DNA from: an uncultured Pirellulaceae bacterium
GTDB taxonomy: Bacteria > Planctomycetota > Planctomycetia > Pirellulales > Pirellulaceae
DNA length: 64,000 nt
Assembly: GCA_937941455.1 (NCBI GenBank)
Contig: CALDHM010000006.1
Coordinates: 1-64,000 of the forward strand
Direction: 5' to 3'
The position numbers were made by a program, and so were the translations under genes. Below the pieces are notes generated by a model that was not told the origin of the DNA, did no database searches, and saw nothing but the letters and a program-made list of their open reading frames with translations. Shown here piece by piece: positions 1 through 64,000 of the stretch (positions are counted from its first letter, which is position 1; the number at the start of each line of letters is the position of its first letter).

Positions 1-128
1 AAGGAGTAATCCCGGCCCGTTTTCTCGTCTTTTCCAGCCAAAAAGGCCCTGCGTACGCACCTCTGAATGGCGTGCACGATGCACACCTCCCCAGCACCAA
101 ACTGCTCCACTCGCAACGGTCGTCCCAT
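1..128 (-). CDS. REP-associated (Y1/IS200-like) transposase, 5' part only
   Basis: An open frame on the minus strand begins at ATG 128 and runs off the window edge after 42 codons. The first residues read MGRPLRVEQFGAGEVCIVHA, followed by IQRCVRRAFLAGKD. This is the N-terminal signature I know from planctomycetal Y1-type transposase-like proteins (HUH single-strand nucleases related to IS200/IS605 and RAYT proteins). A strong Shine-Dalgarno (GGAGGA, plus-strand 135-140) lies 6 nt upstream and supports the start. The HUH motif and catalytic Tyr lie outside the window. The family usually acts on short palindromic (REP) DNA, and candidate palindromes occur nearby and at 13.9 kb. Identification rests on the N-terminus only. 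Confidence 0.65.
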   Translation of the reverse strand, partial: MGRPLRVEQFGAGEVCIVHAIQRCVRRAFLAGKDEKTGRDYS

Positions 129-212
129 AGAAAGTCCTCCTCAAAGATTTTCAGATTGTAACACATCTGCAAAACGATGTCAACAAAAAGGTGGGTGGCA
201 CCAATAGTTGAT

Positions 213-240
213 AATATATAGTTCGATAGTTCTATATATT
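213..240. repeat. Perfect AT-rich inverted repeat (9-bp arms, 10-nt loop)
   Basis: The arms AATATATAG (213-221) and CTATATATT (232-240) are perfect reverse complements around a 10-nt loop. The element sits between the stop of pepT (273) and the start of the Y1 transposase (128), both on the minus strand. It could be a weak terminator for pepT, part of the transposase promoter, or a palindrome recognised by the transposase. The sequence alone does not decide. Confidence 0.5.
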
Positions 241-272
241 TTGTGTGGCGGCTCATGTTGATGAGTCGATCG

Positions 273-1517
273 TCATGCGGGTAAGTCGGCTCCCCAGAGG
301 CGGACGATTTCTATTCCGACTTCGCAGGCAGCTCGCATTTCATCGAGTGAGGCCCATTCGAGGGGGGAATGAATATTGTGTTGTCCGGAGGAGAGGTTGG
401 GTGTGGGCAGACCGCGTTCGGTGAGTTGGCTGCCATCGGTCCCCCCGCGAATGATCGAGAGTTTGGCGGTTCGCCCCAAGCGTTGATGGGCTTGGACGGC
501 GAAATCAACGGCGCGCGGTTCCTTCTGGAGCCATTCGGCCATGTTGCGATATTGCTTTTGGATGGTCACGTTGACCCGCAGCCCTGGGAACGCTGCCTCG
601 GTGGCTTTGGCCGATTGTCGAAGCAGATCGGCATAGACCGCGAGTTTAGCCGTATCAAAATCACGGAGCAGGATTTGCGTGTTGGCCTTGGCCACGCCTC
701 CCTCGATGTGGTACGGGTGCAGGAAACCGTCCCGGCCATCGGTCTGTTCCGGCGACAGCTCGCGTGGTAGACGCGTGAGAAAATCGGCGAGGCCGCGAAT
801 TGCGTTGATCATTTTGCCCTTGCCGATCGACGGATGGATATTGACACCTTCGCAAGTGACGACCGCCAAGTCGGCTGAGAAGGTTTCATGATCTACCATG
901 TCGATACCGCCGCCGTCGAAGGTGTAGCACACGTGGGCGGCGAGTTGTTGCAGATCGACATGTTTGACCCCCAATCCGATTTCTTCATCGCAGGTGAAAA
1001 GAAGGCGGATCGGCCCATGCTCAAACGGCTTCGACTCGAGCAGGACGCTGGCGATTTCCAGCATGATGGCCATGCCCGCCTTGTCGTCTCCCCCCAGTAA
1101 CGTAGTGCCATCGGTGGTGATGATCGTTTGCCCCCGAGCGGCGGGTAGCTCTGGGCAAGTCGCGGCGGCGATGACCTTGGTCGGATCGCCCGGCAACGTA
1201 ATGTCACGGCCGTCGAAATTCCGGATGACTTGGGGCCGAACGTTCTTGCCGGTCGTCTCTGGCGAAGTGTCAAAGTGCGCGTTGAAGGCCACCACGGGGG
1301 CTTGTGGGCGGCCGTTGGCTGGGATGGTCGCCATGACGATACCGTACTGGCTGTGAGCAATGTCGGCTGCGCCGATCTCGCGCAGTTGTTCGACGACCAA
1401 GCGGCCCAAGTCCAATTGACCGGGACTGCTGGGGTAGGTGGTGGCGGCCGGATTGGCGGTCGTGTCGATTCGGACGTATTGCAAAAAACGCCGCAGCAGG
1501 CGTTCGGAGTCGATCAT
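273..1517 (-). CDS. pepT: Peptidase T (tripeptide aminopeptidase, M20B)
   Basis: This 414-residue protein matches peptidase T in length and motifs. Peptidase T is a cytosolic dizinc exopeptidase that removes the N-terminal residue of tripeptides. Metal-site signatures appear in order: FNAHFDTS (His81, Asp83), LGGDDKAG (Asp144-145), FTCDEEIG (Glu178-179), YTFDGG (Asp201) and HNIHSPLEW (His383). RGGTDGSQLTERG near residue 360 is also typical of the family. The start MIDSERLLRRFLQYVRIDT lines up with family N-termini. It appears monocistronic, with a 216-bp gap to the divergent exonuclease gene. Confidence 0.95.
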   Translation of the reverse strand: MIDSERLLRRFLQYVRIDTTANPAATTYPSSPGQLDLGRLVVEQLREIGAADIAHSQYGIVMATIPANGRPQAPVVAFNAHFDTSPETTGKNVRPQVIRNFDGRDITLPGDPTKVIAAATCPELPAARGQTIITTDGTTLLGGDDKAGMAIMLEIASVLLESKPFEHGPIRLLFTCDEEIGLGVKHVDLQQLAAHVCYTFDGGGIDMVDHETFSADLAVVTCEGVNIHPSIGKGKMINAIRGLADFLTRLPRELSPEQTDGRDGFLHPYHIEGGVAKANTQILLRDFDTAKLAVYADLLRQSAKATEAAFPGLRVNVTIQKQYRNMAEWLQKEPRAVDFAVQAHQRLGRTAKLSIIRGGTDGSQLTERGLPTPNLSSGQHNIHSPLEWASLDEMRAACEVGIEIVRLWGADLPA

Positions 1518-1733
1518 GGTTGTGTTTGTTGATTGAGGATAAGTTGCCAGACGAGCGGCGGCCGGGACATGCAGGTTTGTTGCCGGATCGCCGGTTGATC
1601 ATGGAACGTGCCGCCGCGATATCCCAACATTTTAGCGGCTGCGGTTGGCCTTGCGGGGACCCTCGAAAAATTCGACCGCTTCTGCGACAATGCCGAGGGT
1701 TGATGCCTTGGTCGCAGCGCACGGAATGGTTTC

Positions 1734-2612
1734 ATGACCGTCGATCCTCAGAAAGTCCGGTATTTGGTATTCGATGCGGAGAGTGTTGCTGATGGGGACT
1801 TGGTGTCGCAGATCCGCTACCCGGGCCAAGGGTTGACGGCCTTCGACGCCGTCAATCGTTACCGGGCAGAGTTGTTGGAGAGGTACGACACGGAGTTCAT
1901 TCCCTACACGTTCCAGATTCCTGTATCGATTGCGATCGCCAAGCTGGATGCCGAATTCAACCTGCTGGATATCGTAACGCTGGACGATCCGCATTATCGC
2001 CCGCATTGCATCACGGAGATTTTTTGGCGGGGCTGGGCAGCGTATGGCAAGCCGAAGTTGATTTCGTTCAATGGGCGGGGCTTTGATTTGCCGTTGCTGG
2101 AGTTGGCCGCATTTCGCTTTGGGGTCAGCGTGCCGGAATGGTTCAGCACGCAGCTGAAGACGTGGGATCAATACCGCAATCGGTATAACACCGCTGCGCA
2201 TCTGGACCTGCAGGAACTGCTGACGAATTTCGGGGCGTCGCGGATGAGCGGCGGCTTGAATCTCGTGGCGAATTTGTTGGGGAAGCCGGGCAAGATGGAC
2301 ATCGCCGGTCATATGGTTCAGGACTTGTACCATCTGGGCAAGATCCGCGAGATCAACGATTATTGCCGCTGCGATGTGCTCGATACGTATTTCGTGTTCT
2401 TGCGGTGCGCGGTGCTCCAAGGCCAGATCACATTGGAGCGCGAGGAGGAGTTGCTGGCTCAGACGAAGCTGTGGCTGCAGGAGCGCGCGGAGGCCTTCCC
2501 AGTCTACGAGACTTATTTGTCCCAGTGGCGTGACTGGAATAATCCTTGGAAGCCCCCGGCGGTGGCGGCGGATGGTGACGGCGTGGCCGCTGAGTCGCCG
2601 CCGCAACCTTGA
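1734..2612 (+). CDS. Predicted 3'-5' exonuclease, PolB-like (DNA_pol_B_exo2 family)
   Basis: A 292-residue protein begins with YLVFDAESVADGDLV near residue 10, which resembles the DxE Exo I motif of DEDD exonucleases. LISFNGRGFDLPLLELAA follows near residues 105-122 (Exo II-like), and a late segment with YCRCDVLDTYFVFLR near residue 210 carries the final acidic residue. This is the pattern of predicted exonucleases related to the proofreading domain of DNA polymerase B (COG3298). The C-terminus is Pro/Ala rich. It lies 24 bp before the NusG paralog, so the two may share a transcript, though the functions seem unrelated. Confidence 0.82.
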   Translation: MTVDPQKVRYLVFDAESVADGDLVSQIRYPGQGLTAFDAVNRYRAELLERYDTEFIPYTFQIPVSIAIAKLDAEFNLLDIVTLDDPHYRPHCITEIFWRGWAAYGKPKLISFNGRGFDLPLLELAAFRFGVSVPEWFSTQLKTWDQYRNRYNTAAHLDLQELLTNFGASRMSGGLNLVANLLGKPGKMDIAGHMVQDLYHLGKIREINDYCRCDVLDTYFVFLRCAVLQGQITLEREEELLAQTKLWLQERAEAFPVYETYLSQWRDWNNPWKPPAVAADGDGVAAESPPQP

Positions 2613-2636
2613 GCCGGAAACCAAGAGGGAGCAGCA

Positions 2637-3197
2637 ATGCCAATTCTCAAGCCCGAGGATGATTTGTATCCGCTTGATCTGCTGGATTGTGAGACCGATT
2701 TCAGTGTCTCCCAGCAGCGGTGGTTCTGCTTGTACACACTGGCCCGCCAAGAGAAGCAACTCATGCGGAAGCTCAAGGGCCTCGGCATTTCCTTCTATGG
2801 TCCGACCATCACCAAACGTTATCGCTCGCCGCACGGGCGGATTCGCGCGTCGCAAGTACCGCTATTCGCCAACTATGTGTTTTTGTTCGGTACGGACGAG
2901 GATCGCTCGCGCGCCTTGGCGACCAAATGCATTTCGCGAGTCGAAGAGGTCGGGGACCCGGCGGCTCTGACTTGCGACTTGCGGCAGATCCACGCGGCGA
3001 TTCGCGAGGGAGTACCACTGACCCCTGAGGCCAAGTTGATCGCCGGCCAACCGGTGCGTGTCCGCTCCGGACCTTTTCGTGGCTACGAAGGGGTCGTGAT
3101 TCGCCGCGAAGGGAAGACGCGGTTGCTGCTCACCGTTCGTTATTTGGAGCAGGGAGTGTCGATGCAAATCGACGAAGGATTATTGGAGGCAATGTAA
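2637..3197 (+). CDS. NusG-like transcription antitermination factor (NGN + KOW)
   Basis: This 186-residue protein has an NGN domain beginning at [18 protein letters not shown] (about residues 27-44) and a C-terminal KOW motif, [18 protein letters not shown] (about residues 137-154). That is the architecture of NusG and its operon-specific paralogs RfaH and UpxY. It immediately precedes fcl (8 bp) and gmd. NusG paralogs that lead polysaccharide operons let RNA polymerase read through long, poorly translated units, so I infer that role here. Housekeeping nusG normally sits by secE, rplK and rplA, and none of these is present. Confidence 0.85.
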
Positions 3198-3205
3198 GTA
3201 ACGTT

Positions 3206-4171
3206 ATGGCCATGCGATCTGCTTTGATCGATGCGAAAATTTTCGTCGCCGGACATCGCGGGATGGTCGGGCAAGCAATCGTGCGGGCCCTGGAGCGCCG
3301 CGGCTGCAGAGGTTTGATCCTCCGCGATCGCCGCGAACTCGATTTGAAGAACCAGGGGGCAGTTGAGCGGTTTTTTGCGGCGGAGCAGCCCGCAATCGTC
3401 GTGCTGGCGGCGGCGCGGGTGGGGGGCATCCATGCCAATAATACGTACCCTGCCGATTTTTTGTACGACAACTTGATGGTGGCGGCCAACGTGATCCATG
3501 CGGCCTATCGGCATCTGACGCAGCGGTTGTTGTTTTTGGGAAGCACCTGCATTTACCCGCGCGAGGCGCCGCAACCGCTGCGCGAGGAGTATCTCCTGAC
3601 CGGACCCTTGGAGACCACCAATGAAGCGTATGCCATCGCCAAGATCGCGGGGCTCAAATTATGTGCGGCCTACCGTCGCCAGCATGGCTGCCTGTTTCAT
3701 TCGGCCATGCCGACCAATTTATATGGCCCGGGGGACAACTATCATCCGCAGCATGCTCACGTGCTGCCCGCCTTGCTGCGACGGTTTCACGAGGCGCGAG
3801 AATCGGGTGCCGAGCAGGTCGTGATTTGGGGCAGCGGCACCCCCCGGCGAGAGTTCTTGTACGTCGACGACTTGGCCGAGGCGGTGTGGCATTTGCTGCA
3901 TCTGGAGAATCCACCCGACTGGGTCAACGTGGGCACGGGCCAAGACATTGCTATCGCCGACCTGGCCCGGGCTATTGCGGAAACGGTTGGTTATTCGGGC
4001 AAAATTGTTTACGATACGAGCAAGCCCGACGGGACGCCCGTCAAGCGTACCGAAATTTCTCGCATTTTGGCCACGGGTTGGCAGCCCTCGATCGACTTGA
4101 CGACCGGCTTGCGATTGGCCTACCAAAGTTTCCTGGCAGAGCGGGCGGAACAGCGATTACGAGAGGTATAA
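3206..4171 (+). CDS. fcl: GDP-L-fucose synthase
   Basis: The 321-residue NADPH-dependent SDR epimerase/reductase converts GDP-4-keto-6-deoxymannose to GDP-L-fucose. The nucleotide-binding motif [14 protein letters not shown] is near residue 16. The Ser of [12 protein letters not shown] and the Tyr/Lys pair in [14 protein letters not shown] form the active site, and the substrate segment [13 protein letters not shown] follows. Length is typical. It is 8 bp after the NusG paralog and 6 bp before gmd, whose product makes its substrate. ATG 3212 is a possible alternative start. Confidence 0.93.
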
Positions 4172-4177
4172 GACGGC

Positions 4178-5209
4178 ATGACCAAACGAGCATTGATCAC
4201 GGGAATTACCGGCCAAGACGGATCGTATCTGGCAGAATTCCTGCTGGAAAAGGGCTACGAAGTACACGGGATCGTCCGGCGCAGCAGCAGTTTCAACACG
4301 GCCCGACTGGACCATGTCTATCGCGACCCACACGACCCGATGGCCAATTTGTTCCTGCATTACGGCGATTTAACCGACGGCCAATGCATCACGAATCTGG
4401 TGCTCGATCTGCAGCCCGATGAAATCTATAACTTGGGCGCCCAAAGCCATGTGCGCGTGTCGTTCGATATCCCCGCTTATACCCTGCAGGTCGTAGGGGG
4501 GGGGGCATTGAATGTCCTGGAAGCGGCTCGGCAGTTGAACAAAACCAAAACGGTCCGCGTCTACCAAGCCAGCAGCAGTGAAATGTTTGGCGACGTCTTC
4601 GAAACTCCGCAGTCGGAGAAGACCCCCTTTCGCCCGCAGTCCCCCTATGCCTGCGCGAAGGTTTATGCGTTCCACCAAACGGTCAACTATCGACATGCTT
4701 ACGATTTGTTCGCCGTCAATGGTATCCTATATAACCATGAATCGCCCCGCCGTGGCGAAACGTTTGTCACTCGCAAGATCACGCGTGCCGCGACGCGGAT
4801 CAAATTGGGACTGCAAGACCGACTGTACTTGGGGAATTTGGAGGCACGCCGCGACTGGGGCTATGCCAAGGACTACGTCGAGGGCATGTGGATGATGATG
4901 CAACACCACGAGCCGGATGACTTCGTCCTAGCCACGGGAGAAACGCACCGCATTCGCGATTTCCTCGATTACGCGTTTGGTTATCTCGATATCGACTGGG
5001 AGAAGCACGTCGACATCGATCCCCGTTACTTCCGCCCGACTGAGGTCGATCTGCTCTTGGGTGATGCTTCGAAAGCCCGCGAGGTACTCGGCTGGGCACC
5101 GCGGTTGACTTGTCGTGGACTGGCACAATTGATGGTGGATCACGACCTGGAACTCGCGAAGCAAGAAGCGGCTGCGCGGAGCGAATGTCCCGCGCGATCC
5201 GTCGACTAA
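4178..5209 (+). CDS. gmd: GDP-mannose 4,6-dehydratase
   Basis: The 343-residue protein converts GDP-D-mannose to GDP-4-keto-6-deoxy-D-mannose, the first step to GDP-L-fucose. It shows the Rossmann motif [20 protein letters not shown] near residue 8, [13 protein letters not shown], the SSSEMFGD active-site segment, the catalytic pair in [12 protein letters not shown], and the FVTRKITRA and [17 protein letters not shown] blocks. A run of ten G (4496-4505) encodes Gly-Gly-Gly inside the gene, and a one-base slip there would truncate the protein. GAGAGG upstream of the ATG is a plausible ribosome-binding site. Confidence 0.95.
4496..4505. repeat. Poly-G tract (G10) inside gmd
   Basis: Ten consecutive G bases are read as GGG GGG GGG within codons for V-G-G-G-A about a third of the way into gmd. 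It is the longest homopolymer I noticed in the window. Such tracts are prone to replication slippage and can phase-vary surface polysaccharide genes in other bacteria. They are also frequent sites of sequencing error. Confidence 0.9.
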
Positions 5210-5544
5210 GTCGGAGGATCGATCCACTGCTTGCCGCCGTTGCCATTTGGCGGACCCTTGTTTCGCTCGGGTGTTGATTGCCAGTTTTCCACGCTCCCCC
5301 GAGGGAGTCGGCGCGCGGGCCGAAGCGGGAAAAGATTTCTTGGTTTCTGAAGTCCTGCATTGCTGACAGGTTAAATTTTCTTGACATAATCCGCGCAATC
5401 CGCATCGATGGCATCGGCTTGGAGAGGGTGCGACAAGGGCGAATCTTGTCAAACGCGGCCGCGTGTGTCACTGTGGGATAAAACGACCTGGGGGCGTACG
5501 CTCGGAAGCTTCGCCCCCGCCACACTTGCCAACGGAAATCGCGC
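5210..5544. other. Intergenic region between gmd and wecB with a promoter-like motif
   Basis: No convincing gene is present. A motif TTAAATTTTCTTGACAT (5371-5387) includes a perfect TTGACA and matches 15 of 17 bases of a motif at 8430-8446, upstream of the exosortase. I find no good -10 hexamer at 17-18 bp. The region probably carries the promoter of the wecB-wecC pair. Confidence 0.4.
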
Positions 5545-6705
5545 ATGTCGAAACAAGTTGCTGTGGTCGTGGGCACACGACCGGAGGCCATCAAGATGGC
5601 CCCTATTTACTTGGAACTGAAAAAATCGTCGATTTTGCAGCCGTTATTGCTGTCGACCGGCCAGCATCAACAGATGCTTGAGCAGGCACTGGGGGCCTTC
5701 GGCCTTGAACCCGATCACGACCTGAAATTGATGGCTCCCGGCCAACAACTGGTTGATTTGACGGCCCGCGTGTTAACGTCGGTCTACCAATTTTTGCAAG
5801 AGTTGAAACCGGCAGCGATTTTGGTTCAAGGGGACACGACCACGGTCTTCGCGGCGAGCCTGGCCGCGGCCTTTGCTGACATCCCGATCGGCCATGTCGA
5901 GGCCGGATTGCGGACCTATCAAATGCGTAGCCCCTGGCCGGAGGAGATGAATCGCCGCTTGACGTCACCGCTTTGTCGTTGGGCGTTTTGCCCAACCGAG
6001 GTCAGCCGCCGCAATCTGCTGCAAGAACAGATTCCGGCCGACAGCTGCCATGTGACGGGCAACTCGGTGATCGACGCTTTGCTGCTGATTCGCGATCGCT
6101 TGCAAGCCGCTGGAGTCTCCGGCCGCGACATCGCCGCACGGAACAAGATTTCACCTGAATTCACCGACACCTATCTCGCCGAGCGATCCGAACGCCGCTT
6201 CATTCTGGTCACTGGGCATCGCCGTGAATCCTTCGGCGAAGGTTTTCAAAACATTTGTCGCGCCCTCCTGCAAATCGTTGAAAAATATCCTGACGTGGGA
6301 GTACTCTATCCCGTGCATCTCAACCCGAACGTTCGCAAACCGGTCGATGAGATTCTGCGCGGTCATCCGGGTATCGAATTGATCGAGCCGGTGGGCTATT
6401 TGGATTTTGTTTGGTTGATGAATCGGAGCTATTTCATCTTGAGCGATTCGGGGGGAGTGCAAGAGGAAGCACCTAGCCTGGGCAAACCGGTCTTGGTCAT
6501 GCGACAATCTACGGAGCGTCCAGAGGGAGTCGACGCGGGAACCTGCCGGCTCGTCGGCACCAATCCCGCCAAAATTCTCGGCGAGGTTGCCGAGTTGCTG
6601 GAGAACCCCGATGAGTATCGCCGGCGATCCGCACTCAAGAATCCGTATGGCGATGGCCAAACCGCGCGGCGGATTCGCGAGATCTTGGAACGTGACCTCC
6701 TCTGA
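5545..6705 (+). CDS. wecB: UDP-N-acetylglucosamine 2-epimerase (non-hydrolysing)
   Basis: The 386-residue GT-B-fold enzyme interconverts UDP-GlcNAc and UDP-ManNAc. Family motifs occur in order: VGTRPEAIKMAP (about residue 10), QGDTTTVFAASLAA, GHVEAGLRTY, PEEMNRRL, LVTGHRRESFGEGF, and the UDP-binding SDSGGVQEEAPSLGKPVLVM. Length is typical. It is followed 33 bp later by the dehydrogenase that consumes its product. Confidence 0.95.
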   Translation: MSKQVAVVVGTRPEAIKMAPIYLELKKSSILQPLLLSTGQHQQMLEQALGAFGLEPDHDLKLMAPGQQLVDLTARVLTSVYQFLQELKPAAILVQGDTTTVFAASLAAAFADIPIGHVEAGLRTYQMRSPWPEEMNRRLTSPLCRWAFCPTEVSRRNLLQEQIPADSCHVTGNSVIDALLLIRDRLQAAGVSGRDIAARNKISPEFTDTYLAERSERRFILVTGHRRESFGEGFQNICRALLQIVEKYPDVGVLYPVHLNPNVRKPVDEILRGHPGIELIEPVGYLDFVWLMNRSYFILSDSGGVQEEAPSLGKPVLVMRQSTERPEGVDAGTCRLVGTNPAKILGEVAELLENPDEYRRRSALKNPYGDGQTARRIREILERDLL

Positions 6706-6738
6706 CACCTTGGTTACCTAGTGGGAAAGATTGACTGC

Positions 6739-7971
6739 ATGAGCCAGAAGTTCGACATCTGCGTCCTTGGTTTGGGTTACATCGGGTTGCCGACCGCCTC
6801 GATTTTCGCGACGAAGGGCAAAAAAGTTTTAGGGGTTGATGTTGTCCCCGCCGTCGTAGAAACGATCAACCAAGGCCGGATTCACATCCAAGAGCCGGAC
6901 TTGGATATTTTGGTGCGTGCGGCCGTGCAGAGTGGGAATCTGACGGCGGCCCTCAAGCCGGCCCCTGCCGATACGTTCATTATCGCTGTTCCGACCCCCT
7001 TTCAACATGCTTCGGCCAACTATTTGCCGGACTTGTCGTACGTCGAAGCGGCCACGCGCAGCCTTGCCCCGGTGGTCCAGCCCGGGAATTTGATAGTCTT
7101 GGAATCGACCAGTCCGGTAGGGACCACAGAACAGATCCAAGGCTGGCTACTGGACGAGTTAGGGCCCACGGCGCGGGCTGAGGACTACTTGTTCGTTCAT
7201 TGTCCGGAACGGATCTTGCCCGGTCAGATGCTGCGAGAACTTGTTACGAACGACCGTATCGTAGGGGGGCTGAGTGAACAGGCGGCACAGCGCGCGAAGG
7301 CACTGTACGAAACGTTTTGCACGGCCGAGATTTATTTGACCGACGCTCGCACGGCGGAGATGGCAAAGCTCACCGAAAATTCATTTCGCGACGTCAACAT
7401 CGCTTTTGCCAACGAATTATCGCTGATTTGCGATCGGCTGGGGATCGACGTGTGGGAGCTGATCCGCCTGGCCAACCGGCATCCCCGGGTCAACATCTTG
7501 CGTCCGGGGCCGGGTGTCGGCGGGCATTGCATTGCCGTCGATCCGTGGTTCATCGTCGCGGCCGCGCCGGAGGAGGCCCGTTTGATTCGCACGGCTCGGG
7601 AGGTCAACAATCACAAGCCGCATCATGTGATCGCCACCGTCAAACAGAAAGCGAGTCGATTCAAGGATCCCGTCATCGCCTGCTTGGGGCTCGCGTTCAA
7701 GGCGGATGTCGACGACTTGCGTGAAAGTCCGGCGATCGAGATCGTGGAACAGTTGCACCGCGAGGGCGTCGGTCGCCTGCTGGTGGTCGAGCCCAACGTT
7801 CGCGAACTCCCCCAGCGACTGGTGGGCAAGGCGGAATGGTCATCGGCCGAAGAGGCGTTGGCCGCAGCGGACATCGTGCTGGTGTTGGTCGACCATCGTC
7901 AGTTCAAAGGCCTGCCGCGGCGACTATTCGATCAACGGGTCGTGATTGATACGCGGGGTTTGTGGTCGTAG
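6739..7971 (+). CDS. wecC: UDP-N-acetyl-D-mannosamine dehydrogenase
   Basis: The enzyme oxidises UDP-ManNAc to UDP-ManNAcA with NAD+. The Rossmann motif LGLGYIGLPTASIFATKGKK is at the N-terminus. Later motifs are FVHCPERILPGQML, the Lys/Asn-bearing AKLTENSFRDVNIAFANEL, the catalytic Cys in GVGGHCIAVDPWFI, and AFKADVDDLRESPA in the C-terminal domain. I prefer ATG 6739, preceded by GGGAAAGA, over the GTG at 6721. That gives 410 residues. With wecB it supplies an acidic sugar for a surface polymer. Confidence 0.93.
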   Translation: MSQKFDICVLGLGYIGLPTASIFATKGKKVLGVDVVPAVVETINQGRIHIQEPDLDILVRAAVQSGNLTAALKPAPADTFIIAVPTPFQHASANYLPDLSYVEAATRSLAPVVQPGNLIVLESTSPVGTTEQIQGWLLDELGPTARAEDYLFVHCPERILPGQMLRELVTNDRIVGGLSEQAAQRAKALYETFCTAEIYLTDARTAEMAKLTENSFRDVNIAFANELSLICDRLGIDVWELIRLANRHPRVNILRPGPGVGGHCIAVDPWFIVAAAPEEARLIRTAREVNNHKPHHVIATVKQKASRFKDPVIACLGLAFKADVDDLRESPAIEIVEQLHREGVGRLLVVEPNVRELPQRLVGKAEWSSAEEALAAADIVLVLVDHRQFKGLPRRLFDQRVVIDTRGLWS

Positions 7972-8546
7972 CTGCCGGTTGCAGAGGCGGGCCAATGCGT
8001 TCACTGAGGCCCTGCCGGATCATCGCTCCTCTCTTTAGGTGTACACGTCCCCCTCCCCGCGGGTGCGATTGTCGAGCCGCGATTTGGCCGACGCGCGGCA
8101 GCCCGCAAGCATTGGACTGCCAACCCCGGCCGTTGGCTGCATGGGAGGGGTGATTGATTCGGCATTTGGTCATCAACAACAAGCGTGTCGAATCAAAGTT
8201 TTGCCTGTCATGAATTATGGTATTGGCTAGGCCCAACTTTGCCACAACCTGACCCCCAAAAAAATTGGAACAATCGCTGCTTTTGGCAAGTTGCCGACCG
8301 GAAACGGGCAACCGAATTGGGAATGGCCAAATTCCGGATCGCTCAGTTGGTCTCGTCCTCAATCCCGCAATGCTTTGCCGGCCGATGGTGGCTGGTTTCG
8401 GACATTGAACTCAAGGCAGCAGTCTTTGATTAAAATTTCTTGATATCTCGTCGGCGGACCTCGGCGAGCCGCAGGAGATAGACGTAGAATGTTTTGCCGG
8501 TCTGGGGTAGACTATTGGCGAATTTCGCTATACCGTTGGGTGTTCT
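7972..8546. other. Long intergenic region upstream of the exosortase gene
   Basis: No open frame here looks real. The motif TTAAAATTTCTTGATAT (8430-8446) nearly repeats the one at 5371-5387. A short hairpin with GTTGCC / GGCAAC arms lies at 8290-8312. The size of the gap before a single regulated-looking gene suggests a control region, but I cannot define a promoter. Confidence 0.35.
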
Positions 8547-10352
8547 ATGACAACCTCGTCCATTTCCATGACCAAAGACGCTAGCGCGTCGAATCGAATT
8601 ACCGGGCAGGCCGTGCTGATTCCCTACTTGATCGGCATGGCGGCTCAAATTCCGATGTTGCTGCTGTACTTTCGAAATCTTTGGGCCAAGCCGCACTATC
8701 AGTTCTTTCCGGTTGCACTGATTGCGATCGCAGTTTTTGCGTTTTTTCGTTGGCCTAGCCAGCGATTCACGTACCGCCAAAGCTGGTTTAGTTTGGCGAT
8801 GCTTTTTTTCGGTCTCTTATTTGGGATTGCGGCTTGGCTTTACATGGAGCCGTGGTTCGCGATGGCTTGCCTATTTAGTTTATTGGCAAGCTTGTTGGCC
8901 ATGGTGCCCGACACGGAATCCGAAAAAAGTCTGGTGCCGATTTCGTTGTTGGCCTTGATCTGTTTGACCCCGCCGTTCGGCTTTGACGCGCGGCTGATCA
9001 CTTGGTTGCAACAGGTCAGTGCGCGGATCACGACCAACATGCTCGACCTAGTTGGTTACCCGCATTACATGCCGGGGACGGTGATTTTGGCACCGGGAAC
9101 GCAGGGTTTTGGAATTGAAGAAGCTTGTAGCGGCGTCCAATCCTTTTTCACTCTGTTGTTCGTTGCGGCGTTTTTCATCGTCTTTTTTCGACGGCCTTGG
9201 TTTCGCGGTCTGCTGCTTTTGGCGTCGGTGGTCTTTTGGGCCATCTTCATGAATAGCTTGCGGATATTCGCGATTCCCATCGCTCAATATTTGTTCCGCT
9301 GGGATTTGGCCCATGGACTCCCCCACGCCTTGTTGGGATACACGACGCTGGCATTGGGGATTTTGATGGTCTACAGTACCGATCAATTCTTGCTGTTTTT
9401 GTTCGGTCCCACGGAACGATTCGCCGACGATGAGATGGGCTATGCCAGCCGCATTACCCGATTTTGGAACTATTTCATCAGCGGGAATACCGAGACGCAG
9501 CGAAAACGTCGTTCGTGGTCTAGCATCGGTCAAAAGACCATGACAACGACCTGGGTCGTAGCCGGGTTGATTGGCCTAGCTGGGCTCGTGACGATCTTCG
9601 ACGTGTTTCGTTCGCTAACGCAGCCTGAACTCAAAATTCGTTTGTTCGAAACCGACGTCGAAATCCCCTTGGCCAAGGAAGACCTGCCTCAATCGGTCAT
9701 GGGTGACTGGCAGTTGGTCGAATACAAAAACGAAACCCGCAGCCGCGGCAGCGACCTTGGCCGGGTTTCCAACATCTGGACTTACTTGAGCCCCGATCCG
9801 ACCACGGAGAATCGTGCGGCGAATCCCAACGATCAAGTCAACCGCTTCCTCGCGACCTTCTCCTTCGACCAGACGTTCCCCGGCTGGCATGAGTTGACCA
9901 CCTGCTACAAAAACCAAGGTTGGAAGATCAACGTCCGCTTGCGGCATGCCGGTTCCACGGGCGAGAACGAAAAGAGCTGGCCCTATATCACCGCGCGGAT
10001 GAGCAACAGCGTCGGCCAATACGGTTTCATCGTCTTCAGCCTTTTCGATTCCTTTGGAGACGCTCTCGATGCTCCTGGTGATTGGAACGTAGTGCAATGG
10101 CTGCTCCGCGGTGCGACCAATCGGATGCGCAATCGGATTCGCGGCAGTCTGTTCAGGGGCGAAGCCTATCAATCGCAAATGTTCGTGTCGCAATTCCGTC
10201 CGATCACCCCTGCCATGGAGGAGATGATCGTCGAAAAGTATTTGGAAGCCCGGGAACAAGTGCGAAAACAATTCTTGTTGCGACGCCAACAAGAGGACGG
10301 TGGAGCGACTCCGTCGGCAAGTTCAACCGAGAACGCTGTCACCGCCAACTGA
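8547..10352 (+). CDS. Exosortase (Xrt family) with C-terminal extension
   Basis: This 601-residue protein has about eight membrane segments in its first 300 residues and a soluble C-terminal part after a further membrane segment (about residues 335-355). The catalytic triad is visible as Cys194 in GFGIEEACSGVQSFF, Arg239 in NSLRIFAIPI, and His260 in GLPHALLGY. Exosortases cleave PEP-CTERM proteins at the inner membrane and are paired with exopolysaccharide genes, as here. The C-terminal third resembles EpsI-like exosortase-associated domains, and planctomycetes have such fused forms (possibly XrtU). A likely substrate is encoded at 19424-19975. Confidence 0.88.
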   Translation: MTTSSISMTKDASASNRITGQAVLIPYLIGMAAQIPMLLLYFRNLWAKPHYQFFPVALIAIAVFAFFRWPSQRFTYRQSWFSLAMLFFGLLFGIAAWLYMEPWFAMACLFSLLASLLAMVPDTESEKSLVPISLLALICLTPPFGFDARLITWLQQVSARITTNMLDLVGYPHYMPGTVILAPGTQGFGIEEACSGVQSFFTLLFVAAFFIVFFRRPWFRGLLLLASVVFWAIFMNSLRIFAIPIAQYLFRWDLAHGLPHALLGYTTLALGILMVYSTDQFLLFLFGPTERFADDEMGYASRITRFWNYFISGNTETQRKRRSWSSIGQKTMTTTWVVAGLIGLAGLVTIFDVFRSLTQPELKIRLFETDVEIPLAKEDLPQSVMGDWQLVEYKNETRSRGSDLGRVSNIWTYLSPDPTTENRAANPNDQVNRFLATFSFDQTFPGWHELTTCYKNQGWKINVRLRHAGSTGENEKSWPYITARMSNSVGQYGFIVFSLFDSFGDALDAPGDWNVVQWLLRGATNRMRNRIRGSLFRGEAYQSQMFVSQFRPITPAMEEMIVEKYLEAREQVRKQFLLRRQQEDGGATPSASSTENAVTAN

Positions 10353-10470
10353 GCTGTTCGGGGCCGCTGATTTGGCTCGGGCTGATGCTACTTGGAAGCC
10401 CAATGAGTAGTTCGTACCGCGATAAGGAATACCCGCCCAACGGCGGCTGCAATTTCAGGAGGCCCTTCGA

Positions 10471-11352
10471 TTGATCGACCAAGCCCTTATCGTGGTGGCC
10501 GGACTGGGTACTCGGCTACTACCTCTCAGCGCGGCGATTCCCAAGGAATTGCTGCCGGTGGGGCGAAAACCGGGGTTGCAATGGATCGCCGAGGAATTGT
10601 GCCAGGCCGGAGTTCGGCAGCTGGTGCTGGTCACCTCGCCGAGGAAAAATCAGATCGCCGCTCTCTTCGATACCGACGGCAGCCTGCGCAACGCGTTAGC
10701 TGGATCGAAGACGCCGCTCGCGGCCACGGGACTATGGAGCGCGGGGCCCTACGCCGAGACGCCAATCCGTATCGCGTGGCAACATGAGCAACATGGGCTC
10801 GGACATGCTGTGTTGTGTGCAGCCGATTCGGTCCGGCCCGACCCCTTCATCTTGGCATTGGGTGATACGGTGATTCATCCTCTAGGTTCCGCGCGATTGA
10901 TGCGGGAAATGACCGAGGTGTTCGAAGCTAACACCGCCGACGCGGTCATCGCTTTCCAAGCCGTGGACTCGTCCGCCGTCTCCCGCTATGGCATTGCCGA
11001 TCCGGACCGCGACGACCGTGTGTTCGGATTGCGTGATTTGATCGAAAAGCCATCGGCCGCCGCGGCCCCGAGCCGATTGGCGGTCGCCGCCCGCTACGTA
11101 TTTCAACCGACGATTTTCGACTTTTTGCGGCGTACGGAACCCGGTTACGGTGGGGAGATTCAGCTGACCGACGCCATCCGGCTGATGATTCGCGAGGGGG
11201 GGCGCGTTATGGGAGTGGTGCTGCCTCGGGGGGAAAAACGGATCGATCTCGGGAGCTACGACGATTTCGCGGACGCATTCATCGAGCAAGCATTCCGTGA
11301 CGATCCGCAGTTACGGGCGCGGTGGCGCGAGGAGCTTGAGCGAAATCCATGA
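10471..11352 (+). CDS. UTP-sugar-1-phosphate uridylyltransferase (GalU-like)
   Basis: The 293-residue nucleotidyltransferase has the GalU signature VVAGLGTRLLPLSAAIPKEL at its N-terminus, then PVGRKPGLQWI, the metal-binding LALGDTVIHP and a C-terminal KRIDLGSYDDFADAF. It starts at TTG 10471, supported by AGGAGG at 10457-10462. GalU makes UDP-glucose from glucose-1-phosphate. The ATGA overlap with a glucuronokinase-like gene suggests that the substrate here may be glucuronate-1-phosphate, giving UDP-glucuronate. That substrate assignment is inference. Confidence 0.85.
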   Translation: MIDQALIVVAGLGTRLLPLSAAIPKELLPVGRKPGLQWIAEELCQAGVRQLVLVTSPRKNQIAALFDTDGSLRNALAGSKTPLAATGLWSAGPYAETPIRIAWQHEQHGLGHAVLCAADSVRPDPFILALGDTVIHPLGSARLMREMTEVFEANTADAVIAFQAVDSSAVSRYGIADPDRDDRVFGLRDLIEKPSAAAAPSRLAVAARYVFQPTIFDFLRRTEPGYGGEIQLTDAIRLMIREGGRVMGVVLPRGEKRIDLGSYDDFADAFIEQAFRDDPQLRARWREELERNP

Positions 11353-12368
11353 AGCGAATCGTGCGCCGGACCTATGCCCGCGCGGGCTTGTTGGGAAACC
11401 CCTCCGATGGTTATCACGGCAAAACCATCAGCTTGATCGTCGGCCAACTCTTCGCCGAAGTCGAATTTCGCGAGTCGGCCGAGATCGCGATCTTGCCCAT
11501 GCCCAGCGAGCGTCGAAGCTTCGCGTCGTTGCCCAGCCTGCGGGATTCCGTTGCCACTTGTGGATACTATGGCAGCGAACGATTGATCCTGGCGGCACTC
11601 AAAAAGTTTTATGACTTCTTTGGCGGCACGCGGCTCGCCGGCGAACCGAATTTCACCGTTTCGGCCACGACCAACATTCCACGCTCGGTCGGTTTGGCAG
11701 GTTCCAGTGCGATCGTCATGGCGACTCTCCGCGCCGCGTTGGGCTGGTATGGCCTTGCGCTGGCTCCCGATGTCTTGGCGTCGCTGACATTGGCCGTCGA
11801 GCGGGAGGAACTAGGGATCCCGGCTGGCTTGCAGGACCGCGTGATCCAAGCCTACGAAGGCCTAGTGTTCATGGATTTTTCGCTTGAGGGAATGCGGAAC
11901 GAACACGGGCTTGCCATGGGACGTTACGAAACCTTGGACCCGCAACTACTCCCCCCCCTCTATGTGGCCTACGCGATCGATCAAGGAGAGCCGACAGAAG
12001 TTTTTCACCACGATCTGCGGGCTCGTTTTGCCGCCGGCGAGCCGGCTGTCGTCGCAGGTATGAAGCGTTTTGCCGAATTAGCAGAATTGGGCCGCGCGGC
12101 ATTATTGCGGCGCGACTATCGCGAGTTGCACGACTTAATCAATGCGAACTTCGATCTCCGCCACTCAATTTGCCGCCTCAATCCGGCTCATCGCGCCATG
12201 GTGGAGGCCGCTCGTGCGACCGGAGCGTCTGCCAAATTCTGCGGGAGCGGTGGCGCCATCATCGGCACTTTCGACGGTGCAGGAATGTATCGCGCTCTGG
12301 CCGATACACTTGCTCGCCAAGGTTGCGGCATCCTCCGTCCGCATGTCGGATTTTTTCAAGAGGGATGA
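11349..12368 (+). CDS. GHMP kinase, glucuronokinase-like
   Basis: The 339-residue protein carries the GHMP ATP-binding motif TNIPRSVGLAGSSAIVMATL (about residues 108-127) and the C-terminal motif FCGSGGAIIGTFDG. The N-terminal YARAGLLGNPSDGYHGKTIS resembles plant glucuronokinase (RVGLLGNPSDxYxGxxIS), which phosphorylates D-glucuronate at C1. It overlaps the preceding uridylyltransferase by four bases. The two could therefore salvage glucuronate to UDP-glucuronate for polysaccharide. The alternative is a heptose or fucose kinase of the same superfamily. Confidence 0.78.
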   Translation: MKRIVRRTYARAGLLGNPSDGYHGKTISLIVGQLFAEVEFRESAEIAILPMPSERRSFASLPSLRDSVATCGYYGSERLILAALKKFYDFFGGTRLAGEPNFTVSATTNIPRSVGLAGSSAIVMATLRAALGWYGLALAPDVLASLTLAVEREELGIPAGLQDRVIQAYEGLVFMDFSLEGMRNEHGLAMGRYETLDPQLLPPLYVAYAIDQGEPTEVFHHDLRARFAAGEPAVVAGMKRFAELAELGRAALLRRDYRELHDLINANFDLRHSICRLNPAHRAMVEAARATGASAKFCGSGGAIIGTFDGAGMYRALADTLARQGCGILRPHVGFFQEG

Positions 12369-12387
12369 ACCCCGCTTGACATCCTAG

Positions 12388-12428
12388 CCGAAGATCTCGC
12401 CTCGCTGACGCTTCGGGTTGCGATTTTT
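12388..12428 (+). terminator. Possible intrinsic terminator / short palindromic element
   Basis: CCGAAG (12388-12393) pairs with CTTCGG (12411-12416) around a 17-nt loop, and a run of six T follows at 12424-12429. It lies in the gap between the convergent GHMP kinase and glycosyltransferase genes. The core CCTCGCTGACGCTTCGGG is also the type of short palindrome I associate with planctomycete intergenic regions. The stem is short, so terminator function is tentative. Confidence 0.35.
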
Positions 12429-12535
12429 TGATGTTCAGATCGGTTCCGAATCCTTGTCAGGCATCAATCGCAGTCCTATTTTGAGCGAACCATCGCAAGT
12501 GATTGTCTCAAGGCTCCTCGATCACATAGGTACAC

Positions 12536-13804
12536 TTACGTTGGGGCAGCGACCCCCGCGACCTGTTCGAGAACTTGGCAAGCGTTGTCGATTCCCGACT
12601 CGCCGACGAGCCGCGATTGGTACGATCGGCAGGAAGCCGCCACGTCACTATCGCGGAGCAGACGGGCAAGCTTCGCCGCGAGGCGTCCCCCGTTCAACGC
12701 ACTCGGCCACAGAAAATCGCCGACCCTCAAGGCCTGTACCCGCACCGCATTGTCCGGTTGGTCGAAGGCCATCGGCATGATGAGTTGTGGGACGCCTGCG
12801 GCAACTGCCTGCGACAACGTGCCGATGCCGCCGTGATGCACGATGGCAGCGACCCGCGGTAGCAGTAAGCTGAAGGGACAAAAATCGAAATGGCGAATTT
12901 CAGGCGGCAAGGGTTTGGGAACCTGCTCGCCAAACCTTGTCAACAGGATTCCCCTCCGCTGCAGTCGACTACAGGCGTCGATCGCGGCACGCCAAAAGGC
13001 CCGAGCGTGGGTATGTCCGGTCCCAGGCGTAAAGACGATCGGTCGCTCACCCACCTGCAAAAACTCGTCGAGTTCACTCGGCAGCGGTGTGACCGTGCGT
13101 TCATCCCACAACGGGAAACCACAATGAGTCAACGGTTGCGGCCAATCTGGCTGCGGGGGACCGAACCATGCCGGGAACATGGCGCAATTGGCGTGTGGCG
13201 AGTACAAGGAATCGGCCACGATACGGTTTGACTTCAGGCCCAGTTCCCGTCGCAGCGCATTCCATGAGGCTCGCAGCAGGCGATCGACCATCAGCCAAAA
13301 CCCGCAGCGGAATTGCCACTCCTTGAGCCGCCGCGGCACGCGGTCCCCTGTCAGCGACCATCGCGATAGTCGGGGGGACCGATGCGCGCTCCACAGCGCG
13401 GCAGGCTGGAGATGAATCGACACCAGCGGTAGCCCCCAAGCCTCTTGCGCGAGCCGCACTCCCAAGGCGTGGGCTGGTGCCACCAAGACATCTCGCGAAC
13501 CGAGATTTTCCCGCCGAATCCATTCCACATGCTGACGCATCAGCGGACCGATCAAGCGGCGCATGAGCACGCCCAACGCGCGTCCGCCGCGCCACAGATC
13601 GGGATCATCCAGCAACTCGCGATCCGCCGCGCGGTCCGATATTTCTCCAAACGCGATACCACAGCGTTCCACCAGGTCTTGAAACAGGCCGCTGGTGACG
13701 ATCGTCACCCGATGGCCGCGGCGGTCCAACTCGCACGCCAACCCCAAAAACGGATGCACATCGCCGTGGCTGCCGACCGGAAATAAATAGAAATTCCTTG
13801 CCAT
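12536..13804 (-). CDS. GT1-family glycosyltransferase (UGT/rhamnosyltransferase-like)
   Basis: The protein has the GT-B layout of nucleotide-sugar glycosyltransferases. An N-terminal acceptor domain opens with NFYLFPVGSHGDVHPFLGLA. The C-terminal donor-binding domain contains IVFTPGTGHTHA and VHHGGIGTLSQAVAAGVPQL, the UGT-type diphosphate-binding signature. I chose ATG 13804 (422 residues); an in-frame TTG lies two codons upstream. It is convergent with the sugar-nucleotide genes and probably glycosylates a lipid, polyketide-like or surface acceptor. The acceptor cannot be read from the sequence. Confidence 0.85.
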   Translation of the reverse strand: MARNFYLFPVGSHGDVHPFLGLACELDRRGHRVTIVTSGLFQDLVERCGIAFGEISDRAADRELLDDPDLWRGGRALGVLMRRLIGPLMRQHVEWIRRENLGSRDVLVAPAHALGVRLAQEAWGLPLVSIHLQPAALWSAHRSPRLSRWSLTGDRVPRRLKEWQFRCGFWLMVDRLLRASWNALRRELGLKSNRIVADSLYSPHANCAMFPAWFGPPQPDWPQPLTHCGFPLWDERTVTPLPSELDEFLQVGERPIVFTPGTGHTHARAFWRAAIDACSRLQRRGILLTRFGEQVPKPLPPEIRHFDFCPFSLLLPRVAAIVHHGGIGTLSQAVAAGVPQLIMPMAFDQPDNAVRVQALRVGDFLWPSALNGGRLAAKLARLLRDSDVAASCRSYQSRLVGESGIDNACQVLEQVAGVAAPT

Positions 13805-13864
13805 CGACAATTGATTTGCCCAATCAGCGTCATCACGGAACTAGGCTTTGTGCCAAAACCGGTC

Positions 13865-13889
13865 AGCCGCAGGCCGTTAACCCGCGGCT
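13865..13889. repeat. REP-like palindrome
   Basis: AGCCGCAGG and CCCGCGGCT form a 9-bp stem with one A.C mismatch around the 7-nt loop CCGTTAA. The size and GC-rich stem resemble repetitive extragenic palindromes. Only one copy was seen in the window, so repetitiveness is not demonstrated here. Confidence 0.4.
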
Positions 13890-13932
13890 CTTGCGAAAAG
13901 CGGAAGCTAATGTCTTACGACTAATCGTTCTC

Positions 13933-14000
13933 GAGCCTATCCAAAAACCGACAGCAGCCATACCCCGAAGCATCGGCGAGAGCTGGTTTTGGCCAGGCTC
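13933..14000. mobile_element. MITE-like element or IS remnant (68 bp)
   Basis: Imperfect terminal inverted repeats bound the element: GAGCCTATCCAAAAACC (13933-13949) on the left and GGTTTTGGCCAGGCTC (13985-14000) on the right. The right end reads GAGCCTGGCCAAAACC on the other strand. Ends of this type (GAGCCTxTCCxAAAACC) recall IS5-family terminal repeats. With only 34 bp between them, this is either a miniature element or a collapsed insertion. I see no clear target-site duplication. Confidence 0.45.
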
Positions 14001-14133
14001 TTAAAACAAAGCCCTCATCGTTGCCGATCAAAATCTGATGCGGCATCGTATCACCACCGAAGATCGTTCAGCCGATCGATCGGCAGCGGCTCAATTGTAC
14101 AACCGCGCTCTCGTCGAATCGAGAACTCTCGGC

Positions 14134-14691
14134 CTACTCGTTCCGGGTTCCGGCCTTAGCCACGAGTCGTGCAACAAAGTTCGGCGCTAAATCTGGCGTG
14201 CCGTGACATAAATCGCTTGCGCTGTAAACCAACTGACGGCTCGATGGGGTGCCCAGATCAACAAGCGCGATCGCCGATGCGCTGCGTGCTCGAAGCTCAG
14301 AAATTTTTCTGTCAGCCAGAGTCGCGTCGCAAAATATTGTAAAATCTCTTTTGTGGGATTCGCCGATAAAATCTGTTATTGCAGTATTGTCGATCGGCAG
14401 TGTCGCGATGGTGGCATGGAAGTGAAAACCTGCTGCTGAGCAGACTGGAATGGGCTCAGCTGACAAAGTCTCGGCCAGAGCGTTCAGCGATGAACTACAT
14501 CGCTCTTCCATTGAGCTTGTGCGGTTTTTAGGCTTGCATTCTGCCCCAGGTTGCTTTGGTATCTGCGACGCTTCGTACAGGCGGCAAGGCCGAATTCGAC
14601 GGGACACGACTGTCCCCCAAAACCACCCTTGGCCTTGCCGCGCTCCGCCTTTCCGGCGAGAGAGTAGGTCAGGTTTTTTGGTGGCTGGCAC
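14134..14691 (-). CDS. Doubtful hypothetical ORF
   Basis: A 185-codon frame on the minus strand has no recognisable motif, no clear ribosome-binding site, and mixed residue composition. An internal Met about 60 codons in could start a 126-residue product. It could be a chance frame in a repeat-bearing intergenic region. Confidence 0.18.
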   Translation of the reverse strand: MPATKKPDLLSRRKGGARQGQGWFWGTVVSRRIRPCRLYEASQIPKQPGAECKPKNRTSSMEERCSSSLNALAETLSAEPIPVCSAAGFHFHATIATLPIDNTAITDFIGESHKRDFTIFCDATLADRKISELRARSASAIALVDLGTPSSRQLVYSASDLCHGTPDLAPNFVARLVAKAGTRNE

Positions 14692-14853
14692 GAATGATTT
14701 CGCGATCGAGGATTCTCATCAACGCGCAACCTTGCGAGACGCACGGTGAGCTTGCTAGCGGCCGACGAATCGTCTGGCCCCGAGCGGGGCATCTGCTTAC
14801 AATCATTGTCCCGCCTATCTATGGAATGGACTCCCAATCACAGGATGCTAACC

Positions 14854-17800
14854 ATGGCTCGCCGACGACGCCATCACGAGTCGTTCACTGAGGAAACAAG
14901 AGACGACGCCGCATTAACTCCCGATTATCACTCCGAGGACGATAATCGCCATCGGCGGCGACGCGAGCGAATTCCGTCGAGTGAGCGCTCACGGCGACGC
15001 GTCAGTTGGCTCCCCGTATTCGTCGTTCTGTTTCTCGCGCCGGTCGCGCTGGCCCCGAACTTGATCGGCTGGACACCGCTGAAGGATTGGCTGATCGGCT
15101 GGATGACGCGCGATTGGCAGGGCAAGGTGACCGTCGAAACTCTGTCACTCGGTTGGCTGCAACCAATTCGCGTCGGCGGCTTGCGAATAACCGACTCAGC
15201 CGGTTCGCCGATCGTTGCTGCCGAGCGGGTGACTTCGTCCAATCGACTCTATCAGTTTTTAACCGGAGCGGATCTCGGGAATTTTGAATTCGTGCGGCCG
15301 CGGGTAAGCCTTGTGCTGCGGGAGGGGGGGAGTAATTTAGAGGATACCTTGGGGGTGACAAATGACGAAGAGCCCACGGCTAGTGAGTCGTCCGCGCTCC
15401 CCAAGCTTTCGATTTCGATCGTGGAAGGAGAGGCTGCTCTGTCTGCAGCCTCAGACCCCAACCCCTGGCTCGTGCAGCAAATCAATGGGCGGCTACAAAC
15501 GCGTGGAAAATCGGCATTGCTTGGTGAGGTCACCGCTGCCGTCGCACGGGGTGAAAGTCACGGAACCCTTGAAAGCCAGTTTTCGATCGACACGGATGCC
15601 GATCGATTGCAGTTTCAGGACATTATCACACAGGGGCGAGGAAACGAATTACCTCTCGGTTTTTTGGCGCCGATACTCGAGCGTTTTGTGGGGTCTGTTC
15701 AACTGCAGGGAACCCTATCGGGGCAGTTTTTGTCCCAGCTTCGTGGCCGATTGCGAGGTGCGAACGTCAAGCTCCACGAGACCCATGTTCGCGGGTTGCG
15801 GTTCGCATCGCCACGCTTGATGGGTGCCGATGTGTTGCAATTGGCCTCGCTCGTGGCCAATGGGGAAATTAGCCACGATGATCAGGGACTGGTTGCGCGG
15901 CAATTGCACTTGGAGAGCGACGTCGGGAAATTGACCGCCGATGGCCAGCTTAACTGGCGGCAATTCCAACGTTTGACCGAAACCGGACAGTTGCTGGAGA
16001 CGTCCTTCCAGCTCGATGGGCGGTTGGATTTGGCGCGTCTGGCCCGAATCCTGCCGAAGACCTTGCAGTTGTACGACGATACGGACATCGAGTCCGGGAG
16101 CGTGGTGCTGCAAGTGAGCAGTCGGCCCCAACAAGACGCCGCACGGATCGTCGTCAATGTCGATGCCTCGAACCTCGTCGCCGTGCGCGGGGGCCAGCGT
16201 TTGGCGTGGCAACAGCCCCTGCGTTTCGTTTCGACCGTAACACAGCGGGATCGGCAATGGGCGCTGAACGAGGTGTTGTGCGAATCGGATTTTTTGAATC
16301 TCCGCGGCGACGCGACGCTGTCCCGCGGCCAGTTCCAGGTTGCCGGTGACCTGGCCTTGCTGATGGAACGACTCGGGCAATTTATCGACGTCGGCACTTG
16401 GCGGCTGCAGGGGAAACTGGCCGGCCAACTCGGTTGGCAGATCAGTTCCTACGATCCGACACCGCAAACAGCAACGCTGATGAATCAGCCTCTGGATTTG
16501 CAGGGCAACTTCACGATTACCGAACCGCTGATCTCGTTGCCAGGGTTTACCCCGTGGCGCGAACCAATCATCGATGTCAAGCTTGCCGGGCGTGGCGCGG
16601 CCTCCCCCAGCGGCGAGGTAGCGCTTGACCAAGGGGCTGTGGAAGTGGCGATTGGCGCTGAGCGGATTACCGCGACCTTGACGCGCCCGCTCGCGAATCT
16701 GCTGAAGGTCAATCGATGGCAAGCCAACTGCATCCTCCAAGGGAGCCTTGCCAAGTGGTCGCGGCACCTGCGGCCGTTTTACGATCTGACTTTCTTGCAG
16801 ACGGACGGCAACGCGCAGATCCAAGCCGAAATGCTGCTGGACCACGACCAGCTGCGACTCGACAAACTTCAATATATCATCCGCGATTGGCATTTCGACG
16901 GATACGGCCTGCGGATTCGGGAACAAGAGGTTTCGGGAACCGGCACCGTGCGTTACGACCTGCGCAGCGGCCAGACCTTGCTACAGGATTTGACCATGGT
17001 CTGCTCGACCGTGGCCGCCCGCGGCGACCAGGTGACGATCAACAGCGCACCGCATTGGGACGTTCACGGAAACGTCGCCTTCCGGGCTGACGCGCATCGC
17101 GTGCTGGAGTGGTACAGCATGTTCACCGCACCTGACGGCGTGCAGTTCTTTGGGGAGGCCGAGGGTGTGGTTCAGTTGTCATCGAACCCCGCCGCGATCG
17201 TCGGTCAGATTGCGGGACAAATCAACAACCTGGTCGCGGCCCAGCAACAGGTCCAGCCGCCCGGGCAATGGGCCGAACTGCTGCGTGAGCCCTTGGTGAA
17301 ATTCGCGACGGTCGCCAAGTTGAGCCAAGACCTCAATCGGCTGGACCTCGAAGGGTTTCAAGCCGACGCATCATCCGGCAAACTTCGGGCCGACGGATCG
17401 ATCGCCGATCTGGCAGACACGATGCAACTGGATTTGCGGGGCCTATGGAGCCCCGATTGGCAGCGTATCCAAAAGTTGCTGGACGCTTACACGTATCAGA
17501 TGGTCCGCTTGGCCGGTCGCCAGGACCAAGCCTTCGCGATCCGCGGCCCCTTATACGGCAAGGACCCGAAAGCTCCCTGGCCGCCCCTCGAACTGCAAGG
17601 GACGACCCAGGTGAGCTGGCAGAGGGCTTCGGTATTTTTACTCCCTGTCGATGCCGCCGAGGTCACCGTGGCGCTGGACCAAGGCATCGCCAAGATCGAT
17701 TCGGGAGTCGTGCCGTTTTCGCAAGGCCAGGTCCGTTTGTTGGCCGGCCTGCCGCTGCATGAACCCCAATGGGTCGTCCGCATTCCCGCGGGGACGATTG

Positions 17801-18594
17801 CCGAGAACGTAACGCTGACGCCTGAGATTTGCCGCGATTGGCTGAAATTCGTCAACCCTTTACTAGCCGATGTGGCAACGGCACAAGGCAAGATCTCCCT
17901 TGAGACATCGGGCGGAGCGATTCCGCTGGACGACCTCAATCGGGCAGCCGCGCGCGGCACGGTCCATCTGAGTCAAGTCACCGTCGGCGCCGGCCCGATG
18001 GCATTGAAAATGATCGAGGCCGTGGAAACCATTCGCCTGATGCTGCGCCCCGCTGGTAATGCAGATCCCAAAGATCGCTCGGTATGGATCCGGTTGGATC
18101 AGCAAGCGATTCCCTTCACCGTGGCGGCTGGTCGCGTCTACCACGAGGGGATGCGAATGACGATGAAGGATCTGACCGTCCGCACCTCCGGAAGTGTCGG
18201 CTTCGATCAGTCGCTGAATATGGTCGCGGAAATCCCCATCGCCGATGACTGGATCAAGGCCGAGGAATGGATGCAAGGTCTCAAAGGTCAAGTCATTCGT
18301 GTGCCGATCACGGGTACTGTGGCTCAGCCCAGAATCGACATGCAGGGAATTCGCGAGCTCTCTCTGAACTTGACCCAACGGACCGCGGCCAACAAGCTTG
18401 GTGGTCTGATCAACGAGCAAAGTGAGCGGCTGCAAAACAAAGCGAATACCGAATTGGAAAAACTGCAAAACACGCTCCAGGACCGTTTCGGCGGCCAGCT
18501 AAACAAGCTCAAGGGGGACGCCCAGGGGGGCAAATCCAACGACCCACTCAACCAAATTCGCGGCCTGTTCGGTCCACCTAAAAAAGATCAATAG
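14854..18594 (+). CDS. Very large AsmA-like envelope protein
   Basis: From ATG 14854 the product is 1246 residues. A charged, Arg/His-rich N-terminus of about 50 residues precedes one membrane anchor (VSWLPVFVVLFLAPVALAPN). A long beta-rich body follows, with repeated short strands such as KVTVETLSLGWLQPIRVGG, which is typical of the start of AsmA-type proteins. The end has the AsmA/TamB-type VPITGTVAQPRIDMQG segment and a Gln/Asn/Lys-rich coiled tail. Such proteins are thought to bridge the envelope and move lipids or aid outer-membrane assembly. In-frame upstream starts at 14746, 14821 and 14845 are possible. Confidence 0.7.
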   Translation: MARRRRHHESFTEETRDDAALTPDYHSEDDNRHRRRRERIPSSERSRRRVSWLPVFVVLFLAPVALAPNLIGWTPLKDWLIGWMTRDWQGKVTVETLSLGWLQPIRVGGLRITDSAGSPIVAAERVTSSNRLYQFLTGADLGNFEFVRPRVSLVLREGGSNLEDTLGVTNDEEPTASESSALPKLSISIVEGEAALSAASDPNPWLVQQINGRLQTRGKSALLGEVTAAVARGESHGTLESQFSIDTDADRLQFQDIITQGRGNELPLGFLAPILERFVGSVQLQGTLSGQFLSQLRGRLRGANVKLHETHVRGLRFASPRLMGADVLQLASLVANGEISHDDQGLVARQLHLESDVGKLTADGQLNWRQFQRLTETGQLLETSFQLDGRLDLARLARILPKTLQLYDDTDIESGSVVLQVSSRPQQDAARIVVNVDASNLVAVRGGQRLAWQQPLRFVSTVTQRDRQWALNEVLCESDFLNLRGDATLSRGQFQVAGDLALLMERLGQFIDVGTWRLQGKLAGQLGWQISSYDPTPQTATLMNQPLDLQGNFTITEPLISLPGFTPWREPIIDVKLAGRGAASPSGEVALDQGAVEVAIGAERITATLTRPLANLLKVNRWQANCILQGSLAKWSRHLRPFYDLTFLQTDGNAQIQAEMLLDHDQLRLDKLQYIIRDWHFDGYGLRIREQEVSGTGTVRYDLRSGQTLLQDLTMVCSTVAARGDQVTINSAPHWDVHGNVAFRADAHRVLEWYSMFTAPDGVQFFGEAEGVVQLSSNPAAIVGQIAGQINNLVAAQQQVQPPGQWAELLREPLVKFATVAKLSQDLNRLDLEGFQADASSGKLRADGSIADLADTMQLDLRGLWSPDWQRIQKLLDAYTYQMVRLAGRQDQAFAIRGPLYGKDPKAPWPPLELQGTTQVSWQRASVFLLPVDAAEVTVALDQGIAKIDSGVVPFSQGQVRLLAGLPLHEPQWVVRIPAGTIAENVTLTPEICRDWLKFVNPLLADVATAQGKISLETSGGAIPLDDLNRAAARGTVHLSQVTVGAGPMALKMIEAVETIRLMLRPAGNADPKDRSVWIRLDQQAIPFTVAAGRVYHEGMRMTMKDLTVRTSGSVGFDQSLNMVAEIPIADDWIKAEEWMQGLKGQVIRVPITGTVAQPRIDMQGIRELSLNLTQRTAANKLGGLINEQSERLQNKANTELEKLQNTLQDRFGGQLNKLKGDAQGGKSNDPLNQIRGLFGPPKKDQ

Positions 18595-18744
18595 GTACGC
18601 TTGGTTTGCGGAACGAACCCGATTGCGGCCCCACGGGGACAGTTGCGGTTCCTCCCAAAGCCCCGCATTCGCTGCCACGACAGTTATGCGAGGTCCAATA
18701 AATCGGTACTCCTCTAGTCCACGATTCGCTCGTACCGATGCACG

Positions 18745-19416
18745 ATGATTTCCCTCTCGACCCAGAAAAATTCGAATTCGCTTTGTCCGCCAAGCTCTCA
18801 CAGGAAACGGTTGGTGGGGGATGTGATTCTCGTGCATGGGCTCGCAGCCAACCGCTTATTCATGGCGCCGCTAGCGAGGTATCTGCGAGGCCGCGACTTT
18901 TCCGCACTCAATTGGGGCTATTGGAGTAGCCGAGGAACGGTCGAGCGGCACGCTCACGATCTGGTCGATCGACTCATGACGATGGAACGTGCCGGACACG
19001 AAGGCCCTATTCACTTTGTCGGCCACAGCATGGGCTCGATTGTCATTCGCGCGGCTTTGGAACTGCATCGGCCGCGGCACTTGGGGCGCGTGGTGATGCT
19101 GGCCCCCCCAAATCATGGTTCTCATGTCGCTCGGCGGTTGAGCCCTCTACTTGGCTGGTTTTGCCCGGCACTTGGCGAGTTGAGCGATGATGACAACAGC
19201 TACGTAAATCGGCTGGCTCCGCCGTACGGCTACGAATTCGCCGTGATTGCCGCCGAGTACGACTGGGTAATCGAACAGCAGCGGACGAAACTCGAAGGGC
19301 TGCAGCACTTCGCAACCGTCCGCTGCAATCATGGACTGGTCCCGTGGCACCCCCAGGCAATCGCTTGGACGTGCCAATTTTTGCTGGAAGGTCGATTGGA
19401 ACCTGGAGAACGCTAA
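18745..19416 (+). CDS. Alpha/beta hydrolase (lipase/esterase-like)
   Basis: The 223-residue hydrolase has the oxyanion-region motif VILVHGLAANRLFMAPLARY (about residues 27-46) and the nucleophile elbow FVGHSMGSIV. A late Asp (EYDWVIEQ) and His (RCNHGLVPWH) could complete the triad. It resembles PGAP1-like or triacylglycerol-lipase-type cytosolic hydrolases. The substrate is unknown. The N-terminal 20 residues are weakly conserved, so the start is uncertain. It converges on the PEP-CTERM gene, 7 bp away. Confidence 0.8.
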   Translation: MISLSTQKNSNSLCPPSSHRKRLVGDVILVHGLAANRLFMAPLARYLRGRDFSALNWGYWSSRGTVERHAHDLVDRLMTMERAGHEGPIHFVGHSMGSIVIRAALELHRPRHLGRVVMLAPPNHGSHVARRLSPLLGWFCPALGELSDDDNSYVNRLAPPYGYEFAVIAAEYDWVIEQQRTKLEGLQHFATVRCNHGLVPWHPQAIAWTCQFLLEGRLEPGER

Positions 19417-19423
19417 GCCAGGT

Positions 19424-19975
19424 TCAGCGGTTGCGCCGACGGCGAATCAATCCGAACAAAGCCGAAGTCGCCAACAACGTCGTCAATCCCGGCTCCGGCA
19501 CTGGAATCGCCGCCTTGAAATCGGTCGGCGTCGCACCGTTGATCGCGATCAAGGTCGAAAATAGGAGTTGACCGTCGGGAACATCGAAGTTGGAGGTTCC
19601 CTCCCACGTTACGAAATCTCCGACTCCCGTGGGGAGCCAACCGTTGGTCAACAAGTTGACCGTATCAAGGAACGTTGGACCGTTATGACCACCACTCGAA
19701 AAAGTAAAAATAATGTTCGGATTGGGAAATGTTTCCGAAAGCAACACGAAATCAGGCAAGGTACTGGTCGCACTAGCAACATCACCAAAGATGATCCAAT
19801 TGAATCCGTGCCCGGCCGCGAATGAGTTATCGTTGTTGGTCACCACCAATTTGAAATCGTAATGGTATGATCCGCCCAAGTCGGTCTTCTTGTAATAAAG
19901 GTCGAGGACATCGGCCTGCAGATTCGAAGCGAAGCTCAAGGCCAGCAAGCACAAGCAAATTCTCGGGACGATCAT
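19424..19975 (-). CDS. PEP-CTERM sorting domain protein
   Basis: The 183-residue secreted protein has a signal peptide (ICLCLLALSFASNLQA) and a beta-rich extracellular body with no domain I recognise. Its C-terminal tripartite sorting signal is VPEPG, then a hydrophobic helix (LTTLLATSALFGLI), then the basic tail RRRRNR. This is the canonical substrate tag of exosortases, and an exosortase is encoded 9 kb away. AAGGAG 7 nt before the ATG supports the start. Confidence 0.9.
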   Translation of the reverse strand: MIVPRICLCLLALSFASNLQADVLDLYYKKTDLGGSYHYDFKLVVTNNDNSFAAGHGFNWIIFGDVASATSTLPDFVLLSETFPNPNIIFTFSSGGHNGPTFLDTVNLLTNGWLPTGVGDFVTWEGTSNFDVPDGQLLFSTLIAINGATPTDFKAAIPVPEPGLTTLLATSALFGLIRRRRNR

Positions 19976-20393
19976 CGTGAGACTCCTTGAAAAGGATGGA
20001 TCTGGATACTACTACAATTACAATTACGATTCTTGCTCCGAAGCTTTATCGTCGTTGCCAGACGATGCAACTCAGCATGGTTCGCGGTCGAAAAGGCCGT
20101 CCGTGAGTTCGCTTGGAACCTTTTAATAATCGCAAGAAAAAGATGTAATTGCAAACAGAAAAGACCGTCAAACTCGATAAATCATGAAAAATTTTGCCGA
20201 GGAGGCTTGGCGAGCATGCATAAATCCACGGCCGGAGCGGCGGTCGAGGCAAGGAGTCTGCGTTAGCGACAGCTTATTCGGTATGAGCTACTTGGTCTCT
20301 CCGCCGGTTCCGACGGCTGAGAATCGCACGCTGTCCATGTGCAGTTCAGCATCGCGGCTTGGATCCGAATTGCGGCTGTCCCGCAGTGGTTCG
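19976..20393. other. Intergenic region upstream of the PEP-CTERM gene
   Basis: No gene is evident. The stretch next to the PEP-CTERM start is AT-rich with CAATTACAATTA-type repetition (about 20010-20030). I looked for a sigma-54 -24/-12 promoter, as is common before PEP-CTERM genes in some groups, and did not find one. Confidence 0.4.
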
Positions 20394-21608
20394 CTACGTG
20401 GTGCTGCCGATCGCCTTCAACGAATTTGCTCGCTGCAGGGCGGCTCCCAGGCAGCGGACAGCCGCGCGGAGGTCGTCCGACTTCAGCACATAGGCGATCC
20501 TCGCCTCATCCCGACCCAGGCCGGGCGTGGCGTAAAATCCTGAGCCGGGCGCCAGCATGACTGTGGCCCCTTCGTGTTGGAATTCTTCAAGCAACCACTG
20601 GCAGAAAACATCGGTATCTTCTACCGGCAAGCGGACCATTGCATAAAACGCCCCAGTGATCGGCGGGCAGACGACCCCTTCGAGCTTCGAAAGTTCCTCG
20701 ACCAGGACATCACGGCGACGAGCGTATTCGCGCGCGACAACTTGGTAGTAGTCGGGTGGCATTTTGTAGACCGCTTCGGCACCGATTTGTCCCAGCGTGG
20801 GGGGGGACAAACGGGCTTGAGCCATCTTCATGATCGCCTCCATCAGTTCCTTGTTGCGCGAAATCACGCAGCCGATCCGCGCTCCGCAGGCCGAGAAGCG
20901 TTTCGAGATCGAATCGACCACGATCGTATGCTGTTCCATGTCGGCCAGCTCCAACGTGCTGTGATGCTCGGCGCCGTCGTACACAAATTCGCGGTAGACC
21001 TCGTCGGCGATTAAGAACAGGTCGTGCTTGAGGCAGATTTTCCGCAATTCCTCCAAGGCCGCACGCGGATACAGGACGCCTGTGGGATTGCCCGGATTGC
21101 AAATCAAAATCGCCTTGGTTCGCGGCGTGATCCGTTCCTCGAAGGCACTCATCTCCGGCAGGGCAAACCCATCCTCGATCCGTGTCGTGATCGGCACGAC
21201 GGTCGCATCCTTCGCGAGGGAAAAGGAACTGTAGTTGGCGTAGTAAGGCTCGGGGACAATCACTTCATCCCCGGCGTTGAGGATCGCCGCAAAGGCGAAG
21301 GTCAACGCCTCCGAGGCCCCGGTCGTCACGATGATGTTCGAGGTGCTGAGCTCCTGGCCCAGACGCCCGTAGTAATTGGCGATTTCCTGCAACAGGCCGG
21401 GATAGCCCGCCGAGGGACTGTAGGCCAGCACGCGGAGGTCGGCTCGTTGGATCGCTTCGAAAAATTCCGGTGGCGTTTCCACGTCGGGCTGGCCGATGTT
21501 GAGGTGGTACACCTTGACGCCCCGTTTCTTCGCCGCTTCGGCGTAACCGGCCAATTTGCGGATCGGGGAGGGCGGCAAGCGATGAGCTCGAACGGATAAC
21601 TGAGGCAC
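20394..21608 (-). CDS. Class I/II aminotransferase (aspartate aminotransferase-like)
   Basis: This fold-type I PLP enzyme has the family blocks VYHLNIGQPDVETPP, SAGYPGLLQEIANYYGR, ICNPGNPTGVLYPR, FLIADEVYREFVYDG, and the PLP-lysine motif VDSISKRFSACGARIG. The C-terminal GSGFYATPGLGRDEARIAY holds the substrate Arg. GTG 21608, with GGAAGA upstream, gives 404 residues starting VPQLSVRAH and fits the family better than the ATG at 21656. Substrate may be aspartate or another amino acid. Confidence 0.88.
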   Translation of the reverse strand: MPQLSVRAHRLPPSPIRKLAGYAEAAKKRGVKVYHLNIGQPDVETPPEFFEAIQRADLRVLAYSPSAGYPGLLQEIANYYGRLGQELSTSNIIVTTGASEALTFAFAAILNAGDEVIVPEPYYANYSSFSLAKDATVVPITTRIEDGFALPEMSAFEERITPRTKAILICNPGNPTGVLYPRAALEELRKICLKHDLFLIADEVYREFVYDGAEHHSTLELADMEQHTIVVDSISKRFSACGARIGCVISRNKELMEAIMKMAQARLSPPTLGQIGAEAVYKMPPDYYQVVAREYARRRDVLVEELSKLEGVVCPPITGAFYAMVRLPVEDTDVFCQWLLEEFQHEGATVMLAPGSGFYATPGLGRDEARIAYVLKSDDLRAAVRCLGAALQRANSLKAIGSTT

Positions 21609-21866
21609 GGGCAATCTTCCGGAAAAAAATTTTGCATGAATGAGCGGGGCCAACAAAGGGCCATCGAGCCTACGAGGGACTCGCTCCCCGGCAAAAGATC
21701 GTCAGCCCAACAGCCGCATTATAAATCAGAGTCGTCTCGACGTGGAGTCTCAAGAATCGAGACGGGTCGGTGTCCGCGACTTGTCGCTCTAATTTACCGC
21801 AAGTTAAAATGCGACGTGACGATGTTGTGTCGGCTGGCTGAATCCTTATTTGCGAGCGAACGATCC

Positions 21867-23000
21867 ATGGTTCGAAATGTGTGGCGAATGCTTCCCGTGT
21901 GGTTGGGCGTACTGATGTTGGCCGTGTCGGGTTGCACTGGTGGAGGGACCGATGCAGGAGGTTCGGCGAAGGCCAAACCGAGTTCGAAAAAAACCAAACG
22001 GATCATTCTGCTGACCAACGGCGATGACCCATTTTGGGACGCCATGCGGGTGGGGATGGAAAAGGCTCAGGCCGACTTCCAACTGGCCGACAAGGGCCTG
22101 ACGGTCGTGATGGATAAAAACGACGCCACACCGACGGGCCAGGTTGACAAACTGCGGCAGTATTTGGGCCAAACCGACGTGGCCGCCGTGGGGATCTCGG
22201 TCATCGACCCCAACAACGAAGCGATGGCCTCCGCCATGCGGCAACTCCAGCAGCAGGGAGTCGTCGTCGTCACGATCGATTCGGACGTCAATCGCAGCAA
22301 ATTCAAGGACACGCGGTTCGCCTACCTCGGGACAGAAAATACGTTCGGCGGCCGCCAAATGGGGTTGGCAGCGCGAGCACTGTTGCCCGCTGGCGGTAAA
22401 TACGCGGTATTCTACGGGATCGAAGGGGTCGCCAATGTTATTGAGCGAGTCTCTGGGTTCGCCGAGGGTGCCGGGCCGAATTTCATCAAAGCCGTGGGGC
22501 TCGGCGACAAGATGGACCACAACGTGGCCCGCGACAACGTTCGTAACGCTTTAGAAAACCATCAAGACCTCAAGGCCCTGGTGGGGATCTGGGCCTACAA
22601 CGCTGATGCGATCGTCAGCGTCGTCAATGAGAAAAAGATTCGCGACCGTTTCAAGATCGTCGTGTTCGATGCGGCCCCTCGGGCCATCCAGCATCTGAAA
22701 AACGGCGATATTGATGCGATGGTAGTCCAAAACCCTTACGAAATGGGCTACCTCGGCACGCAACTGATGGTCGCGCTTTACGAAAAAGACGACGACAAGG
22801 TGCAATCAATCTACCCGGATTACGACCCGGCGACGGGCGGCTTCAAATCGCCCGACGGGGATATCTATCACACCAACATCCGCGTGGTGGTGCCGACCGA
22901 TTCCCAGCTAAAAAAATCCGACTTCGATCCGCAGGTGACCTTTTACACGATCGAGGAATTCAGTACTTGGCTGGCCGAACGGGGGCTGGAAGGTTCCTAA
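21867..23000 (+). CDS. Sugar ABC transporter substrate-binding lipoprotein
   Basis: From ATG 21867 the product is 377 residues with a lipoprotein signal (LMLAVSGC). A periplasmic-binding protein fold of the RbsB type follows: RIILLTNGDDPFWDAMRVGM, DVAAVGISVIDPN, and KALVGIWAYNADAIVSVV. It delivers a sugar to the permease and ATPase encoded next. The final segment (after QSIYPDYDPATGG) looks like an extension beyond RbsB. The sugar is not predictable. Confidence 0.88.
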   Translation: MVRNVWRMLPVWLGVLMLAVSGCTGGGTDAGGSAKAKPSSKKTKRIILLTNGDDPFWDAMRVGMEKAQADFQLADKGLTVVMDKNDATPTGQVDKLRQYLGQTDVAAVGISVIDPNNEAMASAMRQLQQQGVVVVTIDSDVNRSKFKDTRFAYLGTENTFGGRQMGLAARALLPAGGKYAVFYGIEGVANVIERVSGFAEGAGPNFIKAVGLGDKMDHNVARDNVRNALENHQDLKALVGIWAYNADAIVSVVNEKKIRDRFKIVVFDAAPRAIQHLKNGDIDAMVVQNPYEMGYLGTQLMVALYEKDDDKVQSIYPDYDPATGGFKSPDGDIYHTNIRVVVPTDSQLKKSDFDPQVTFYTIEEFSTWLAERGLEGS

Positions 23001-23068
23001 TCGGCTCGCAGAATCTGCCCGGACGCACTGGCTGAAGAAGAACACGAACTGGTCGTTGAACAACCGCA

Positions 23069-24310
23069 GTGAACTGGCTCAAAAAATATCAAACGGAATG
23101 GGTGCTGCTGATCGGCATCGTGTTGGTCTACGGACTCACGGCCTGCTTCAACGATGCCTATATCGAGCGGTTTCAGTACAACGTCACCACGTTGATTTTG
23201 CATCCGGCCGCGATCTTGGGAATTTTCGCTTTGGGAGCGGCTGTCGTCATCATATCCGGCGGCATCGATTTGAGCAGCGGATCAATGATCGCACTCAGCG
23301 CCGCGACGGTCTGTTTGCTGATGATGCTGTTTTCGCATTGGGGGATGGCCCAGGACGGACGACTGCCCTGGTGGTGCGTGAGCGTCGCGATCATGGCGAC
23401 CTTGTTGATCGGCATTTTGGTGGGGACGATCCATACCTGGCTGATCACCGTCGTGGAACTTCCTCCCTTTGTGGCCACGCTGGCGTCGCTGGTCGGTTTG
23501 CGGTCGCTGGCCATCATCATGAACAAGTCGGTAACGGCGTCGATCGGCAATCAAAGCATCAAAGTTAACGTCAACGACCCAGTGTTCTTCGCCATCGGTG
23601 AACGGTGGTGGATCGCGATGGCCGTGTTCTTGGTGCTGGCCCTGTTCCTGCATATTTTGCTGAACCATACCGTCCTTGGACGGCATCTGTACGCCTTGGG
23701 AGGTAACGAACAGGCGGCGCGTCTCAGCGGCATCCGCACCGAACGGCTGAAGTGGTTCGCCTATTCGTTCGCCGCCTTCACCGCCGCGGTCGCCGGCATC
23801 TTGTACGCGACCCGCATCCAGCAGTCGGACCCGGAAAGCCAAGGGCGCGCCGGCGAGTTGTTCGCTATCGCGGCGGCCGTGATCGGCGGCTGTAGCCTGG
23901 CCGGTGGCATCGGTCGCGTCACCGGGGTCGTGCTCGGCGCGATCTTCCTGCGCACGGTCATCGATGCGGTGGCCAAACTTGTCACGGCCGGCTCCGATGA
24001 TTTCGAGGGGATGATCGTCGGACTGTTGGTGGTTCTGGCCGTGGCCTTCAATCAATTGACGGACTCCAAGGAAGGTTGGCAAAAACAATTTTTCCCCGGC
24101 TGGTTCGGCTGGTCCGCCATCCTGTCGATCAGCGTCCTGGTCACCGCGGTGGCCTCGTTCAGCATGCGGTTGTCGGGGCGTGAAACGGCCTGGCGCGATG
24201 GACTGTTGACCGGCTTTCTCACGGCCATCGTCTTGACCGTCTTCAAGACCGTTGCAGCGATCGCCAAAAGTGAACGCTCCCGCGTCGCTGCCCGAGAGCA
24301 ATTGCCATGA
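23069..24310 (+). CDS. Sugar ABC transporter permease (RbsC-like)
   Basis: The 413-residue inner-membrane protein has about ten hydrophobic segments. Hallmark sequences are AVVIISGGIDLSSGSMIALS, LPPFVATLASLVGLRSLAII and LGRHLYALGGNEQAARLSGI. The latter is the loop that contacts the ATPase. The start is GTG 23069. It overlaps the ATPase gene by ATGA. About 60 residues at the C-terminus go beyond the usual RbsC length. Confidence 0.9.
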   Translation: MNWLKKYQTEWVLLIGIVLVYGLTACFNDAYIERFQYNVTTLILHPAAILGIFALGAAVVIISGGIDLSSGSMIALSAATVCLLMMLFSHWGMAQDGRLPWWCVSVAIMATLLIGILVGTIHTWLITVVELPPFVATLASLVGLRSLAIIMNKSVTASIGNQSIKVNVNDPVFFAIGERWWIAMAVFLVLALFLHILLNHTVLGRHLYALGGNEQAARLSGIRTERLKWFAYSFAAFTAAVAGILYATRIQQSDPESQGRAGELFAIAAAVIGGCSLAGGIGRVTGVVLGAIFLRTVIDAVAKLVTAGSDDFEGMIVGLLVVLAVAFNQLTDSKEGWQKQFFPGWFGWSAILSISVLVTAVASFSMRLSGRETAWRDGLLTGFLTAIVLTVFKTVAAIAKSERSRVAAREQLP

Positions 24311-25851
24311 TCGTGAATCGGAACCCGACACGCCCCTTGATCGAGGTGATTGGCGTCACCAAGCGGTTCGGCGGCGTGACCGCACTCGACCAAGTGTCCC
24401 TCAGCGTGCAGTCTGGAGAACTGCTGGCGATTTGCGGCGAAAACGGCGCGGGCAAAAGCACACTGATGAAGATCCTCTGTGGCCAGTACACCGAGTACGA
24501 GGGAGAACTCCGCCTCCGCGGCGAACCCGTCCGCTTCGCTGGAATCAAAGATGCCGAAAGTCGTGGCGTCAGCATCATCCATCAAGAATTGAACCTCGTC
24601 GAAGAGTTGTCGATCGCGGCCAACATCTTTCTGGGACGCGAGATTGTCCGCCGCGGCTTCCTCGCCAACCGCGAGATGAATCGCCGCGCGGCCGAAATCC
24701 TTGCGCAGCTCGATTGCCGGATTCCCCCCGAGACCCTCGCCGGACATTTGCGGATCGGTGACCAGCAATTGGTGGAAATCGCCAAGGCGTTGAGCTTGGG
24801 CTCCGAGGTTTTGATCATGGATGAACCGACCAGCGCCTTGACCGAAACCGAATCCGCACGGCTCGACCGTGTGATCCGCCAACTGCGCGACCAGGGGGTC
24901 ACGATCTTGTACATCTCCCACAAGATGGACGAGATCTTTCGCTTGGCCGATCGCATCCTGATCTTGCGCGACGGTAGGAATGTTACGACCATTCCACGCC
25001 AAGACACCAATCCCCGCGAGGTCGCCCATCTCATGGTGGGCCGCGAGTTGAACTGGGATCAGCAAATCGAGCCCCCTCCTAGCCGGCGGGACGGCGAACC
25101 GATCCTCGAAGTACGCCATTTGTTTCGCCGCTGGCCGCAACATCCGCGACAATGGAAGCTGCGCGACATTTCCTTCACCGCCCGCGCGGGAGAAATCGTG
25201 GGCTTCGCGGGCTTGATGGGCGCAGGCCGCACGGAATTGTTCGAATGTTTGTTCGGGCAGTCGTCCGACGAATTGTTCGGGGATATCGTCGTGCAAGGAA
25301 AAACGGTACGCTTCGAGCACCCATCCCAAGCCATCGCCGCGGGCATCGCGATGGTCACCGAGGATCGCAAACGCCTTGGTTTATTCGCCAATCTGAATGT
25401 TCGCCAAAATATCTCATTGATGTCACTCGGTCGGGACACTGCGGGGGCCTTTCTCATCGCCGGACGCCGCGAGCAGCGGCGTTGCCAATCCTTGATCGAC
25501 GACTTGCGCATCAAAACCGCCTCGCAATCAGCCGCGATCGGTTCGCTCAGCGGCGGCAATCAACAGAAATGCGTGATCGGGCGGTCCCTGCTGACCCAGC
25601 CGCGAATCCTGTTGCTGGATGATCCCACCCGTGGCATCGACGTGGGAGCGAAAGGGGAAATTTATCGCTTGATTCGCCAACTCGCACGCGACGGCCTCTG
25701 TGTCCTGATGGCCAGCAGCGAGTTGCCAGAATTGTTGCTGCTGTGCGACCGGATTCTCGTCCTGTCCGAAGGGCGCCTGACCGCGGAGTTCACTGCTGCC
25801 GAAGCTACCGAACAGGCCATCATGGAAGCGGCGACACTGGCCCCCCGTTAG
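24307..25851 (+). CDS. Sugar ABC transporter ATP-binding protein (RbsA-like, two NBDs)
   Basis: The 514-residue protein has two fused nucleotide-binding domains, as in RbsA and MglA. The first has Walker A GENGAGKST, the signature LRIGDQQLVEIAKAL and Walker B VLIMDEPTSAL. The second has a degenerate Walker A (GLMGAGRTEL), SLSGGNQQKCVIGRSL and ILLLDDPTRGIDVGAK. It powers import of the sugar bound by the lipoprotein. Translational coupling to the permease is likely. Confidence 0.93.
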   Translation: MIVNRNPTRPLIEVIGVTKRFGGVTALDQVSLSVQSGELLAICGENGAGKSTLMKILCGQYTEYEGELRLRGEPVRFAGIKDAESRGVSIIHQELNLVEELSIAANIFLGREIVRRGFLANREMNRRAAEILAQLDCRIPPETLAGHLRIGDQQLVEIAKALSLGSEVLIMDEPTSALTETESARLDRVIRQLRDQGVTILYISHKMDEIFRLADRILILRDGRNVTTIPRQDTNPREVAHLMVGRELNWDQQIEPPPSRRDGEPILEVRHLFRRWPQHPRQWKLRDISFTARAGEIVGFAGLMGAGRTELFECLFGQSSDELFGDIVVQGKTVRFEHPSQAIAAGIAMVTEDRKRLGLFANLNVRQNISLMSLGRDTAGAFLIAGRREQRRCQSLIDDLRIKTASQSAAIGSLSGGNQQKCVIGRSLLTQPRILLLDDPTRGIDVGAKGEIYRLIRQLARDGLCVLMASSELPELLLLCDRILVLSEGRLTAEFTAAEATEQAIMEAATLAPR

Positions 25852-25952
25852 CCCCCCCAGTCACGGCGTCAGCGCGACCATCCCCGTAGCTTTGTGAGAA
25901 TCCGCCAGCCTGTGAATGCAAAGCTGGTTCCCGATACCGCGGCGATCGGCCG

Positions 25953-26672
25953 TTACTTGCGAATCGTCGATAGGCCACCATCGACCCCGATGACTTGGCC
26001 CGTGATCCAGCCGCTGCTCGGACCCAACAGAAAGACACCCGCAGCAGCCAGATCGTCCACGGTGCCTGTTCGCCCGAGCGGATACTTCTCCCCCATCGCG
26101 GCTGCCTTGGCCGGATCGGCGAAAAATTTTTCAGTGAGCGACGTGTGCGTCAAGGCTGGAGCGATGCAGTTGACACGGATCTCCGGCGAAAACTCCGCTG
26201 CCAGACTGCGCGTCAGCCCCTCGATGGCCCCCTTGGAGGCCGCGATTGAGGCGTGAGCGAACATGCCTTGGCCACATGCCACCGTGCTGAACAGGAGCAC
26301 GCTCGACGTTGACGACGACGACTGGGCACCCGCCTTGAGCGGGCTGAGCAAGGCCTGCAAGACGCGGACCGCGCCGATGACATTCACTTCGAAATCTTCG
26401 CGAAATATCTCGGGCTTGAGCCCCTTGAACGACTTCAGATTGAGGCTGCCGGGACAATAAGCCACGCCGTGGAGCGCGACTGGCACGTCCGCCACCGGTA
26501 TCTCGTCGCGCGTCGCATCGAACGGCACATGTCTCACCGCGGCAATTTGCGGAATCCCACCCGGGCTGCGACTGAGCACCGTGACAGTATCGCCAGCAGC
26601 GACCAGGCGCTCGACCAGTCCCAATCCTATTCCCTTGCTCCCCCCCACGACGATGTAATGACGATCCGGCAT
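25953..26672 (-). CDS. SDR-fold oxidoreductase lacking the catalytic Tyr
   Basis: The 239-residue protein begins MPDRHYIVVGGSKGIGLG, with the TGxxxGxG-type cofactor loop present. The segment where SDRs have YxxxK reads HASIAASKGAIEGLTRSLA, so Ile replaces Tyr while Lys stays. The end is TGQVIGVDGGLSTI. A subfamily with this change exists among SDRs, so it may act differently or bind rather than reduce. AAGGAAAAG upstream supports ATG 26672 over the longer frame. Confidence 0.82.
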   Translation of the reverse strand: MPDRHYIVVGGSKGIGLGLVERLVAAGDTVTVLSRSPGGIPQIAAVRHVPFDATRDEIPVADVPVALHGVAYCPGSLNLKSFKGLKPEIFREDFEVNVIGAVRVLQALLSPLKAGAQSSSSTSSVLLFSTVACGQGMFAHASIAASKGAIEGLTRSLAAEFSPEIRVNCIAPALTHTSLTEKFFADPAKAAAMGEKYPLGRTGTVDDLAAAGVFLLGPSSGWITGQVIGVDGGLSTIRK

Positions 26673-27631
26673 GGCCGTCTTTTCCTTTCGAACGATGATC
26701 CGACACAATTCCCTAGGCAAGTGACCGCAAACGCCTCAATGCGTTGACGAAAAACACGAGGCGCCGGAATCGGTGGAACTGCCATCGCGAGACCATCGTT
26801 AACAACCCGCAGCCAAAACCCCGAAAAATGCGCAATTTCGCACTTGTTCGGCTTCCAAAACCCGAACCAAAACCTAGCGGCACTCGTTCGGTCCCCACCA
26901 GAACGATCAATCGCTTTGTCACAAACCTCGCGTGCAACCCACGGGGACGACTCTAAAGATGCGCTTGGTAAAGTGATCACCGCGCGGATGATCCAACGCA
27001 TCAACCGCTGCAGTTAACTGCGGATCGATGATCTTGTCGCAGTGCAGAATCACGATGTGTGAGTCGCAAGCGATCTAGCGGCGAGCTGCTCGAGAATTTT
27101 CAAGTCCAGATCCGCAGGCCGCCTGAAGTAGAGACAGGCCTTGCCGAACTCGTAATTTCCCAGTTTGGCCAGCAATGCCGCTTGGTCCGGCGATTCAGCC
27201 GCCAGATCGACCACCAAATCATGGTCCAACGGCATGGGTCTATGGTCTCAATCGGTTCGCCTTCTCTGAAAGGGGACCGTTCACCGCTCGCGGCCTATCA
27301 AATTCTCCGGGCGTTGCCCTTTGACCAGTTCGACGAATTTCGATGCTCCAGCGATTCGGGACAAGCGGGACGAACTTGAACAGCATTTGATCGGCGATTG
27401 CCTCGAGTTGGCCAAGGCAACCTGCCAGCGGATCTTCGAGCGCGTTTGGCAGTTCTGGGATACGGTCAGGTTCGCGCCGGCGTGAGTTCGCTCGTGCGGA
27501 GTTCGCGCCACAATTCCCCTACTCGCTACCAGTGCGGCAGTCGTGACCGTTTTGGAGCTTGACTAAGGGGACAAGAACGATCATCGCCTCGAACAGTCGT
27601 GCGCGCCGTCATCTAACCTTCTTGAGCCGAG
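26673..27631. other. About 1-kb gene-poor region
   Basis: The only recognisable coding trace is a DUF1801-like fragment at 27050-27235. The remaining frames look like chance. The region may be the scar of a lost gene. Confidence 0.45.
27050..27235 (-). pseudogene. DUF1801-like C-terminal remnant
   Basis: The 61-residue frame contains LLAKLGNYEFGKACLYFRRP followed by ADLDLKILEQLAARS. It closely resembles the C-terminal half of DUF1801 (YdhG-like) proteins, which run to about 110-140 residues. The usual N-terminal half is not found upstream in any frame, so I regard it as a truncated remnant. A very small intact gene cannot be excluded. Confidence 0.5.
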
Positions 27632-27874
27632 TCATGGCAAATCCTCGCCGACGTGGGAGTTGAACGGATTGCAGCGGAGGATGCGCCAGAAGCCCTTGAG
27701 AGCGCCGCGGATGGCTCCGTATTTGCGAACCGCCTCGATGAAGTACTGGCTGCAAGTGGGGTGGAACCGGCATTTGGGGCCGAACAACGGGCTGATCCAT
27801 ATTTGGTAGCCGCGAACGCAGGCGATTATCGTATTGGCGGGTATTCGGATCAGAAATTGCGACAGCTTGCTCAT
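27632..27874 (-). CDS. yidD: Membrane protein insertion efficiency factor YidD
   Basis: From ATG 27874 the product is 80 residues with the full YidD signature: [37 protein letters not shown] and [12 protein letters not shown]. The three conserved Cys (FGPKC, HPTC, LRC) are present. The protein is thought to sit at the inner membrane and help YidC-dependent insertion. Usually it lies beside rnpA and yidC, but neither is found here. Confidence 0.92.
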
Positions 27875-28270
27875 ACTGGAAAATTGTCGTGGTTGGCTCG
27901 CTTGTCGGCAAGTCGGGCGATGCGGACGAGTGCGAAACGGTCTCGAGATTTCCCCGGGCGACGGCGTGATCAAAGGCCTCGGCAGCGAGGGAAGCGCAGC
28001 CGTCCATACGTTGCTCTGCTCCCCGCCGCGAATTTGGCCGCTCGTGAACGGTTCCCGCGAGGCGCCGCACGCAACGTCCCGCTCGCGAATCGCGGCGTGA
28101 CGACAATTCGCCAGAGTGTTAAACTAGGCTTTGGTTCGAAACCCAACCACCGCGGGGCTCTCGCCCGCGATTTTCTCGAAAACCGGACGCTTGCGCGCTC
28201 CGGGGTTAGCATTGTGGAACAAAGCCCCGGGTTTCACCCACGTCGCGTCATTGTTTGCAGCCAGGACCCT
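27875..28270. other. Intergenic region between divergent yidD and the MoxR operon
   Basis: No gene was recognised, and I looked in particular for rnpA. A T-arm-like GGTTCGAAACCC at about 28133-28144 does not sit in a tRNA structure. Promoters for both flanking units are expected here but not identifiable by eye. Confidence 0.35.
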
Positions 28271-29326
28271 ATGCCCTCTTCCTCGACCCCACCTCCCAGC
28301 AGCAATCAACTTCATCGGCTCGTCCAGGTCCGTCAACGATTGATGGATGAGTTGTCGCAGGTCATTGTCGGCCAGCGTGAGGTGATCGACTTGATTTTGA
28401 TTTCGATCTTTTCGCGGGGGCATTGCCTGCTGGAGGGCGTACCGGGGCTGGCCAAGACACTGATGATCAGCACGTTGGCCAAGGCGTTGGATTTGACCTT
28501 CAATCGGGTGCAGTTCACCCCCGACATGATGCCAGCCGACATTACTGGGACCGAGATCATCGAGGAGAACCGCTCGACGGGGACCCGTGAGCGGCGTTTC
28601 TTGCACGGGCCGTTGTTCGCAAACGTTGTGTTGGCCGATGAGGTCAACCGCACACCGCCGAAGACCCAGGCGGCGCTGCTCGAGGCCATGCAAGAGCGAC
28701 AAATCACGGTGGGCGGCCAGCGGCATGTGTTGCCCGAGCCTTTTTTTGTCCTTGCCACGCAAAATCCGCTGGAGCAAGAAGGCACCTACCCGCTGCCCGA
28801 GGCTCAACAGGATCGCTTCATGTTCAACATCCTCATCCGTTACCCGCAATTTGATGAGGAGTTGGAAATCGTGCGACGTACGACGTCAAGGCAAGTGGCC
28901 GAAGTGTCGCCAGTGGTCAACGGCCGGGAAATCCTGGAGGCCCAAGATCTCGTTCGCGACGTTCCCGTCTCCGACCATGTACTACAGTATGCAACGTCAC
29001 TGGTGCGGCAAACGCGGGTTGGTCAACCAGGCGTCCCCGACTTCATCAGCGAGACGGTCCGCTGGGGTGCCGGACCGCGAGCGGTGCAGTATCTCGTGTT
29101 GGGAGCCAAAGCCAGAGCCTTGTTGTCGGGACGGACCCATGTCGCGATCGAGGACGTGACCGCTCTGGCGCCTCCGGTCTTACGGCATCGTCTCCGCGTC
29201 AATTATTCGGCCCAGAGTGATGGCGTAACGGCCGACGATGTGATTGCTCGATTGATCCAAGCGACCCCTATCACCGCAGACGATTTGACCCGCGATGCCC
29301 GACTCCAAAAGATTTTTGCATCCTGA
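28271..29326 (+). CDS. MoxR-family AAA+ ATPase
   Basis: From ATG 28271 the protein is 351 residues. It has Walker [15 protein letters not shown], the MoxR-typical [19 protein letters not shown], Walker [21 protein letters not shown], and sensor 1 in [20 protein letters not shown]. MoxR proteins are thought to be chaperones that assemble or activate complexes with VWA-domain partners. The three following genes encode such partners. The end overlaps the DUF58 gene by 32 bp. Confidence 0.92.
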
Positions 29327-30194
29327 CGCATTGGCCCGGATCTCGCGGTTGGACCTGCGAGCCAAGCAAATCGTGGAAGGCTTTTTGAGTGGAGCCCATC
29401 GCAGTCCGTTCTTCGGGCATTCGGTCGAGTTTCTCCAGCATCGCGAGTACGTGCCTGGCGACGACCTGCGGCATGTCGATTGGCAAGTTTGGGCGCGGCA
29501 AGATCGGCTGGTGGTCAAACAATTCGAGGAAGAGACCAATCTGCGCTGCTATCTGCTGGTGGACAGCAGCCGTAGCATGGAATACGCGGGGGGGGGCATC
29601 TCGAAGTTCGAGTACGCCAGTACCCTAGCGGCTAGTCTCGCGTGGCTGGTCCTCCAGCAGCATGACGCCGTAGGCTGCCTGACCTTTGATGATGACATTC
29701 GCGAGGTGATCCCAGCGTCCGCGGCAGCGGGCCATTTACCAACGATCGCCGACAGATTAAGCCGAACGACGCGGCGCGAAGCCTCACGTTGGGACACGAT
29801 TTTTGCCAGAGTCGCGGAGGTCTTCCCGCGGCGGGGCGTCATGCTGGTCCTCTCGGATTTTCTCGGTGATGACCGCCAGATCGTGAAGGGCTTACGGACA
29901 TTGGCCGAGCGGGGACACGAGATCGCCGCGTTGCAAGTGCTGGACGACGACGAGCTCGATTTCAATTTGGAGGGGCCAACTCGTTTTGAAGATCTCGAAG
30001 CGGAGGGGTTTCTGGCGTGCAATCCCAGGGCGTTGCGTGACAGCTACCTCGCAGCGGTCCAGGAGTATCTCGACCGTTTCCGCCACGGCGTCGCGGCGGC
30101 CGGCATGCAGTACAAGCTGGCTCGTACCAGTCGCAATTTCGGGGCCGTATTGGCGGAATTTCTGACCGAATGGCAAGCCCGCATTCGCCGGTGA
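29295..30194 (+). CDS. DUF58 / VWA-like protein
   Basis: The 299-residue protein has the DUF58 core [20 protein letters not shown] followed by WQVWARQD, and a VWA-type MIDAS motif in [14 protein letters not shown]. It starts inside the MoxR gene in another frame and is followed 10 bp later by the BatA-like gene, which implies coupled expression. A G9 tract lies just after the MIDAS codons. Confidence 0.9.
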
Positions 30195-30204
30195 TGGGAG
30201 CCAG

Positions 30205-32538
30205 ATGCCAGAGAACTTGTTTTCCAATTCGCCCGCCGTTTGGATCGCTTTGGCCGCGGGGTTGCTCGCGATCCCTGTGCTGATCCACTTGATCAACCGG
30301 CTGCGCTACCGCCGCGTGCCTTGGGCAGCGATGGAGTTTCTCCGGATCAGCCAGCGCAAGAATCGGCATCGCCTATGGCTCAAGCAGTTACTGCTGCTCC
30401 TCGCGCGAATGGCGATACTAAGCGTGTTGCTGCTGATGTTCAGCCATCTGGGTTGCCGCGATACGTCATGGACAAACTTGCTGGGACGCGGTGTCACGCA
30501 TCACTACCTTTTGCTGGACGACAGTTTGTCGATGAGCGCGAGCGACGAGGCGGGGACCAGCGGCCTCGAGCGGGCCCGCCAAACGGCACTGAAGATTTTG
30601 GAGCGGGCCCAAGGAAAGCCCGGTCAACTCCTCAGTGTCCTCCGCTGGTCACAGATTCCACCACCCGCAGAGACCGCGGTTGGCGACAGCCAGGCGCCCC
30701 CCCCGCAATGGAATTGGCAAGCTCAGTTACTCGATCGCCAGACACAGGACTCGATTGTTAAGTTTCTGGAATCCCTGCCGCGGTCGGCGCTGGCGGCCGG
30801 TCCCGAGCCCGTGGCGGATATCGTGGAACAAGCCATCAGGTCGCGACCGGATGAAACGGCGATCGTGTATTGGCTGAGCGATTTTCGCCACGAGGACTGG
30901 CGCAGCGATCACCGGATGCCGCGGCGTCTGGAGTCGTTGCGCGAGGTCGCGCAGCGGATCGAGCTACTGCGCTGCGATACGGTGTCGCGAGAAAATCTGG
31001 CGATCCGCCAACTGCGGCCTGTGGGAAACGTCCGGGCGGTGCAGGTACCGATCCCCTTTTCGATCACCGTCGACAATTTTGGCCAAAGTTCAGCGCGAAA
31101 CATCACCGTCAGCTTGAACCAACGGCCGATCAGCAGTCCAGACGGCAAACAAATCGTGCAGGGGGACCGTGAACCTTTGCCGAACTTATTCATCGAGGAA
31201 ATCCCGCCGGGAGGGAGCGTGACGCGGATTTTCAATACGGCGTTCGCCGAGCCTGGGAGCTATCTCGTGCGCGCCGAACTGCCGACCGATCCGCTGCGGG
31301 AGGACAACCTGCGCGAGGCGGTCGTCTCGGCGTCGCCCGCGCGGCGCGTGCTGGTTCTCGAGGGGCCGACCGGGAATGCCGCGGCCCCTTTTTTGGAGCG
31401 GGCGCTGGGCGCCAAGGGGCTGACCGGGATCGCGGTCGAAACCCGGCCGCTCGATTATTTGCGCGATCCGGTCGACCAGTCGCTTGAGGAGTACGATGTG
31501 ATCCTCGTGAGCGCCGTAGCGTCGCTTGATCAAGCGGCCGTTGGTCGATTGGAGGGCTTCGTCGAGCGTGGGGGGGGTCTGGCATGGTTCCTGGGCCCGG
31601 AGCTTGATCGAGCCTTTTTCGAGCAATCCCTCTACCGTGGCGGCCAAGGCCTGTTTTCAGTTCCCTTGGCTGGTCCCGTCGAGATCCCCTCCCGTGGATC
31701 GGAGGATCCGCCCGATGTCGTGGCCAGTCAGCATCCCTTGCTCGCCGCCCTGCGATCGCTTCGCAATTCGCCGCTAGACCTGGTGCAGATCAAGCGGGTT
31801 TACGTTCCCGCACCGGAATGGCGTGAGAGTCGCGAGGGGTCGACCGAGCCCGCGCGGGACGTCGATCTCCCCTGTACCTTGCGGGGCGATCCGCGGCGGC
31901 CGCTGATTGTGCTCGATCGCTTTGGCCGAGGGCGAACGGCGCTGGTCATGACCACTGCGGCGCCGACATGGAACAATTGGGCACGAAATCCGACCTTCGT
32001 CGTCGTGGCGATGTTGCTGCAAGATCATCTGGCTGCGGGCCGCTACCCCGACGAGGATCTGATCGTTGGCCGGGCCTGGCGCTGGCCGGTTCACCCGGGG
32101 GACAGCGAAACCTTGCTGCTGCAAACCCCCGTTACGGCGGAGCGGCCGGGAGAGTCGGTTTTGCTCGAGCCCCAATCTCTTGAGGGGGGGGGAGCCGAAT
32201 TTTGCCTGTCGCGAGATGTGACGGGGCGTTGCCTGAACGATGAGCCCGGCGTCTACGCCGTGACAGTACCCGCCGCTGGGCCGGGAGGGCGGACGACGTT
32301 GCACGCCGTGGGGGTCGATTGCACGGAAAGCTCGCTGGAAACTCCGACGGCGAGCCTGCTGACGGCCCGATTTGGCAAGCAAGCCCAAGTATTGGCTTGG
32401 GACGAATTTCACGCGGCTTTGGAGCAAGTTCCTGCGTCGCCGCTGACACGTGTGTTGCTCGTGCTGGTTGGCGGGTTGCTGCTGGCCGAGTCGGCTTTGG
32501 TCTATCTCAACAGTTATCATCCACGGAGCTCGCCGTGA
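30205..32538 (+). CDS. BatA-like membrane protein with VWA-type domain
   Basis: The 777-residue protein opens with the BatA N-terminal segment (WIALAAGLLAIPVLIHLINR) and a second membrane helix near residues 55-75. A degenerate VWA domain contains YLLLDDSLSMSAS. A large periplasmic part follows, with segments that resemble class I glutamine amidotransferase-like folds (VLVLEGPTGNAAAPFLERAL). A C-terminal helix (LTRVLLVLVGGLLLAESALV) ends it. The stop overlaps the next start (GTGA). G8 and G9 tracts occur in the gene. Confidence 0.82.
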   Translation: MPENLFSNSPAVWIALAAGLLAIPVLIHLINRLRYRRVPWAAMEFLRISQRKNRHRLWLKQLLLLLARMAILSVLLLMFSHLGCRDTSWTNLLGRGVTHHYLLLDDSLSMSASDEAGTSGLERARQTALKILERAQGKPGQLLSVLRWSQIPPPAETAVGDSQAPPPQWNWQAQLLDRQTQDSIVKFLESLPRSALAAGPEPVADIVEQAIRSRPDETAIVYWLSDFRHEDWRSDHRMPRRLESLREVAQRIELLRCDTVSRENLAIRQLRPVGNVRAVQVPIPFSITVDNFGQSSARNITVSLNQRPISSPDGKQIVQGDREPLPNLFIEEIPPGGSVTRIFNTAFAEPGSYLVRAELPTDPLREDNLREAVVSASPARRVLVLEGPTGNAAAPFLERALGAKGLTGIAVETRPLDYLRDPVDQSLEEYDVILVSAVASLDQAAVGRLEGFVERGGGLAWFLGPELDRAFFEQSLYRGGQGLFSVPLAGPVEIPSRGSEDPPDVVASQHPLLAALRSLRNSPLDLVQIKRVYVPAPEWRESREGSTEPARDVDLPCTLRGDPRRPLIVLDRFGRGRTALVMTTAAPTWNNWARNPTFVVVAMLLQDHLAAGRYPDEDLIVGRAWRWPVHPGDSETLLLQTPVTAERPGESVLLEPQSLEGGGAEFCLSRDVTGRCLNDEPGVYAVTVPAAGPGGRTTLHAVGVDCTESSLETPTASLLTARFGKQAQVLAWDEFHAALEQVPASPLTRVLLVLVGGLLLAESALVYLNSYHPRSSP

Positions 32539-35309
32539 AGTACGCGCCGATGTGGGACGAAAGTTCGGTCGAGCCCAGTGCCGAAATTGTCTACGGGCTG
32601 AATCCGGTCTTGCCGCTCAGCGAACCTTGGCAAGTCGCTATGTTCGCACTGGTCGTTGTCGGCGTGGTCGTCATCAGCTTGGCCGTGCTGTGGCGTGATG
32701 CGCGTGGTTTGCCGGCCGGATTGCGGTGGTTGCTCGCCGCGTTGCGTCTGTTGGCCGTGATTTCGCTGGTTCTGTTCGCTCTTGAGCCGCAACAGTCGAC
32801 CCGCACGAGGCAGCTCCACCGATCTCGCTTGCCCATTCTTGTCGACACGAGTTTGAGCATGAGTCTAAACAAAGAGGGGGGGGAGAGCAGCGGCGAGCGG
32901 CGCATCGACGCGGTCATCGCGGCCTTCCGCGATCCGCAATTTTGGAGCCCACTGTTGGCGAACCACGATATCGACGTTTATTGTTTCGACGACCAAAGCC
33001 AGGGAGAACTTGTGGCGTCCTCCCGCGCTGGGGAGGAACCGGCGGCGGCCGCCGTGCCCTCCGCGAAGACCGCTCCCCCGTCTTCGTCAAATTGGTTTGC
33101 TTCTCGGTGCGCGGCGTGGCTGACGATCGTCTGTGCCGGAATCGGGGTGTTTCTGCTCGGAGTTGCTGGGTGGTCAGCGGCGTGGGGCAGCGGCGAACGA
33201 TGGTGGATGGCGGGTGGCTGGTTGGCCATGACGGGAGCCTTGGCCGCGCTGGCCGTTTGCGATTTGGCGACCCCCGACCTAGTCTGGCAAGAATCGTTTC
33301 GATTAGCTTGGTATCGGCCTGCCGACGAGCAAGTTGCCCCGGCGGCGCGAACAGGAGAGGCCGCGGCTGCCGCCGGGCGTTTAGCGGCTCTGCCGTGGCA
33401 CGAGATCCTCGCGCCGCGCGGCGCGGCGACGCGGCTGGGGGACGTACTGGAAAATCTGGTCCAGCGCGAGCGGGGGGGGCCAATCCCCGGTTGTCTGGTT
33501 GTCAGTGACGGTGCGGTGAACGCGGGAGTCGACCTGAGCCGAGCCGGTGCTGCCGCGCGAGCCGCCGGAATCCCGCTGTTTCTCATCGGTGTCGGCAATC
33601 CAGAGCCGCCCAAGAATTTCGAAATCGTCAGCTGGCAACTCCCAGCCAAGGCGTTCCCGAAAGACCGCTTTTTCGGCCGCGCGGTCTTGCGGCACTCCGG
33701 CTATCGCGGCGCGGTGGTGCGACTGCAAGTCGTGTCGAGTGACGATCAAGGGCGTGAGCCAGAGGTCATCGAATCCGAGCTGGAGACTATCCTGGAAGGC
33801 GACGGCGAACCGCAAACGGTGGATGTCGAGTTGCAGCGCGAGGCGCTGGGGTTGCGGCGCTACCAACTGCGCAGCGCCCCCCTCCCCGATGAAATCGAGC
33901 TGAATGACAACCAACGGAGCAACCTGATCGAAATTGTTGATCGCCGCTCGGTCGTCCTGCTGGTAGCCGGTGGCCCGCATCGCGATTTCCAGTTTTTGCG
34001 GAATCAGTTGCACCGCGATCCGACTGTCGAGTTGCATGTTTGGTTGCAGTCGGCGCAGGAGGGAGCGTCGCAAGAGGGGGATCACTTGCTGGGGACTTTT
34101 CCCGGCACCCTCGAAGAATTGGACGCCGTCGATTGCATCGTCGCCTTCGATCCCGATTGGTCGCGGCTGTCTCCCGAACAAGCGGCGGTGCTCGAGGAAT
34201 GGCTGGCCAATCGGGCTGGCGGCCTGATCGTTACCGCTGGACCGGTCAACACGCCACAGTGGACGCGCTTGCCCACTCGCCATCCGGTGGCCAGTCTCGT
34301 GCGACGAATCTACCCGGTCGTGTTCTATCAACAGAGTTCCGCGGTGCTGAGCCTCGGTCGGTTCGGCGGCGAGCGGGCTTGGCCGCTTGAGTTCACTCGT
34401 GAGGGGGGGGCAGCGGAATATCTCTGGCTTGCCGACACGCGGGAAGAAAATGAGCAGATCTGGAGGCAATTCGCCGGAGTCTATGGCTACTACGCGGTGA
34501 ACGCGGCGAAGCCGGGTGCCGAAGTGCTGGCCTACTTTTCTGACCCGAAAACGGCTGTCGATGGACGACTCCCCATCTACCTAGCCAGTCAACTGTACGG
34601 TGGCGGCCGAGTCTTGTTCCAAGCCAGCAACGAGATCTGGCGGCTGCGGCGGTTAGATCCGGTCTATTTTCAAAGGTACTTCGACCGCGTAATTCGCTGG
34701 GCTTCGCAAGGCCGCCTCAATCGCGATGCGAAAAACGGCTCGCTGGTCACCGATCGGCAAAACTACTGGGTGGGGGAATCGGTGTGGATCCAAGCCAGCT
34801 TGCCAGCGATGAGCAAGGGCGCCGCATCTCTGGCTGCGTTGACCGTCGATGTGGTGCTGCCGGGTGGCGAGCGGGCCAGCGTGACGCTGCAGGCCGATCC
34901 CGCCGCGCCGCGACCAGGGACCTTCACTGGAAATCTGTTCGCGCAGCGAGCCGGTGACCATCGGCTCCGCTTGCCCCTGCCGCAACACCCCAAGGGCATG
35001 CTAACAGCCCAATTCAGTGTCGCCATTCCCGAAGTCGAAAAACAAGATCCGCGCCGCAATGATCAAGGCTTGCAAGCCCTCGCCGATCAAACGGGAGGTC
35101 GCTATTGGCGAGGACTCGACGAAGTCCGAAGCGGGAAAGGCGCTGCCGATATCCTGGCGACCGCTATTCCGCCGCAGGACCAAGTGACCGTCCTGCCCGG
35201 CGCTCCCCACCGATCGTTTCGGCGAAAATTGATGATCTGGCTGCTGATCTTCGCCACGTTCGTGCTGGCCAGCGAGTGGACGTGCCGCCGCTTGAATAAG
35301 TTGGCATGA
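32535..35309 (+). CDS. Large membrane VWA-domain protein
   Basis: Starting at GTG 32535, which overlaps the previous stop, the product is 924 residues. Two N-terminal helices precede a VWA MIDAS motif (PILVDTSLSMSLN). A further hydrophobic pair (AAWLTIVCAGIGVFLLGVAG and the next helix) interrupts the VWA domain near residues 195-255. The second half of the VWA fold follows (GCLVVSDGAVNAGVDLSRAG, GIPLFLIGVGNP), then a long extracytoplasmic region and a C-terminal helix. It completes the MoxR-linked set, and similar trios are common in planctomycetes. An ATG at 32550 is possible. Confidence 0.8.
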   Translation: MKYAPMWDESSVEPSAEIVYGLNPVLPLSEPWQVAMFALVVVGVVVISLAVLWRDARGLPAGLRWLLAALRLLAVISLVLFALEPQQSTRTRQLHRSRLPILVDTSLSMSLNKEGGESSGERRIDAVIAAFRDPQFWSPLLANHDIDVYCFDDQSQGELVASSRAGEEPAAAAVPSAKTAPPSSSNWFASRCAAWLTIVCAGIGVFLLGVAGWSAAWGSGERWWMAGGWLAMTGALAALAVCDLATPDLVWQESFRLAWYRPADEQVAPAARTGEAAAAAGRLAALPWHEILAPRGAATRLGDVLENLVQRERGGPIPGCLVVSDGAVNAGVDLSRAGAAARAAGIPLFLIGVGNPEPPKNFEIVSWQLPAKAFPKDRFFGRAVLRHSGYRGAVVRLQVVSSDDQGREPEVIESELETILEGDGEPQTVDVELQREALGLRRYQLRSAPLPDEIELNDNQRSNLIEIVDRRSVVLLVAGGPHRDFQFLRNQLHRDPTVELHVWLQSAQEGASQEGDHLLGTFPGTLEELDAVDCIVAFDPDWSRLSPEQAAVLEEWLANRAGGLIVTAGPVNTPQWTRLPTRHPVASLVRRIYPVVFYQQSSAVLSLGRFGGERAWPLEFTREGGAAEYLWLADTREENEQIWRQFAGVYGYYAVNAAKPGAEVLAYFSDPKTAVDGRLPIYLASQLYGGGRVLFQASNEIWRLRRLDPVYFQRYFDRVIRWASQGRLNRDAKNGSLVTDRQNYWVGESVWIQASLPAMSKGAASLAALTVDVVLPGGERASVTLQADPAAPRPGTFTGNLFAQRAGDHRLRLPLPQHPKGMLTAQFSVAIPEVEKQDPRRNDQGLQALADQTGGRYWRGLDEVRSGKGAADILATAIPPQDQVTVLPGAPHRSFRRKLMIWLLIFATFVLASEWTCRRLNKLA

Positions 35310-35337
35310 GTCGGCCGGACATGCGCTGTGATGCAAG

Positions 35338-35357
35338 GCACCGACTTCTATCGGTGC
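35338..35357. terminator. Hairpin between convergent genes
   Basis: GCACCGA (35338-35344) and TCGGTGC (35351-35357) form a perfect 7-bp stem with a 6-nt loop, midway between the VWA gene and the convergent aminotransferase gene. There is no T-run on either side. It may be a factor-assisted or bidirectional terminator. Confidence 0.35.
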
Positions 35358-35379
35358 GATGCGCGCTGCGACCCCATCT

Positions 35380-36576
35380 TCAACCGATTCGATTCAAGGC
35401 CGCAACTGCGGCAACGACTTCTTCCTCCGTGGTGCATAGGTGCGGCGCGAAACGGAGATAACCGTCACGCGGCGTGATGATGATCCGCTGCGCGTCCAGT
35501 TCGGCCGAGATCGCCTTGGCCGTTCCCCGTCGCGGAATCAGCGACAAAATCCCGGACCGGTGCTGCGGCTGATGGACCAGCGGTTGATAGCGACGGGTGT
35601 CGAGGTGCTCGAGAACCAGGTCCTGTAGGTGCCAATTGTGTGCGGCAATCGCCTCGATCGTGTTGGGGAGAAAAACCTCTTCGACCGCGGCCGATAGTCC
35701 GTCAACAAGGGCATAGGGCACGGTTGAATATTCGAACTTGCGTCCGTCGTCATAGGGATTCCAGCGGTGGTCGAGATACTCGGTTTCCTGCCGCATATGG
35801 TCGGCACCCGTCATGGTGATGGTGATTTTCTCGCGGAACTCGGGACTCGTGTACAGTACCCCCGTGCCGATCGGCCCCAGCAACCATTTCCAGCCGGAGG
35901 CGGCGACGCAGGCAATGCCATACTCTTCGGGGTACAAGGGGAGACAGCCGAGCGACTGTGCGGCATCGATCACTAAATCGACGTTGCGGCTGCGGCACAA
36001 ATCCCCCAGAGCGCGGAGGTCGGCGGCGAATCCGCCAGTGAACTGGACATGGCTGAGCGCGACGAGCCGCGTCCGCGGTGTGATCTGCGCCTCAAGTTCA
36101 TCGAGCGACCACGAACGAGCGAAGGAGTTGGCGACAGCCCCCACCCCTGGCCGCGAATCTTGGCAAGGCTCGACGTCATCCAGCAGCACCAGTTCGGCAC
36201 CACGACGTTGGGCCTGCAAGACCCAGGGATAGTGATTCGACGGATACTCATGAACGTAGCTGATGATCTCGTCGCCGGCTTGCAAGGGATATCCGTTGGC
36301 AATCATCGAGAGGGCTTCGGCCGTGTTGGTCACCATCGAAATGTTGGCCGGTGAGGTCCGCAACAGTTGCCCGAAGTTCTGACGGAAACGGCCTGCGATG
36401 TTCCGCGATCCGGTGTACTCGAAAATCACGCCCCGGCCAACCTCGCATTGCCGCTCGATGAACGCCGCAGCCCGTTCCGCAGCCGGACGGCACAGCGGGG
36501 AGACACTGCAGTAGGCTTGGAAGTTGACGTTGTTGCGGGCGGGAAAATGGTCGTTGTTCAGCGTCAGTGGTTGCAT
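35380..36576 (-). CDS. Class V aminotransferase (cysteine desulfurase / epimerase-like)
   Basis: From ATG 36576 the PLP enzyme is 398 residues. It has VTNTAEALSMIANGYPLQAG, VALSHVQFTGGFAADLRALG, DLVIDAAQSLGCLPL and the PLP-lysine segment ASGWKWLLGPIGTGVLYTS. The family includes SufS/NifS-type desulfurases and isopenicillin-N-epimerase-like enzymes. No fold-type motif fixes the substrate. The longer frame to 36648 has no better start. Confidence 0.82.
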   Translation of the reverse strand: MQPLTLNNDHFPARNNVNFQAYCSVSPLCRPAAERAAAFIERQCEVGRGVIFEYTGSRNIAGRFRQNFGQLLRTSPANISMVTNTAEALSMIANGYPLQAGDEIISYVHEYPSNHYPWVLQAQRRGAELVLLDDVEPCQDSRPGVGAVANSFARSWSLDELEAQITPRTRLVALSHVQFTGGFAADLRALGDLCRSRNVDLVIDAAQSLGCLPLYPEEYGIACVAASGWKWLLGPIGTGVLYTSPEFREKITITMTGADHMRQETEYLDHRWNPYDDGRKFEYSTVPYALVDGLSAAVEEVFLPNTIEAIAAHNWHLQDLVLEHLDTRRYQPLVHQPQHRSGILSLIPRRGTAKAISAELDAQRIIITPRDGYLRFAPHLCTTEEEVVAAVAALNRIG

Positions 36577-36834
36577 CGCGGTCCGGGTAAATAAACGAGT
36601 GGTCGGCGTCTTCGCTACGAAGCTAACAAGCCCCGGAGAATCCCTCAAGCGGCAACGTCAGGAAAAAATGCCAGGCGGCCACAATCGCTGCGACGCGACG
36701 ATTTGTCGAAAAGGGGCCGTCACTACGGCCCGCACCTTGGCCAGAAAAGTTTGTAAAATGGCAACGATTAGCCGTTTGACGCGGGCCGCGCGGGAGCGCG
36801 GTTGCGGACCCCTTGTCCATTGGGAATTGACGAC

Positions 36835-38007
36835 ATGACCAAAGCTTTTGTAGTTGCCGGAGCCCGCACGCCAATCGGGTCCTACTTGGGAGGTTTCGCC
36901 GGGATGTCCGCTACGGACTTGGGAGCGGTCGCCGTCCGCGGCGCGCTGGAACGCTCCAGCTTGACCCCCGCGCAAATCGACGAAGTGATTATGGGGAACG
37001 TGGTGTCGGCTGGCGTCGGACAAGCGCCGGCGCGGCAAGCGGCACTCAAGGCGGGATTGCCTCCCACCGTTCCTTGCGTGACAGTCAACAAGGTCTGCGG
37101 GTCGGGGCTGAAGGCCGTGATGCTGGCCTCGCAAGCGATCCGCTGCGGCGACGCCTCGGCGATCATCGCCGGCGGCATGGAAAACATGTCGGCCGCTCCG
37201 CACCTCGTCCGCGGGATGCGATCGGGCATCAAGCTTGGCGACGGCCAGCTGACCGACGCGATGGTACACGACGGATTGACGTGCGCCTTCGAAAGTTGCC
37301 ATATGGGCATGCATGCCGAACATGTATCTCGGAGCTACGGCGTGAGCCGCGAAGATCAAGATCGCTTTTCGGCCCAAAGCCAACAACGGGCCGGCAAGGC
37401 TGCAGCCGCCGGCATTTTCGCCGATGAAATCGTCCCCGTCGAAATCAAAGAACGAAAAGGGACGCGGCAGGTCACGGCCGACGAGGGAGTTCGCCCCGAC
37501 ACCACCGCCGAGACCTTGGCCGGACTCCGGCCGGTGTTCGAAAAAGCGGGGACGGTAACCGCTGGCAACGCCTCGACGCTCAGTGACGGGGCAGCTGCGG
37601 TCGTCGTCGTAAACGAAACACTGGCCGCCTCAATGCCTATGAAATTCGAAATTTTGGCCAGTTATACCTCAGGGACCGAACCCCGCGACTTGTTCATCGC
37701 TCCCGTGTTCGCCGTGCGCGGAGCACTCGAAAAGGCGCGGCTGACGATCGGCGATGTCGATTTGTTCGAAATCAACGAGGCCTTCGCCAGCCAAATGGTG
37801 GCTTGTATCCGCGAATTGGGTATCTCCGAAGATAAGACCAATATCCATGGGGGGGGGATTTCGCTAGGGCACCCGATCGGTGCCAGCGGTGCCCGGGTTT
37901 TGGTATCGCTGATGTACGCCCTGCGCCGCACGAACGGGCGAATCGGGGTCGCTAGCCTTTGCCTCGGGGGGGGCAACGCAGTGGCGATGGTGATCCGCAA
38001 GAGTTGA
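36835..38007 (+). CDS. Acetyl-CoA C-acetyltransferase (thiolase)
   Basis: The 390-residue thiolase has the acyl-accepting Cys88 in VNKVCGSGLKAVM, His346 in SLGHPIGASGARV and Cys376 in ASLCLGGGNAVAM. INEAFASQMVACIREL and GNASTLSDGAAAVVV are also family blocks. It condenses or cleaves acetoacetyl-CoA. No other beta-oxidation or PHB gene is adjacent, so the pathway is open. G9 and G8 tracts encode the two Gly-rich loops near the C-terminus. Confidence 0.93.
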   Translation: MTKAFVVAGARTPIGSYLGGFAGMSATDLGAVAVRGALERSSLTPAQIDEVIMGNVVSAGVGQAPARQAALKAGLPPTVPCVTVNKVCGSGLKAVMLASQAIRCGDASAIIAGGMENMSAAPHLVRGMRSGIKLGDGQLTDAMVHDGLTCAFESCHMGMHAEHVSRSYGVSREDQDRFSAQSQQRAGKAAAAGIFADEIVPVEIKERKGTRQVTADEGVRPDTTAETLAGLRPVFEKAGTVTAGNASTLSDGAAAVVVVNETLAASMPMKFEILASYTSGTEPRDLFIAPVFAVRGALEKARLTIGDVDLFEINEAFASQMVACIRELGISEDKTNIHGGGISLGHPIGASGARVLVSLMYALRRTNGRIGVASLCLGGGNAVAMVIRKS

Positions 38008-38059
38008 TATCTTGACTGGCAAGTCACTGATTGGGCACAGCGCCCAGAAAGTCTCAGCC

Positions 38060-39424
38060 ATGCGCCTACTCGATCTGTTTCGAATCCGTTTCCGGCTGAC
38101 TGATGGCTCTAGGATTGGCTCGTGGATTCTCACGGGGCTATTTTCTGTCACCTTCTTCGGCCATGGCAGCTTAGCCGGTCAGACTGTTGAAACCCCGGCG
38201 GCCTGGACCGAATTCCGCGGCCCAGCCGGTCGAGGCTTGACCGCCGCGCGGCAAATCCCGCAGACTTGGACCTCTGAACAAATCGCTTGGCGCACGGAAT
38301 TGCGCGGGCGAGGTTGGTCCTCCCCCGTCCTTGCCGACGAGCAAATCTGGTTCACCACCGCCATCGAACACAAATCCGGGGAACGGGTCAGTCGCATCGA
38401 GTTGCTGGCCCAAGCCCTGGATCGCCGCACCGGAAGCTTGCTGCACGAGGTATCCCTGTTCGAGGTCGATTCCCCCCCTCCCTTGCACGCCCGCAACAGT
38501 TATGCCTCGCCAACGCCGGTCATTGCCGGCGACGTGGTGGTCTGCAGTTTCGGAGCGATGGGGCTGGCCACTATTGATCGCCACTCAGGCGATGTCTTGT
38601 GGCGCAACGACACCCTCCGCATCGACCACGAAACGGGCCCGGGATCATCACCCATCGTTGTGAGCGATCGCATCTTTCTCAATTACGATGGGACCGATCG
38701 GCAGTTCGTGGCAGCCTTCGATTTGCGTTCGGGCCGAACGCTATGGACCACCAAACGCTCGGGCAAATTACACGAGGTCGGGATGTATCAAAAAGCCTTC
38801 AGCACCCCGCAGATCTGGCATAGTCCCGCCGGGCCGCAACTGATTAGCGCGGGAGCGAATTGGGTGTATGCCTACGAACCGGAAACCGGTCGAGAATTGT
38901 GGAAAATCAGCTACGATCGCCTAGGATTTTCCAACGTGCCGCGTCCCTTGCTCGAAGGGAATCGCTTGTATGTCTGCACCGGCTTCATGCAGTCGATGTT
39001 GCAGGCGTATCAACTGCCGGGCGACGGTCGCGCGGAACCGCAACGGTTGTGGCAAGTCGAACGCGGCGGGCCCACGATCCCCTCGCCGATTTTAGTGGAC
39101 GGTCTGATCGTGATGATCAGCGACGAAGGAATCCTCAGTTGCGTCGATGCCCAATCCGGACAAGTCTATTGGACCGAACGCTTAAAAGGCGCGTTTGCCG
39201 CCTCCCCGATCTTGATCGAAGACACGATTTGGCTCTGCAACGACCAAGGGCGCATTTATCGGGTACGACCCGGCAAGACCTTCGAACTACTGGGTACCAA
39301 CGAGGTCGGGGAACAAATCATGGCCACTCCGGCCGCGATCGATCGGGACTTGATCATTCGCACCAAAACCGGAGTCTTCTGCGTTCGTGGCTCCCGTCCC
39401 TCCAGCGGGGAAGGTGGGCGCTAA
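38060..39424 (+). CDS. PQQ-like beta-propeller repeat protein, exported
   Basis: From ATG 38060 the protein is 454 residues with an N-terminal signal or anchor (SWILTGLFSVTFFGHGSLAG). Propeller blades follow with typical planctomycete motifs: TEFRGPAGRGLTAARQIPQT, GWSSPVLADEQIWFTTA, GDVLWRNDTLRIDHETGPGS and GQVYWTERLKGAFAASPIL. PQQ_2-type propellers of this kind are common in this phylum, and most lack known enzymatic activity. It starts 52 bp after the thiolase. A TTG at 38012 would lengthen it. Confidence 0.85.
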   Translation: MRLLDLFRIRFRLTDGSRIGSWILTGLFSVTFFGHGSLAGQTVETPAAWTEFRGPAGRGLTAARQIPQTWTSEQIAWRTELRGRGWSSPVLADEQIWFTTAIEHKSGERVSRIELLAQALDRRTGSLLHEVSLFEVDSPPPLHARNSYASPTPVIAGDVVVCSFGAMGLATIDRHSGDVLWRNDTLRIDHETGPGSSPIVVSDRIFLNYDGTDRQFVAAFDLRSGRTLWTTKRSGKLHEVGMYQKAFSTPQIWHSPAGPQLISAGANWVYAYEPETGRELWKISYDRLGFSNVPRPLLEGNRLYVCTGFMQSMLQAYQLPGDGRAEPQRLWQVERGGPTIPSPILVDGLIVMISDEGILSCVDAQSGQVYWTERLKGAFAASPILIEDTIWLCNDQGRIYRVRPGKTFELLGTNEVGEQIMATPAAIDRDLIIRTKTGVFCVRGSRPSSGEGGR

Positions 39425-40070
39425 AAAAGGGTAAGCGAAATTCACCGACCCGCAGCAGTTCCAACACCTTCGGCAAAAAGCTGCCGCTAGACTTCGTTCC
39501 AAAACCATCAGCCGGCAGGCGCTCGCGTCCGCTTTTCCGGAGAACTGCGAATGACTGCCCCGAGGCTAAACAACAAAAAAACAACAAAAACAACAAAAAG
39601 GACAGGCATTTTTTGTGAGAGGGAGGGCGATTTGGCAACCCAAACCATTAAAAACGTGCATGATTTGCCGACTGGCAAGAGGCCTAAGGCGGCGGCAATA
39701 GTCCAGCTAGTCCGCTATACAAGAAAATTACCGGCAGGGACAGTCTCGACGGCTGTGGCACGAGCGTCATCGGTAACCCAACAGGCAGTGGCAGCAGCGG
39801 CGGTTGGTTCGCCTATGCCCATCGCAACGTCAAGCAGACTCGCTAAGGCTCGTTCATCGCCAGCCCGACCGATGTCACCAACCCCGTGCTGGCCGACGGC
39901 AAGATCGCCTTCGATACCGTCGTCGGCGAAATGACCGGCACCAAGAGCGGGTAGTAGTGCACCACCGTCTGGCAACGGTGGCTACCTCGGCTGTCCCGCC
40001 ACGACGTTGGCTGTCACACCAATATCATGGCGTTTTACATCGACTGCCGCGTTTGCAAGCCACGACGTCG
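39425..40070. other. Gene-free region with A-rich tract and a broken ORF
   Basis: An A/AAC-rich low-complexity tract lies at 39568-39599. A plus-strand frame from 39688 to 39954 has one internal TAA (39844) and reads protein-like pieces such as GWFAYAHRNVKQTR and ASPTDVTNPVLADGKIAFDT. I do not recognise the family. It looks like a decayed gene fragment. Confidence 0.4.
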
Positions 40071-40812
40071 TTACGCTGCTTGGTTGGAGGCGAACTGTTG
40101 GTCATTACCGCGGGGTTGAGGTTGACGAATTTCCTGAATTAGTTCCCTGATGGCGGCCCAGAGCAAAGGCCGTACGATGCAACGATACGGATGATTGCTG
40201 GGCAGTTGTTTCATCAAGCGGCGATGAGCCGTGCCCAAATTGTGGTAGGTTAGCCCTGGAAAAAGATGATGGAGCCCATGATACCGCAGGCCGACGGGGC
40301 AAATCGCCAGCGTGAAAGGATCTCTCGCGGCGATATCCGTGGAATCGAGCATTTGATCGTCGAGGGTCATCGCTTCGCCATCGCTACTGTAGCGATGAGC
40401 GGCTAAGGTGCGAATATGATTCAGCTTGAGCGTGCCAGCGGCAGGTATTCGCCATCAGCTTCGGTCCCATAATGGCGTATGTTATGGTGGTCACGGTGCG
40501 ATTCATAATAGAAAGACGGCAACAACATCGGAATGCCGGCCAACAAATTCCAGGTCAGTTTGAATCCAGGCAACTCTCGATCCTAATGATGGCTGATCTC
40601 GTGCATGAACCGGCTGGCACGGCAGAGGGCAATGATCGCCACAAGGTAAAACAAGAGATTAGCGAGCAAGGGGAATTCCTGCTGGATCAGCAGACTAGCC
40701 GCGGCGTACCCAATGGAAACACTTGCTAAAAATCCCCCCAATAAATCCAGGGCCGCGGTTCAAACAAATCGCTTACCAATGTCCGTGCTTCTTTGTATCC
40801 AAGTGTGGCCAT
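40071..40812 (-). pseudogene. Fatty acid desaturase pseudogene
   Basis: Starting at ATG 40812 (GGGGAG upstream), the frame reads MATLGYKEARTLVSDLFEPR then PWIYWG. It is lost at a G6 run (40734-40739), and one more G would restore it. The His-boxes are all present in pieces: FMHEISHH, SHRDHHNIRHYGTEADGEYL and GLRYHGLHHLFPG. An in-frame TAG (40583-40585) follows the first box. A frame change and apparent loss of roughly 100 residues occur near 40428-40438. With three separate lesions it is a true pseudogene. The ancestral enzyme would have been a membrane di-iron acyl desaturase. Confidence 0.85.
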
Positions 40813-41314
40813 TGCCTGCTCCCCAACTTGAATTTGAAGTGTCGTTAATACGGTTTTCTACAGTTTTGCACATCCTATTATGGGTATCCGGTCCACAGTT
40901 GAATGGATCATGGGACCTCCCTCCAACCAATCGGCTGCACTCCAACAAATGTTTTTGCGATGTTTTCGTAAAGGACGGTTGTGCTGGCTAGAGTTGGCTC
41001 ACGCATCTTTCCAAGCGTTGCATTCAATAACGGTTATTTCGACTAGGCAGTTTACGCGGCTGCCAATAGCAGGCCCGACGGCCCCCCGACGGATCGTCGT
41101 GGGCCGCCGCAAACTACCTCGCTGCCAGGAAATTTTCACGCTAAATTTGGTGGGCGCGACGACGACCATCGTCATCGGTTGGCGGGCACTAACCGTCCTT
41201 CGCAACCACAGACTGATCCGCCACGATGGTCAAGCTTCCGCCACCGGTCGCTGCGAGGAACGTAGTGTTTCGGAACGTGATTTTGTTAGTAGCAACTTCG
41301 GGTCGTACTCTGCC
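40813..41314. other. Gene-free region
   Basis: No coding region or RNA gene was recognised in these 500 bases. The long plus-strand frame overlapping 40880-41476 has no recognisable motif and runs antisense into the rhodanese gene. Confidence 0.4.
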
Positions 41315-41827
41315 CTATTTGACCGGTCGATATTCCTCGGGCAACTTTTCGGAGGCTCCGTTGGTGTGTACTCGTTGGGTTGCCTGCCCGTCCGGCGTCA
41401 CCAGCGGCAGCTTGGCGCGGCACCAGCCGATGATACTTTCCCGGAAGTTAATGACTTGATAGCCCTTGGCCGCTAACTGCTCCGCGTATCGCGAACTCCG
41501 GCCACCGAGTGTGCAGTAAGGAATCACTGTCATGCTGGCGTAAGCGTTGATATTTTTTTCGAATTCCGATTTGGGGATTGCGCCCGGGATCATCGAGACG
41601 CGGTATTCAGCCGGTTCGCGCACGTCGACGATGACGAAATTAGCCGGCGCGGGCGCGGTGCCAGCCTGCCGGGCATCCTCGACTTGCTGCGCTCGCTGCT
41701 GCACCAGTTGGTACAACTCGTTGGCTGAAATTTCCCCGACCTTCGGTGCCCGCTGGGCGTGGGTCGTCGCAGCGGGAACCCCAGATACTAGGGCGGCGAA
41801 GACCATCAAAACAATGTTGCGGCTCAT
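41315..41827 (-). CDS. Secreted rhodanese-like domain protein
   Basis: From ATG 41827 (AAAGGAAGAAG upstream) the protein is 170 residues. A cleavable signal (VLMVFAALVSGVPAATTHA) precedes one rhodanese domain with FVIVDVREPAEYRVSMIPGA and the catalytic-loop Cys in VIPYCTLGGRSSRYAEQLA. Rhodaneses transfer sulfane sulfur or act as persulfide sensors. Here the domain should be periplasmic. It diverges from an ECF sigma gene. Confidence 0.88.
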   Translation of the reverse strand: MSRNIVLMVFAALVSGVPAATTHAQRAPKVGEISANELYQLVQQRAQQVEDARQAGTAPAPANFVIVDVREPAEYRVSMIPGAIPKSEFEKNINAYASMTVIPYCTLGGRSSRYAEQLAAKGYQVINFRESIIGWCRAKLPLVTPDGQATQRVHTNGASEKLPEEYRPVK

Positions 41828-42149
41828 TAATCTTCTTCCTTTAATCGGTCTGTTCAATTTAGACCACGACTCCATGGTCCGCGTGACATGCCTGATCCGT
41901 GACCGAGTTGCTCGTTACAAAAAATTTTTTGGAATTGAGTCTCTTGATCGAGAGACCATCCCATGTCGATTCCTTGCCGATAGCTGTTGGTTGATCGGAA
42001 CGTCGCCACGAAAACGCCGTCCCAGCAGCGAGCGGTACTGGCGGAAATAGGTTTGGTTGCGATTGTTCGTTGACTGCGTTAAGCTTGAGGATCCGTAGAA
42101 AGTCCTTTTAGGGACGCGGCAAACCCTGTTAAAATCTGTGCATCCGCTG
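41828..42149. other. Divergent promoter region of rhodanese and ECF sigma genes
   Basis: The 322-bp gap carries A6T6 (41919-41930) and a near-perfect 18-bp palindrome (41939-41956). I could not place -35/-10 boxes with confidence. Confidence 0.4.
41939..41956. promoter_or_regulatory. 18-bp palindrome, candidate operator
   Basis: GTCTCTTGATCGAGAGAC is symmetric at 16 of 18 positions. It lies 112 bp before the rhodanese start and just after an A6T6 tract, in a divergent promoter region. That placement and symmetry suit binding of a dimeric regulator, but no regulator gene other than the sigma factor is nearby. Confidence 0.35.
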
Positions 42150-42782
42150 ATGACGACGATCGAGCAGCAAACCGACGAGCAGTTGATTGCTTCCGCCGCG
42201 ACCGGAGATTTCGATGCGTTTCAGGAATTGGTGCAACGTTTTCAGGATCGGGTTTATGGAGTCGGTTTGCGAATCACGCGGAATCGCGCCGATGCGGAGG
42301 ACGTGACACAGCAGACGTTTCTCAGTTTGATCGAGCACATCGCTTCCTTTCGCGGGGAGTCGGCCGCGGCTGGGTGGATTTTGCGGATTGCCACGAACCA
42401 TGCCCTCAAGCTGCTGCGGAAAAAGAAGGGCTTACCGACGGTATCGTATACGGCTGCGTCGGCTGACGAGGACAGTTACGCCTCGCTGCCCCATCCCGAT
42501 TACATCGCCCAGTGGAAGGACACCCCGGATGCCCTTGCCCAGCGAGCGGAGGTGCGGCAGAAGGTAGAGCAAGCTCTCGATGAACTGGACGACAAATACC
42601 GACTCGTCTTCATTTTGCGGGACATTCAAGAACTGTCGGTGCGGGAAACGGCCGAAGCCTTGGGAATTTCCGAATCAAATGTCAAGGTACGTTTGCTGCG
42701 AGCGCGGCTGATGCTTCGCGAGCATTTGACGAAAGATTTCGGAGACGAGTCGACGCGGGTGTATCCGGATCACCGACACTGA
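42150..42782 (+). CDS. ECF RNA polymerase sigma factor
   Basis: The 210-residue protein has region 2 (FQDRVYGVGLRITRNRADAE, DVTQQTFLSLIEH, FRGESAAAGWILRIATNHAL) and region 4 (ELDDKYRLVFILRDIQELSV, RETAEALGISESNVKVRLLR). This is the sigma-E/RpoE-like ECF layout. ATG 42150 is preferred over GTG 42138. A small zf-HC2-type protein gene follows at 42937, making a likely sigma / anti-sigma pair. Confidence 0.93.
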   Translation: MTTIEQQTDEQLIASAATGDFDAFQELVQRFQDRVYGVGLRITRNRADAEDVTQQTFLSLIEHIASFRGESAAAGWILRIATNHALKLLRKKKGLPTVSYTAASADEDSYASLPHPDYIAQWKDTPDALAQRAEVRQKVEQALDELDDKYRLVFILRDIQELSVRETAEALGISESNVKVRLLRARLMLREHLTKDFGDESTRVYPDHRH

Positions 42783-42936
42783 TGTTTTTTGTAACTTTTT
42801 CGGGGAGACGCATATCAATCACCGTGAGCGAGTCGCGGCATTCGACTGTATTGGAATGGCGACGCGAGCTTGCCGCGAGCTGTGTTGGCGGTAACTTTTG
42901 AATCGATGGTACCGCTTTTTTTGGGGACAAGCACCG

Positions 42937-43191
42937 ATGACTTGCGAAGAACTGCTGAAAGCACTCAATGAGTACGTGGATGGGACCCTCGACCTGACCC
43001 AGGCCGATTGCGAGAGGTTCGCTGCGCATTTATCGGGTTGCAATCCATGCCAGATCGTGGTCGATAATATTCGCGGCACCATTCAATTGTTTCGCGCCGG
43101 TGTCCCCTTTCCGCTGCCTGCTGAGTTTCAAAGCCGCTTGCAGGGAGCGTTGCGTGAACGTTGGCGCGAGAAGTTCGGGGCCTCGGCGTAG
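42937..43191 (+). CDS. Zinc-finger anti-sigma factor (zf-HC2-like)
   Basis: The 84-residue protein begins MTCEELLKALNEYVDGTLD and has the zinc-binding H-x3-C-x2-C motif in FAAHLSGCNPCQIVVDN, together with the early Cys. This matches anti-sigma domains that bind the ECF sigma upstream. No membrane helix is present, so it is a cytosolic, possibly redox-sensing form. GGGGACAAGC upstream supports ATG 42937; a TTG at 42898 is possible. Confidence 0.85.
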   Translation: MTCEELLKALNEYVDGTLDLTQADCERFAAHLSGCNPCQIVVDNIRGTIQLFRAGVPFPLPAEFQSRLQGALRERWREKFGASA

Positions 43192-43446
43192 AGTCGTCGT
43201 GCTGTGGCGTTCCGCAGAGCGACGGTTGTAACCTTTGAACGCCTAAAGGGTCAAACTGTCAGAGTTTTCGCGAACGCGTTGTCTCGCGGTTTGAGTTGTG
43301 ACTGAAAATTGGGGACTTATCCGAGAAACCAAGCCTTGCCAACACGGCAGGGATAATCGCTGTGGTCTAAGGATACGTTCAAGATCAGCTGAGGTGGATT
43401 GATCTCGATGAAGGGTCCGGTGCCATCTCCTACTGGAGGTTCGACC
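43192..43446. other. Short gap before the microprotein gene
   Basis: No gene was recognised. The frames crossing it on the minus strand lack motifs. It ends in the GGAGG ribosome-binding site (43435-43439) of the next small gene. Confidence 0.35.
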
Positions 43447-43536
43447 GTGTATGAGTTTTTGATCATCTTGGCAGTGATCGGGTTGTGGTTCGCACTGCAA
43501 TTGTGGATCCTACCGAGCCTGGGCGTCCCGACGTGA
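43447..43536 (+). CDS. 29-residue single-helix membrane microprotein
   Basis: GTG 43447 opens a frame of 29 codons whose product is nearly all one transmembrane helix (YEFLIILAVIGLWFALQLWI) ending LPSLGVPT. A good Shine-Dalgarno (GGAGG, 43435-43439) lies 7 nt upstream. Short proteins with a similar LPxLGV C-terminus occur in other planctomycetes as far as I recall. An in-frame ATG at 43408 would add 13 residues without its own ribosome site. Function unknown. Confidence 0.6.
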   Translation: MYEFLIILAVIGLWFALQLWILPSLGVPT

Positions 43537-44053
43537 ATGAGCGGCCAATGCGGGCCGAGTTCGGCCCCCCAGCAACGCCAGACGACTGACATCAAGGCTA
43601 ATGATCCACTCGACCAAGCATCGGATCAAACTGACGGCGATTCCTAGTGCCTTGTCGAACTCCGAACCGGAAGTTGCGAGATTGGGCTTCGATCGTTCGT
43701 CGCAGGGAATTCCGCCGCTCATCCGACGGATGTACCAGGCCCTCTTTCTTGAAAGGAGGTGTTACCGACGGATGGATCCGGATCTCGGATGTGCCTGGCG
43801 TGGCCCTGGCGCCGGTTTGCTCAGGTCCAGCATGTCCGACTTCTCAAACGCAAGCCGACTCGATTGCCGGTTTCCTGGCAACTGGACTTCCAGGCTTCGC
43901 GATGCGCGTAGCGCATTTTGGATTTGCCGATAACCGCCCATCATTTGCTGACGGAGGGAGCCCCCCCCCTTGCATGGGCGGTGAGGTCGAGCTGGATTCT
44001 GTTATTTGGCTCGCCGAGATTCACCCACCCTTTGGATTGAAGGAACTGAACCC
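43537..44053. other. Gene-poor region before the TauE gene
   Basis: A perfect AAAGGAGGT (43752-43760) lies 12 nt before ATG 43772, which opens only a 54-codon frame of no recognised type. A C9 run occurs near 43971-43979. No gene is called. Confidence 0.35.
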
Positions 44054-45115
44054 GTGTGGACGATTGTCGGAGCATTATTGATTGGCCTGTTGTTGGGACT
44101 GCTCGGCTCTGGCGGTTCGATTTTGACGGTACCTGTCCTCGTTTATTTGCTTGGGCATGAAGCGAAGCCGGCGATTGCAGAATCCCTGGCGATTGTCGGC
44201 GGTATTTCGGCCGCGGGGGCGATTCCCTACGCAGCGGCGCGGCAGATCGATTGGCGGAATGCTTGGTTTTTCGGGATCCCTGGCATGATCGGGACCTACC
44301 TGGGAGCTGGGTTGGCTCATTATGTGGCTGCGGTCGTGCAATTGATTCTGTTTGCTGGAGTGATGCTCCTGGCGGCTTGGATGATGTTTCGCCAAAGCCC
44401 CCCCCCTGATGAAGCTTCGGAGGCCAATGGCTCCGATCATCGACATCCGCTGTGGAAAATCGTCGTTGAAGGACTGGTGGTGGGGATCATCACCGGTTTA
44501 GTCGGTGTCGGCGGAGGTTTTTTGATCATTCCGGCACTGGTCCTGTTGGGAGGCCTGCCGATGCGATTGGCCGTTGGAACGAGCCTGGTGGTGATCGCCA
44601 TTAAATCGTTTGTCGGCTTTTTGAAGTATCTCGATGTGCTGGCCGACAGCGGGCACCATCTCGATTGGATCACTGTCGCGTGGTTCATGGGGATCGGCAT
44701 CGCTGGGACGATTGCCGGTAAATCACTGGGGTCGTTGATGAACCAGAAGGCCCTCCAGAGAACCTTTGCTATTTTCTTGGTTATGATGGGTCTGTTTGTC
44801 TTCAGTCAAGAAGTCCCCAAACTTTTCGGCGCTAAAAAATTAACAGCAGGCACTGGCCAGCCAGCCTCGGTGGAGCCCACCACGAAAGCCGCTAGCGACC
44901 CAGCAATGGCTTCGGTCGCCAATCAGGCTGACCAACAGGAACAGGCTGTTGAACCGCAAGTCGCCAAGTTCGACATGCCACGAACCCCCAAGGATGCGCT
45001 ACAGGAACTCAAGGCTGGCAACGTCCGATTTCTCGAAGGCAAATTGATCAATCCGCACCGCGAATCGAATTACCGCGAATCGCTCTGCTTGAGACCCAAC
45101 ATCCATTTGCGGTGA
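44054..45115 (+). CDS. TauE/SafE-family permease, N-terminal half of a carbonic anhydrase fusion
   Basis: GTG 44054 (AAGGAA upstream) opens a frame of 353 codons. The first about 260 residues form a DUF81/TauE-type anion permease with duplicated Gly-rich motifs (LLGLLGSGGSILTVPVLVYL and ITGLVGVGGGFLIIPALVLL) and about eight helices. A low-complexity linker (about residues 265-315) leads into PKDALQELKAGNVRFLEG, which is the start of a beta-carbonic anhydrase. The frame is then lost and stops at 45115. TauE proteins move sulfite, sulfoacetate or other organic anions. The enzyme fused here suggests bicarbonate, which is inference. Confidence 0.8.
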   Translation: MWTIVGALLIGLLLGLLGSGGSILTVPVLVYLLGHEAKPAIAESLAIVGGISAAGAIPYAAARQIDWRNAWFFGIPGMIGTYLGAGLAHYVAAVVQLILFAGVMLLAAWMMFRQSPPPDEASEANGSDHRHPLWKIVVEGLVVGIITGLVGVGGGFLIIPALVLLGGLPMRLAVGTSLVVIAIKSFVGFLKYLDVLADSGHHLDWITVAWFMGIGIAGTIAGKSLGSLMNQKALQRTFAIFLVMMGLFVFSQEVPKLFGAKKLTAGTGQPASVEPTTKAASDPAMASVANQADQQEQAVEPQVAKFDMPRTPKDALQELKAGNVRFLEGKLINPHRESNYRESLCLRPNIHLR

Positions 45116-45584
45116 TTATTGGTTGCAGCGATTCTCGAGCGCCGCCCACAGTGATTTTCGATCAAGGTTTAGGGGATCTATTCATCATTCGCAATGCGGG
45201 CAACATCGTCGATACGGCGGTCCTGGCGAGTGCCGAATATGCCGTGCATTATTTGAAAACGAATCTAATCGTCGTGCTCGGTCATACTCACTGCGGCGCG
45301 ATCACGGCAGCGGTCGATCACGTGGGCGAAAATCGGGACAACCCGGACGATTTGCTCGAGTTGCTTCGCAGGCTGAACGACTCGATCCAGCCTCTGGAAG
45401 ATGCGCAACCGAGGTCTAAGCGAAGCGATGCGTGGGAACGGTCAACAACGTGCGATTCGGTGTCAAAACGTTAGCGGAAACCCACGATCTGTCCCGACAT
45501 TTAGCGGCCGGTGACATCTTGATCGTCGGCGCGGTTTATGACATTCATTCGGGTGCCGTTCATTTCCTTGACGAAAATCCGTGA
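45082..45584 (+). pseudogene. Beta-carbonic anhydrase half of the TauE fusion, two frameshifts
   Basis: After a -1 shift near 45082-45090 the reading resumes as AVIIGCSDSRAPPTVIFDQG, with the Cys-x-Asp-x-Arg zinc/catalytic site. NLIVVLGHTHCGAITAAVDH follows and provides His-x2-Cys. A second -1 shift near 45397-45440 moves to VNNVRFGVKTLAETHD and the normal C-terminus LIVGAVYDIHSGAVHFL, ending at TGA 45582. All catalytic residues survive, so the damage is recent, is read through by frameshifting, or is sequencing error. It runs 25 bp into the convergent CHAD gene. Confidence 0.75.
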
Positions 45585-46453
45585 TCGCTGCCGCGCGGTA
45601 GCTTCGTCCGCTTTCGTCGGCGGATCCAGCGGCAAAACTGTTCCCTCAGGGCAACCGCTTGCCGATGATGCGCGACGATTTCGCCCGCGACGAGCGCTCC
45701 CCACTCGTTGGCCGGCAAGTGGGCGACGAGCATTTGGTATCTGGCCTGTGCGCCGAGGTGATCGTTGAGCGTTCCCAGCAATTCCTGCATGCGGAGAACT
45801 TCGCGATTCGCCCGCTTGGCCGCGGCTTGCTCTAGGAGCAACTCTCGGGCGTAGCGCAGGCGTTTGGCGGCGATGCGGATGCGATGCAGTTGTTTGAAAT
45901 CTGGTTGTGGCGTTTGCAAGGCGATCTCGAGTTGCGTCTGAAGTTCACCGATCGCCGTGGTCGAAAACTCGCTGAGCGATCCAAATTGGCGGTCGTTCCG
46001 CCAGCGAATTTTTTTCAGCAAAGACTTTCGGGAATGGTCGCGGAGCCGGCTGCGGACGGTGTGGCGAAATTCCTTGTCGAGCCTCTTGCGTTGGGCTGAC
46101 ATTTGATTTTCGAGAGCTTTCTTCAGATCGGCTGGCAAGTCGCATTGGCCGAGCTGCGCGATGAAGACATCGAGATCCCGCAGAGGGCCTGCCGAGCGGC
46201 GGACGTCTTGGAGCCAGCGCTTGACCGTACGCCATCCTCGTTTGATCAACGGGCAAAACACGTCGAGAACGGAGACAGCGCGACGGCAGGCCACACGCAG
46301 TCGGTGAATTTGCCGAACGTTATCGACGAGTTTTGCACGGGTCGCGCGGTGGCGAGGGAGTGCGTCAAATACGCGCGACAGCGAGCGATCCAGTTGCTCT
46401 GCGGCGACGGTTGCAGGTCGAGGAGTGTCGGAACGAGATCGTGGAGCGACCAT
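45560..46453 (-). CDS. CHAD-domain protein
   Basis: The 297-residue helical protein has the paired CHAD signatures: VRQIHRLRVACRRAVSVLDV near residue 47 and LHRIRIAAKRLRYARELLLE near residue 195, with many basic residues. CHAD domains bind polyphosphate and often accompany CYTH triphosphatases or phosphate genes, and none is present here. The start at 46453 is uncertain. Confidence 0.85.
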   Translation of the reverse strand: MVAPRSRSDTPRPATVAAEQLDRSLSRVFDALPRHRATRAKLVDNVRQIHRLRVACRRAVSVLDVFCPLIKRGWRTVKRWLQDVRRSAGPLRDLDVFIAQLGQCDLPADLKKALENQMSAQRKRLDKEFRHTVRSRLRDHSRKSLLKKIRWRNDRQFGSLSEFSTTAIGELQTQLEIALQTPQPDFKQLHRIRIAAKRLRYARELLLEQAAAKRANREVLRMQELLGTLNDHLGAQARYQMLVAHLPANEWGALVAGEIVAHHRQAVALREQFCRWIRRRKRTKLPRGSDHGFSSRK

Positions 46454-46744
46454 GAGAAATCACTGCTTTGTTCGCCAATGTTGCGGTATTTCGCAATGCC
46501 GTTGCCCGCGCGACACCTGGTAATCTGGGTAGTTTGCGCTCTGCGGAAAGGCCGGTCAATACACCCCCCCAAAAGTGTGTGACCCTTTACCGTATCGACG
46601 ATTTTCCGACCATTACAGTAGACTTTGGGCGTACCTAAGGCGTTTTTAATGGGCTTGAGCTTTCAGATCCACATGATGTCCTGAGCGCTCGATAGCCACC
46701 TGGATCGGCAGATTTCCGGACCTTTAGCGCGAGACATTGGGCAC
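46454..46744. other. Probable promoter region of the respiratory operon
   Basis: This 291-bp gap between the divergent CHAD gene and actA contains no gene. It should hold the promoter for the twelve-gene respiratory cluster. A C8 run lies near 46564. I could not define -35/-10 elements. Confidence 0.3.
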
Positions 46745-47425
46745 ATGCAAGAGTTTCATTTTCCCAACTGGGTGAATCGCTTCACCGTGATTCTGATTTT
46801 GGGTGGTTTGGCGATCGGGGGCTATTTGGCAACCTGCTTGTTTGCCGCGACCCATCCATTGATTGTCAACGTTGGCCACCAACCTAAACAGCCCTTGCCG
46901 TTTAGTCACAAAATCCACGCTGGCCAGTTGAAACTGGATTGCCGTTACTGCCACAACACGGTGGAGCAAGCGGCTCATGCCGCGATTCCACCGACGGCAA
47001 CTTGCGGCAATTGCCACGGCGGCAACCGCGTAAAGGAAGGCCAAACGCTCGGGGTGATCAGAGGCGAGAGCGTCCTGCTCGAACAAGTCCGCTCGAGCCT
47101 GGAGACGGGGGATCCGATCGAATGGGTGCGCGTGCACAACGTCCCTGATTTCGTCTATTTCAATCATGCGGCTCACGTGACGCGCGGCGTGAGTTGCGTG
47201 TCGTGCCACGGCCGCATCGATACGATGGAGGTCGTAACCCAAGTAGAACCGATGTCGATGAAATGGTGCCTCGATTGCCATCGCAATCCGGCGCCGCACA
47301 TTCGCGATCCAGAACTGGTTACTCAACTCGATTTCAAGCCTGAAGACCCGGAGGCGTACGGCCGCGAATGGGTGGAAAAATTGGGCATCAAACCGAATCT
47401 CAACTGTTCAACTTGTCACCGATGA
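46745..47425 (+). CDS. actA: Alternative complex III, multiheme cytochrome c subunit ActA
   Basis: The 226-residue protein has one N-terminal membrane anchor (VILILGGLAIGGYLATCLF) and five CxxCH heme c sites: CRYCH, CGNCH, CVSCH, CLDCH and, at the very end, CSTCH. ActA is the pentaheme subunit of alternative complex III, the quinol:cytochrome c oxidoreductase that replaces the bc1 complex. The stop overlaps the start of actB by ATGA. Confidence 0.93.
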   Translation: MQEFHFPNWVNRFTVILILGGLAIGGYLATCLFAATHPLIVNVGHQPKQPLPFSHKIHAGQLKLDCRYCHNTVEQAAHAAIPPTATCGNCHGGNRVKEGQTLGVIRGESVLLEQVRSSLETGDPIEWVRVHNVPDFVYFNHAAHVTRGVSCVSCHGRIDTMEVVTQVEPMSMKWCLDCHRNPAPHIRDPELVTQLDFKPEDPEAYGREWVEKLGIKPNLNCSTCHR

Positions 47426-50400
47426 ACCACATCACACCGAATAGCTTCGGCGGCGAACGTAAGGCCGCGTTTAATTATCAGTCGTTCGAGCAGTTGAACG
47501 AAACTCCGGAGATGCAACAAGCCATCGAGCGAGAGTTCGGTGCGGCTCTGGAGGGGGAGGCGGGAGACGGCTTTTCCCGGCGCCGCTGGCTGCAGCTGAT
47601 GGGTGCCTCCTTGGCTTTGGGCGCCGCGGCGGGCTGTCGGTACCAGCAAGATCGCTTGTTGCCGCATGCCTTCCGGCCGCAAAATCGGATTCCTGGCAAG
47701 CCGGTGTCCTACGCCTCCATGATCGATTTCATGGGAGTAGCTCATCCGATTGAGGCAACCAGCTACGACGGCCGCCCGATTAAACTCGACGGTAATCGAC
47801 TACATCCTGAGACGCTGGGGTTGTCAGAGAGGACTCCTGGTCCCTCGACGGCCTTCACGCAAGGCCGCGTTCTCGAATTGTATGATCCGGATCGCCTGCG
47901 GATGCCTTTGCAACGCGAGGGGGAACAGTTCAAGGAATCGACGTGGCAGGCCGTAATCGGCCAGCTGCGTAGCGTACTCGGCGGCGCGGATTTGAGCTCG
48001 GTAGCCATTCTAGCCGAGCCGACGTCCTCGCCTTCATTGCAACGCATTTTCAAGGAAATTTCGGCGCGGGGGGGGCACGTCCATCACTTTACCGCGCTGC
48101 ATGATGACCACGCTCGGGCGGGCTCCAAGGTGGCCTTCGGGCAGGTCGTGCGACCGCGCTTTGAATTCGACAAAGCACGCGTGATCGTATGCCTCGACGC
48201 CGATCCCTTGTTGATGGATGGATCGGCGATTCGCAACCACCGTTTGTTCGTCGCTGGCCGCGATGTCGATCACAGTGATGCGATCAGCCGCCTGTACTGC
48301 GTCGAAAGCGATTACTCGACAACGGGAGCCTGCGCCGATCATCGGATGTCGCTCCCCAGTTCGCAGATCGGGAGTTTTCTGGGAGCTTTGGCGGCGGCCA
48401 TCAATGAACGGGAGGCTGGCGATCCGGTCGATCGTGGCTTGAAGTACCGCGATAAGCTCCTGGCTGCCATGGCGCAGGATTTGGTCGATCATCAAGGGGC
48501 GGGGGTGATTGTGGTTGGCGATCGGCAACCCCCCGAAGTTCATGCGGCAGCCCATTGGCTCAACCAGAAACTGGGGAACGTCGGCAAAACGGTTTCTTAT
48601 GTGGCGCCGCTGGATGCCGAACGGAGCCCAGTCGTCCAATCGCTGGTCGATCTGGGGAACAAGATCAGTAGTGGCTCGATCAAGTCGCTGATCGTGGTCG
48701 GCGGCAACCCTGTTTTCGACGCGCCGCAGGAGGCTGGGGTGGCCGATTGGTTCAAAAAGGTCGCGACTACGGTCCATCTGACTTACTACAAAAACGAAAC
48801 AAGCTTGCTCTGCGGCTGGGTCTACAATACGGCGCACCCGCTGGAGGCTTGGGGAGATGGTTTGGCGGCGGACGGCTCATGGTGCCTGGCTCAGCCGCTG
48901 ATTGCTCCTCTGTTCGATGGCCGCAGTCCGGTCGAGGTGCTGGCCAGTGCGTTGGGTGATGTCGACGTCAGTGGTGAGGCCTACGTCAAGGAGACGGCTC
49001 AAGCTCGGTTCGGTGAAAGCGGTTTCGACAAGCTCTGGCGGCAATCGCTGCACGACGGATTCATCGCCAATTCCGCAGCGGAAAAGGTCACGGTCTCGGC
49101 GACCGACGTGCCGATGCCGGCCAACGACGGCGCTTGGAAGACCCCGTGGGATGGGAAGTCGCTGGAGTTGGTGTTCACCCCTAGCCGTTCGGTTTACGAC
49201 GGTCGATTCGCCAACAATGCTTGGTTGCAAGAACTTCCCGATTTCGTCACCAAGATTACGTGGGACAATGCGGCGCTGGTCAATCCGGAAACGGCCAAGG
49301 CGCTGGGCTTGCAGCAAGACCGCATGTACGCCTTTCAAGCCAACGGCCAGGAAGTCCGGCTCCCGGTGCACATCCAGCCTGGCCAGGCGCGGGGCTCGAT
49401 CGCCGTCGCCATTGGCTACGGCCGAACGATGGCCGGAGCGGTCGGTGGCGACGCGAGCAAAAAAATCGCGGTGGGCACCGACGTGTCGCCACTGCGCACT
49501 GCCGTTCGCTGGTTCGTCAACCCGCAAGTCACGGTCAACACATCGTCCAGCACTTCCTATCCTCTGGCAGTCACCCAATCGCCGTGGGAGATCGACAAAA
49601 CGGGGCGCGACGAAATCCAGAGGCGGATGTTCGTCAATGAAAAAGGGGAGCGGAGTGCTTTGCTCCGTGAAGGCAGCTTCGCGAGTTACCAGGACTTCAA
49701 GAAGAATACTGACAAGGATCACGATTCCCACCACGGACATGACTCGAACAACAGTCATGGATCGCACGGCAACGCGTCCGGCAAAGGGCAAGCCCGAGTC
49801 GCTGCCTTGCCGATCCTGAACAACGTCAGTTACGAGGCGGGCGGTGGCGGCGGCGGCGACGACCACCACGCACACTGGCCCACAGCCTTTCACGAGCACG
49901 AATTGTTTGATCTGACCCCGGGGGTTCGCGAGAAATACCGCGCGGACATCCCCGAGCACAAAAACGTATGGGGCATGACGATCGACCTCAACAAATGCAC
50001 TGGCTGCAACGCTTGCGTGGTGGCGTGCCAAGCCGAAAACAACATCCCGATCGTGGGCAAATGGCAAGTCCATCGCGGCCGCGAGATGCACTGGATTCGG
50101 ATCGACAGTTACTTCGGGAACAATCTGTACAACCAAGAAGCGGCCGAGTCGGATGACAAGGTCATCATCCACCAACCGGTCGCTTGCCACCATTGCGAGA
50201 ATGCACCCTGCGAAACGGTTTGCCCGGTCGCGGCCACGGTGCACTCGTCCGAGGGGCTGAATGATATGGTTTACAATCGCTGCATCGGCACACGGTACTG
50301 CGGCAACAACTGCCCCTACAAGGTTCGTCGCTTCAACTATCTGAACTATTCCGACGCGGTGACGTTCCTGAAATATCCTTCTCAGTTCGTCGACCGCTTG

Positions 50401-50814
50401 TCGGCCGGCGATCGGGCTTTGCAGAACTTGGTCATGAACCCCGAGGTGACGATTCGTACCCGCGGGGTGATGGAAAAATGCACTTACTGCGTGCAGCGCA
50501 TTCAAAACGGCAAGATCAAGGCCAAGGCGGAGGGGAACCGGCCGCTGGGTGGCAACGAAATCACCACGGCGTGCCAAGACGTCTGCCCGGCCGGGGCCAT
50601 CAAATTTGGTGATCTGAACCACAAGGAGGCGGACGTTCATCACGCAGCGAAAAACCCGCGGGCCTACGCGATGCTGTCGGAACTGAACAACTATCCGCGC
50701 ACTCGATTCCTGGCCCGGGTGCGGAATCCGCATCCGGCGTTGATGGATATGGACGATCGAGGAGTGCAAGGGGAAGGGGCCAGCGATACCCTTTCGCCGA
50801 ACATCGAAGTTTGA
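47422..50814 (+). CDS. actB: Alternative complex III, molybdopterin-like / iron-sulfur subunit ActB
   Basis: From ATG 47422 the product is 1130 residues. A twin-arginine-type segment (SRRRWLQLMGASLALG, about residue 53) ends in a Cys-containing LGAAAGC. A molybdopterin-oxidoreductase-like domain follows. The last about 290 residues form a ferredoxin module with four Cys groups: CTGCNACVVAC (from Cys859), CHHCENAPCETVC, CIGTRYCGNNC, and CTYC with CQDVC. In ActB the molybdopterin fold carries no cofactor and the clusters relay electrons. An unusual His-rich stretch (HDSHHGHDSNNSHGSHG) joins the two halves. Confidence 0.93.
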   Translation: MNHITPNSFGGERKAAFNYQSFEQLNETPEMQQAIEREFGAALEGEAGDGFSRRRWLQLMGASLALGAAAGCRYQQDRLLPHAFRPQNRIPGKPVSYASMIDFMGVAHPIEATSYDGRPIKLDGNRLHPETLGLSERTPGPSTAFTQGRVLELYDPDRLRMPLQREGEQFKESTWQAVIGQLRSVLGGADLSSVAILAEPTSSPSLQRIFKEISARGGHVHHFTALHDDHARAGSKVAFGQVVRPRFEFDKARVIVCLDADPLLMDGSAIRNHRLFVAGRDVDHSDAISRLYCVESDYSTTGACADHRMSLPSSQIGSFLGALAAAINEREAGDPVDRGLKYRDKLLAAMAQDLVDHQGAGVIVVGDRQPPEVHAAAHWLNQKLGNVGKTVSYVAPLDAERSPVVQSLVDLGNKISSGSIKSLIVVGGNPVFDAPQEAGVADWFKKVATTVHLTYYKNETSLLCGWVYNTAHPLEAWGDGLAADGSWCLAQPLIAPLFDGRSPVEVLASALGDVDVSGEAYVKETAQARFGESGFDKLWRQSLHDGFIANSAAEKVTVSATDVPMPANDGAWKTPWDGKSLELVFTPSRSVYDGRFANNAWLQELPDFVTKITWDNAALVNPETAKALGLQQDRMYAFQANGQEVRLPVHIQPGQARGSIAVAIGYGRTMAGAVGGDASKKIAVGTDVSPLRTAVRWFVNPQVTVNTSSSTSYPLAVTQSPWEIDKTGRDEIQRRMFVNEKGERSALLREGSFASYQDFKKNTDKDHDSHHGHDSNNSHGSHGNASGKGQARVAALPILNNVSYEAGGGGGGDDHHAHWPTAFHEHELFDLTPGVREKYRADIPEHKNVWGMTIDLNKCTGCNACVVACQAENNIPIVGKWQVHRGREMHWIRIDSYFGNNLYNQEAAESDDKVIIHQPVACHHCENAPCETVCPVAATVHSSEGLNDMVYNRCIGTRYCGNNCPYKVRRFNYLNYSDAVTFLKYPSQFVDRLSAGDRALQNLVMNPEVTIRTRGVMEKCTYCVQRIQNGKIKAKAEGNRPLGGNEITTACQDVCPAGAIKFGDLNHKEADVHHAAKNPRAYAMLSELNNYPRTRFLARVRNPHPALMDMDDRGVQGEGASDTLSPNIEV

Positions 50815-50897
50815 CGCCGCGAGCGGGGAACCGCTGCGGGAATCGTACCTAGCAGATTCGAATCAACAACCGTAGACAATTTTGAGAAACTGAGATC

Positions 50898-52325
<1,428 letters not shown>

Positions 52326-52408
52326 ATCGAGGCGTTGATTTGCCCCTTCTGAGCGAAACGGACGAACTGTAATCGATCAAACCTTTTTTCAAACAATCCA
52401 AACGAACC

Positions 52409-53797
52409 ATGGCACATTCGCATAAACACGAAAAACCGGTCGAAACGGGACCAAAGTCGCGGCTGATCTCGCTGGTCGCGCAATTTGATGATCCCCATGC
52501 GTTGGTGGTCGCTTGCGATCGCGCCCGGGAGGCCGGTTACAAACAGTTCGATGCTTACTCGCCGTTTCCGGTGCACGGAATCGACGATGCGATCGGCATC
52601 CGCCGGACGCGACTGCCGTTTTTTGTCTTGGCGGTAGCGTTAGGTGCTTGCGTATTCGCCTTGTTCCTACAGTACTACGTCAACGCTACGGACGAGTCGC
52701 CGATCTTTCCCGGTTACAAGTTTTTCATCTCGGGCAAGCCGTTGTTTAGTTTGCCCGCGAATATCCCGGTGACCTTCGAAATCATCGTGTTGTCCAGCGC
52801 GTTCGCGACGTTCTTCGGCATGTGGATTTTGAACGGCTTGCCGCGATTGGCGAACCCTCTGCAACGGATCCCCATGTTTCGCCGAGCAACGAATGACAAG
52901 TTCTTTTTGGTGCTGGAAGCGAAAGACGACAAATTCAGCGAAAACCGCAGCCGCCAGCAACTGGAGGAATGGGGGGCGACGGCCATTGAGGAATGCCACG
53001 AAGATCTGACCGATCAGAAAATCCCCGCGGGATTGCGGCGTGCGGGCATCTTGTTGTTGTTCGCATTGCTGCTCCCTCCTGCCCTTATCTACCGCGTCTC
53101 GGGGATGACCTACCGCCAACCTCGACTCCACGTCGTGCCTGATATGGATTGGCAAGACCGGTACAACCCGCAAACGCGGGGTCCGAACATCGGCACTCCC
53201 GAGCGACCGCGACCCCTATTCGCCGATGGCCGCGCGATGCGGAAGCCGGTTCCGGGTACAATTGCCCGTGGGGATTTGACCGAGAACGACGAATATTTCC
53301 GCGGCTACAAGACCGGGACGGCCCCCAGCGAAAGTCAATCGGGACCCTACGCCGCGATCCAAGACGGCATGGCGGCTCCGGAGACTCCGCCAGAACCGGA
53401 GTGGGTCGACGTCTTTCCGGAAGATATCACGGTCGATGCAGATTTTGTCAAACGAGGCAAGCAGCGGTTTGAGATCTATTGCGTCGCTTGTCACGGCTAT
53501 GACGGCAACGGCGAGGGACTCGTGAATCAGCGGGCCGTATCGCTGGCAGCCACGGGTGATGCGGCCTGGACGGCCGCCAAGTCGCTGCATGATCCGGCGG
53601 TCAAGTCTCAGCCCGTGGGGCGAATTTTCGATACGATTTCCAACGGTCGTGCCACGATGGGCCCCTACAAGGACCAGATTCCGGTGAAGGACCGTTGGGC
53701 GATCGCCGCCTATGTGAAAGCCTTGCAAAAGACGGGAATCAAAAGCCCGGCAGATCTGGCGAATGACCAAGGCACAGCCACGCCCGCAGGAAACTAG
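52409..53797 (+). CDS. Alternative complex III, fused ActD-ActE
   Basis: The 462-residue protein joins two subunits that are separate in the Rhodothermus complex. Residues 1-190 are ActD (DUF3341) with SPFPVHGIDDAIGIRRTRLP and two helices. After a third helix near residue 215, a monoheme cytochrome c domain (ActE) has its heme site CVACH at 358-362 and a likely Met ligand in NGRATMGPYKD. The fusion fixes the cytochrome to the membrane complex near the oxidase. Confidence 0.9.
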   Translation: MAHSHKHEKPVETGPKSRLISLVAQFDDPHALVVACDRAREAGYKQFDAYSPFPVHGIDDAIGIRRTRLPFFVLAVALGACVFALFLQYYVNATDESPIFPGYKFFISGKPLFSLPANIPVTFEIIVLSSAFATFFGMWILNGLPRLANPLQRIPMFRRATNDKFFLVLEAKDDKFSENRSRQQLEEWGATAIEECHEDLTDQKIPAGLRRAGILLLFALLLPPALIYRVSGMTYRQPRLHVVPDMDWQDRYNPQTRGPNIGTPERPRPLFADGRAMRKPVPGTIARGDLTENDEYFRGYKTGTAPSESQSGPYAAIQDGMAAPETPPEPEWVDVFPEDITVDADFVKRGKQRFEIYCVACHGYDGNGEGLVNQRAVSLAATGDAAWTAAKSLHDPAVKSQPVGRIFDTISNGRATMGPYKDQIPVKDRWAIAAYVKALQKTGIKSPADLANDQGTATPAGN

Positions 53798-53852
53798 CCC
53801 TTAACACGATTAGTCCACAGGTAGCAACTTTTAACCAACAGACGTTAGCCAC

Positions 53853-55139
53853 ATGCACTCCCGAAGACCTGGAAAAATTACTTCGCCGATTGTTTCGTTG
53901 AGCACCAGCTACGTGAGACTGATCCCGCTGGGCTTGTTGATTGGCGCCGCTGGCCTGGGCTTGGCATATTTCATGTCGATCCCTCAAGGGGGATTGAAGC
54001 GCTTCAGCTATTCCTACCTTGTGACCTACTGCTCGCTGCTGTCGATGTCGGTGGGCTGCCTGTTTTTCGTCACCGTACAACACCTCACCCGGGCCGGCTG
54101 GAGCGTCACGGTCCGGCGGATAGCCGAAATTTTCGCGATGTGTTTGATTCCGATGTTCGTGCTGTTCTTGCCGATCCTCCTCCCGGTGATGATGCAACGC
54201 GATGACGTCTACCAATGGGTCAATCCAGCCTGGCTGGCCGGAGATCGCGAAATGTTTCGCGAGATCAAGAATGCCTACTTGAATCCGACCTGGTTTGCGG
54301 TGCGGATCGTGACCTATTTCGTGATTTGGGGGATGATGGCCTACAGCTTCTTCGGCAAGTCGCTGCAGCAAGATAAAACGGCCGATCCCCAGTTGTCGCG
54401 GAAAATGCAGAAGTCGGCGACCTGGAAAATGATCATCCTCGCCGCGACCATCGTGTTCGCCTCGTTCGATTTGGAAATGTCGCTTTCGCCGCGTTGGTTC
54501 AGCACGATGTTTCCCGTTTACTTTTTCGCTGGCGGCGTGATGAGCGCGATGGCGGTCTTGATCCTGACAGCCGCCTTGTTGCAACGATCGGGGCGTGTCA
54601 CTGATGAAATCACGGTCGAACATTATCATGATTTGGCAAAGCTGACCTTCGGCTTCATTTTCTTCTGGGGTTATATCGCCTTCAGCCAATTCATGCTGAT
54701 CTGGTACGCGAACCTTCCTGAGGAAACATTCTGGTACAAATTCCGCATGGGTGATTCGGCATCGTCCGGCTGGATTTTCTGGTCGCTGATGTTGCTGTTT
54801 GGGCATCTGCTGATTCCGTTCTTGGCGATGATGGCGCGGACGGTTCGGCGCAACAAAACCTACCTATTGTTCGCCACGATTTTCATTTTGTGCATGCACT
54901 GGGTAGATCACTTCTGGATCATCATGCCTCAGCTGAATATTACGATGGGTGCGACGGATGTGTCTGGCAGCGACCCGGCGGCTAATCCGTTGCCGTTCAG
55001 CTGGCTGATCGACGTGCCCTGTGCGATTGGCTTGTTAGGGGTTTACGTTGCGATGTTCTCGGCGATCGCCGCCGATCGGCCGCTGGTACCCCTGCATGAT
55101 CCGCGCCTGGAAGAAGCGCTGAATTATCGAAACGCTTGA
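53853..55139 (+). CDS. actF: Alternative complex III, membrane subunit ActF
   Basis: The 428-residue protein has about ten helices and matches the ActF subunit, a partial NrfD-like paralog of ActC: KRFSYSYLVTYCSLLSMSVG, LTFGFIFFWGYIAFSQFMLI, WYANLPEETFWY. It packs against ActC and ActD. Position after the ActDE gene is standard for these operons. Confidence 0.92.
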   Translation: MHSRRPGKITSPIVSLSTSYVRLIPLGLLIGAAGLGLAYFMSIPQGGLKRFSYSYLVTYCSLLSMSVGCLFFVTVQHLTRAGWSVTVRRIAEIFAMCLIPMFVLFLPILLPVMMQRDDVYQWVNPAWLAGDREMFREIKNAYLNPTWFAVRIVTYFVIWGMMAYSFFGKSLQQDKTADPQLSRKMQKSATWKMIILAATIVFASFDLEMSLSPRWFSTMFPVYFFAGGVMSAMAVLILTAALLQRSGRVTDEITVEHYHDLAKLTFGFIFFWGYIAFSQFMLIWYANLPEETFWYKFRMGDSASSGWIFWSLMLLFGHLLIPFLAMMARTVRRNKTYLLFATIFILCMHWVDHFWIIMPQLNITMGATDVSGSDPAANPLPFSWLIDVPCAIGLLGVYVAMFSAIAADRPLVPLHDPRLEEALNYRNA

Positions 55140-55180
55140 TTGATTTATTGTCCTGAGATTTTCTGATACTGGTTTAAAAC

Positions 55181-55504
55181 ATGGAAACGACTCTCGATCA
55201 ACTTCATTCGGTACCGGACAAACCCAGCTACGATGACGTGAATACGACGGCCGTTTACATGGTCGGACTCATCAGCGCGATTTTGACGGTCGTAATCATC
55301 GCTGTCGTGCAGGGATTCACTTATCAAATGATCAACCGGACAACAGCCGAGAAGGATGAAACATATCATGAACTGTGGGTCGCTCCGGTGATCCAGGAGC
55401 AACGCCGGCATTTACAAGGGGACGAAAAGGGGACAATTTCGATCGCCGAGGCCATGAAGTTGGTCGTGGAGGAATACGGTAAAACCTCGCGAGGAGGCAA
55501 GTAG
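55181..55504 (+). CDS. Unknown small membrane protein of the ACIII/oxidase operon
   Basis: The 107-residue protein has one helix (VGLISAILTVVIIAVVQGF) and a hydrophilic C-terminal domain with GTISIAEAMKLVVEEYGKTS. That resembles the IDRAM-type segment preceding conserved Gly-rich tails in small respiratory proteins. It lies 41 bp after actF and 98 bp before SCO1, on the same strand. It could be an accessory subunit of alternative complex III or the oxidase. Confidence 0.75.
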   Translation: METTLDQLHSVPDKPSYDDVNTTAVYMVGLISAILTVVIIAVVQGFTYQMINRTTAEKDETYHELWVAPVIQEQRRHLQGDEKGTISIAEAMKLVVEEYGKTSRGGK

Positions 55505-55602
55505 GTCGATGTCGGCGGCCGTTAGCCTTGCGGTTCACCTTACGGGTAACGAAATGTTGGAGCGAGTTTGCCTGCCGATAGTTTTAGAAGAATAGTTAAA
55601 CG

Positions 55603-56505
55603 ATGCCAACAACAACAGCAAAATATGATTTGCTTGACTGGTCCCAAGTGGCCCGGTTGGTTTGTTGGCTGACAGTAGCGTCGATCGCACTTCTGGCGGC
55701 GGCGAGTTTGTCGGCCCAGGTTCAGTCGAAGGTTCCGCAGGAAGAAGAGGGAACAGGGATTGAGCCGCAAGAGGGCAAGATGATTTCGCCCAACTGGTCC
55801 TTCACCGACGAGCAGAATCGGTTCGTACGAATGAAGGATTATTTTGATGGCAAGCGACCGATCATCCTTTCGTTCAACTATTCGGATTGTCCGAAGCTCT
55901 GCAGTGTTCAATTGGAGAAAATGGCGCTGGCGCTTCGGGATGTGCAACTGCTGGCGGACAAAGATTTTCAAGTAATCTCCGTTTGCATCGATCCGACCGA
56001 AACACCCAAACGAGCACGGGAAGCCAAGGAAAAATTCACCACTTACTACAACAAGCCGGAATACAACGGCGGCTGGCACTTTTTGACCGGCAGCGAGGGG
56101 CAGGTACGCGGGTTGGCCCAGCAATGTGGGGTAACCTACAAATACATTCCCGAACAGCGGCTGTACTCGCATCCGCCGGTGTTTTTACTTGTTTCGCCCG
56201 CAGGCAAAATTGTAAGATACATTTATGGCCTCGAATACGAACCGAAAACGATACGGCAAGCGTTGATCGAGGCGGCAGAGGGAAAAATCGGTCCCTCGAT
56301 CAACCGCTTGGAGTATTTGATTGGTTGCTACATGTACAACGACTCGACCGGTCAATATACATTCCAAGCCATGGCGTTGATGCGGATCGGAGGCTTGCTG
56401 ACCATTTTCGGCCTGATGGTCGGCTTGGTTCCGTACTGGTTTTGGCGGCGGGGGCACTCACAAAAGATACCTGTCGAACAAACACAAACTCAACTTAGTT
56501 CTTAG
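55603..56505 (+). CDS. SCO1/SenC copper chaperone with C-terminal membrane anchor
   Basis: The 300-residue thioredoxin-fold protein carries the Cu-binding CxxxC in FNYSDCPKLCSVQLEKM (Cys96, Cys100). A late His in LYSHPPVFLLVSPAGKIVRY is the likely third ligand. It has N- and C-terminal membrane helices (residues about 20-40 and MRIGGLLTIFGLMVGLVPYW). SCO proteins load the CuA site of oxidase subunit II, encoded next (14-bp gap). The two-helix form is common in bacteria with this operon. Confidence 0.92.
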   Translation: MPTTTAKYDLLDWSQVARLVCWLTVASIALLAAASLSAQVQSKVPQEEEGTGIEPQEGKMISPNWSFTDEQNRFVRMKDYFDGKRPIILSFNYSDCPKLCSVQLEKMALALRDVQLLADKDFQVISVCIDPTETPKRAREAKEKFTTYYNKPEYNGGWHFLTGSEGQVRGLAQQCGVTYKYIPEQRLYSHPPVFLLVSPAGKIVRYIYGLEYEPKTIRQALIEAAEGKIGPSINRLEYLIGCYMYNDSTGQYTFQAMALMRIGGLLTIFGLMVGLVPYWFWRRGHSQKIPVEQTQTQLSS

Positions 56506-56519
56506 ACGAGAAATTTGAA

Positions 56520-57821
56520 ATGCTCGCGAACCTGCTTTTGATGGCTCAAATCGACGATTTTACGGAGGCTACCAAGCACTCCGAAACGGCGCACTACTTT
56601 TTTCCCGACCAAGCGTCGACGTTCGCGCCGCAATCCGATTTCCTGTACTTGGCCATTTTTTGGATCTCCACCTTTTTCTTTGTCATGATCGTGGGGCTGA
56701 TGTGCTATTTCGTGGTCAAGTATCGCCGCCGTCCGGGCGTTAGACCCGAACCGAGCGCGTCGCACAACACGACAATCGAGATTTTGTGGTCTGTTATTCC
56801 GAGCATCATTCTCGTGTGGATCTTTTACGAAGGTGCGGTCGGCTTTCTGGATTCGCGAATCGTTCCTGACGGCGCGGAAGAGATCCAGGTAGAGGCCAGC
56901 AGCTTTGCATGGACATTTATCTATCCTAATGGCGATACGACGGATAGCTTGCACCTGGTACAAAATCGTCCCGTCAAATTGACATTGCGTTCTCGCGACG
57001 TGCTCCACAGCCTGTTTATTCCGGCGTTCCGCCAAAAGATGGACGTGGTGCCCGGACGCTTCACCTCGTTTTACGTGGTGCCCAATCGGATAGGTCGCTA
57101 CCGTATTTACTGCACCGAGTACTGTGGAAACGGTCACTCGATCATGCGGAGTTATTGCCAAGTCCACGCGACCGACGCCGATCGGCTGCAGAATACCGAG
57201 TGGAAAAAGGCGGAGAAACCACCCTCCATCAATGGCCAGCGGATCTGGAAAATCTACTGCGCTGGTTGCCATTATATCGATGGCCGCCGGAACACGGGCC
57301 CCCCGCTGAACGAAGTGTGGGGGACCGAACGCACGTTCACCGACGGCTCCCGCCGGATGGCCGACGAAAACTACATCCGCGACTCGATCTACGATCCGAA
57401 CAAGCAAATCGTCGCCGGCTATGAAGCGAAAATGCCGACCTTCAAAGGCAAGTTGTCCGAAGAGGACATCAGCCATGTAATTGCGTTCCTCAAGCTCAAG
57501 GACGGCATGGCATCGCTTACTCCCGAGACGGCCAAAGATAAGCCGGGAGATGTGGTGATCCCAGCCGCGGACAACCCGGCCCCTGCGGCCGATGGGGGAG
57601 CGGCAGGCAATCCGGCCGACCAAGGAGCCGCTGCGAACCAGAGTGGCGATAATGGAGCACAAGCGGCTGACGCGACAGCTCAGCCCGATGGCAGGGATAA
57701 CAAGACTGATAATACCGGTGCCGACGAGACCACGACGGAAAATAACGATGCGGGATCCTCCGGTGGCGAGGCCAAGGAAGGCTCGCAATCGTCCGGTGGC
57801 GGCGACGGACTGAATCATTAA
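56520..57821 (+). CDS. ctaC: Cytochrome c oxidase subunit II, caa3-type (CuA + heme c)
   Basis: The 433-residue protein has two N-terminal helices. Its CuA domain has His163 ([10 protein letters not shown]) and the cluster [13 protein letters not shown] (Cys198, Cys202, His206, Met209). A fused cytochrome c domain has CAGCH at 247-251. The tail of about 95 residues is Ala/Gly/Asp-rich and disordered. The fused heme c makes this a caa3-type oxidase, able to take electrons directly from ActE. Confidence 0.95.
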
Positions 57822-57861
57822 ACAATCAAATACTTTCGTTCCAATTTTTTGGGTTACTCAT

Positions 57862-59589
57862 ATGGCTACTGCAGACGTCAGAAGAGAGTTGTTCGGTCAC
57901 GCCGAGCAAACCAACTACCTCACCCATAGTCGAGGCTTTTTATCTTGGGCGTTGACCCTGGACCACAAACGGATCGGCATCATGTACTTGGTGGGTGTAT
58001 CCGCGGCGCTGATCATCGCGGGTATTTTTGCCTTAATGCTGCGGGCGCATTTGTACTACGCCAACGGTACTTTCGCCGATGCCAGCTGGGGTCTGCTGCA
58101 GGTGGACAATGCCCGCTACAACCAACTCTTCACCCTGCACGGGGCGATCATGGTGTTTTCGTTCATCATACCGAGCATCCCGGCCGCGCTGGGCAACTTT
58201 GTGTTGCCGATGATGCTCGGTGCCAAGGACGTGGCGTTCCCTCGATTGAATCTAGCCAGTTTTTACCTGTGGGTCATCGGGACCGGTTTCTTGGTCGCCG
58301 CCTTGTTGACGACCGGCCTGGACACGGGTTGGACGTTCTACACCCCGTACAGCATCCGCACGTCGACCCACGTGGTGTTCGCGACTTTCGGGGCGTTCGT
58401 TCTCGGTTTCAGCTCGATTTTCACGGGCATCAATTTCCTGGTGACGATCAACACGATGCGGCCGCGGGGCATGGATTGGTTCCATATGCCGTTGTTCTTG
58501 TGGGCCTTGTACGCGACCGCCATTATCCAGGTCCTGGCGACTCCGGTTCTGGGCATCACCTTGCTGCTGCTGATTGCCGAGCGGGTGATGGGAATCGGCA
58601 TCTTCGATCCGGACATGGGGGGTGACCCGGTTCTGTTCCAGCACTTTTTCTGGTTCTACTCGCACCCGGCGGTATACATCATGATTCTGCCGGCGATGGG
58701 GGTGATCAGCGAATTGATTTCAGTTTACTCTCAAAAGCGGATATTTGGTTACACGTTCATCGCCTTTTCGTCTGTCGCCATCGCCTTGTTGGGCTTCCTC
58801 GTGTGGGGTCACCACATGTTCACTAGCGGCCAATCAGTGGTGATGTCGATGATCTTCAGCGCGATTACGTTCTCGGTCGCCATTCCGTCAGCGGTCAAGG
58901 TTTTCAACTGGCTGGCAACGCTCTACAAGGGCTCGATTCTGCTCAGCACGCCGATGTGCTATGCCCTGTCGTTCATCTTTTTGTTCGGGATTGGCGGCTT
59001 GACTGGTTTGTTCTTAGGGGCCTTGGCAACCGACATCCATCTGCACGACACCTATTTCGTCGTAGCCCATTTTCACTATGTGATGGTTGGTGGCACGTTG
59101 ACGGCGTTGTTCGGTGGACTGTTCCATTGGTGGCCGAAAATGTTCGGCCGCATGTACGATGACTTTTTGGGGCGGATCGGTTGCTTCTTGGTGTTTCTGG
59201 GATTCAACCTGACCTTCTTCCCGCAGTTCGTGATGGGCTCGCGGGGGATGCCGCGGCGCTATGCGACCTACGATTTGGAGTTCCAAGTCTTCCATCAATG
59301 GTCGACGATCGGGGCGTTTGTCCTGGGGATCGGCATCGTCCTTTCCTTCGGAGTGCTGATCTATGCTGCTCTGTATGGTCGCAAGGTTACGGGCAACCCG
59401 TTCGGCGCAGCGTCCCTGGAGTGGCAGTCGAGCTCGCCTCCTTCGTTCCACAACTTCGATCACAAACCGATCATCAATGACCCCTATGACTTTGATTCGC
59501 TGGTTTACGACGAAACCTTGGATTCGTTCGTGCTCCGCGAGTTTATGGATCCGAAACAAGTTCCTGAGCGACAACCGGTGGCTCACTAG
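57862..59589 (+). CDS. ctaD: Cytochrome c oxidase subunit I, A2-type
   Basis: The 575-residue catalytic subunit holds heme a, heme a3 and CuB. Ligand residues are in place: His93 (TLHGAIM), His268 and cross-linked Tyr272 (YSHPAVYIM), His317-318 (WGHHMF), His403 and His405 (VAHFHYVM). The segment YSHPAV, instead of the usual HPEVY, marks an A2-type oxidase, where Tyr/Ser replace the K/D-channel Glu. It is the same class as in Rhodothermus and Thermus caa3. Confidence 0.95.
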
Positions 59590-59654
59590 TTTCGATCTGC
59601 AAAATTTCCCTTTGATTTACCAGTTTATTTGGCGAACATATAGCGGAGCCGATC

Positions 59655-60686
59655 ATGGCGTTAGCCGAAAGCACCCAAGAACATCACGAGCATCATGAAC
59701 ACGGTGAGTTCATCGCGCACCATTTCGATACGCCGGAGCAGCAGTTTGATTCCGGGAAGCTCGGGATTTGGATTTTCTTGGTTACGGAAGTTCTCTTTTT
59801 CAGCGGCCTGTTCGTGGCCTACACGTTGTGGCGCTATCACCACCCACAAATCTTCGAACAGGCCCACGTGCATCTCGATAAGTATCTGGGTGCGGCGAAC
59901 ACCGTCGTGCTGCTATTCAGCAGTTTGACGATCGCCTGGGGCGTCCGCTGTGCGCAGCTTGGCAAGAACCAGGCGGTGGCGATCTTGACCCTGATCACCA
60001 TGGTCTGCGCGGCCATCTTTATTGGGGTCAAGGCGGTCGAGTACAGCCATAAATGGGATATGGGGATCTTGGTCCGCAGCGCGTTCACTTACGATGGATC
60101 GGGCCATCACCATGAGGCGACGTTGCCGATCGCCAAGTCGTTGGGCGTTTCGGACTGGTTGATTTGGTTGAGTATCGTTCCCACGATTCTCCTGGTCGGT
60201 TTCGCGTTCCTGTCCACGTTCATGTATTTAACGCAGAAGCCTTTATGGGGGAAATTCTGGGCGGGTATGGTCGTCACGATCGGCGGCTACTTTTTGGGAG
60301 CCATTGCTGGCCATATCTACATGAAAGTCACCGACGGTGGTGTGGGCGGCAAGCACGTCCGAGCTCACTCGGAACCGTTGGTGTTGTTGGCTGCCTCCGA
60401 CGAACAGAAGCATGGTGACGACCACGATCACGCGCAGGACCACACCGCGAAGCAAAAGCTGGATCGGGACATCGGGATCTTTTTCAGCATTTACTACTGC
60501 ATGACCGGCCTGCACGCTATTCACATCATCGCTGGAATCGTGGCCCTGTCGTGGATCTTCTATCGCAGCCTGGCGAATCACTGGAGGCCCGACTATTTTG
60601 GCCCGGTCGATTACGTTGGCTTGTACTGGCACTTGGTTGACTTGATTTGGATCTATTTGTTCCCGATGCTCTACCTGATCGACTAG
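59655..60686 (+). CDS. ctaE: Cytochrome c oxidase subunit III
   Basis: The 343-residue protein has the core helices of subunit III (KLGIWIFLVTEVLFFSGLFV and LYWHLVDLIWIYLFPMLYLI). It is longer than usual because of a His-rich N-terminus (HHEHHEHGEFIAHHFD) and a His/Asp-rich insert near residues 250-270. It lies 65 bp after ctaD. Confidence 0.93.
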   Translation: MALAESTQEHHEHHEHGEFIAHHFDTPEQQFDSGKLGIWIFLVTEVLFFSGLFVAYTLWRYHHPQIFEQAHVHLDKYLGAANTVVLLFSSLTIAWGVRCAQLGKNQAVAILTLITMVCAAIFIGVKAVEYSHKWDMGILVRSAFTYDGSGHHHEATLPIAKSLGVSDWLIWLSIVPTILLVGFAFLSTFMYLTQKPLWGKFWAGMVVTIGGYFLGAIAGHIYMKVTDGGVGGKHVRAHSEPLVLLAASDEQKHGDDHDHAQDHTAKQKLDRDIGIFFSIYYCMTGLHAIHIIAGIVALSWIFYRSLANHWRPDYFGPVDYVGLYWHLVDLIWIYLFPMLYLID

Positions 60687-60746
60687 CGACGGTGGACGAC
60701 TGGTGTTGATAAGGATCGGTTTGATAATTTTTTGAGGTCGATTGGC

Positions 60747-61097
60747 ATGGCAGAACAGCATCACGATCATTCGTTCGCTCATCCAGCTCCGCTGAAATTG
60801 TTGTTTACGGTGTTTTTTGCACTGATCGTTCTGACGATCATGACGGTGGCCCTCGCCACGGTCGATTTGGGACCCTTTGGGATCTGGATTTCGATGACCA
60901 TTGCGACGATCAAGGCCGCCTTGGTGGCCTTGTTCTTCATGCATATGTACTGGGACAAGAGCTTCAACGTGCTGGTGTTCCTCTCGTCGTTCTTGTTCGT
61001 GGCCCTGTTCATTGGTTTGACCATGACCGATACGCAGCATTATCAAAATGCGATTGATGCTTATCCGCGGGCTGCCGACACGGCGATGGGCAATTGA
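60747..61097 (+). CDS. Cytochrome c oxidase subunit IV-like (prokaryotic COX4 family)
   Basis: The 116-residue protein has three helices with the family motif TIATIKAALVALFFMHMYWD. N-terminus MAEQHHDHSFAHPAP is His-rich. This small subunit follows ctaE in many caa3 operons. ATG 60747 is preferred over an upstream in-frame start. Confidence 0.88.
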   Translation: MAEQHHDHSFAHPAPLKLLFTVFFALIVLTIMTVALATVDLGPFGIWISMTIATIKAALVALFFMHMYWDKSFNVLVFLSSFLFVALFIGLTMTDTQHYQNAIDAYPRAADTAMGN

Positions 61098-61530
61098 GCC
61101 AACCCCGATGTTCGTAGCACCCGGTGGTTGGCCGAGAAGTGGGAAGGCCCGAGCTGGGGAATGGCTGGCCCGCGGGGTTGATAGCCCTCGTTCTCCCGTT
61201 TCGTTCGGCCCGCGGGGTTCGTTCCGCCAAGGTGGACAATTAACAAACGCGTCTATCAGCTCGGGGAGTGGCTGGCCAGTACCCGTTGATGTTGATTTGT
61301 TTGTCTGGCGCCTCGGGTTGAATCTCTGTCTTCTTCGTTGTGGGGATGGTCCGAACGGACACAAAACAAATATTGGGAAATTGGCCCGTTGGAATGGGTT
61401 GCCAGCGGGTATTCGTCGGCGGTTATTCCGCTGGATATAAAATTACCACATCGCATAGAGCTCGTCCGACGCGATTGGCAACGTACGAGACAGTCGTCCT
61501 GCATTGCGAACCATTCCCAACGAGTTGGGT
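61098..61530. other. 433-bp gap inside the oxidase cluster
   Basis: No gene was recognised. A 13-bp direct repeat GGCCCGCGGGGTT occurs at 61167-61179 and 61207-61219. Transcription may restart here for the last oxidase gene. Confidence 0.35.
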
Positions 61531-62130
61531 ATGTTAAAAGAATCCTTCCATCTCGTGACTGCTCGGCGCGATCATTATCAAGCCAAGCTATTGTTCCTGA
61601 TTTTCATTGCGTCGCTGGGTATGTTTTTTATTGCGGCGCTATGGGCTTACATCGTGATTCGTCGGCAGAGTTTCGAGCCGATCCCGGTGCCTTACCTCGA
61701 GCTGAAACTTCCGTCATCGCTGTGGCTAAGTACGCTGGCGCTCCTCGGTACCAGTTTTTACTTGGAACGGGCTTGTTGGTTCGTGCGCCGCCAATTGCTC
61801 GAGCCGTTTCAAAAAAATTTGATCTATGCTGCTGTTCTCAGTCTGCTGTTCGTATTGATTCAATCGTTTGGATTGTCAGAACTTTTCCGCATCCATTTCG
61901 CAGTCGCTGACGGATCGCACAAAGCCTACGGGATGAGCTTCACGTTAGCGTTCGTGCATATCTTGCATGTCGTCGGCGGCATTGCCTTCTTAGGTTACGT
62001 TTTGGTTCAAAGCTATCGAGGCCGCTACGACCATGAACGCTTTTGGGCCGTCAAGCATTGTGCCGGCTACTGGCACTTCCTCGACGTCGTCTGGATCGCC
62101 ATGCTGCTGACGTTCACTCTCGTTCGATAA
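61531..62130 (+). CDS. Second heme-copper oxidase subunit III-like protein
   Basis: From ATG 61531 the product is 199 residues with about five helices. Marker sequences are MSFTLAFVHILHVVGGIAFL and FWAVKHCAGYWHFLDVVWIA, matching the C-terminal half of subunit III. It is shorter than ctaE and separate from it. Such second copies in ACIII/caa3 operons may be assembly factors or alternative subunits. Confidence 0.85.
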   Translation: MLKESFHLVTARRDHYQAKLLFLIFIASLGMFFIAALWAYIVIRRQSFEPIPVPYLELKLPSSLWLSTLALLGTSFYLERACWFVRRQLLEPFQKNLIYAAVLSLLFVLIQSFGLSELFRIHFAVADGSHKAYGMSFTLAFVHILHVVGGIAFLGYVLVQSYRGRYDHERFWAVKHCAGYWHFLDVVWIAMLLTFTLVR

Positions 62131-62184
62131 CAACTGCCGAACTCCCGAGGCAACCTGCGAACGGCGTCTGGCAAACATGGCGGC

Positions 62185-62892
62185 CTACTCGCGGCGGGAG
62201 AGAAGGCCGGAGCGCCAGAGGAAATAGAGGAGAGTCAGCAGTGTTTGGATAAAGGCCGCGACGTAGGTCAAGGCGGCGGCGTTCAGGACCTTGTCGACAC
62301 CCTCTCGTTCGGCGGGGCTGATGATGCCCGCTTCGACGACCAAGGCCTTGGCTCGGGCGCTGGCGTTGAATTCCACCGGGAGCGTGACGAGCTGGAACAG
62401 AAGCATTCCGCCGAACAAGACGAGACCGACCAGAAAGATCATCTTGCCCAAGACGCTGCCCCCGGCCATCAGCGCCAGACCGATCATGAGCGCGTACATG
62501 CTGAACGGGCTACCGAATTGCACGATCGGGACAAGGGCCGACCGCATTGCCAGGGGGTAATACCGTGTCGCATGTTGGATGGCGTGGCCGGCCTCGTGGG
62601 TGGCAACTCCCAAGGCGGCTACCGAGTGGCTGTCATAGACAGGCGGCGACAACGCCAACCGCTTATTAACCGGGTCATAGTGATCTGACAAAAAACCGTC
62701 GACACGGACGATCTCGACATCCCGGATGCCCGCCCGATCCAACAGCATTTTGGCCGCTCGCGCTCCGGTGATACCGCGAGCCGAGGGAACTTGGGAATAA
62801 TGCTGGAAGCGAGAATTCACCAGGTAACCGGCGTACATCGAAAGGAGCAAGCCCGGGCCAATGAATAAAAAGTAGATAGGGTCGATAAACAT
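62185..62892 (-). CDS. Membrane zinc metallopeptidase (YugP-like)
   Basis: The 235-residue protein has an N-terminal helix, the zinc motif HEAGHAIQHA, and two later helices (MYALMIGLALMAGGSVLGKM and the following one). It ends VAAFIQTLLTLLYFLWR. This is the neutral zinc metallopeptidase family (Zn_peptidase_2/YugP). It is convergent with the oxidase cluster (54-bp gap). Substrate unknown. Confidence 0.93.
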   Translation of the reverse strand: MFIDPIYFLFIGPGLLLSMYAGYLVNSRFQHYSQVPSARGITGARAAKMLLDRAGIRDVEIVRVDGFLSDHYDPVNKRLALSPPVYDSHSVAALGVATHEAGHAIQHATRYYPLAMRSALVPIVQFGSPFSMYALMIGLALMAGGSVLGKMIFLVGLVLFGGMLLFQLVTLPVEFNASARAKALVVEAGIISPAEREGVDKVLNAAALTYVAAFIQTLLTLLYFLWRSGLLSRRE

Positions 62893-63041
62893 ATGAAAGT
62901 GTTATGGTCTCTGTAGGTTGATCGTTGTTTGACAGAAATGCGAATGATTCGGCAGTCGTCCTCTGCCCCGCTTCTGCCGCTGGGCCAAAGGCTGCCTTGC
63001 CACGCTGCGGGCACCGATTCATCGCCCGCTGGTGCCAAATT

Positions 63042-63707
63042 TTACGTTGCGTCGCCCGTGGGGCAAACGGTGACAAAATAACTCCAGGTCAGCGTAGAGG
63101 CCGCAGCGGTCCAGGGGAGTCGGGGCCGAAGCCGCAGTATACGCTCCTGATTGCTGAGCGATCTGACCGTTTGCTCGGACCGGACGATGAGTCGCACCGT
63201 CGAACGCGGATCGACGACCGCGATTTCGTCGGAATTTTGGACGTCGAATTCGGCGAGTGGTTCCACCAGGCGGTAGGTCGTGCCGACCCAACCCAAGCCT
63301 TTCTCTGCGCGGAGAGCCCATTCGACGAGCCACGCGGCAGCCGCCCCTGCTGGAGCCGGTTGGCGAGCGAACGATGCGGACCAATGACCGCAACCTGCTG
63401 AGCCGAGCCCCCAGGTTACTGGCCCCTGGGGAAGCGTTTGCGAATGGATCTGCTGCAAAGGTGGCGAAGGGGGCCAGGCGTCGTCGGCCGTTCCCTCCAC
63501 GGATTCGAGCAAGGGGATAAACTGCGACCCGCTCTGCCAGCCGATCTGATGAGCGTAGCGGTCATTGGCTGCGAAGAAGCGGATCAGCAGCGACGTGGCC
63601 GTGAGATCGGTGGTGGCTGGAGCCGTCGGGTCGGCTTGGTAAAGCGAACGTCGGTCACGCCCTTGTTGCCCAGCTCCTTGCGAGGCGGCTTGATCATCAT
63701 TCGTCAT
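63042..63707 (-). CDS. Uncharacterised protein overlapping prfB
   Basis: From ATG 63707 (within the last codons of prfB, 11-bp overlap) the product is 221 residues and I do not recognise it. It is Ala/Pro/Gln-rich with no membrane helix in the body. TATSLLIRFFAANDRYAHQI and LLESVEGTADDAWPPSPPLQ are the most protein-like parts. Overlap with prfB implies coupled translation. Confidence 0.7.
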   Translation of the reverse strand: MTNDDQAASQGAGQQGRDRRSLYQADPTAPATTDLTATSLLIRFFAANDRYAHQIGWQSGSQFIPLLESVEGTADDAWPPSPPLQQIHSQTLPQGPVTWGLGSAGCGHWSASFARQPAPAGAAAAWLVEWALRAEKGLGWVGTTYRLVEPLAEFDVQNSDEIAVVDPRSTVRLIVRSEQTVRSLSNQERILRLRPRLPWTAAASTLTWSYFVTVCPTGDAT

Positions 63708-64000
63708 CGGCGACTGTTTCCGGCGTTCCATGTTTTACTCGCCAGGCGAGGACCGCGTCGAGGAAGCCTTGAATATCGCCATCGAGGACGCGGTGGAAAT
63801 CCCCCATGGAATAGCCAGTTCGCACGTCTTTGACTCGCTGGTCAGGGTGTTGGAAGTAGTTGCGGATTTGGCTGCCGAAGCCGACTCGGGCCTTGCTTTT
63901 GTATTTGGCGGCTTCTTGTTCCTCCCGTTTGAGTTCTTCGAGCCGAGCCAGTTGAGCGCGAAGCATTTTCCAAGCGGTCGCTCGGTTCTTGTGTTGACTC
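63697..64000 (-). CDS. prfB: Peptide chain release factor 2, C-terminal part
   Basis: About 100 C-terminal residues are present. They include SQHKNRATAWKMLRAQL, the conserved segment after the GGQ domain, then KARVGFGSQIRNYFQHPDQR followed by VKDVRTGY and the terminal DGDIQGFLDAVLAWR. RF2 releases peptides at UGA and UAA codons. The N-terminal domains and any programmed frameshift site lie beyond the window. Confidence 0.93.
   Translation of the reverse strand, partial: SQHKNRATAWKMLRAQLARLEELKREEQEAAKYKSKARVGFGSQIRNYFQHPDQRVKDVRTGYSMGDFHRVLDGDIQGFLDAVLAWRVKHGTPETVADDE

What the first reader, a model, noticed from the sequence alone, without database searches (positions are those of the whole stretch)
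10471..12368. Coupled uridylyltransferase and glucuronokinase-like kinase
A four-base overlap joins a GalU-like enzyme to a GHMP kinase whose N-terminus resembles plant glucuronokinase. Together they could make UDP-glucuronate from free glucuronate, a salvage route known mainly from plants.
Basis: partly seen in the sequence, partly recalled or inferred. Interest (0 to 1): 0.5.

Follow-up and report, generated by a model that had tools for sequence, protein, structure and literature searches.

The report
Bacterial glucuronate-to-UDP-sugar gene pair
Two overlapping bacterial genes look like the two steps that turn a free sugar acid, most likely glucuronate, into the building block UDP-glucuronate, a recycling route known from plants and some animals; related gene pairs occur patchily in several bacterial phyla, but no activity has been measured for them.

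Summary
Two genes share ATGA at 11349-11352: a GalU-like uridylyltransferase (10471-11352) and a GHMP kinase (11349-12368). The kinase resembles plant glucuronokinase along its length, not only at the N-terminus (43% to an Arabidopsis sequence that I recalled: a lead, not a database match). Of 80 kinase relatives sampled from several phyla, 69 have a GalU-like gene in the locus: 62 just upstream, 7 downstream. The window's transferase scores far below the curated GalU cut-off, is the only GalU homologue found in its genome, and in 12 related genomes is present or absent together with the kinase. Its clade carries substitutions absent or rare in reference GalUs. Zebrafish has the same order in one protein (PMC3938481).

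Best reading: a two-gene salvage module making UDP-glucuronate from glucuronate. A UDP-uronate of some kind is likely; glucuronate is less sure. The loop of this kinase clade (E-P/G-T-E) differs from the plant/phage loop (S-G), and in 4 genomes the same transferase type precedes a remote GHMP kinase instead. No assay exists. A new bacterial variant of a known pathway.

The parts
10457..10462 (+). Shine-Dalgarno-like AGGAGG, 8 nt before the TTG start
   Evidence: sequence
10471..11352 (+). GalU-like sugar-1-phosphate uridylyltransferase (293 aa), 'G-R type' (LPVGRKP where reference GalUs have V-D; A206-A207)
11349..11352 (+). ATGA overlap joining the two genes
11349..12368 (+). GHMP sugar-1-kinase of the glucuronokinase type (339 aa)
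8547..10352 (+). exosortase XrtU directly upstream (context; order wecB-wecC-xrtU-transferase-kinase kept in nearest relative L001)
3206..7971 (+). nucleotide-sugar genes (context): GDP-fucose synthase-like (474.7 bits, just under the cut-off of 500), gmd, wecB-type epimerase, wecC-type UDP-ManNAc dehydrogenase

Best explanation
A two-enzyme salvage module. The kinase phosphorylates C1 of a free uronic acid, most likely D-glucuronate, with ATP; the GalU-derived transferase joins the sugar-1-phosphate to UTP, giving UDP-glucuronate and pyrophosphate. The overlap keeps the two products in step. In this planctomycete the UDP-sugar probably feeds surface polysaccharide or glycan assembly next to the exosortase cluster. 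Shown here: gene anatomy, families, conserved pairing, divergence of the transferase from reference GalUs. Inferred: substrates, nucleotide, direction, cellular role.
For: (1) Pairing: 69 of 80 kinase loci carry a GalU-like gene in the locus, 62 upstream (29 of 62 overlapping by at least one base, 51 of 62 with a gap of 10 nt or less; starts chosen by a simple rule) and 7 downstream; other recurring neighbour families reach at most 9 loci. (2) Co-occurrence: among the 12 sampled genomes of the same family, order or class, both genes are present and adjacent in the same 5 and both missing in the other 7; the window's transferase is the only GalU homologue found in its genome. (3) It is not an ordinary GalU: 206.7 bits against the GalU cut-off 326.8; 4 of 24 genomes with the pair carry a further strong GalU homologue (304-335 bits; the one of them that I scored passes the GalU cut-off, 369.2); the upstream transferases fall in one clade (99) with substitutions absent or rare in 13 reference GalUs: G31, R32, A206, A207. 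(4) Kinase: 43% over 310 residues to recalled Arabidopsis glucuronokinase, 49% between that sequence and a phage homologue; R11, N17, S19, D20, E151, D163, R164, N267 and R271 invariant in the four groups compared. (5) Distant kinases (7 of 8) are followed by another kind of nucleotidyltransferase, so a sugar-1-kinase/nucleotidyltransferase partnership recurs. (6) Zebrafish: transferase then glucuronate-specific kinase in one protein. (7) No UxaC uronate isomerase found in the genome, while 7 of 14 controls ring.
Against: No activity is known to me for any member of this bacterial clade. The loop E214-P/G-T/S-E217 marks most of the GalU-linked clade, whereas plant (recalled), phage, Rufibacter and the distant kinases have S-G there: a possible change of substrate. 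The transferase is not tied to this kinase alone: of 15 sampled genomes of the phylum with a strong transferase hit (330 bits or more), 6 have it beside this kinase, 3 have the kinase on another contig (G145, G114, G080), 4 have it directly before a remote GHMP kinase (25-31% identity; G075, G055, G061, G130), in G160 the contig ends behind it, and G138 has a plain V-D GalU without the kinase. Of 13 genomes with a strong kinase hit (290 bits or more), 3 (G010, G041, G029) show no transferase hit. The window proteins are divergent members: H105 and Y226 where most paired transferases are basic. A de novo route exists: an animal-like UDP-glucose dehydrogenase. The search for myo-inositol oxygenase was uninformative (no control rang). 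The zebrafish transferase was almost inactive. 11 of 80 loci show no transferase; at least L041 and L076 are cut by the contig end. The two downstream-type partners scored (L045, L093) pass the GalU cut-off.
Confidence: 0.5

Rival explanations
1. Same module, other sugar: the kinase acts on another uronic acid or related acidic sugar (for example galacturonate or mannuronate) and the pair makes the matching UDP-uronate.
For: The GalU-linked kinase clade has its own loop (E-P/G-T/S-E in place of S-G). The plant/phage kinases need not lie inside that clade: a tree holding the clade together without them is 23.9 log units better than the quick tree. The same transferase type also precedes remote GHMP kinases, so it may serve more than one sugar.
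Against: Core residues are shared with the plant-type and phage kinases; identity to the recalled plant enzyme is 43%. By the zebrafish paper, Arabidopsis galacturonate kinase is very diverse in sequence although its substrate is similar.
Confidence: 0.28
2. The transferase is simply the genome's UDP-glucose pyrophosphorylase and the kinase is an unrelated neighbour.
For: It is the only GalU homologue found in its genome; the catalytic-type residues (K25, D132, E192-K193, D259) are kept; the two downstream-type partners scored (L045, L093) pass the GalU cut-off; some genomes have a G-R transferase without this kinase beside it.
Against: Missing from 7 of 12 close relatives together with the kinase; a PF01704 pyrophosphorylase-family protein is found in 162 of 199 genomes of the phylum, all 12 close ones included, though its product is not known and no control genome rang; 4 of 24 genomes have a further strong GalU homologue; score far below the GalU cut-off.
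Confidence: 0.12
3. A heptose or galactose salvage pair (kinase related to HddA/WcbL or to galactokinase).
For: The nearest solved structures by sequence and fold are heptose kinases and mevalonate kinases.
Against: Only 42 bits against a cut-off of 600 for HddA, and 21 against 443 for galactokinase; 18% identity to WcbL. Heptose partners that I recall use GTP or ATP, not UTP.
Confidence: 0.05

Closest known systems
Plant glucuronokinase plus UDP-sugar pyrophosphorylase (EC 2.7.1.43 and USP; myo-inositol oxygenation pathway)
   Same: Kinase of the same type along its length (recalled sequence); same two-step logic, sugar-1-kinase then UTP-dependent pyrophosphorylase.
   Different: USP is a separate broad-range enzyme of plants, eukaryote parasites and a few bacteria (PMC6329318, passages); here the partner is GalU-derived and overlaps the kinase gene. 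Kinase loop differs.
Zebrafish DrGKUP bifunctional glucuronokinase/putative pyrophosphorylase (PMC3938481)
   Same: Order transferase then kinase; the kinase used only glucuronate of nine sugars tested (Km 31 uM).
   Different: One fused protein with a ~260-aa transferase and very low transferase activity; the paper found the related prokaryotic transferases only as single-domain proteins. I had no sequence to compare.
GalU, bacterial UTP-glucose-1-phosphate uridylyltransferase (TIGR01099)
   Same: Same family; catalytic-type residues conserved.
   Different: Below the equivalog cut-off; separate clade; V31-D32 replaced by G-R and G207 by A in most upstream-paired members.
Bacteroides FKP, fucokinase/GDP-fucose pyrophosphorylase (PMC11982464, search listing with start of abstract only)
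   Same: Kinase plus pyrophosphorylase salvage logic.
   Different: One bifunctional protein, fucose, GDP-sugar product.

Membership tests
GHMP kinase superfamily | GHMP N and C domains over the curated cut-offs; fold | tested here: met
   PF00288 51.3 (22.3), PF08544 25.4 (21); AlphaFold mean pLDDT 90.1, Foldseek best WcbL E 8.7e-17
Glucuronokinase (EC 2.7.1.43) | Full-length sequence relation to the characterised plant or animal enzymes | tested here: inconclusive
Glucuronokinase (EC 2.7.1.43) | Phosphorylates D-glucuronate at C1 with ATP, and not other common sugars | not testable with these tools
   needs an assay
Glucuronokinase (EC 2.7.1.43) | Plant/phage-type S-G loop at 215-217 (my own criterion, not an established one) | tested here: not met
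   window has E-P-T-E
GalU (TIGR01099 equivalog) | Score over the curated cut-off | tested here: not met
   206.7 against 326.8 bits
GalU (TIGR01099 equivalog) | Conserved catalytic-type residues K25, D132, E192-K193, D259 (roles recalled) | tested here: met
   K25, D132, E192, K193, D259 invariant in the 44-row alignment A2; the last four in 61 of 61 upstream-paired rows
GalU (TIGR01099 equivalog) | Uses glucose-1-phosphate | not testable with these tools
   needs an assay
DrGKUP-type bifunctional enzyme | Both domains in one polypeptide | tested here: not met
   two ORFs in different frames with a stop between
DrGKUP-type bifunctional enzyme | Order transferase then kinase | tested here: met
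   order of DrGKUP from PMC3938481

The most novel reading that the evidence does not exclude
A bacterial pathway for making UDP-glucuronate (or another UDP-uronate) from the free acid, spread patchily over several phyla, in which glucuronokinase-type kinases go with different nucleotidyltransferases: a re-specialised GalU upstream, a GalU-like gene downstream, or a ~250-residue transferase downstream; the plant and animal pathways would be eukaryotic branches of this bacterial system, and phages carry the kinase too.
Probability: 0.42. Interest if true: 0.65.

Novelty: new variant of a known kind. Interest (0 to 1): 0.5.

Why it matters
If true, some bacteria can recycle glucuronate straight into UDP-glucuronate without UDP-glucose dehydrogenase. 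It would name a patchily distributed gene pair that is now annotated, for example in Rufibacter, only as 'GHMP kinase' and 'GalU', could supply bacterial enzymes for UDP-glucuronate synthesis, and would make the origin of the plant and animal glucuronokinases testable. A paired bacterial transferase might also supply the active partner that the zebrafish work lacked.

Tried and rejected
Housekeeping GalU beside an unrelated kinase: made unlikely by joint presence and absence in close relatives, the low GalU score and genomes with a further GalU homologue. Heptose or galactose kinase: far below the cut-offs. 'Plant enzyme nested inside the bacterial clade': the quick tree showed it, but a constrained tree with plant, phage and Rufibacter outside was 23.9 log units better (p-AU 0.79), so no claim is made. 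'Two independent recruitments of GalU': not shown; one joint clade of upstream and downstream partners is not rejected (p-AU 0.42). Myo-inositol oxygenase: no control rang, uninformative. Chloroflexota sample (E <= 1e-50): 1 of 201, the seed genome itself. Promoter and terminator scans: near the shuffles (1 found against 1.5; 7 against 5.6). Literature: searches 'glucuronokinase' (54 papers, 40 listed), with bacteria and operon (4), with Planctomycetes (0), with archaea and homolog (2), and name variants (47 papers, 30 listed; 32 papers, 15 listed; 31 papers, 25 listed). From these listings I saw no characterised bacterial glucuronokinase; the original Arabidopsis paper was not held, and most subscription papers are not held.

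Rows left out before counts: one search kept the best 80 of 161 relatives, found with patterns from the window kinase, so the sample leans to near relatives. A1 holds 52 of 81 kinases, A2 44 of 70 transferases. The kinase tree used 78 of 101 rows, the transferase trees 66 of 85 and 73 of 94; near-copies, fragments and, two long Chloroflexota rows were dropped. In the residue comparison 68 of 70 paired transferases were used (two fragments under 270 aa dropped). Two kinase rows (L125, L128) contain an X, and rows were cut at 345-360 residues. G194 appears to be the genome of L025 (same coordinates), so the two samples are not fully independent.

Full report
WHAT IS THERE. The window holds a 293-aa GalU-like ORF (10471-11352, TTG start behind AGGAGG) and a 339-aa GHMP kinase ORF (11349-12368), sharing ATGA. 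Upstream on the same strand lie a GDP-fucose synthase-like gene, gmd, a wecB-type epimerase, a wecC-type dehydrogenase and the exosortase XrtU; a glycosyltransferase-like gene follows on the other strand. In the nearest relative, L001 (70% kinase identity), wecB, wecC, xrtU, transferase and kinase have the same order. L003 and L004 have an xrtU homologue in the locus and L002 has fcl, gmd and wecB. In the other loci of the sample this search (E <= 1e-15) found only a gmd homologue in L012 and a wecB homologue in L045. Recurring neighbour families other than the pair reach at most 9 loci, and two of those look like antisense shadows of the pair.

THE PAIR IS A UNIT. A genome-collection scan gave 80 kept kinase relatives of 161 found (46-70% identity), by record titles in Planctomycetota, Verrucomicrobia, Chloroflexi, Acidobacteria, Balneolales and others. 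A GalU-like gene lies in 69 of 80 loci: 62 upstream (29 overlapping by at least one base, 51 with a gap of 10 nt or less, largest gap 74; starts chosen by a simple rule) and 7 downstream. Of the 11 loci without it, at least L041 and L076 are cut by the contig end. In an even sample of 199 genomes of the window's phylum, the kinase (E <= 1e-40) is in 20 and the transferase (E <= 1e-25) in 20. Among the 12 genomes of the same family, order or class both are present and adjacent in the same 5 and both missing in 7.

FARTHER OUT THE LINK LOOSENS. Of 15 genomes of that sample with a strong transferase hit (330 bits or more), 6 have it beside this kinase (5 upstream, G111 downstream) and 3 (G145, G114, G080) have the kinase on another contig. 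I read out the other 6 and those 3. In G075, G055, G061 and G130 the transferase, of the G-R type or nearly so (A-R in G130), is directly followed by a remote GHMP kinase (25-31% identity) with an S-G loop; in G160 the contig ends behind it; G138 has a plain V-D GalU and no kinase nearby. Of 13 genomes with a strong kinase hit (290 bits or more), 10 also have a transferase hit (partial in G098) and 3 (G010, G041, G029) do not. So a GHMP kinase beside this transferase is common in what I saw, but it is not always this kinase. In Chloroflexota only the seed genome of 201 had the kinase at E <= 1e-50.

THE TRANSFERASE IS NOT AN ORDINARY GALU. It scores 206.7 bits against the curated GalU cut-off of 326.8. 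A paired relative, L065, also falls short (303.7), while an unlinked acidobacterial GalU, L118 (369.2), and two downstream-type partners, L045 and L093 (342.8, 352.5), pass. It is the only GalU homologue found in the window's genome. The PF01704 pyrophosphorylase family, found in 162 of 199 genomes of the phylum and in all 12 close ones (no control genome rang), is a candidate for other UDP-sugar synthesis, but its product is unknown. Of 24 genomes with the pair, 4 (reached through loci titled as acidobacterial) have a further strong GalU homologue (304-335 bits); some others have only weaker relatives (163 bits or less). Upstream partners form one clade (support 99) and seven downstream partners another (94; L035, L045, L050, L055, L068, L093, L139), though one joint origin is not rejected (p-AU 0.42). 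With the nine further transferases added, the upstream clade (99) also takes in eight of them. Against 13 reference GalUs, upstream partners have G31 (59 of 61) and R32 (55 of 61) where the references have V and D (13 of 13 each), and A207 (59 of 61) where they have G (13 of 13). Both kinds of partner share A206 (60 of 61 and 7 of 7; 1 of 13 in references) and S or T at 133 (56 of 61 and 7 of 7; none of 13). Position 105 is R in 55 of 61 upstream partners and K in 7 of 7 downstream ones; 226 is K or R in 46 of 61 and K in 7 of 7. At both the window itself differs (H105, Y226), and references carry K at 105 in 2 of 13 and R at 226 in 4 of 13. That 206-209 line the sugar pocket is recalled from RmlA and GalU structures, not tested.

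THE KINASE. It matches both GHMP domains, and no NCBIfam model matched reaches its cut-off. The AlphaFold model (mean pLDDT 90.1) has the GHMP fold; its best matches are the heptokinase WcbL and mevalonate kinases at about 18% identity. No molecule named glucuronokinase appeared among the solved structures listed. At 53 columns where the bacterial consensus differs from the window, it agrees with the consensus at 20, with the window at 6 and with neither at 27, so it is not an echo of the window. Still, it is a lead, not a test. R11, N17, S19, D20, E151, D163, R164, N267 and R271 are invariant in upstream-linked (63), downstream-linked (9), distant (7) and plant/phage (3) kinases. The main difference is a loop: E-P/G-T/S-E in most of the GalU-linked clade against S-G in plant (recalled), phage, Rufibacter and the distant kinases. 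This is the main reason for doubt on the sugar.

ANOTHER KIND OF PARTNER. Eight distant kinases in the phylum (33-40% identity) were read out. Seven (L126-L132) are directly followed by a ~250-aa nucleotidyltransferase: three were scanned with Pfam and NCBIfam (L126, L127, L129) and four recognised by 42-47% identity to these. Their best NCBIfam hits (AglF, RmlA-long, archaeal GlmU models) are far below cut-off, and for L126 the nearest solved structures are mannose-1-phosphate guanylyltransferases (53.7 bits), so their nucleotide is unknown. The eighth (L125), like L064 from a Verrucomicrobia record, sits with xylose-isomerase-like and Gfo/Idh/MocA genes. So kinases of this family keep company with more than one kind of sugar-1-phosphate nucleotidyltransferase, which supports the two-step logic whatever the sugar.

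WHAT IS KNOWN. The zebrafish paper (read: abstract, introduction, start of the methods, sequence analysis, substrate specificity, pyrophosphorylase activity, discussion; passages elsewhere) describes a transferase-glucuronokinase fusion. Its kinase acted only on glucuronate among nine sugars; its transferase gave a small amount of UDP-glucuronate in a 70-hour assay; the authors found the related prokaryotic transferases only as single-domain proteins. UDP-sugar pyrophosphorylases with broad range are reviewed in PMC6329318 (passages). In PMC12203929 (section 16 and passages) six UDP-glucose pyrophosphorylases were specific for glucose-1-phosphate; the text seen names cassava and potato enzymes as examples and does not say whether the E. 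coli enzyme was among the six. My searches showed no characterised bacterial glucuronokinase in their listings.

HOW IT MOST LIKELY WORKS. Free glucuronate is phosphorylated at C1 by the kinase; the transferase then forms UDP-glucuronate with UTP. The genome (96% complete by the tool) shows no UxaC (7 of 14 controls ring), so that uronate breakdown route seems missing, while a UDP-glucose dehydrogenase nearest to animal enzymes (organisms of those PDB entries recalled) offers the de novo route: salvage would be a supplement. I put 0.50 on glucuronate and about 0.75 on a UDP-uronate of some kind.

Noticed in passing
L091 2995-3981 and L092 2998-4017 (IMG/VR contigs): Two viral contigs carry glucuronokinase-like kinases (35-38% to the window, 45% to each other). 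L092 is flanked by RecA-like and queuosine-type (QueC/QueD/QueE-like, by eye) genes: a phage-borne sugar kinase of unknown purpose.
   Followed up: partly
L147 2613-3599, L148 3549-4553, L149 2326-3429, L150 2618-3676: Remote GHMP kinases (25-31% to the window or L065 kinase; motifs GNPTD-YGG and CGYQD, S-G loop) directly behind a transferase of the window's type: perhaps the same pathway with another sugar.
   Followed up: partly
L090:1204-3729 (own genome C30): An 841-aa fusion of a UDPGP-family pyrophosphorylase (PF01704) and a ManC-type mannose-1-phosphate guanylyltransferase.
   Followed up: partly
L085:1465-2889 (own genome C26): UDP-glucose dehydrogenase far nearer to one set of solved enzymes (634 bits to 2q3e, recalled as human) than to others listed (259 bits or less, recalled as bacterial).
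   Followed up: partly
L126-L132: Distant kinases each followed by a ~250-aa nucleotidyltransferase, in L126 then by a Gfo/Idh/MocA dehydrogenase.
   Followed up: partly
L064, L066, L070, L125: In L064 and L125 kinase relatives adjoin xylose-isomerase-like and Gfo/Idh/MocA genes without a GalU-like gene; L066 and L070 have the same ORF layout and a Gfo/Idh/MocA homologue.
   Followed up: no
window 8547-10352: Exosortase XrtU (NF033780, 127.1 bits, cut-off 40) directly upstream of the pair, with nucleotide-sugar genes before it.
   Followed up: partly
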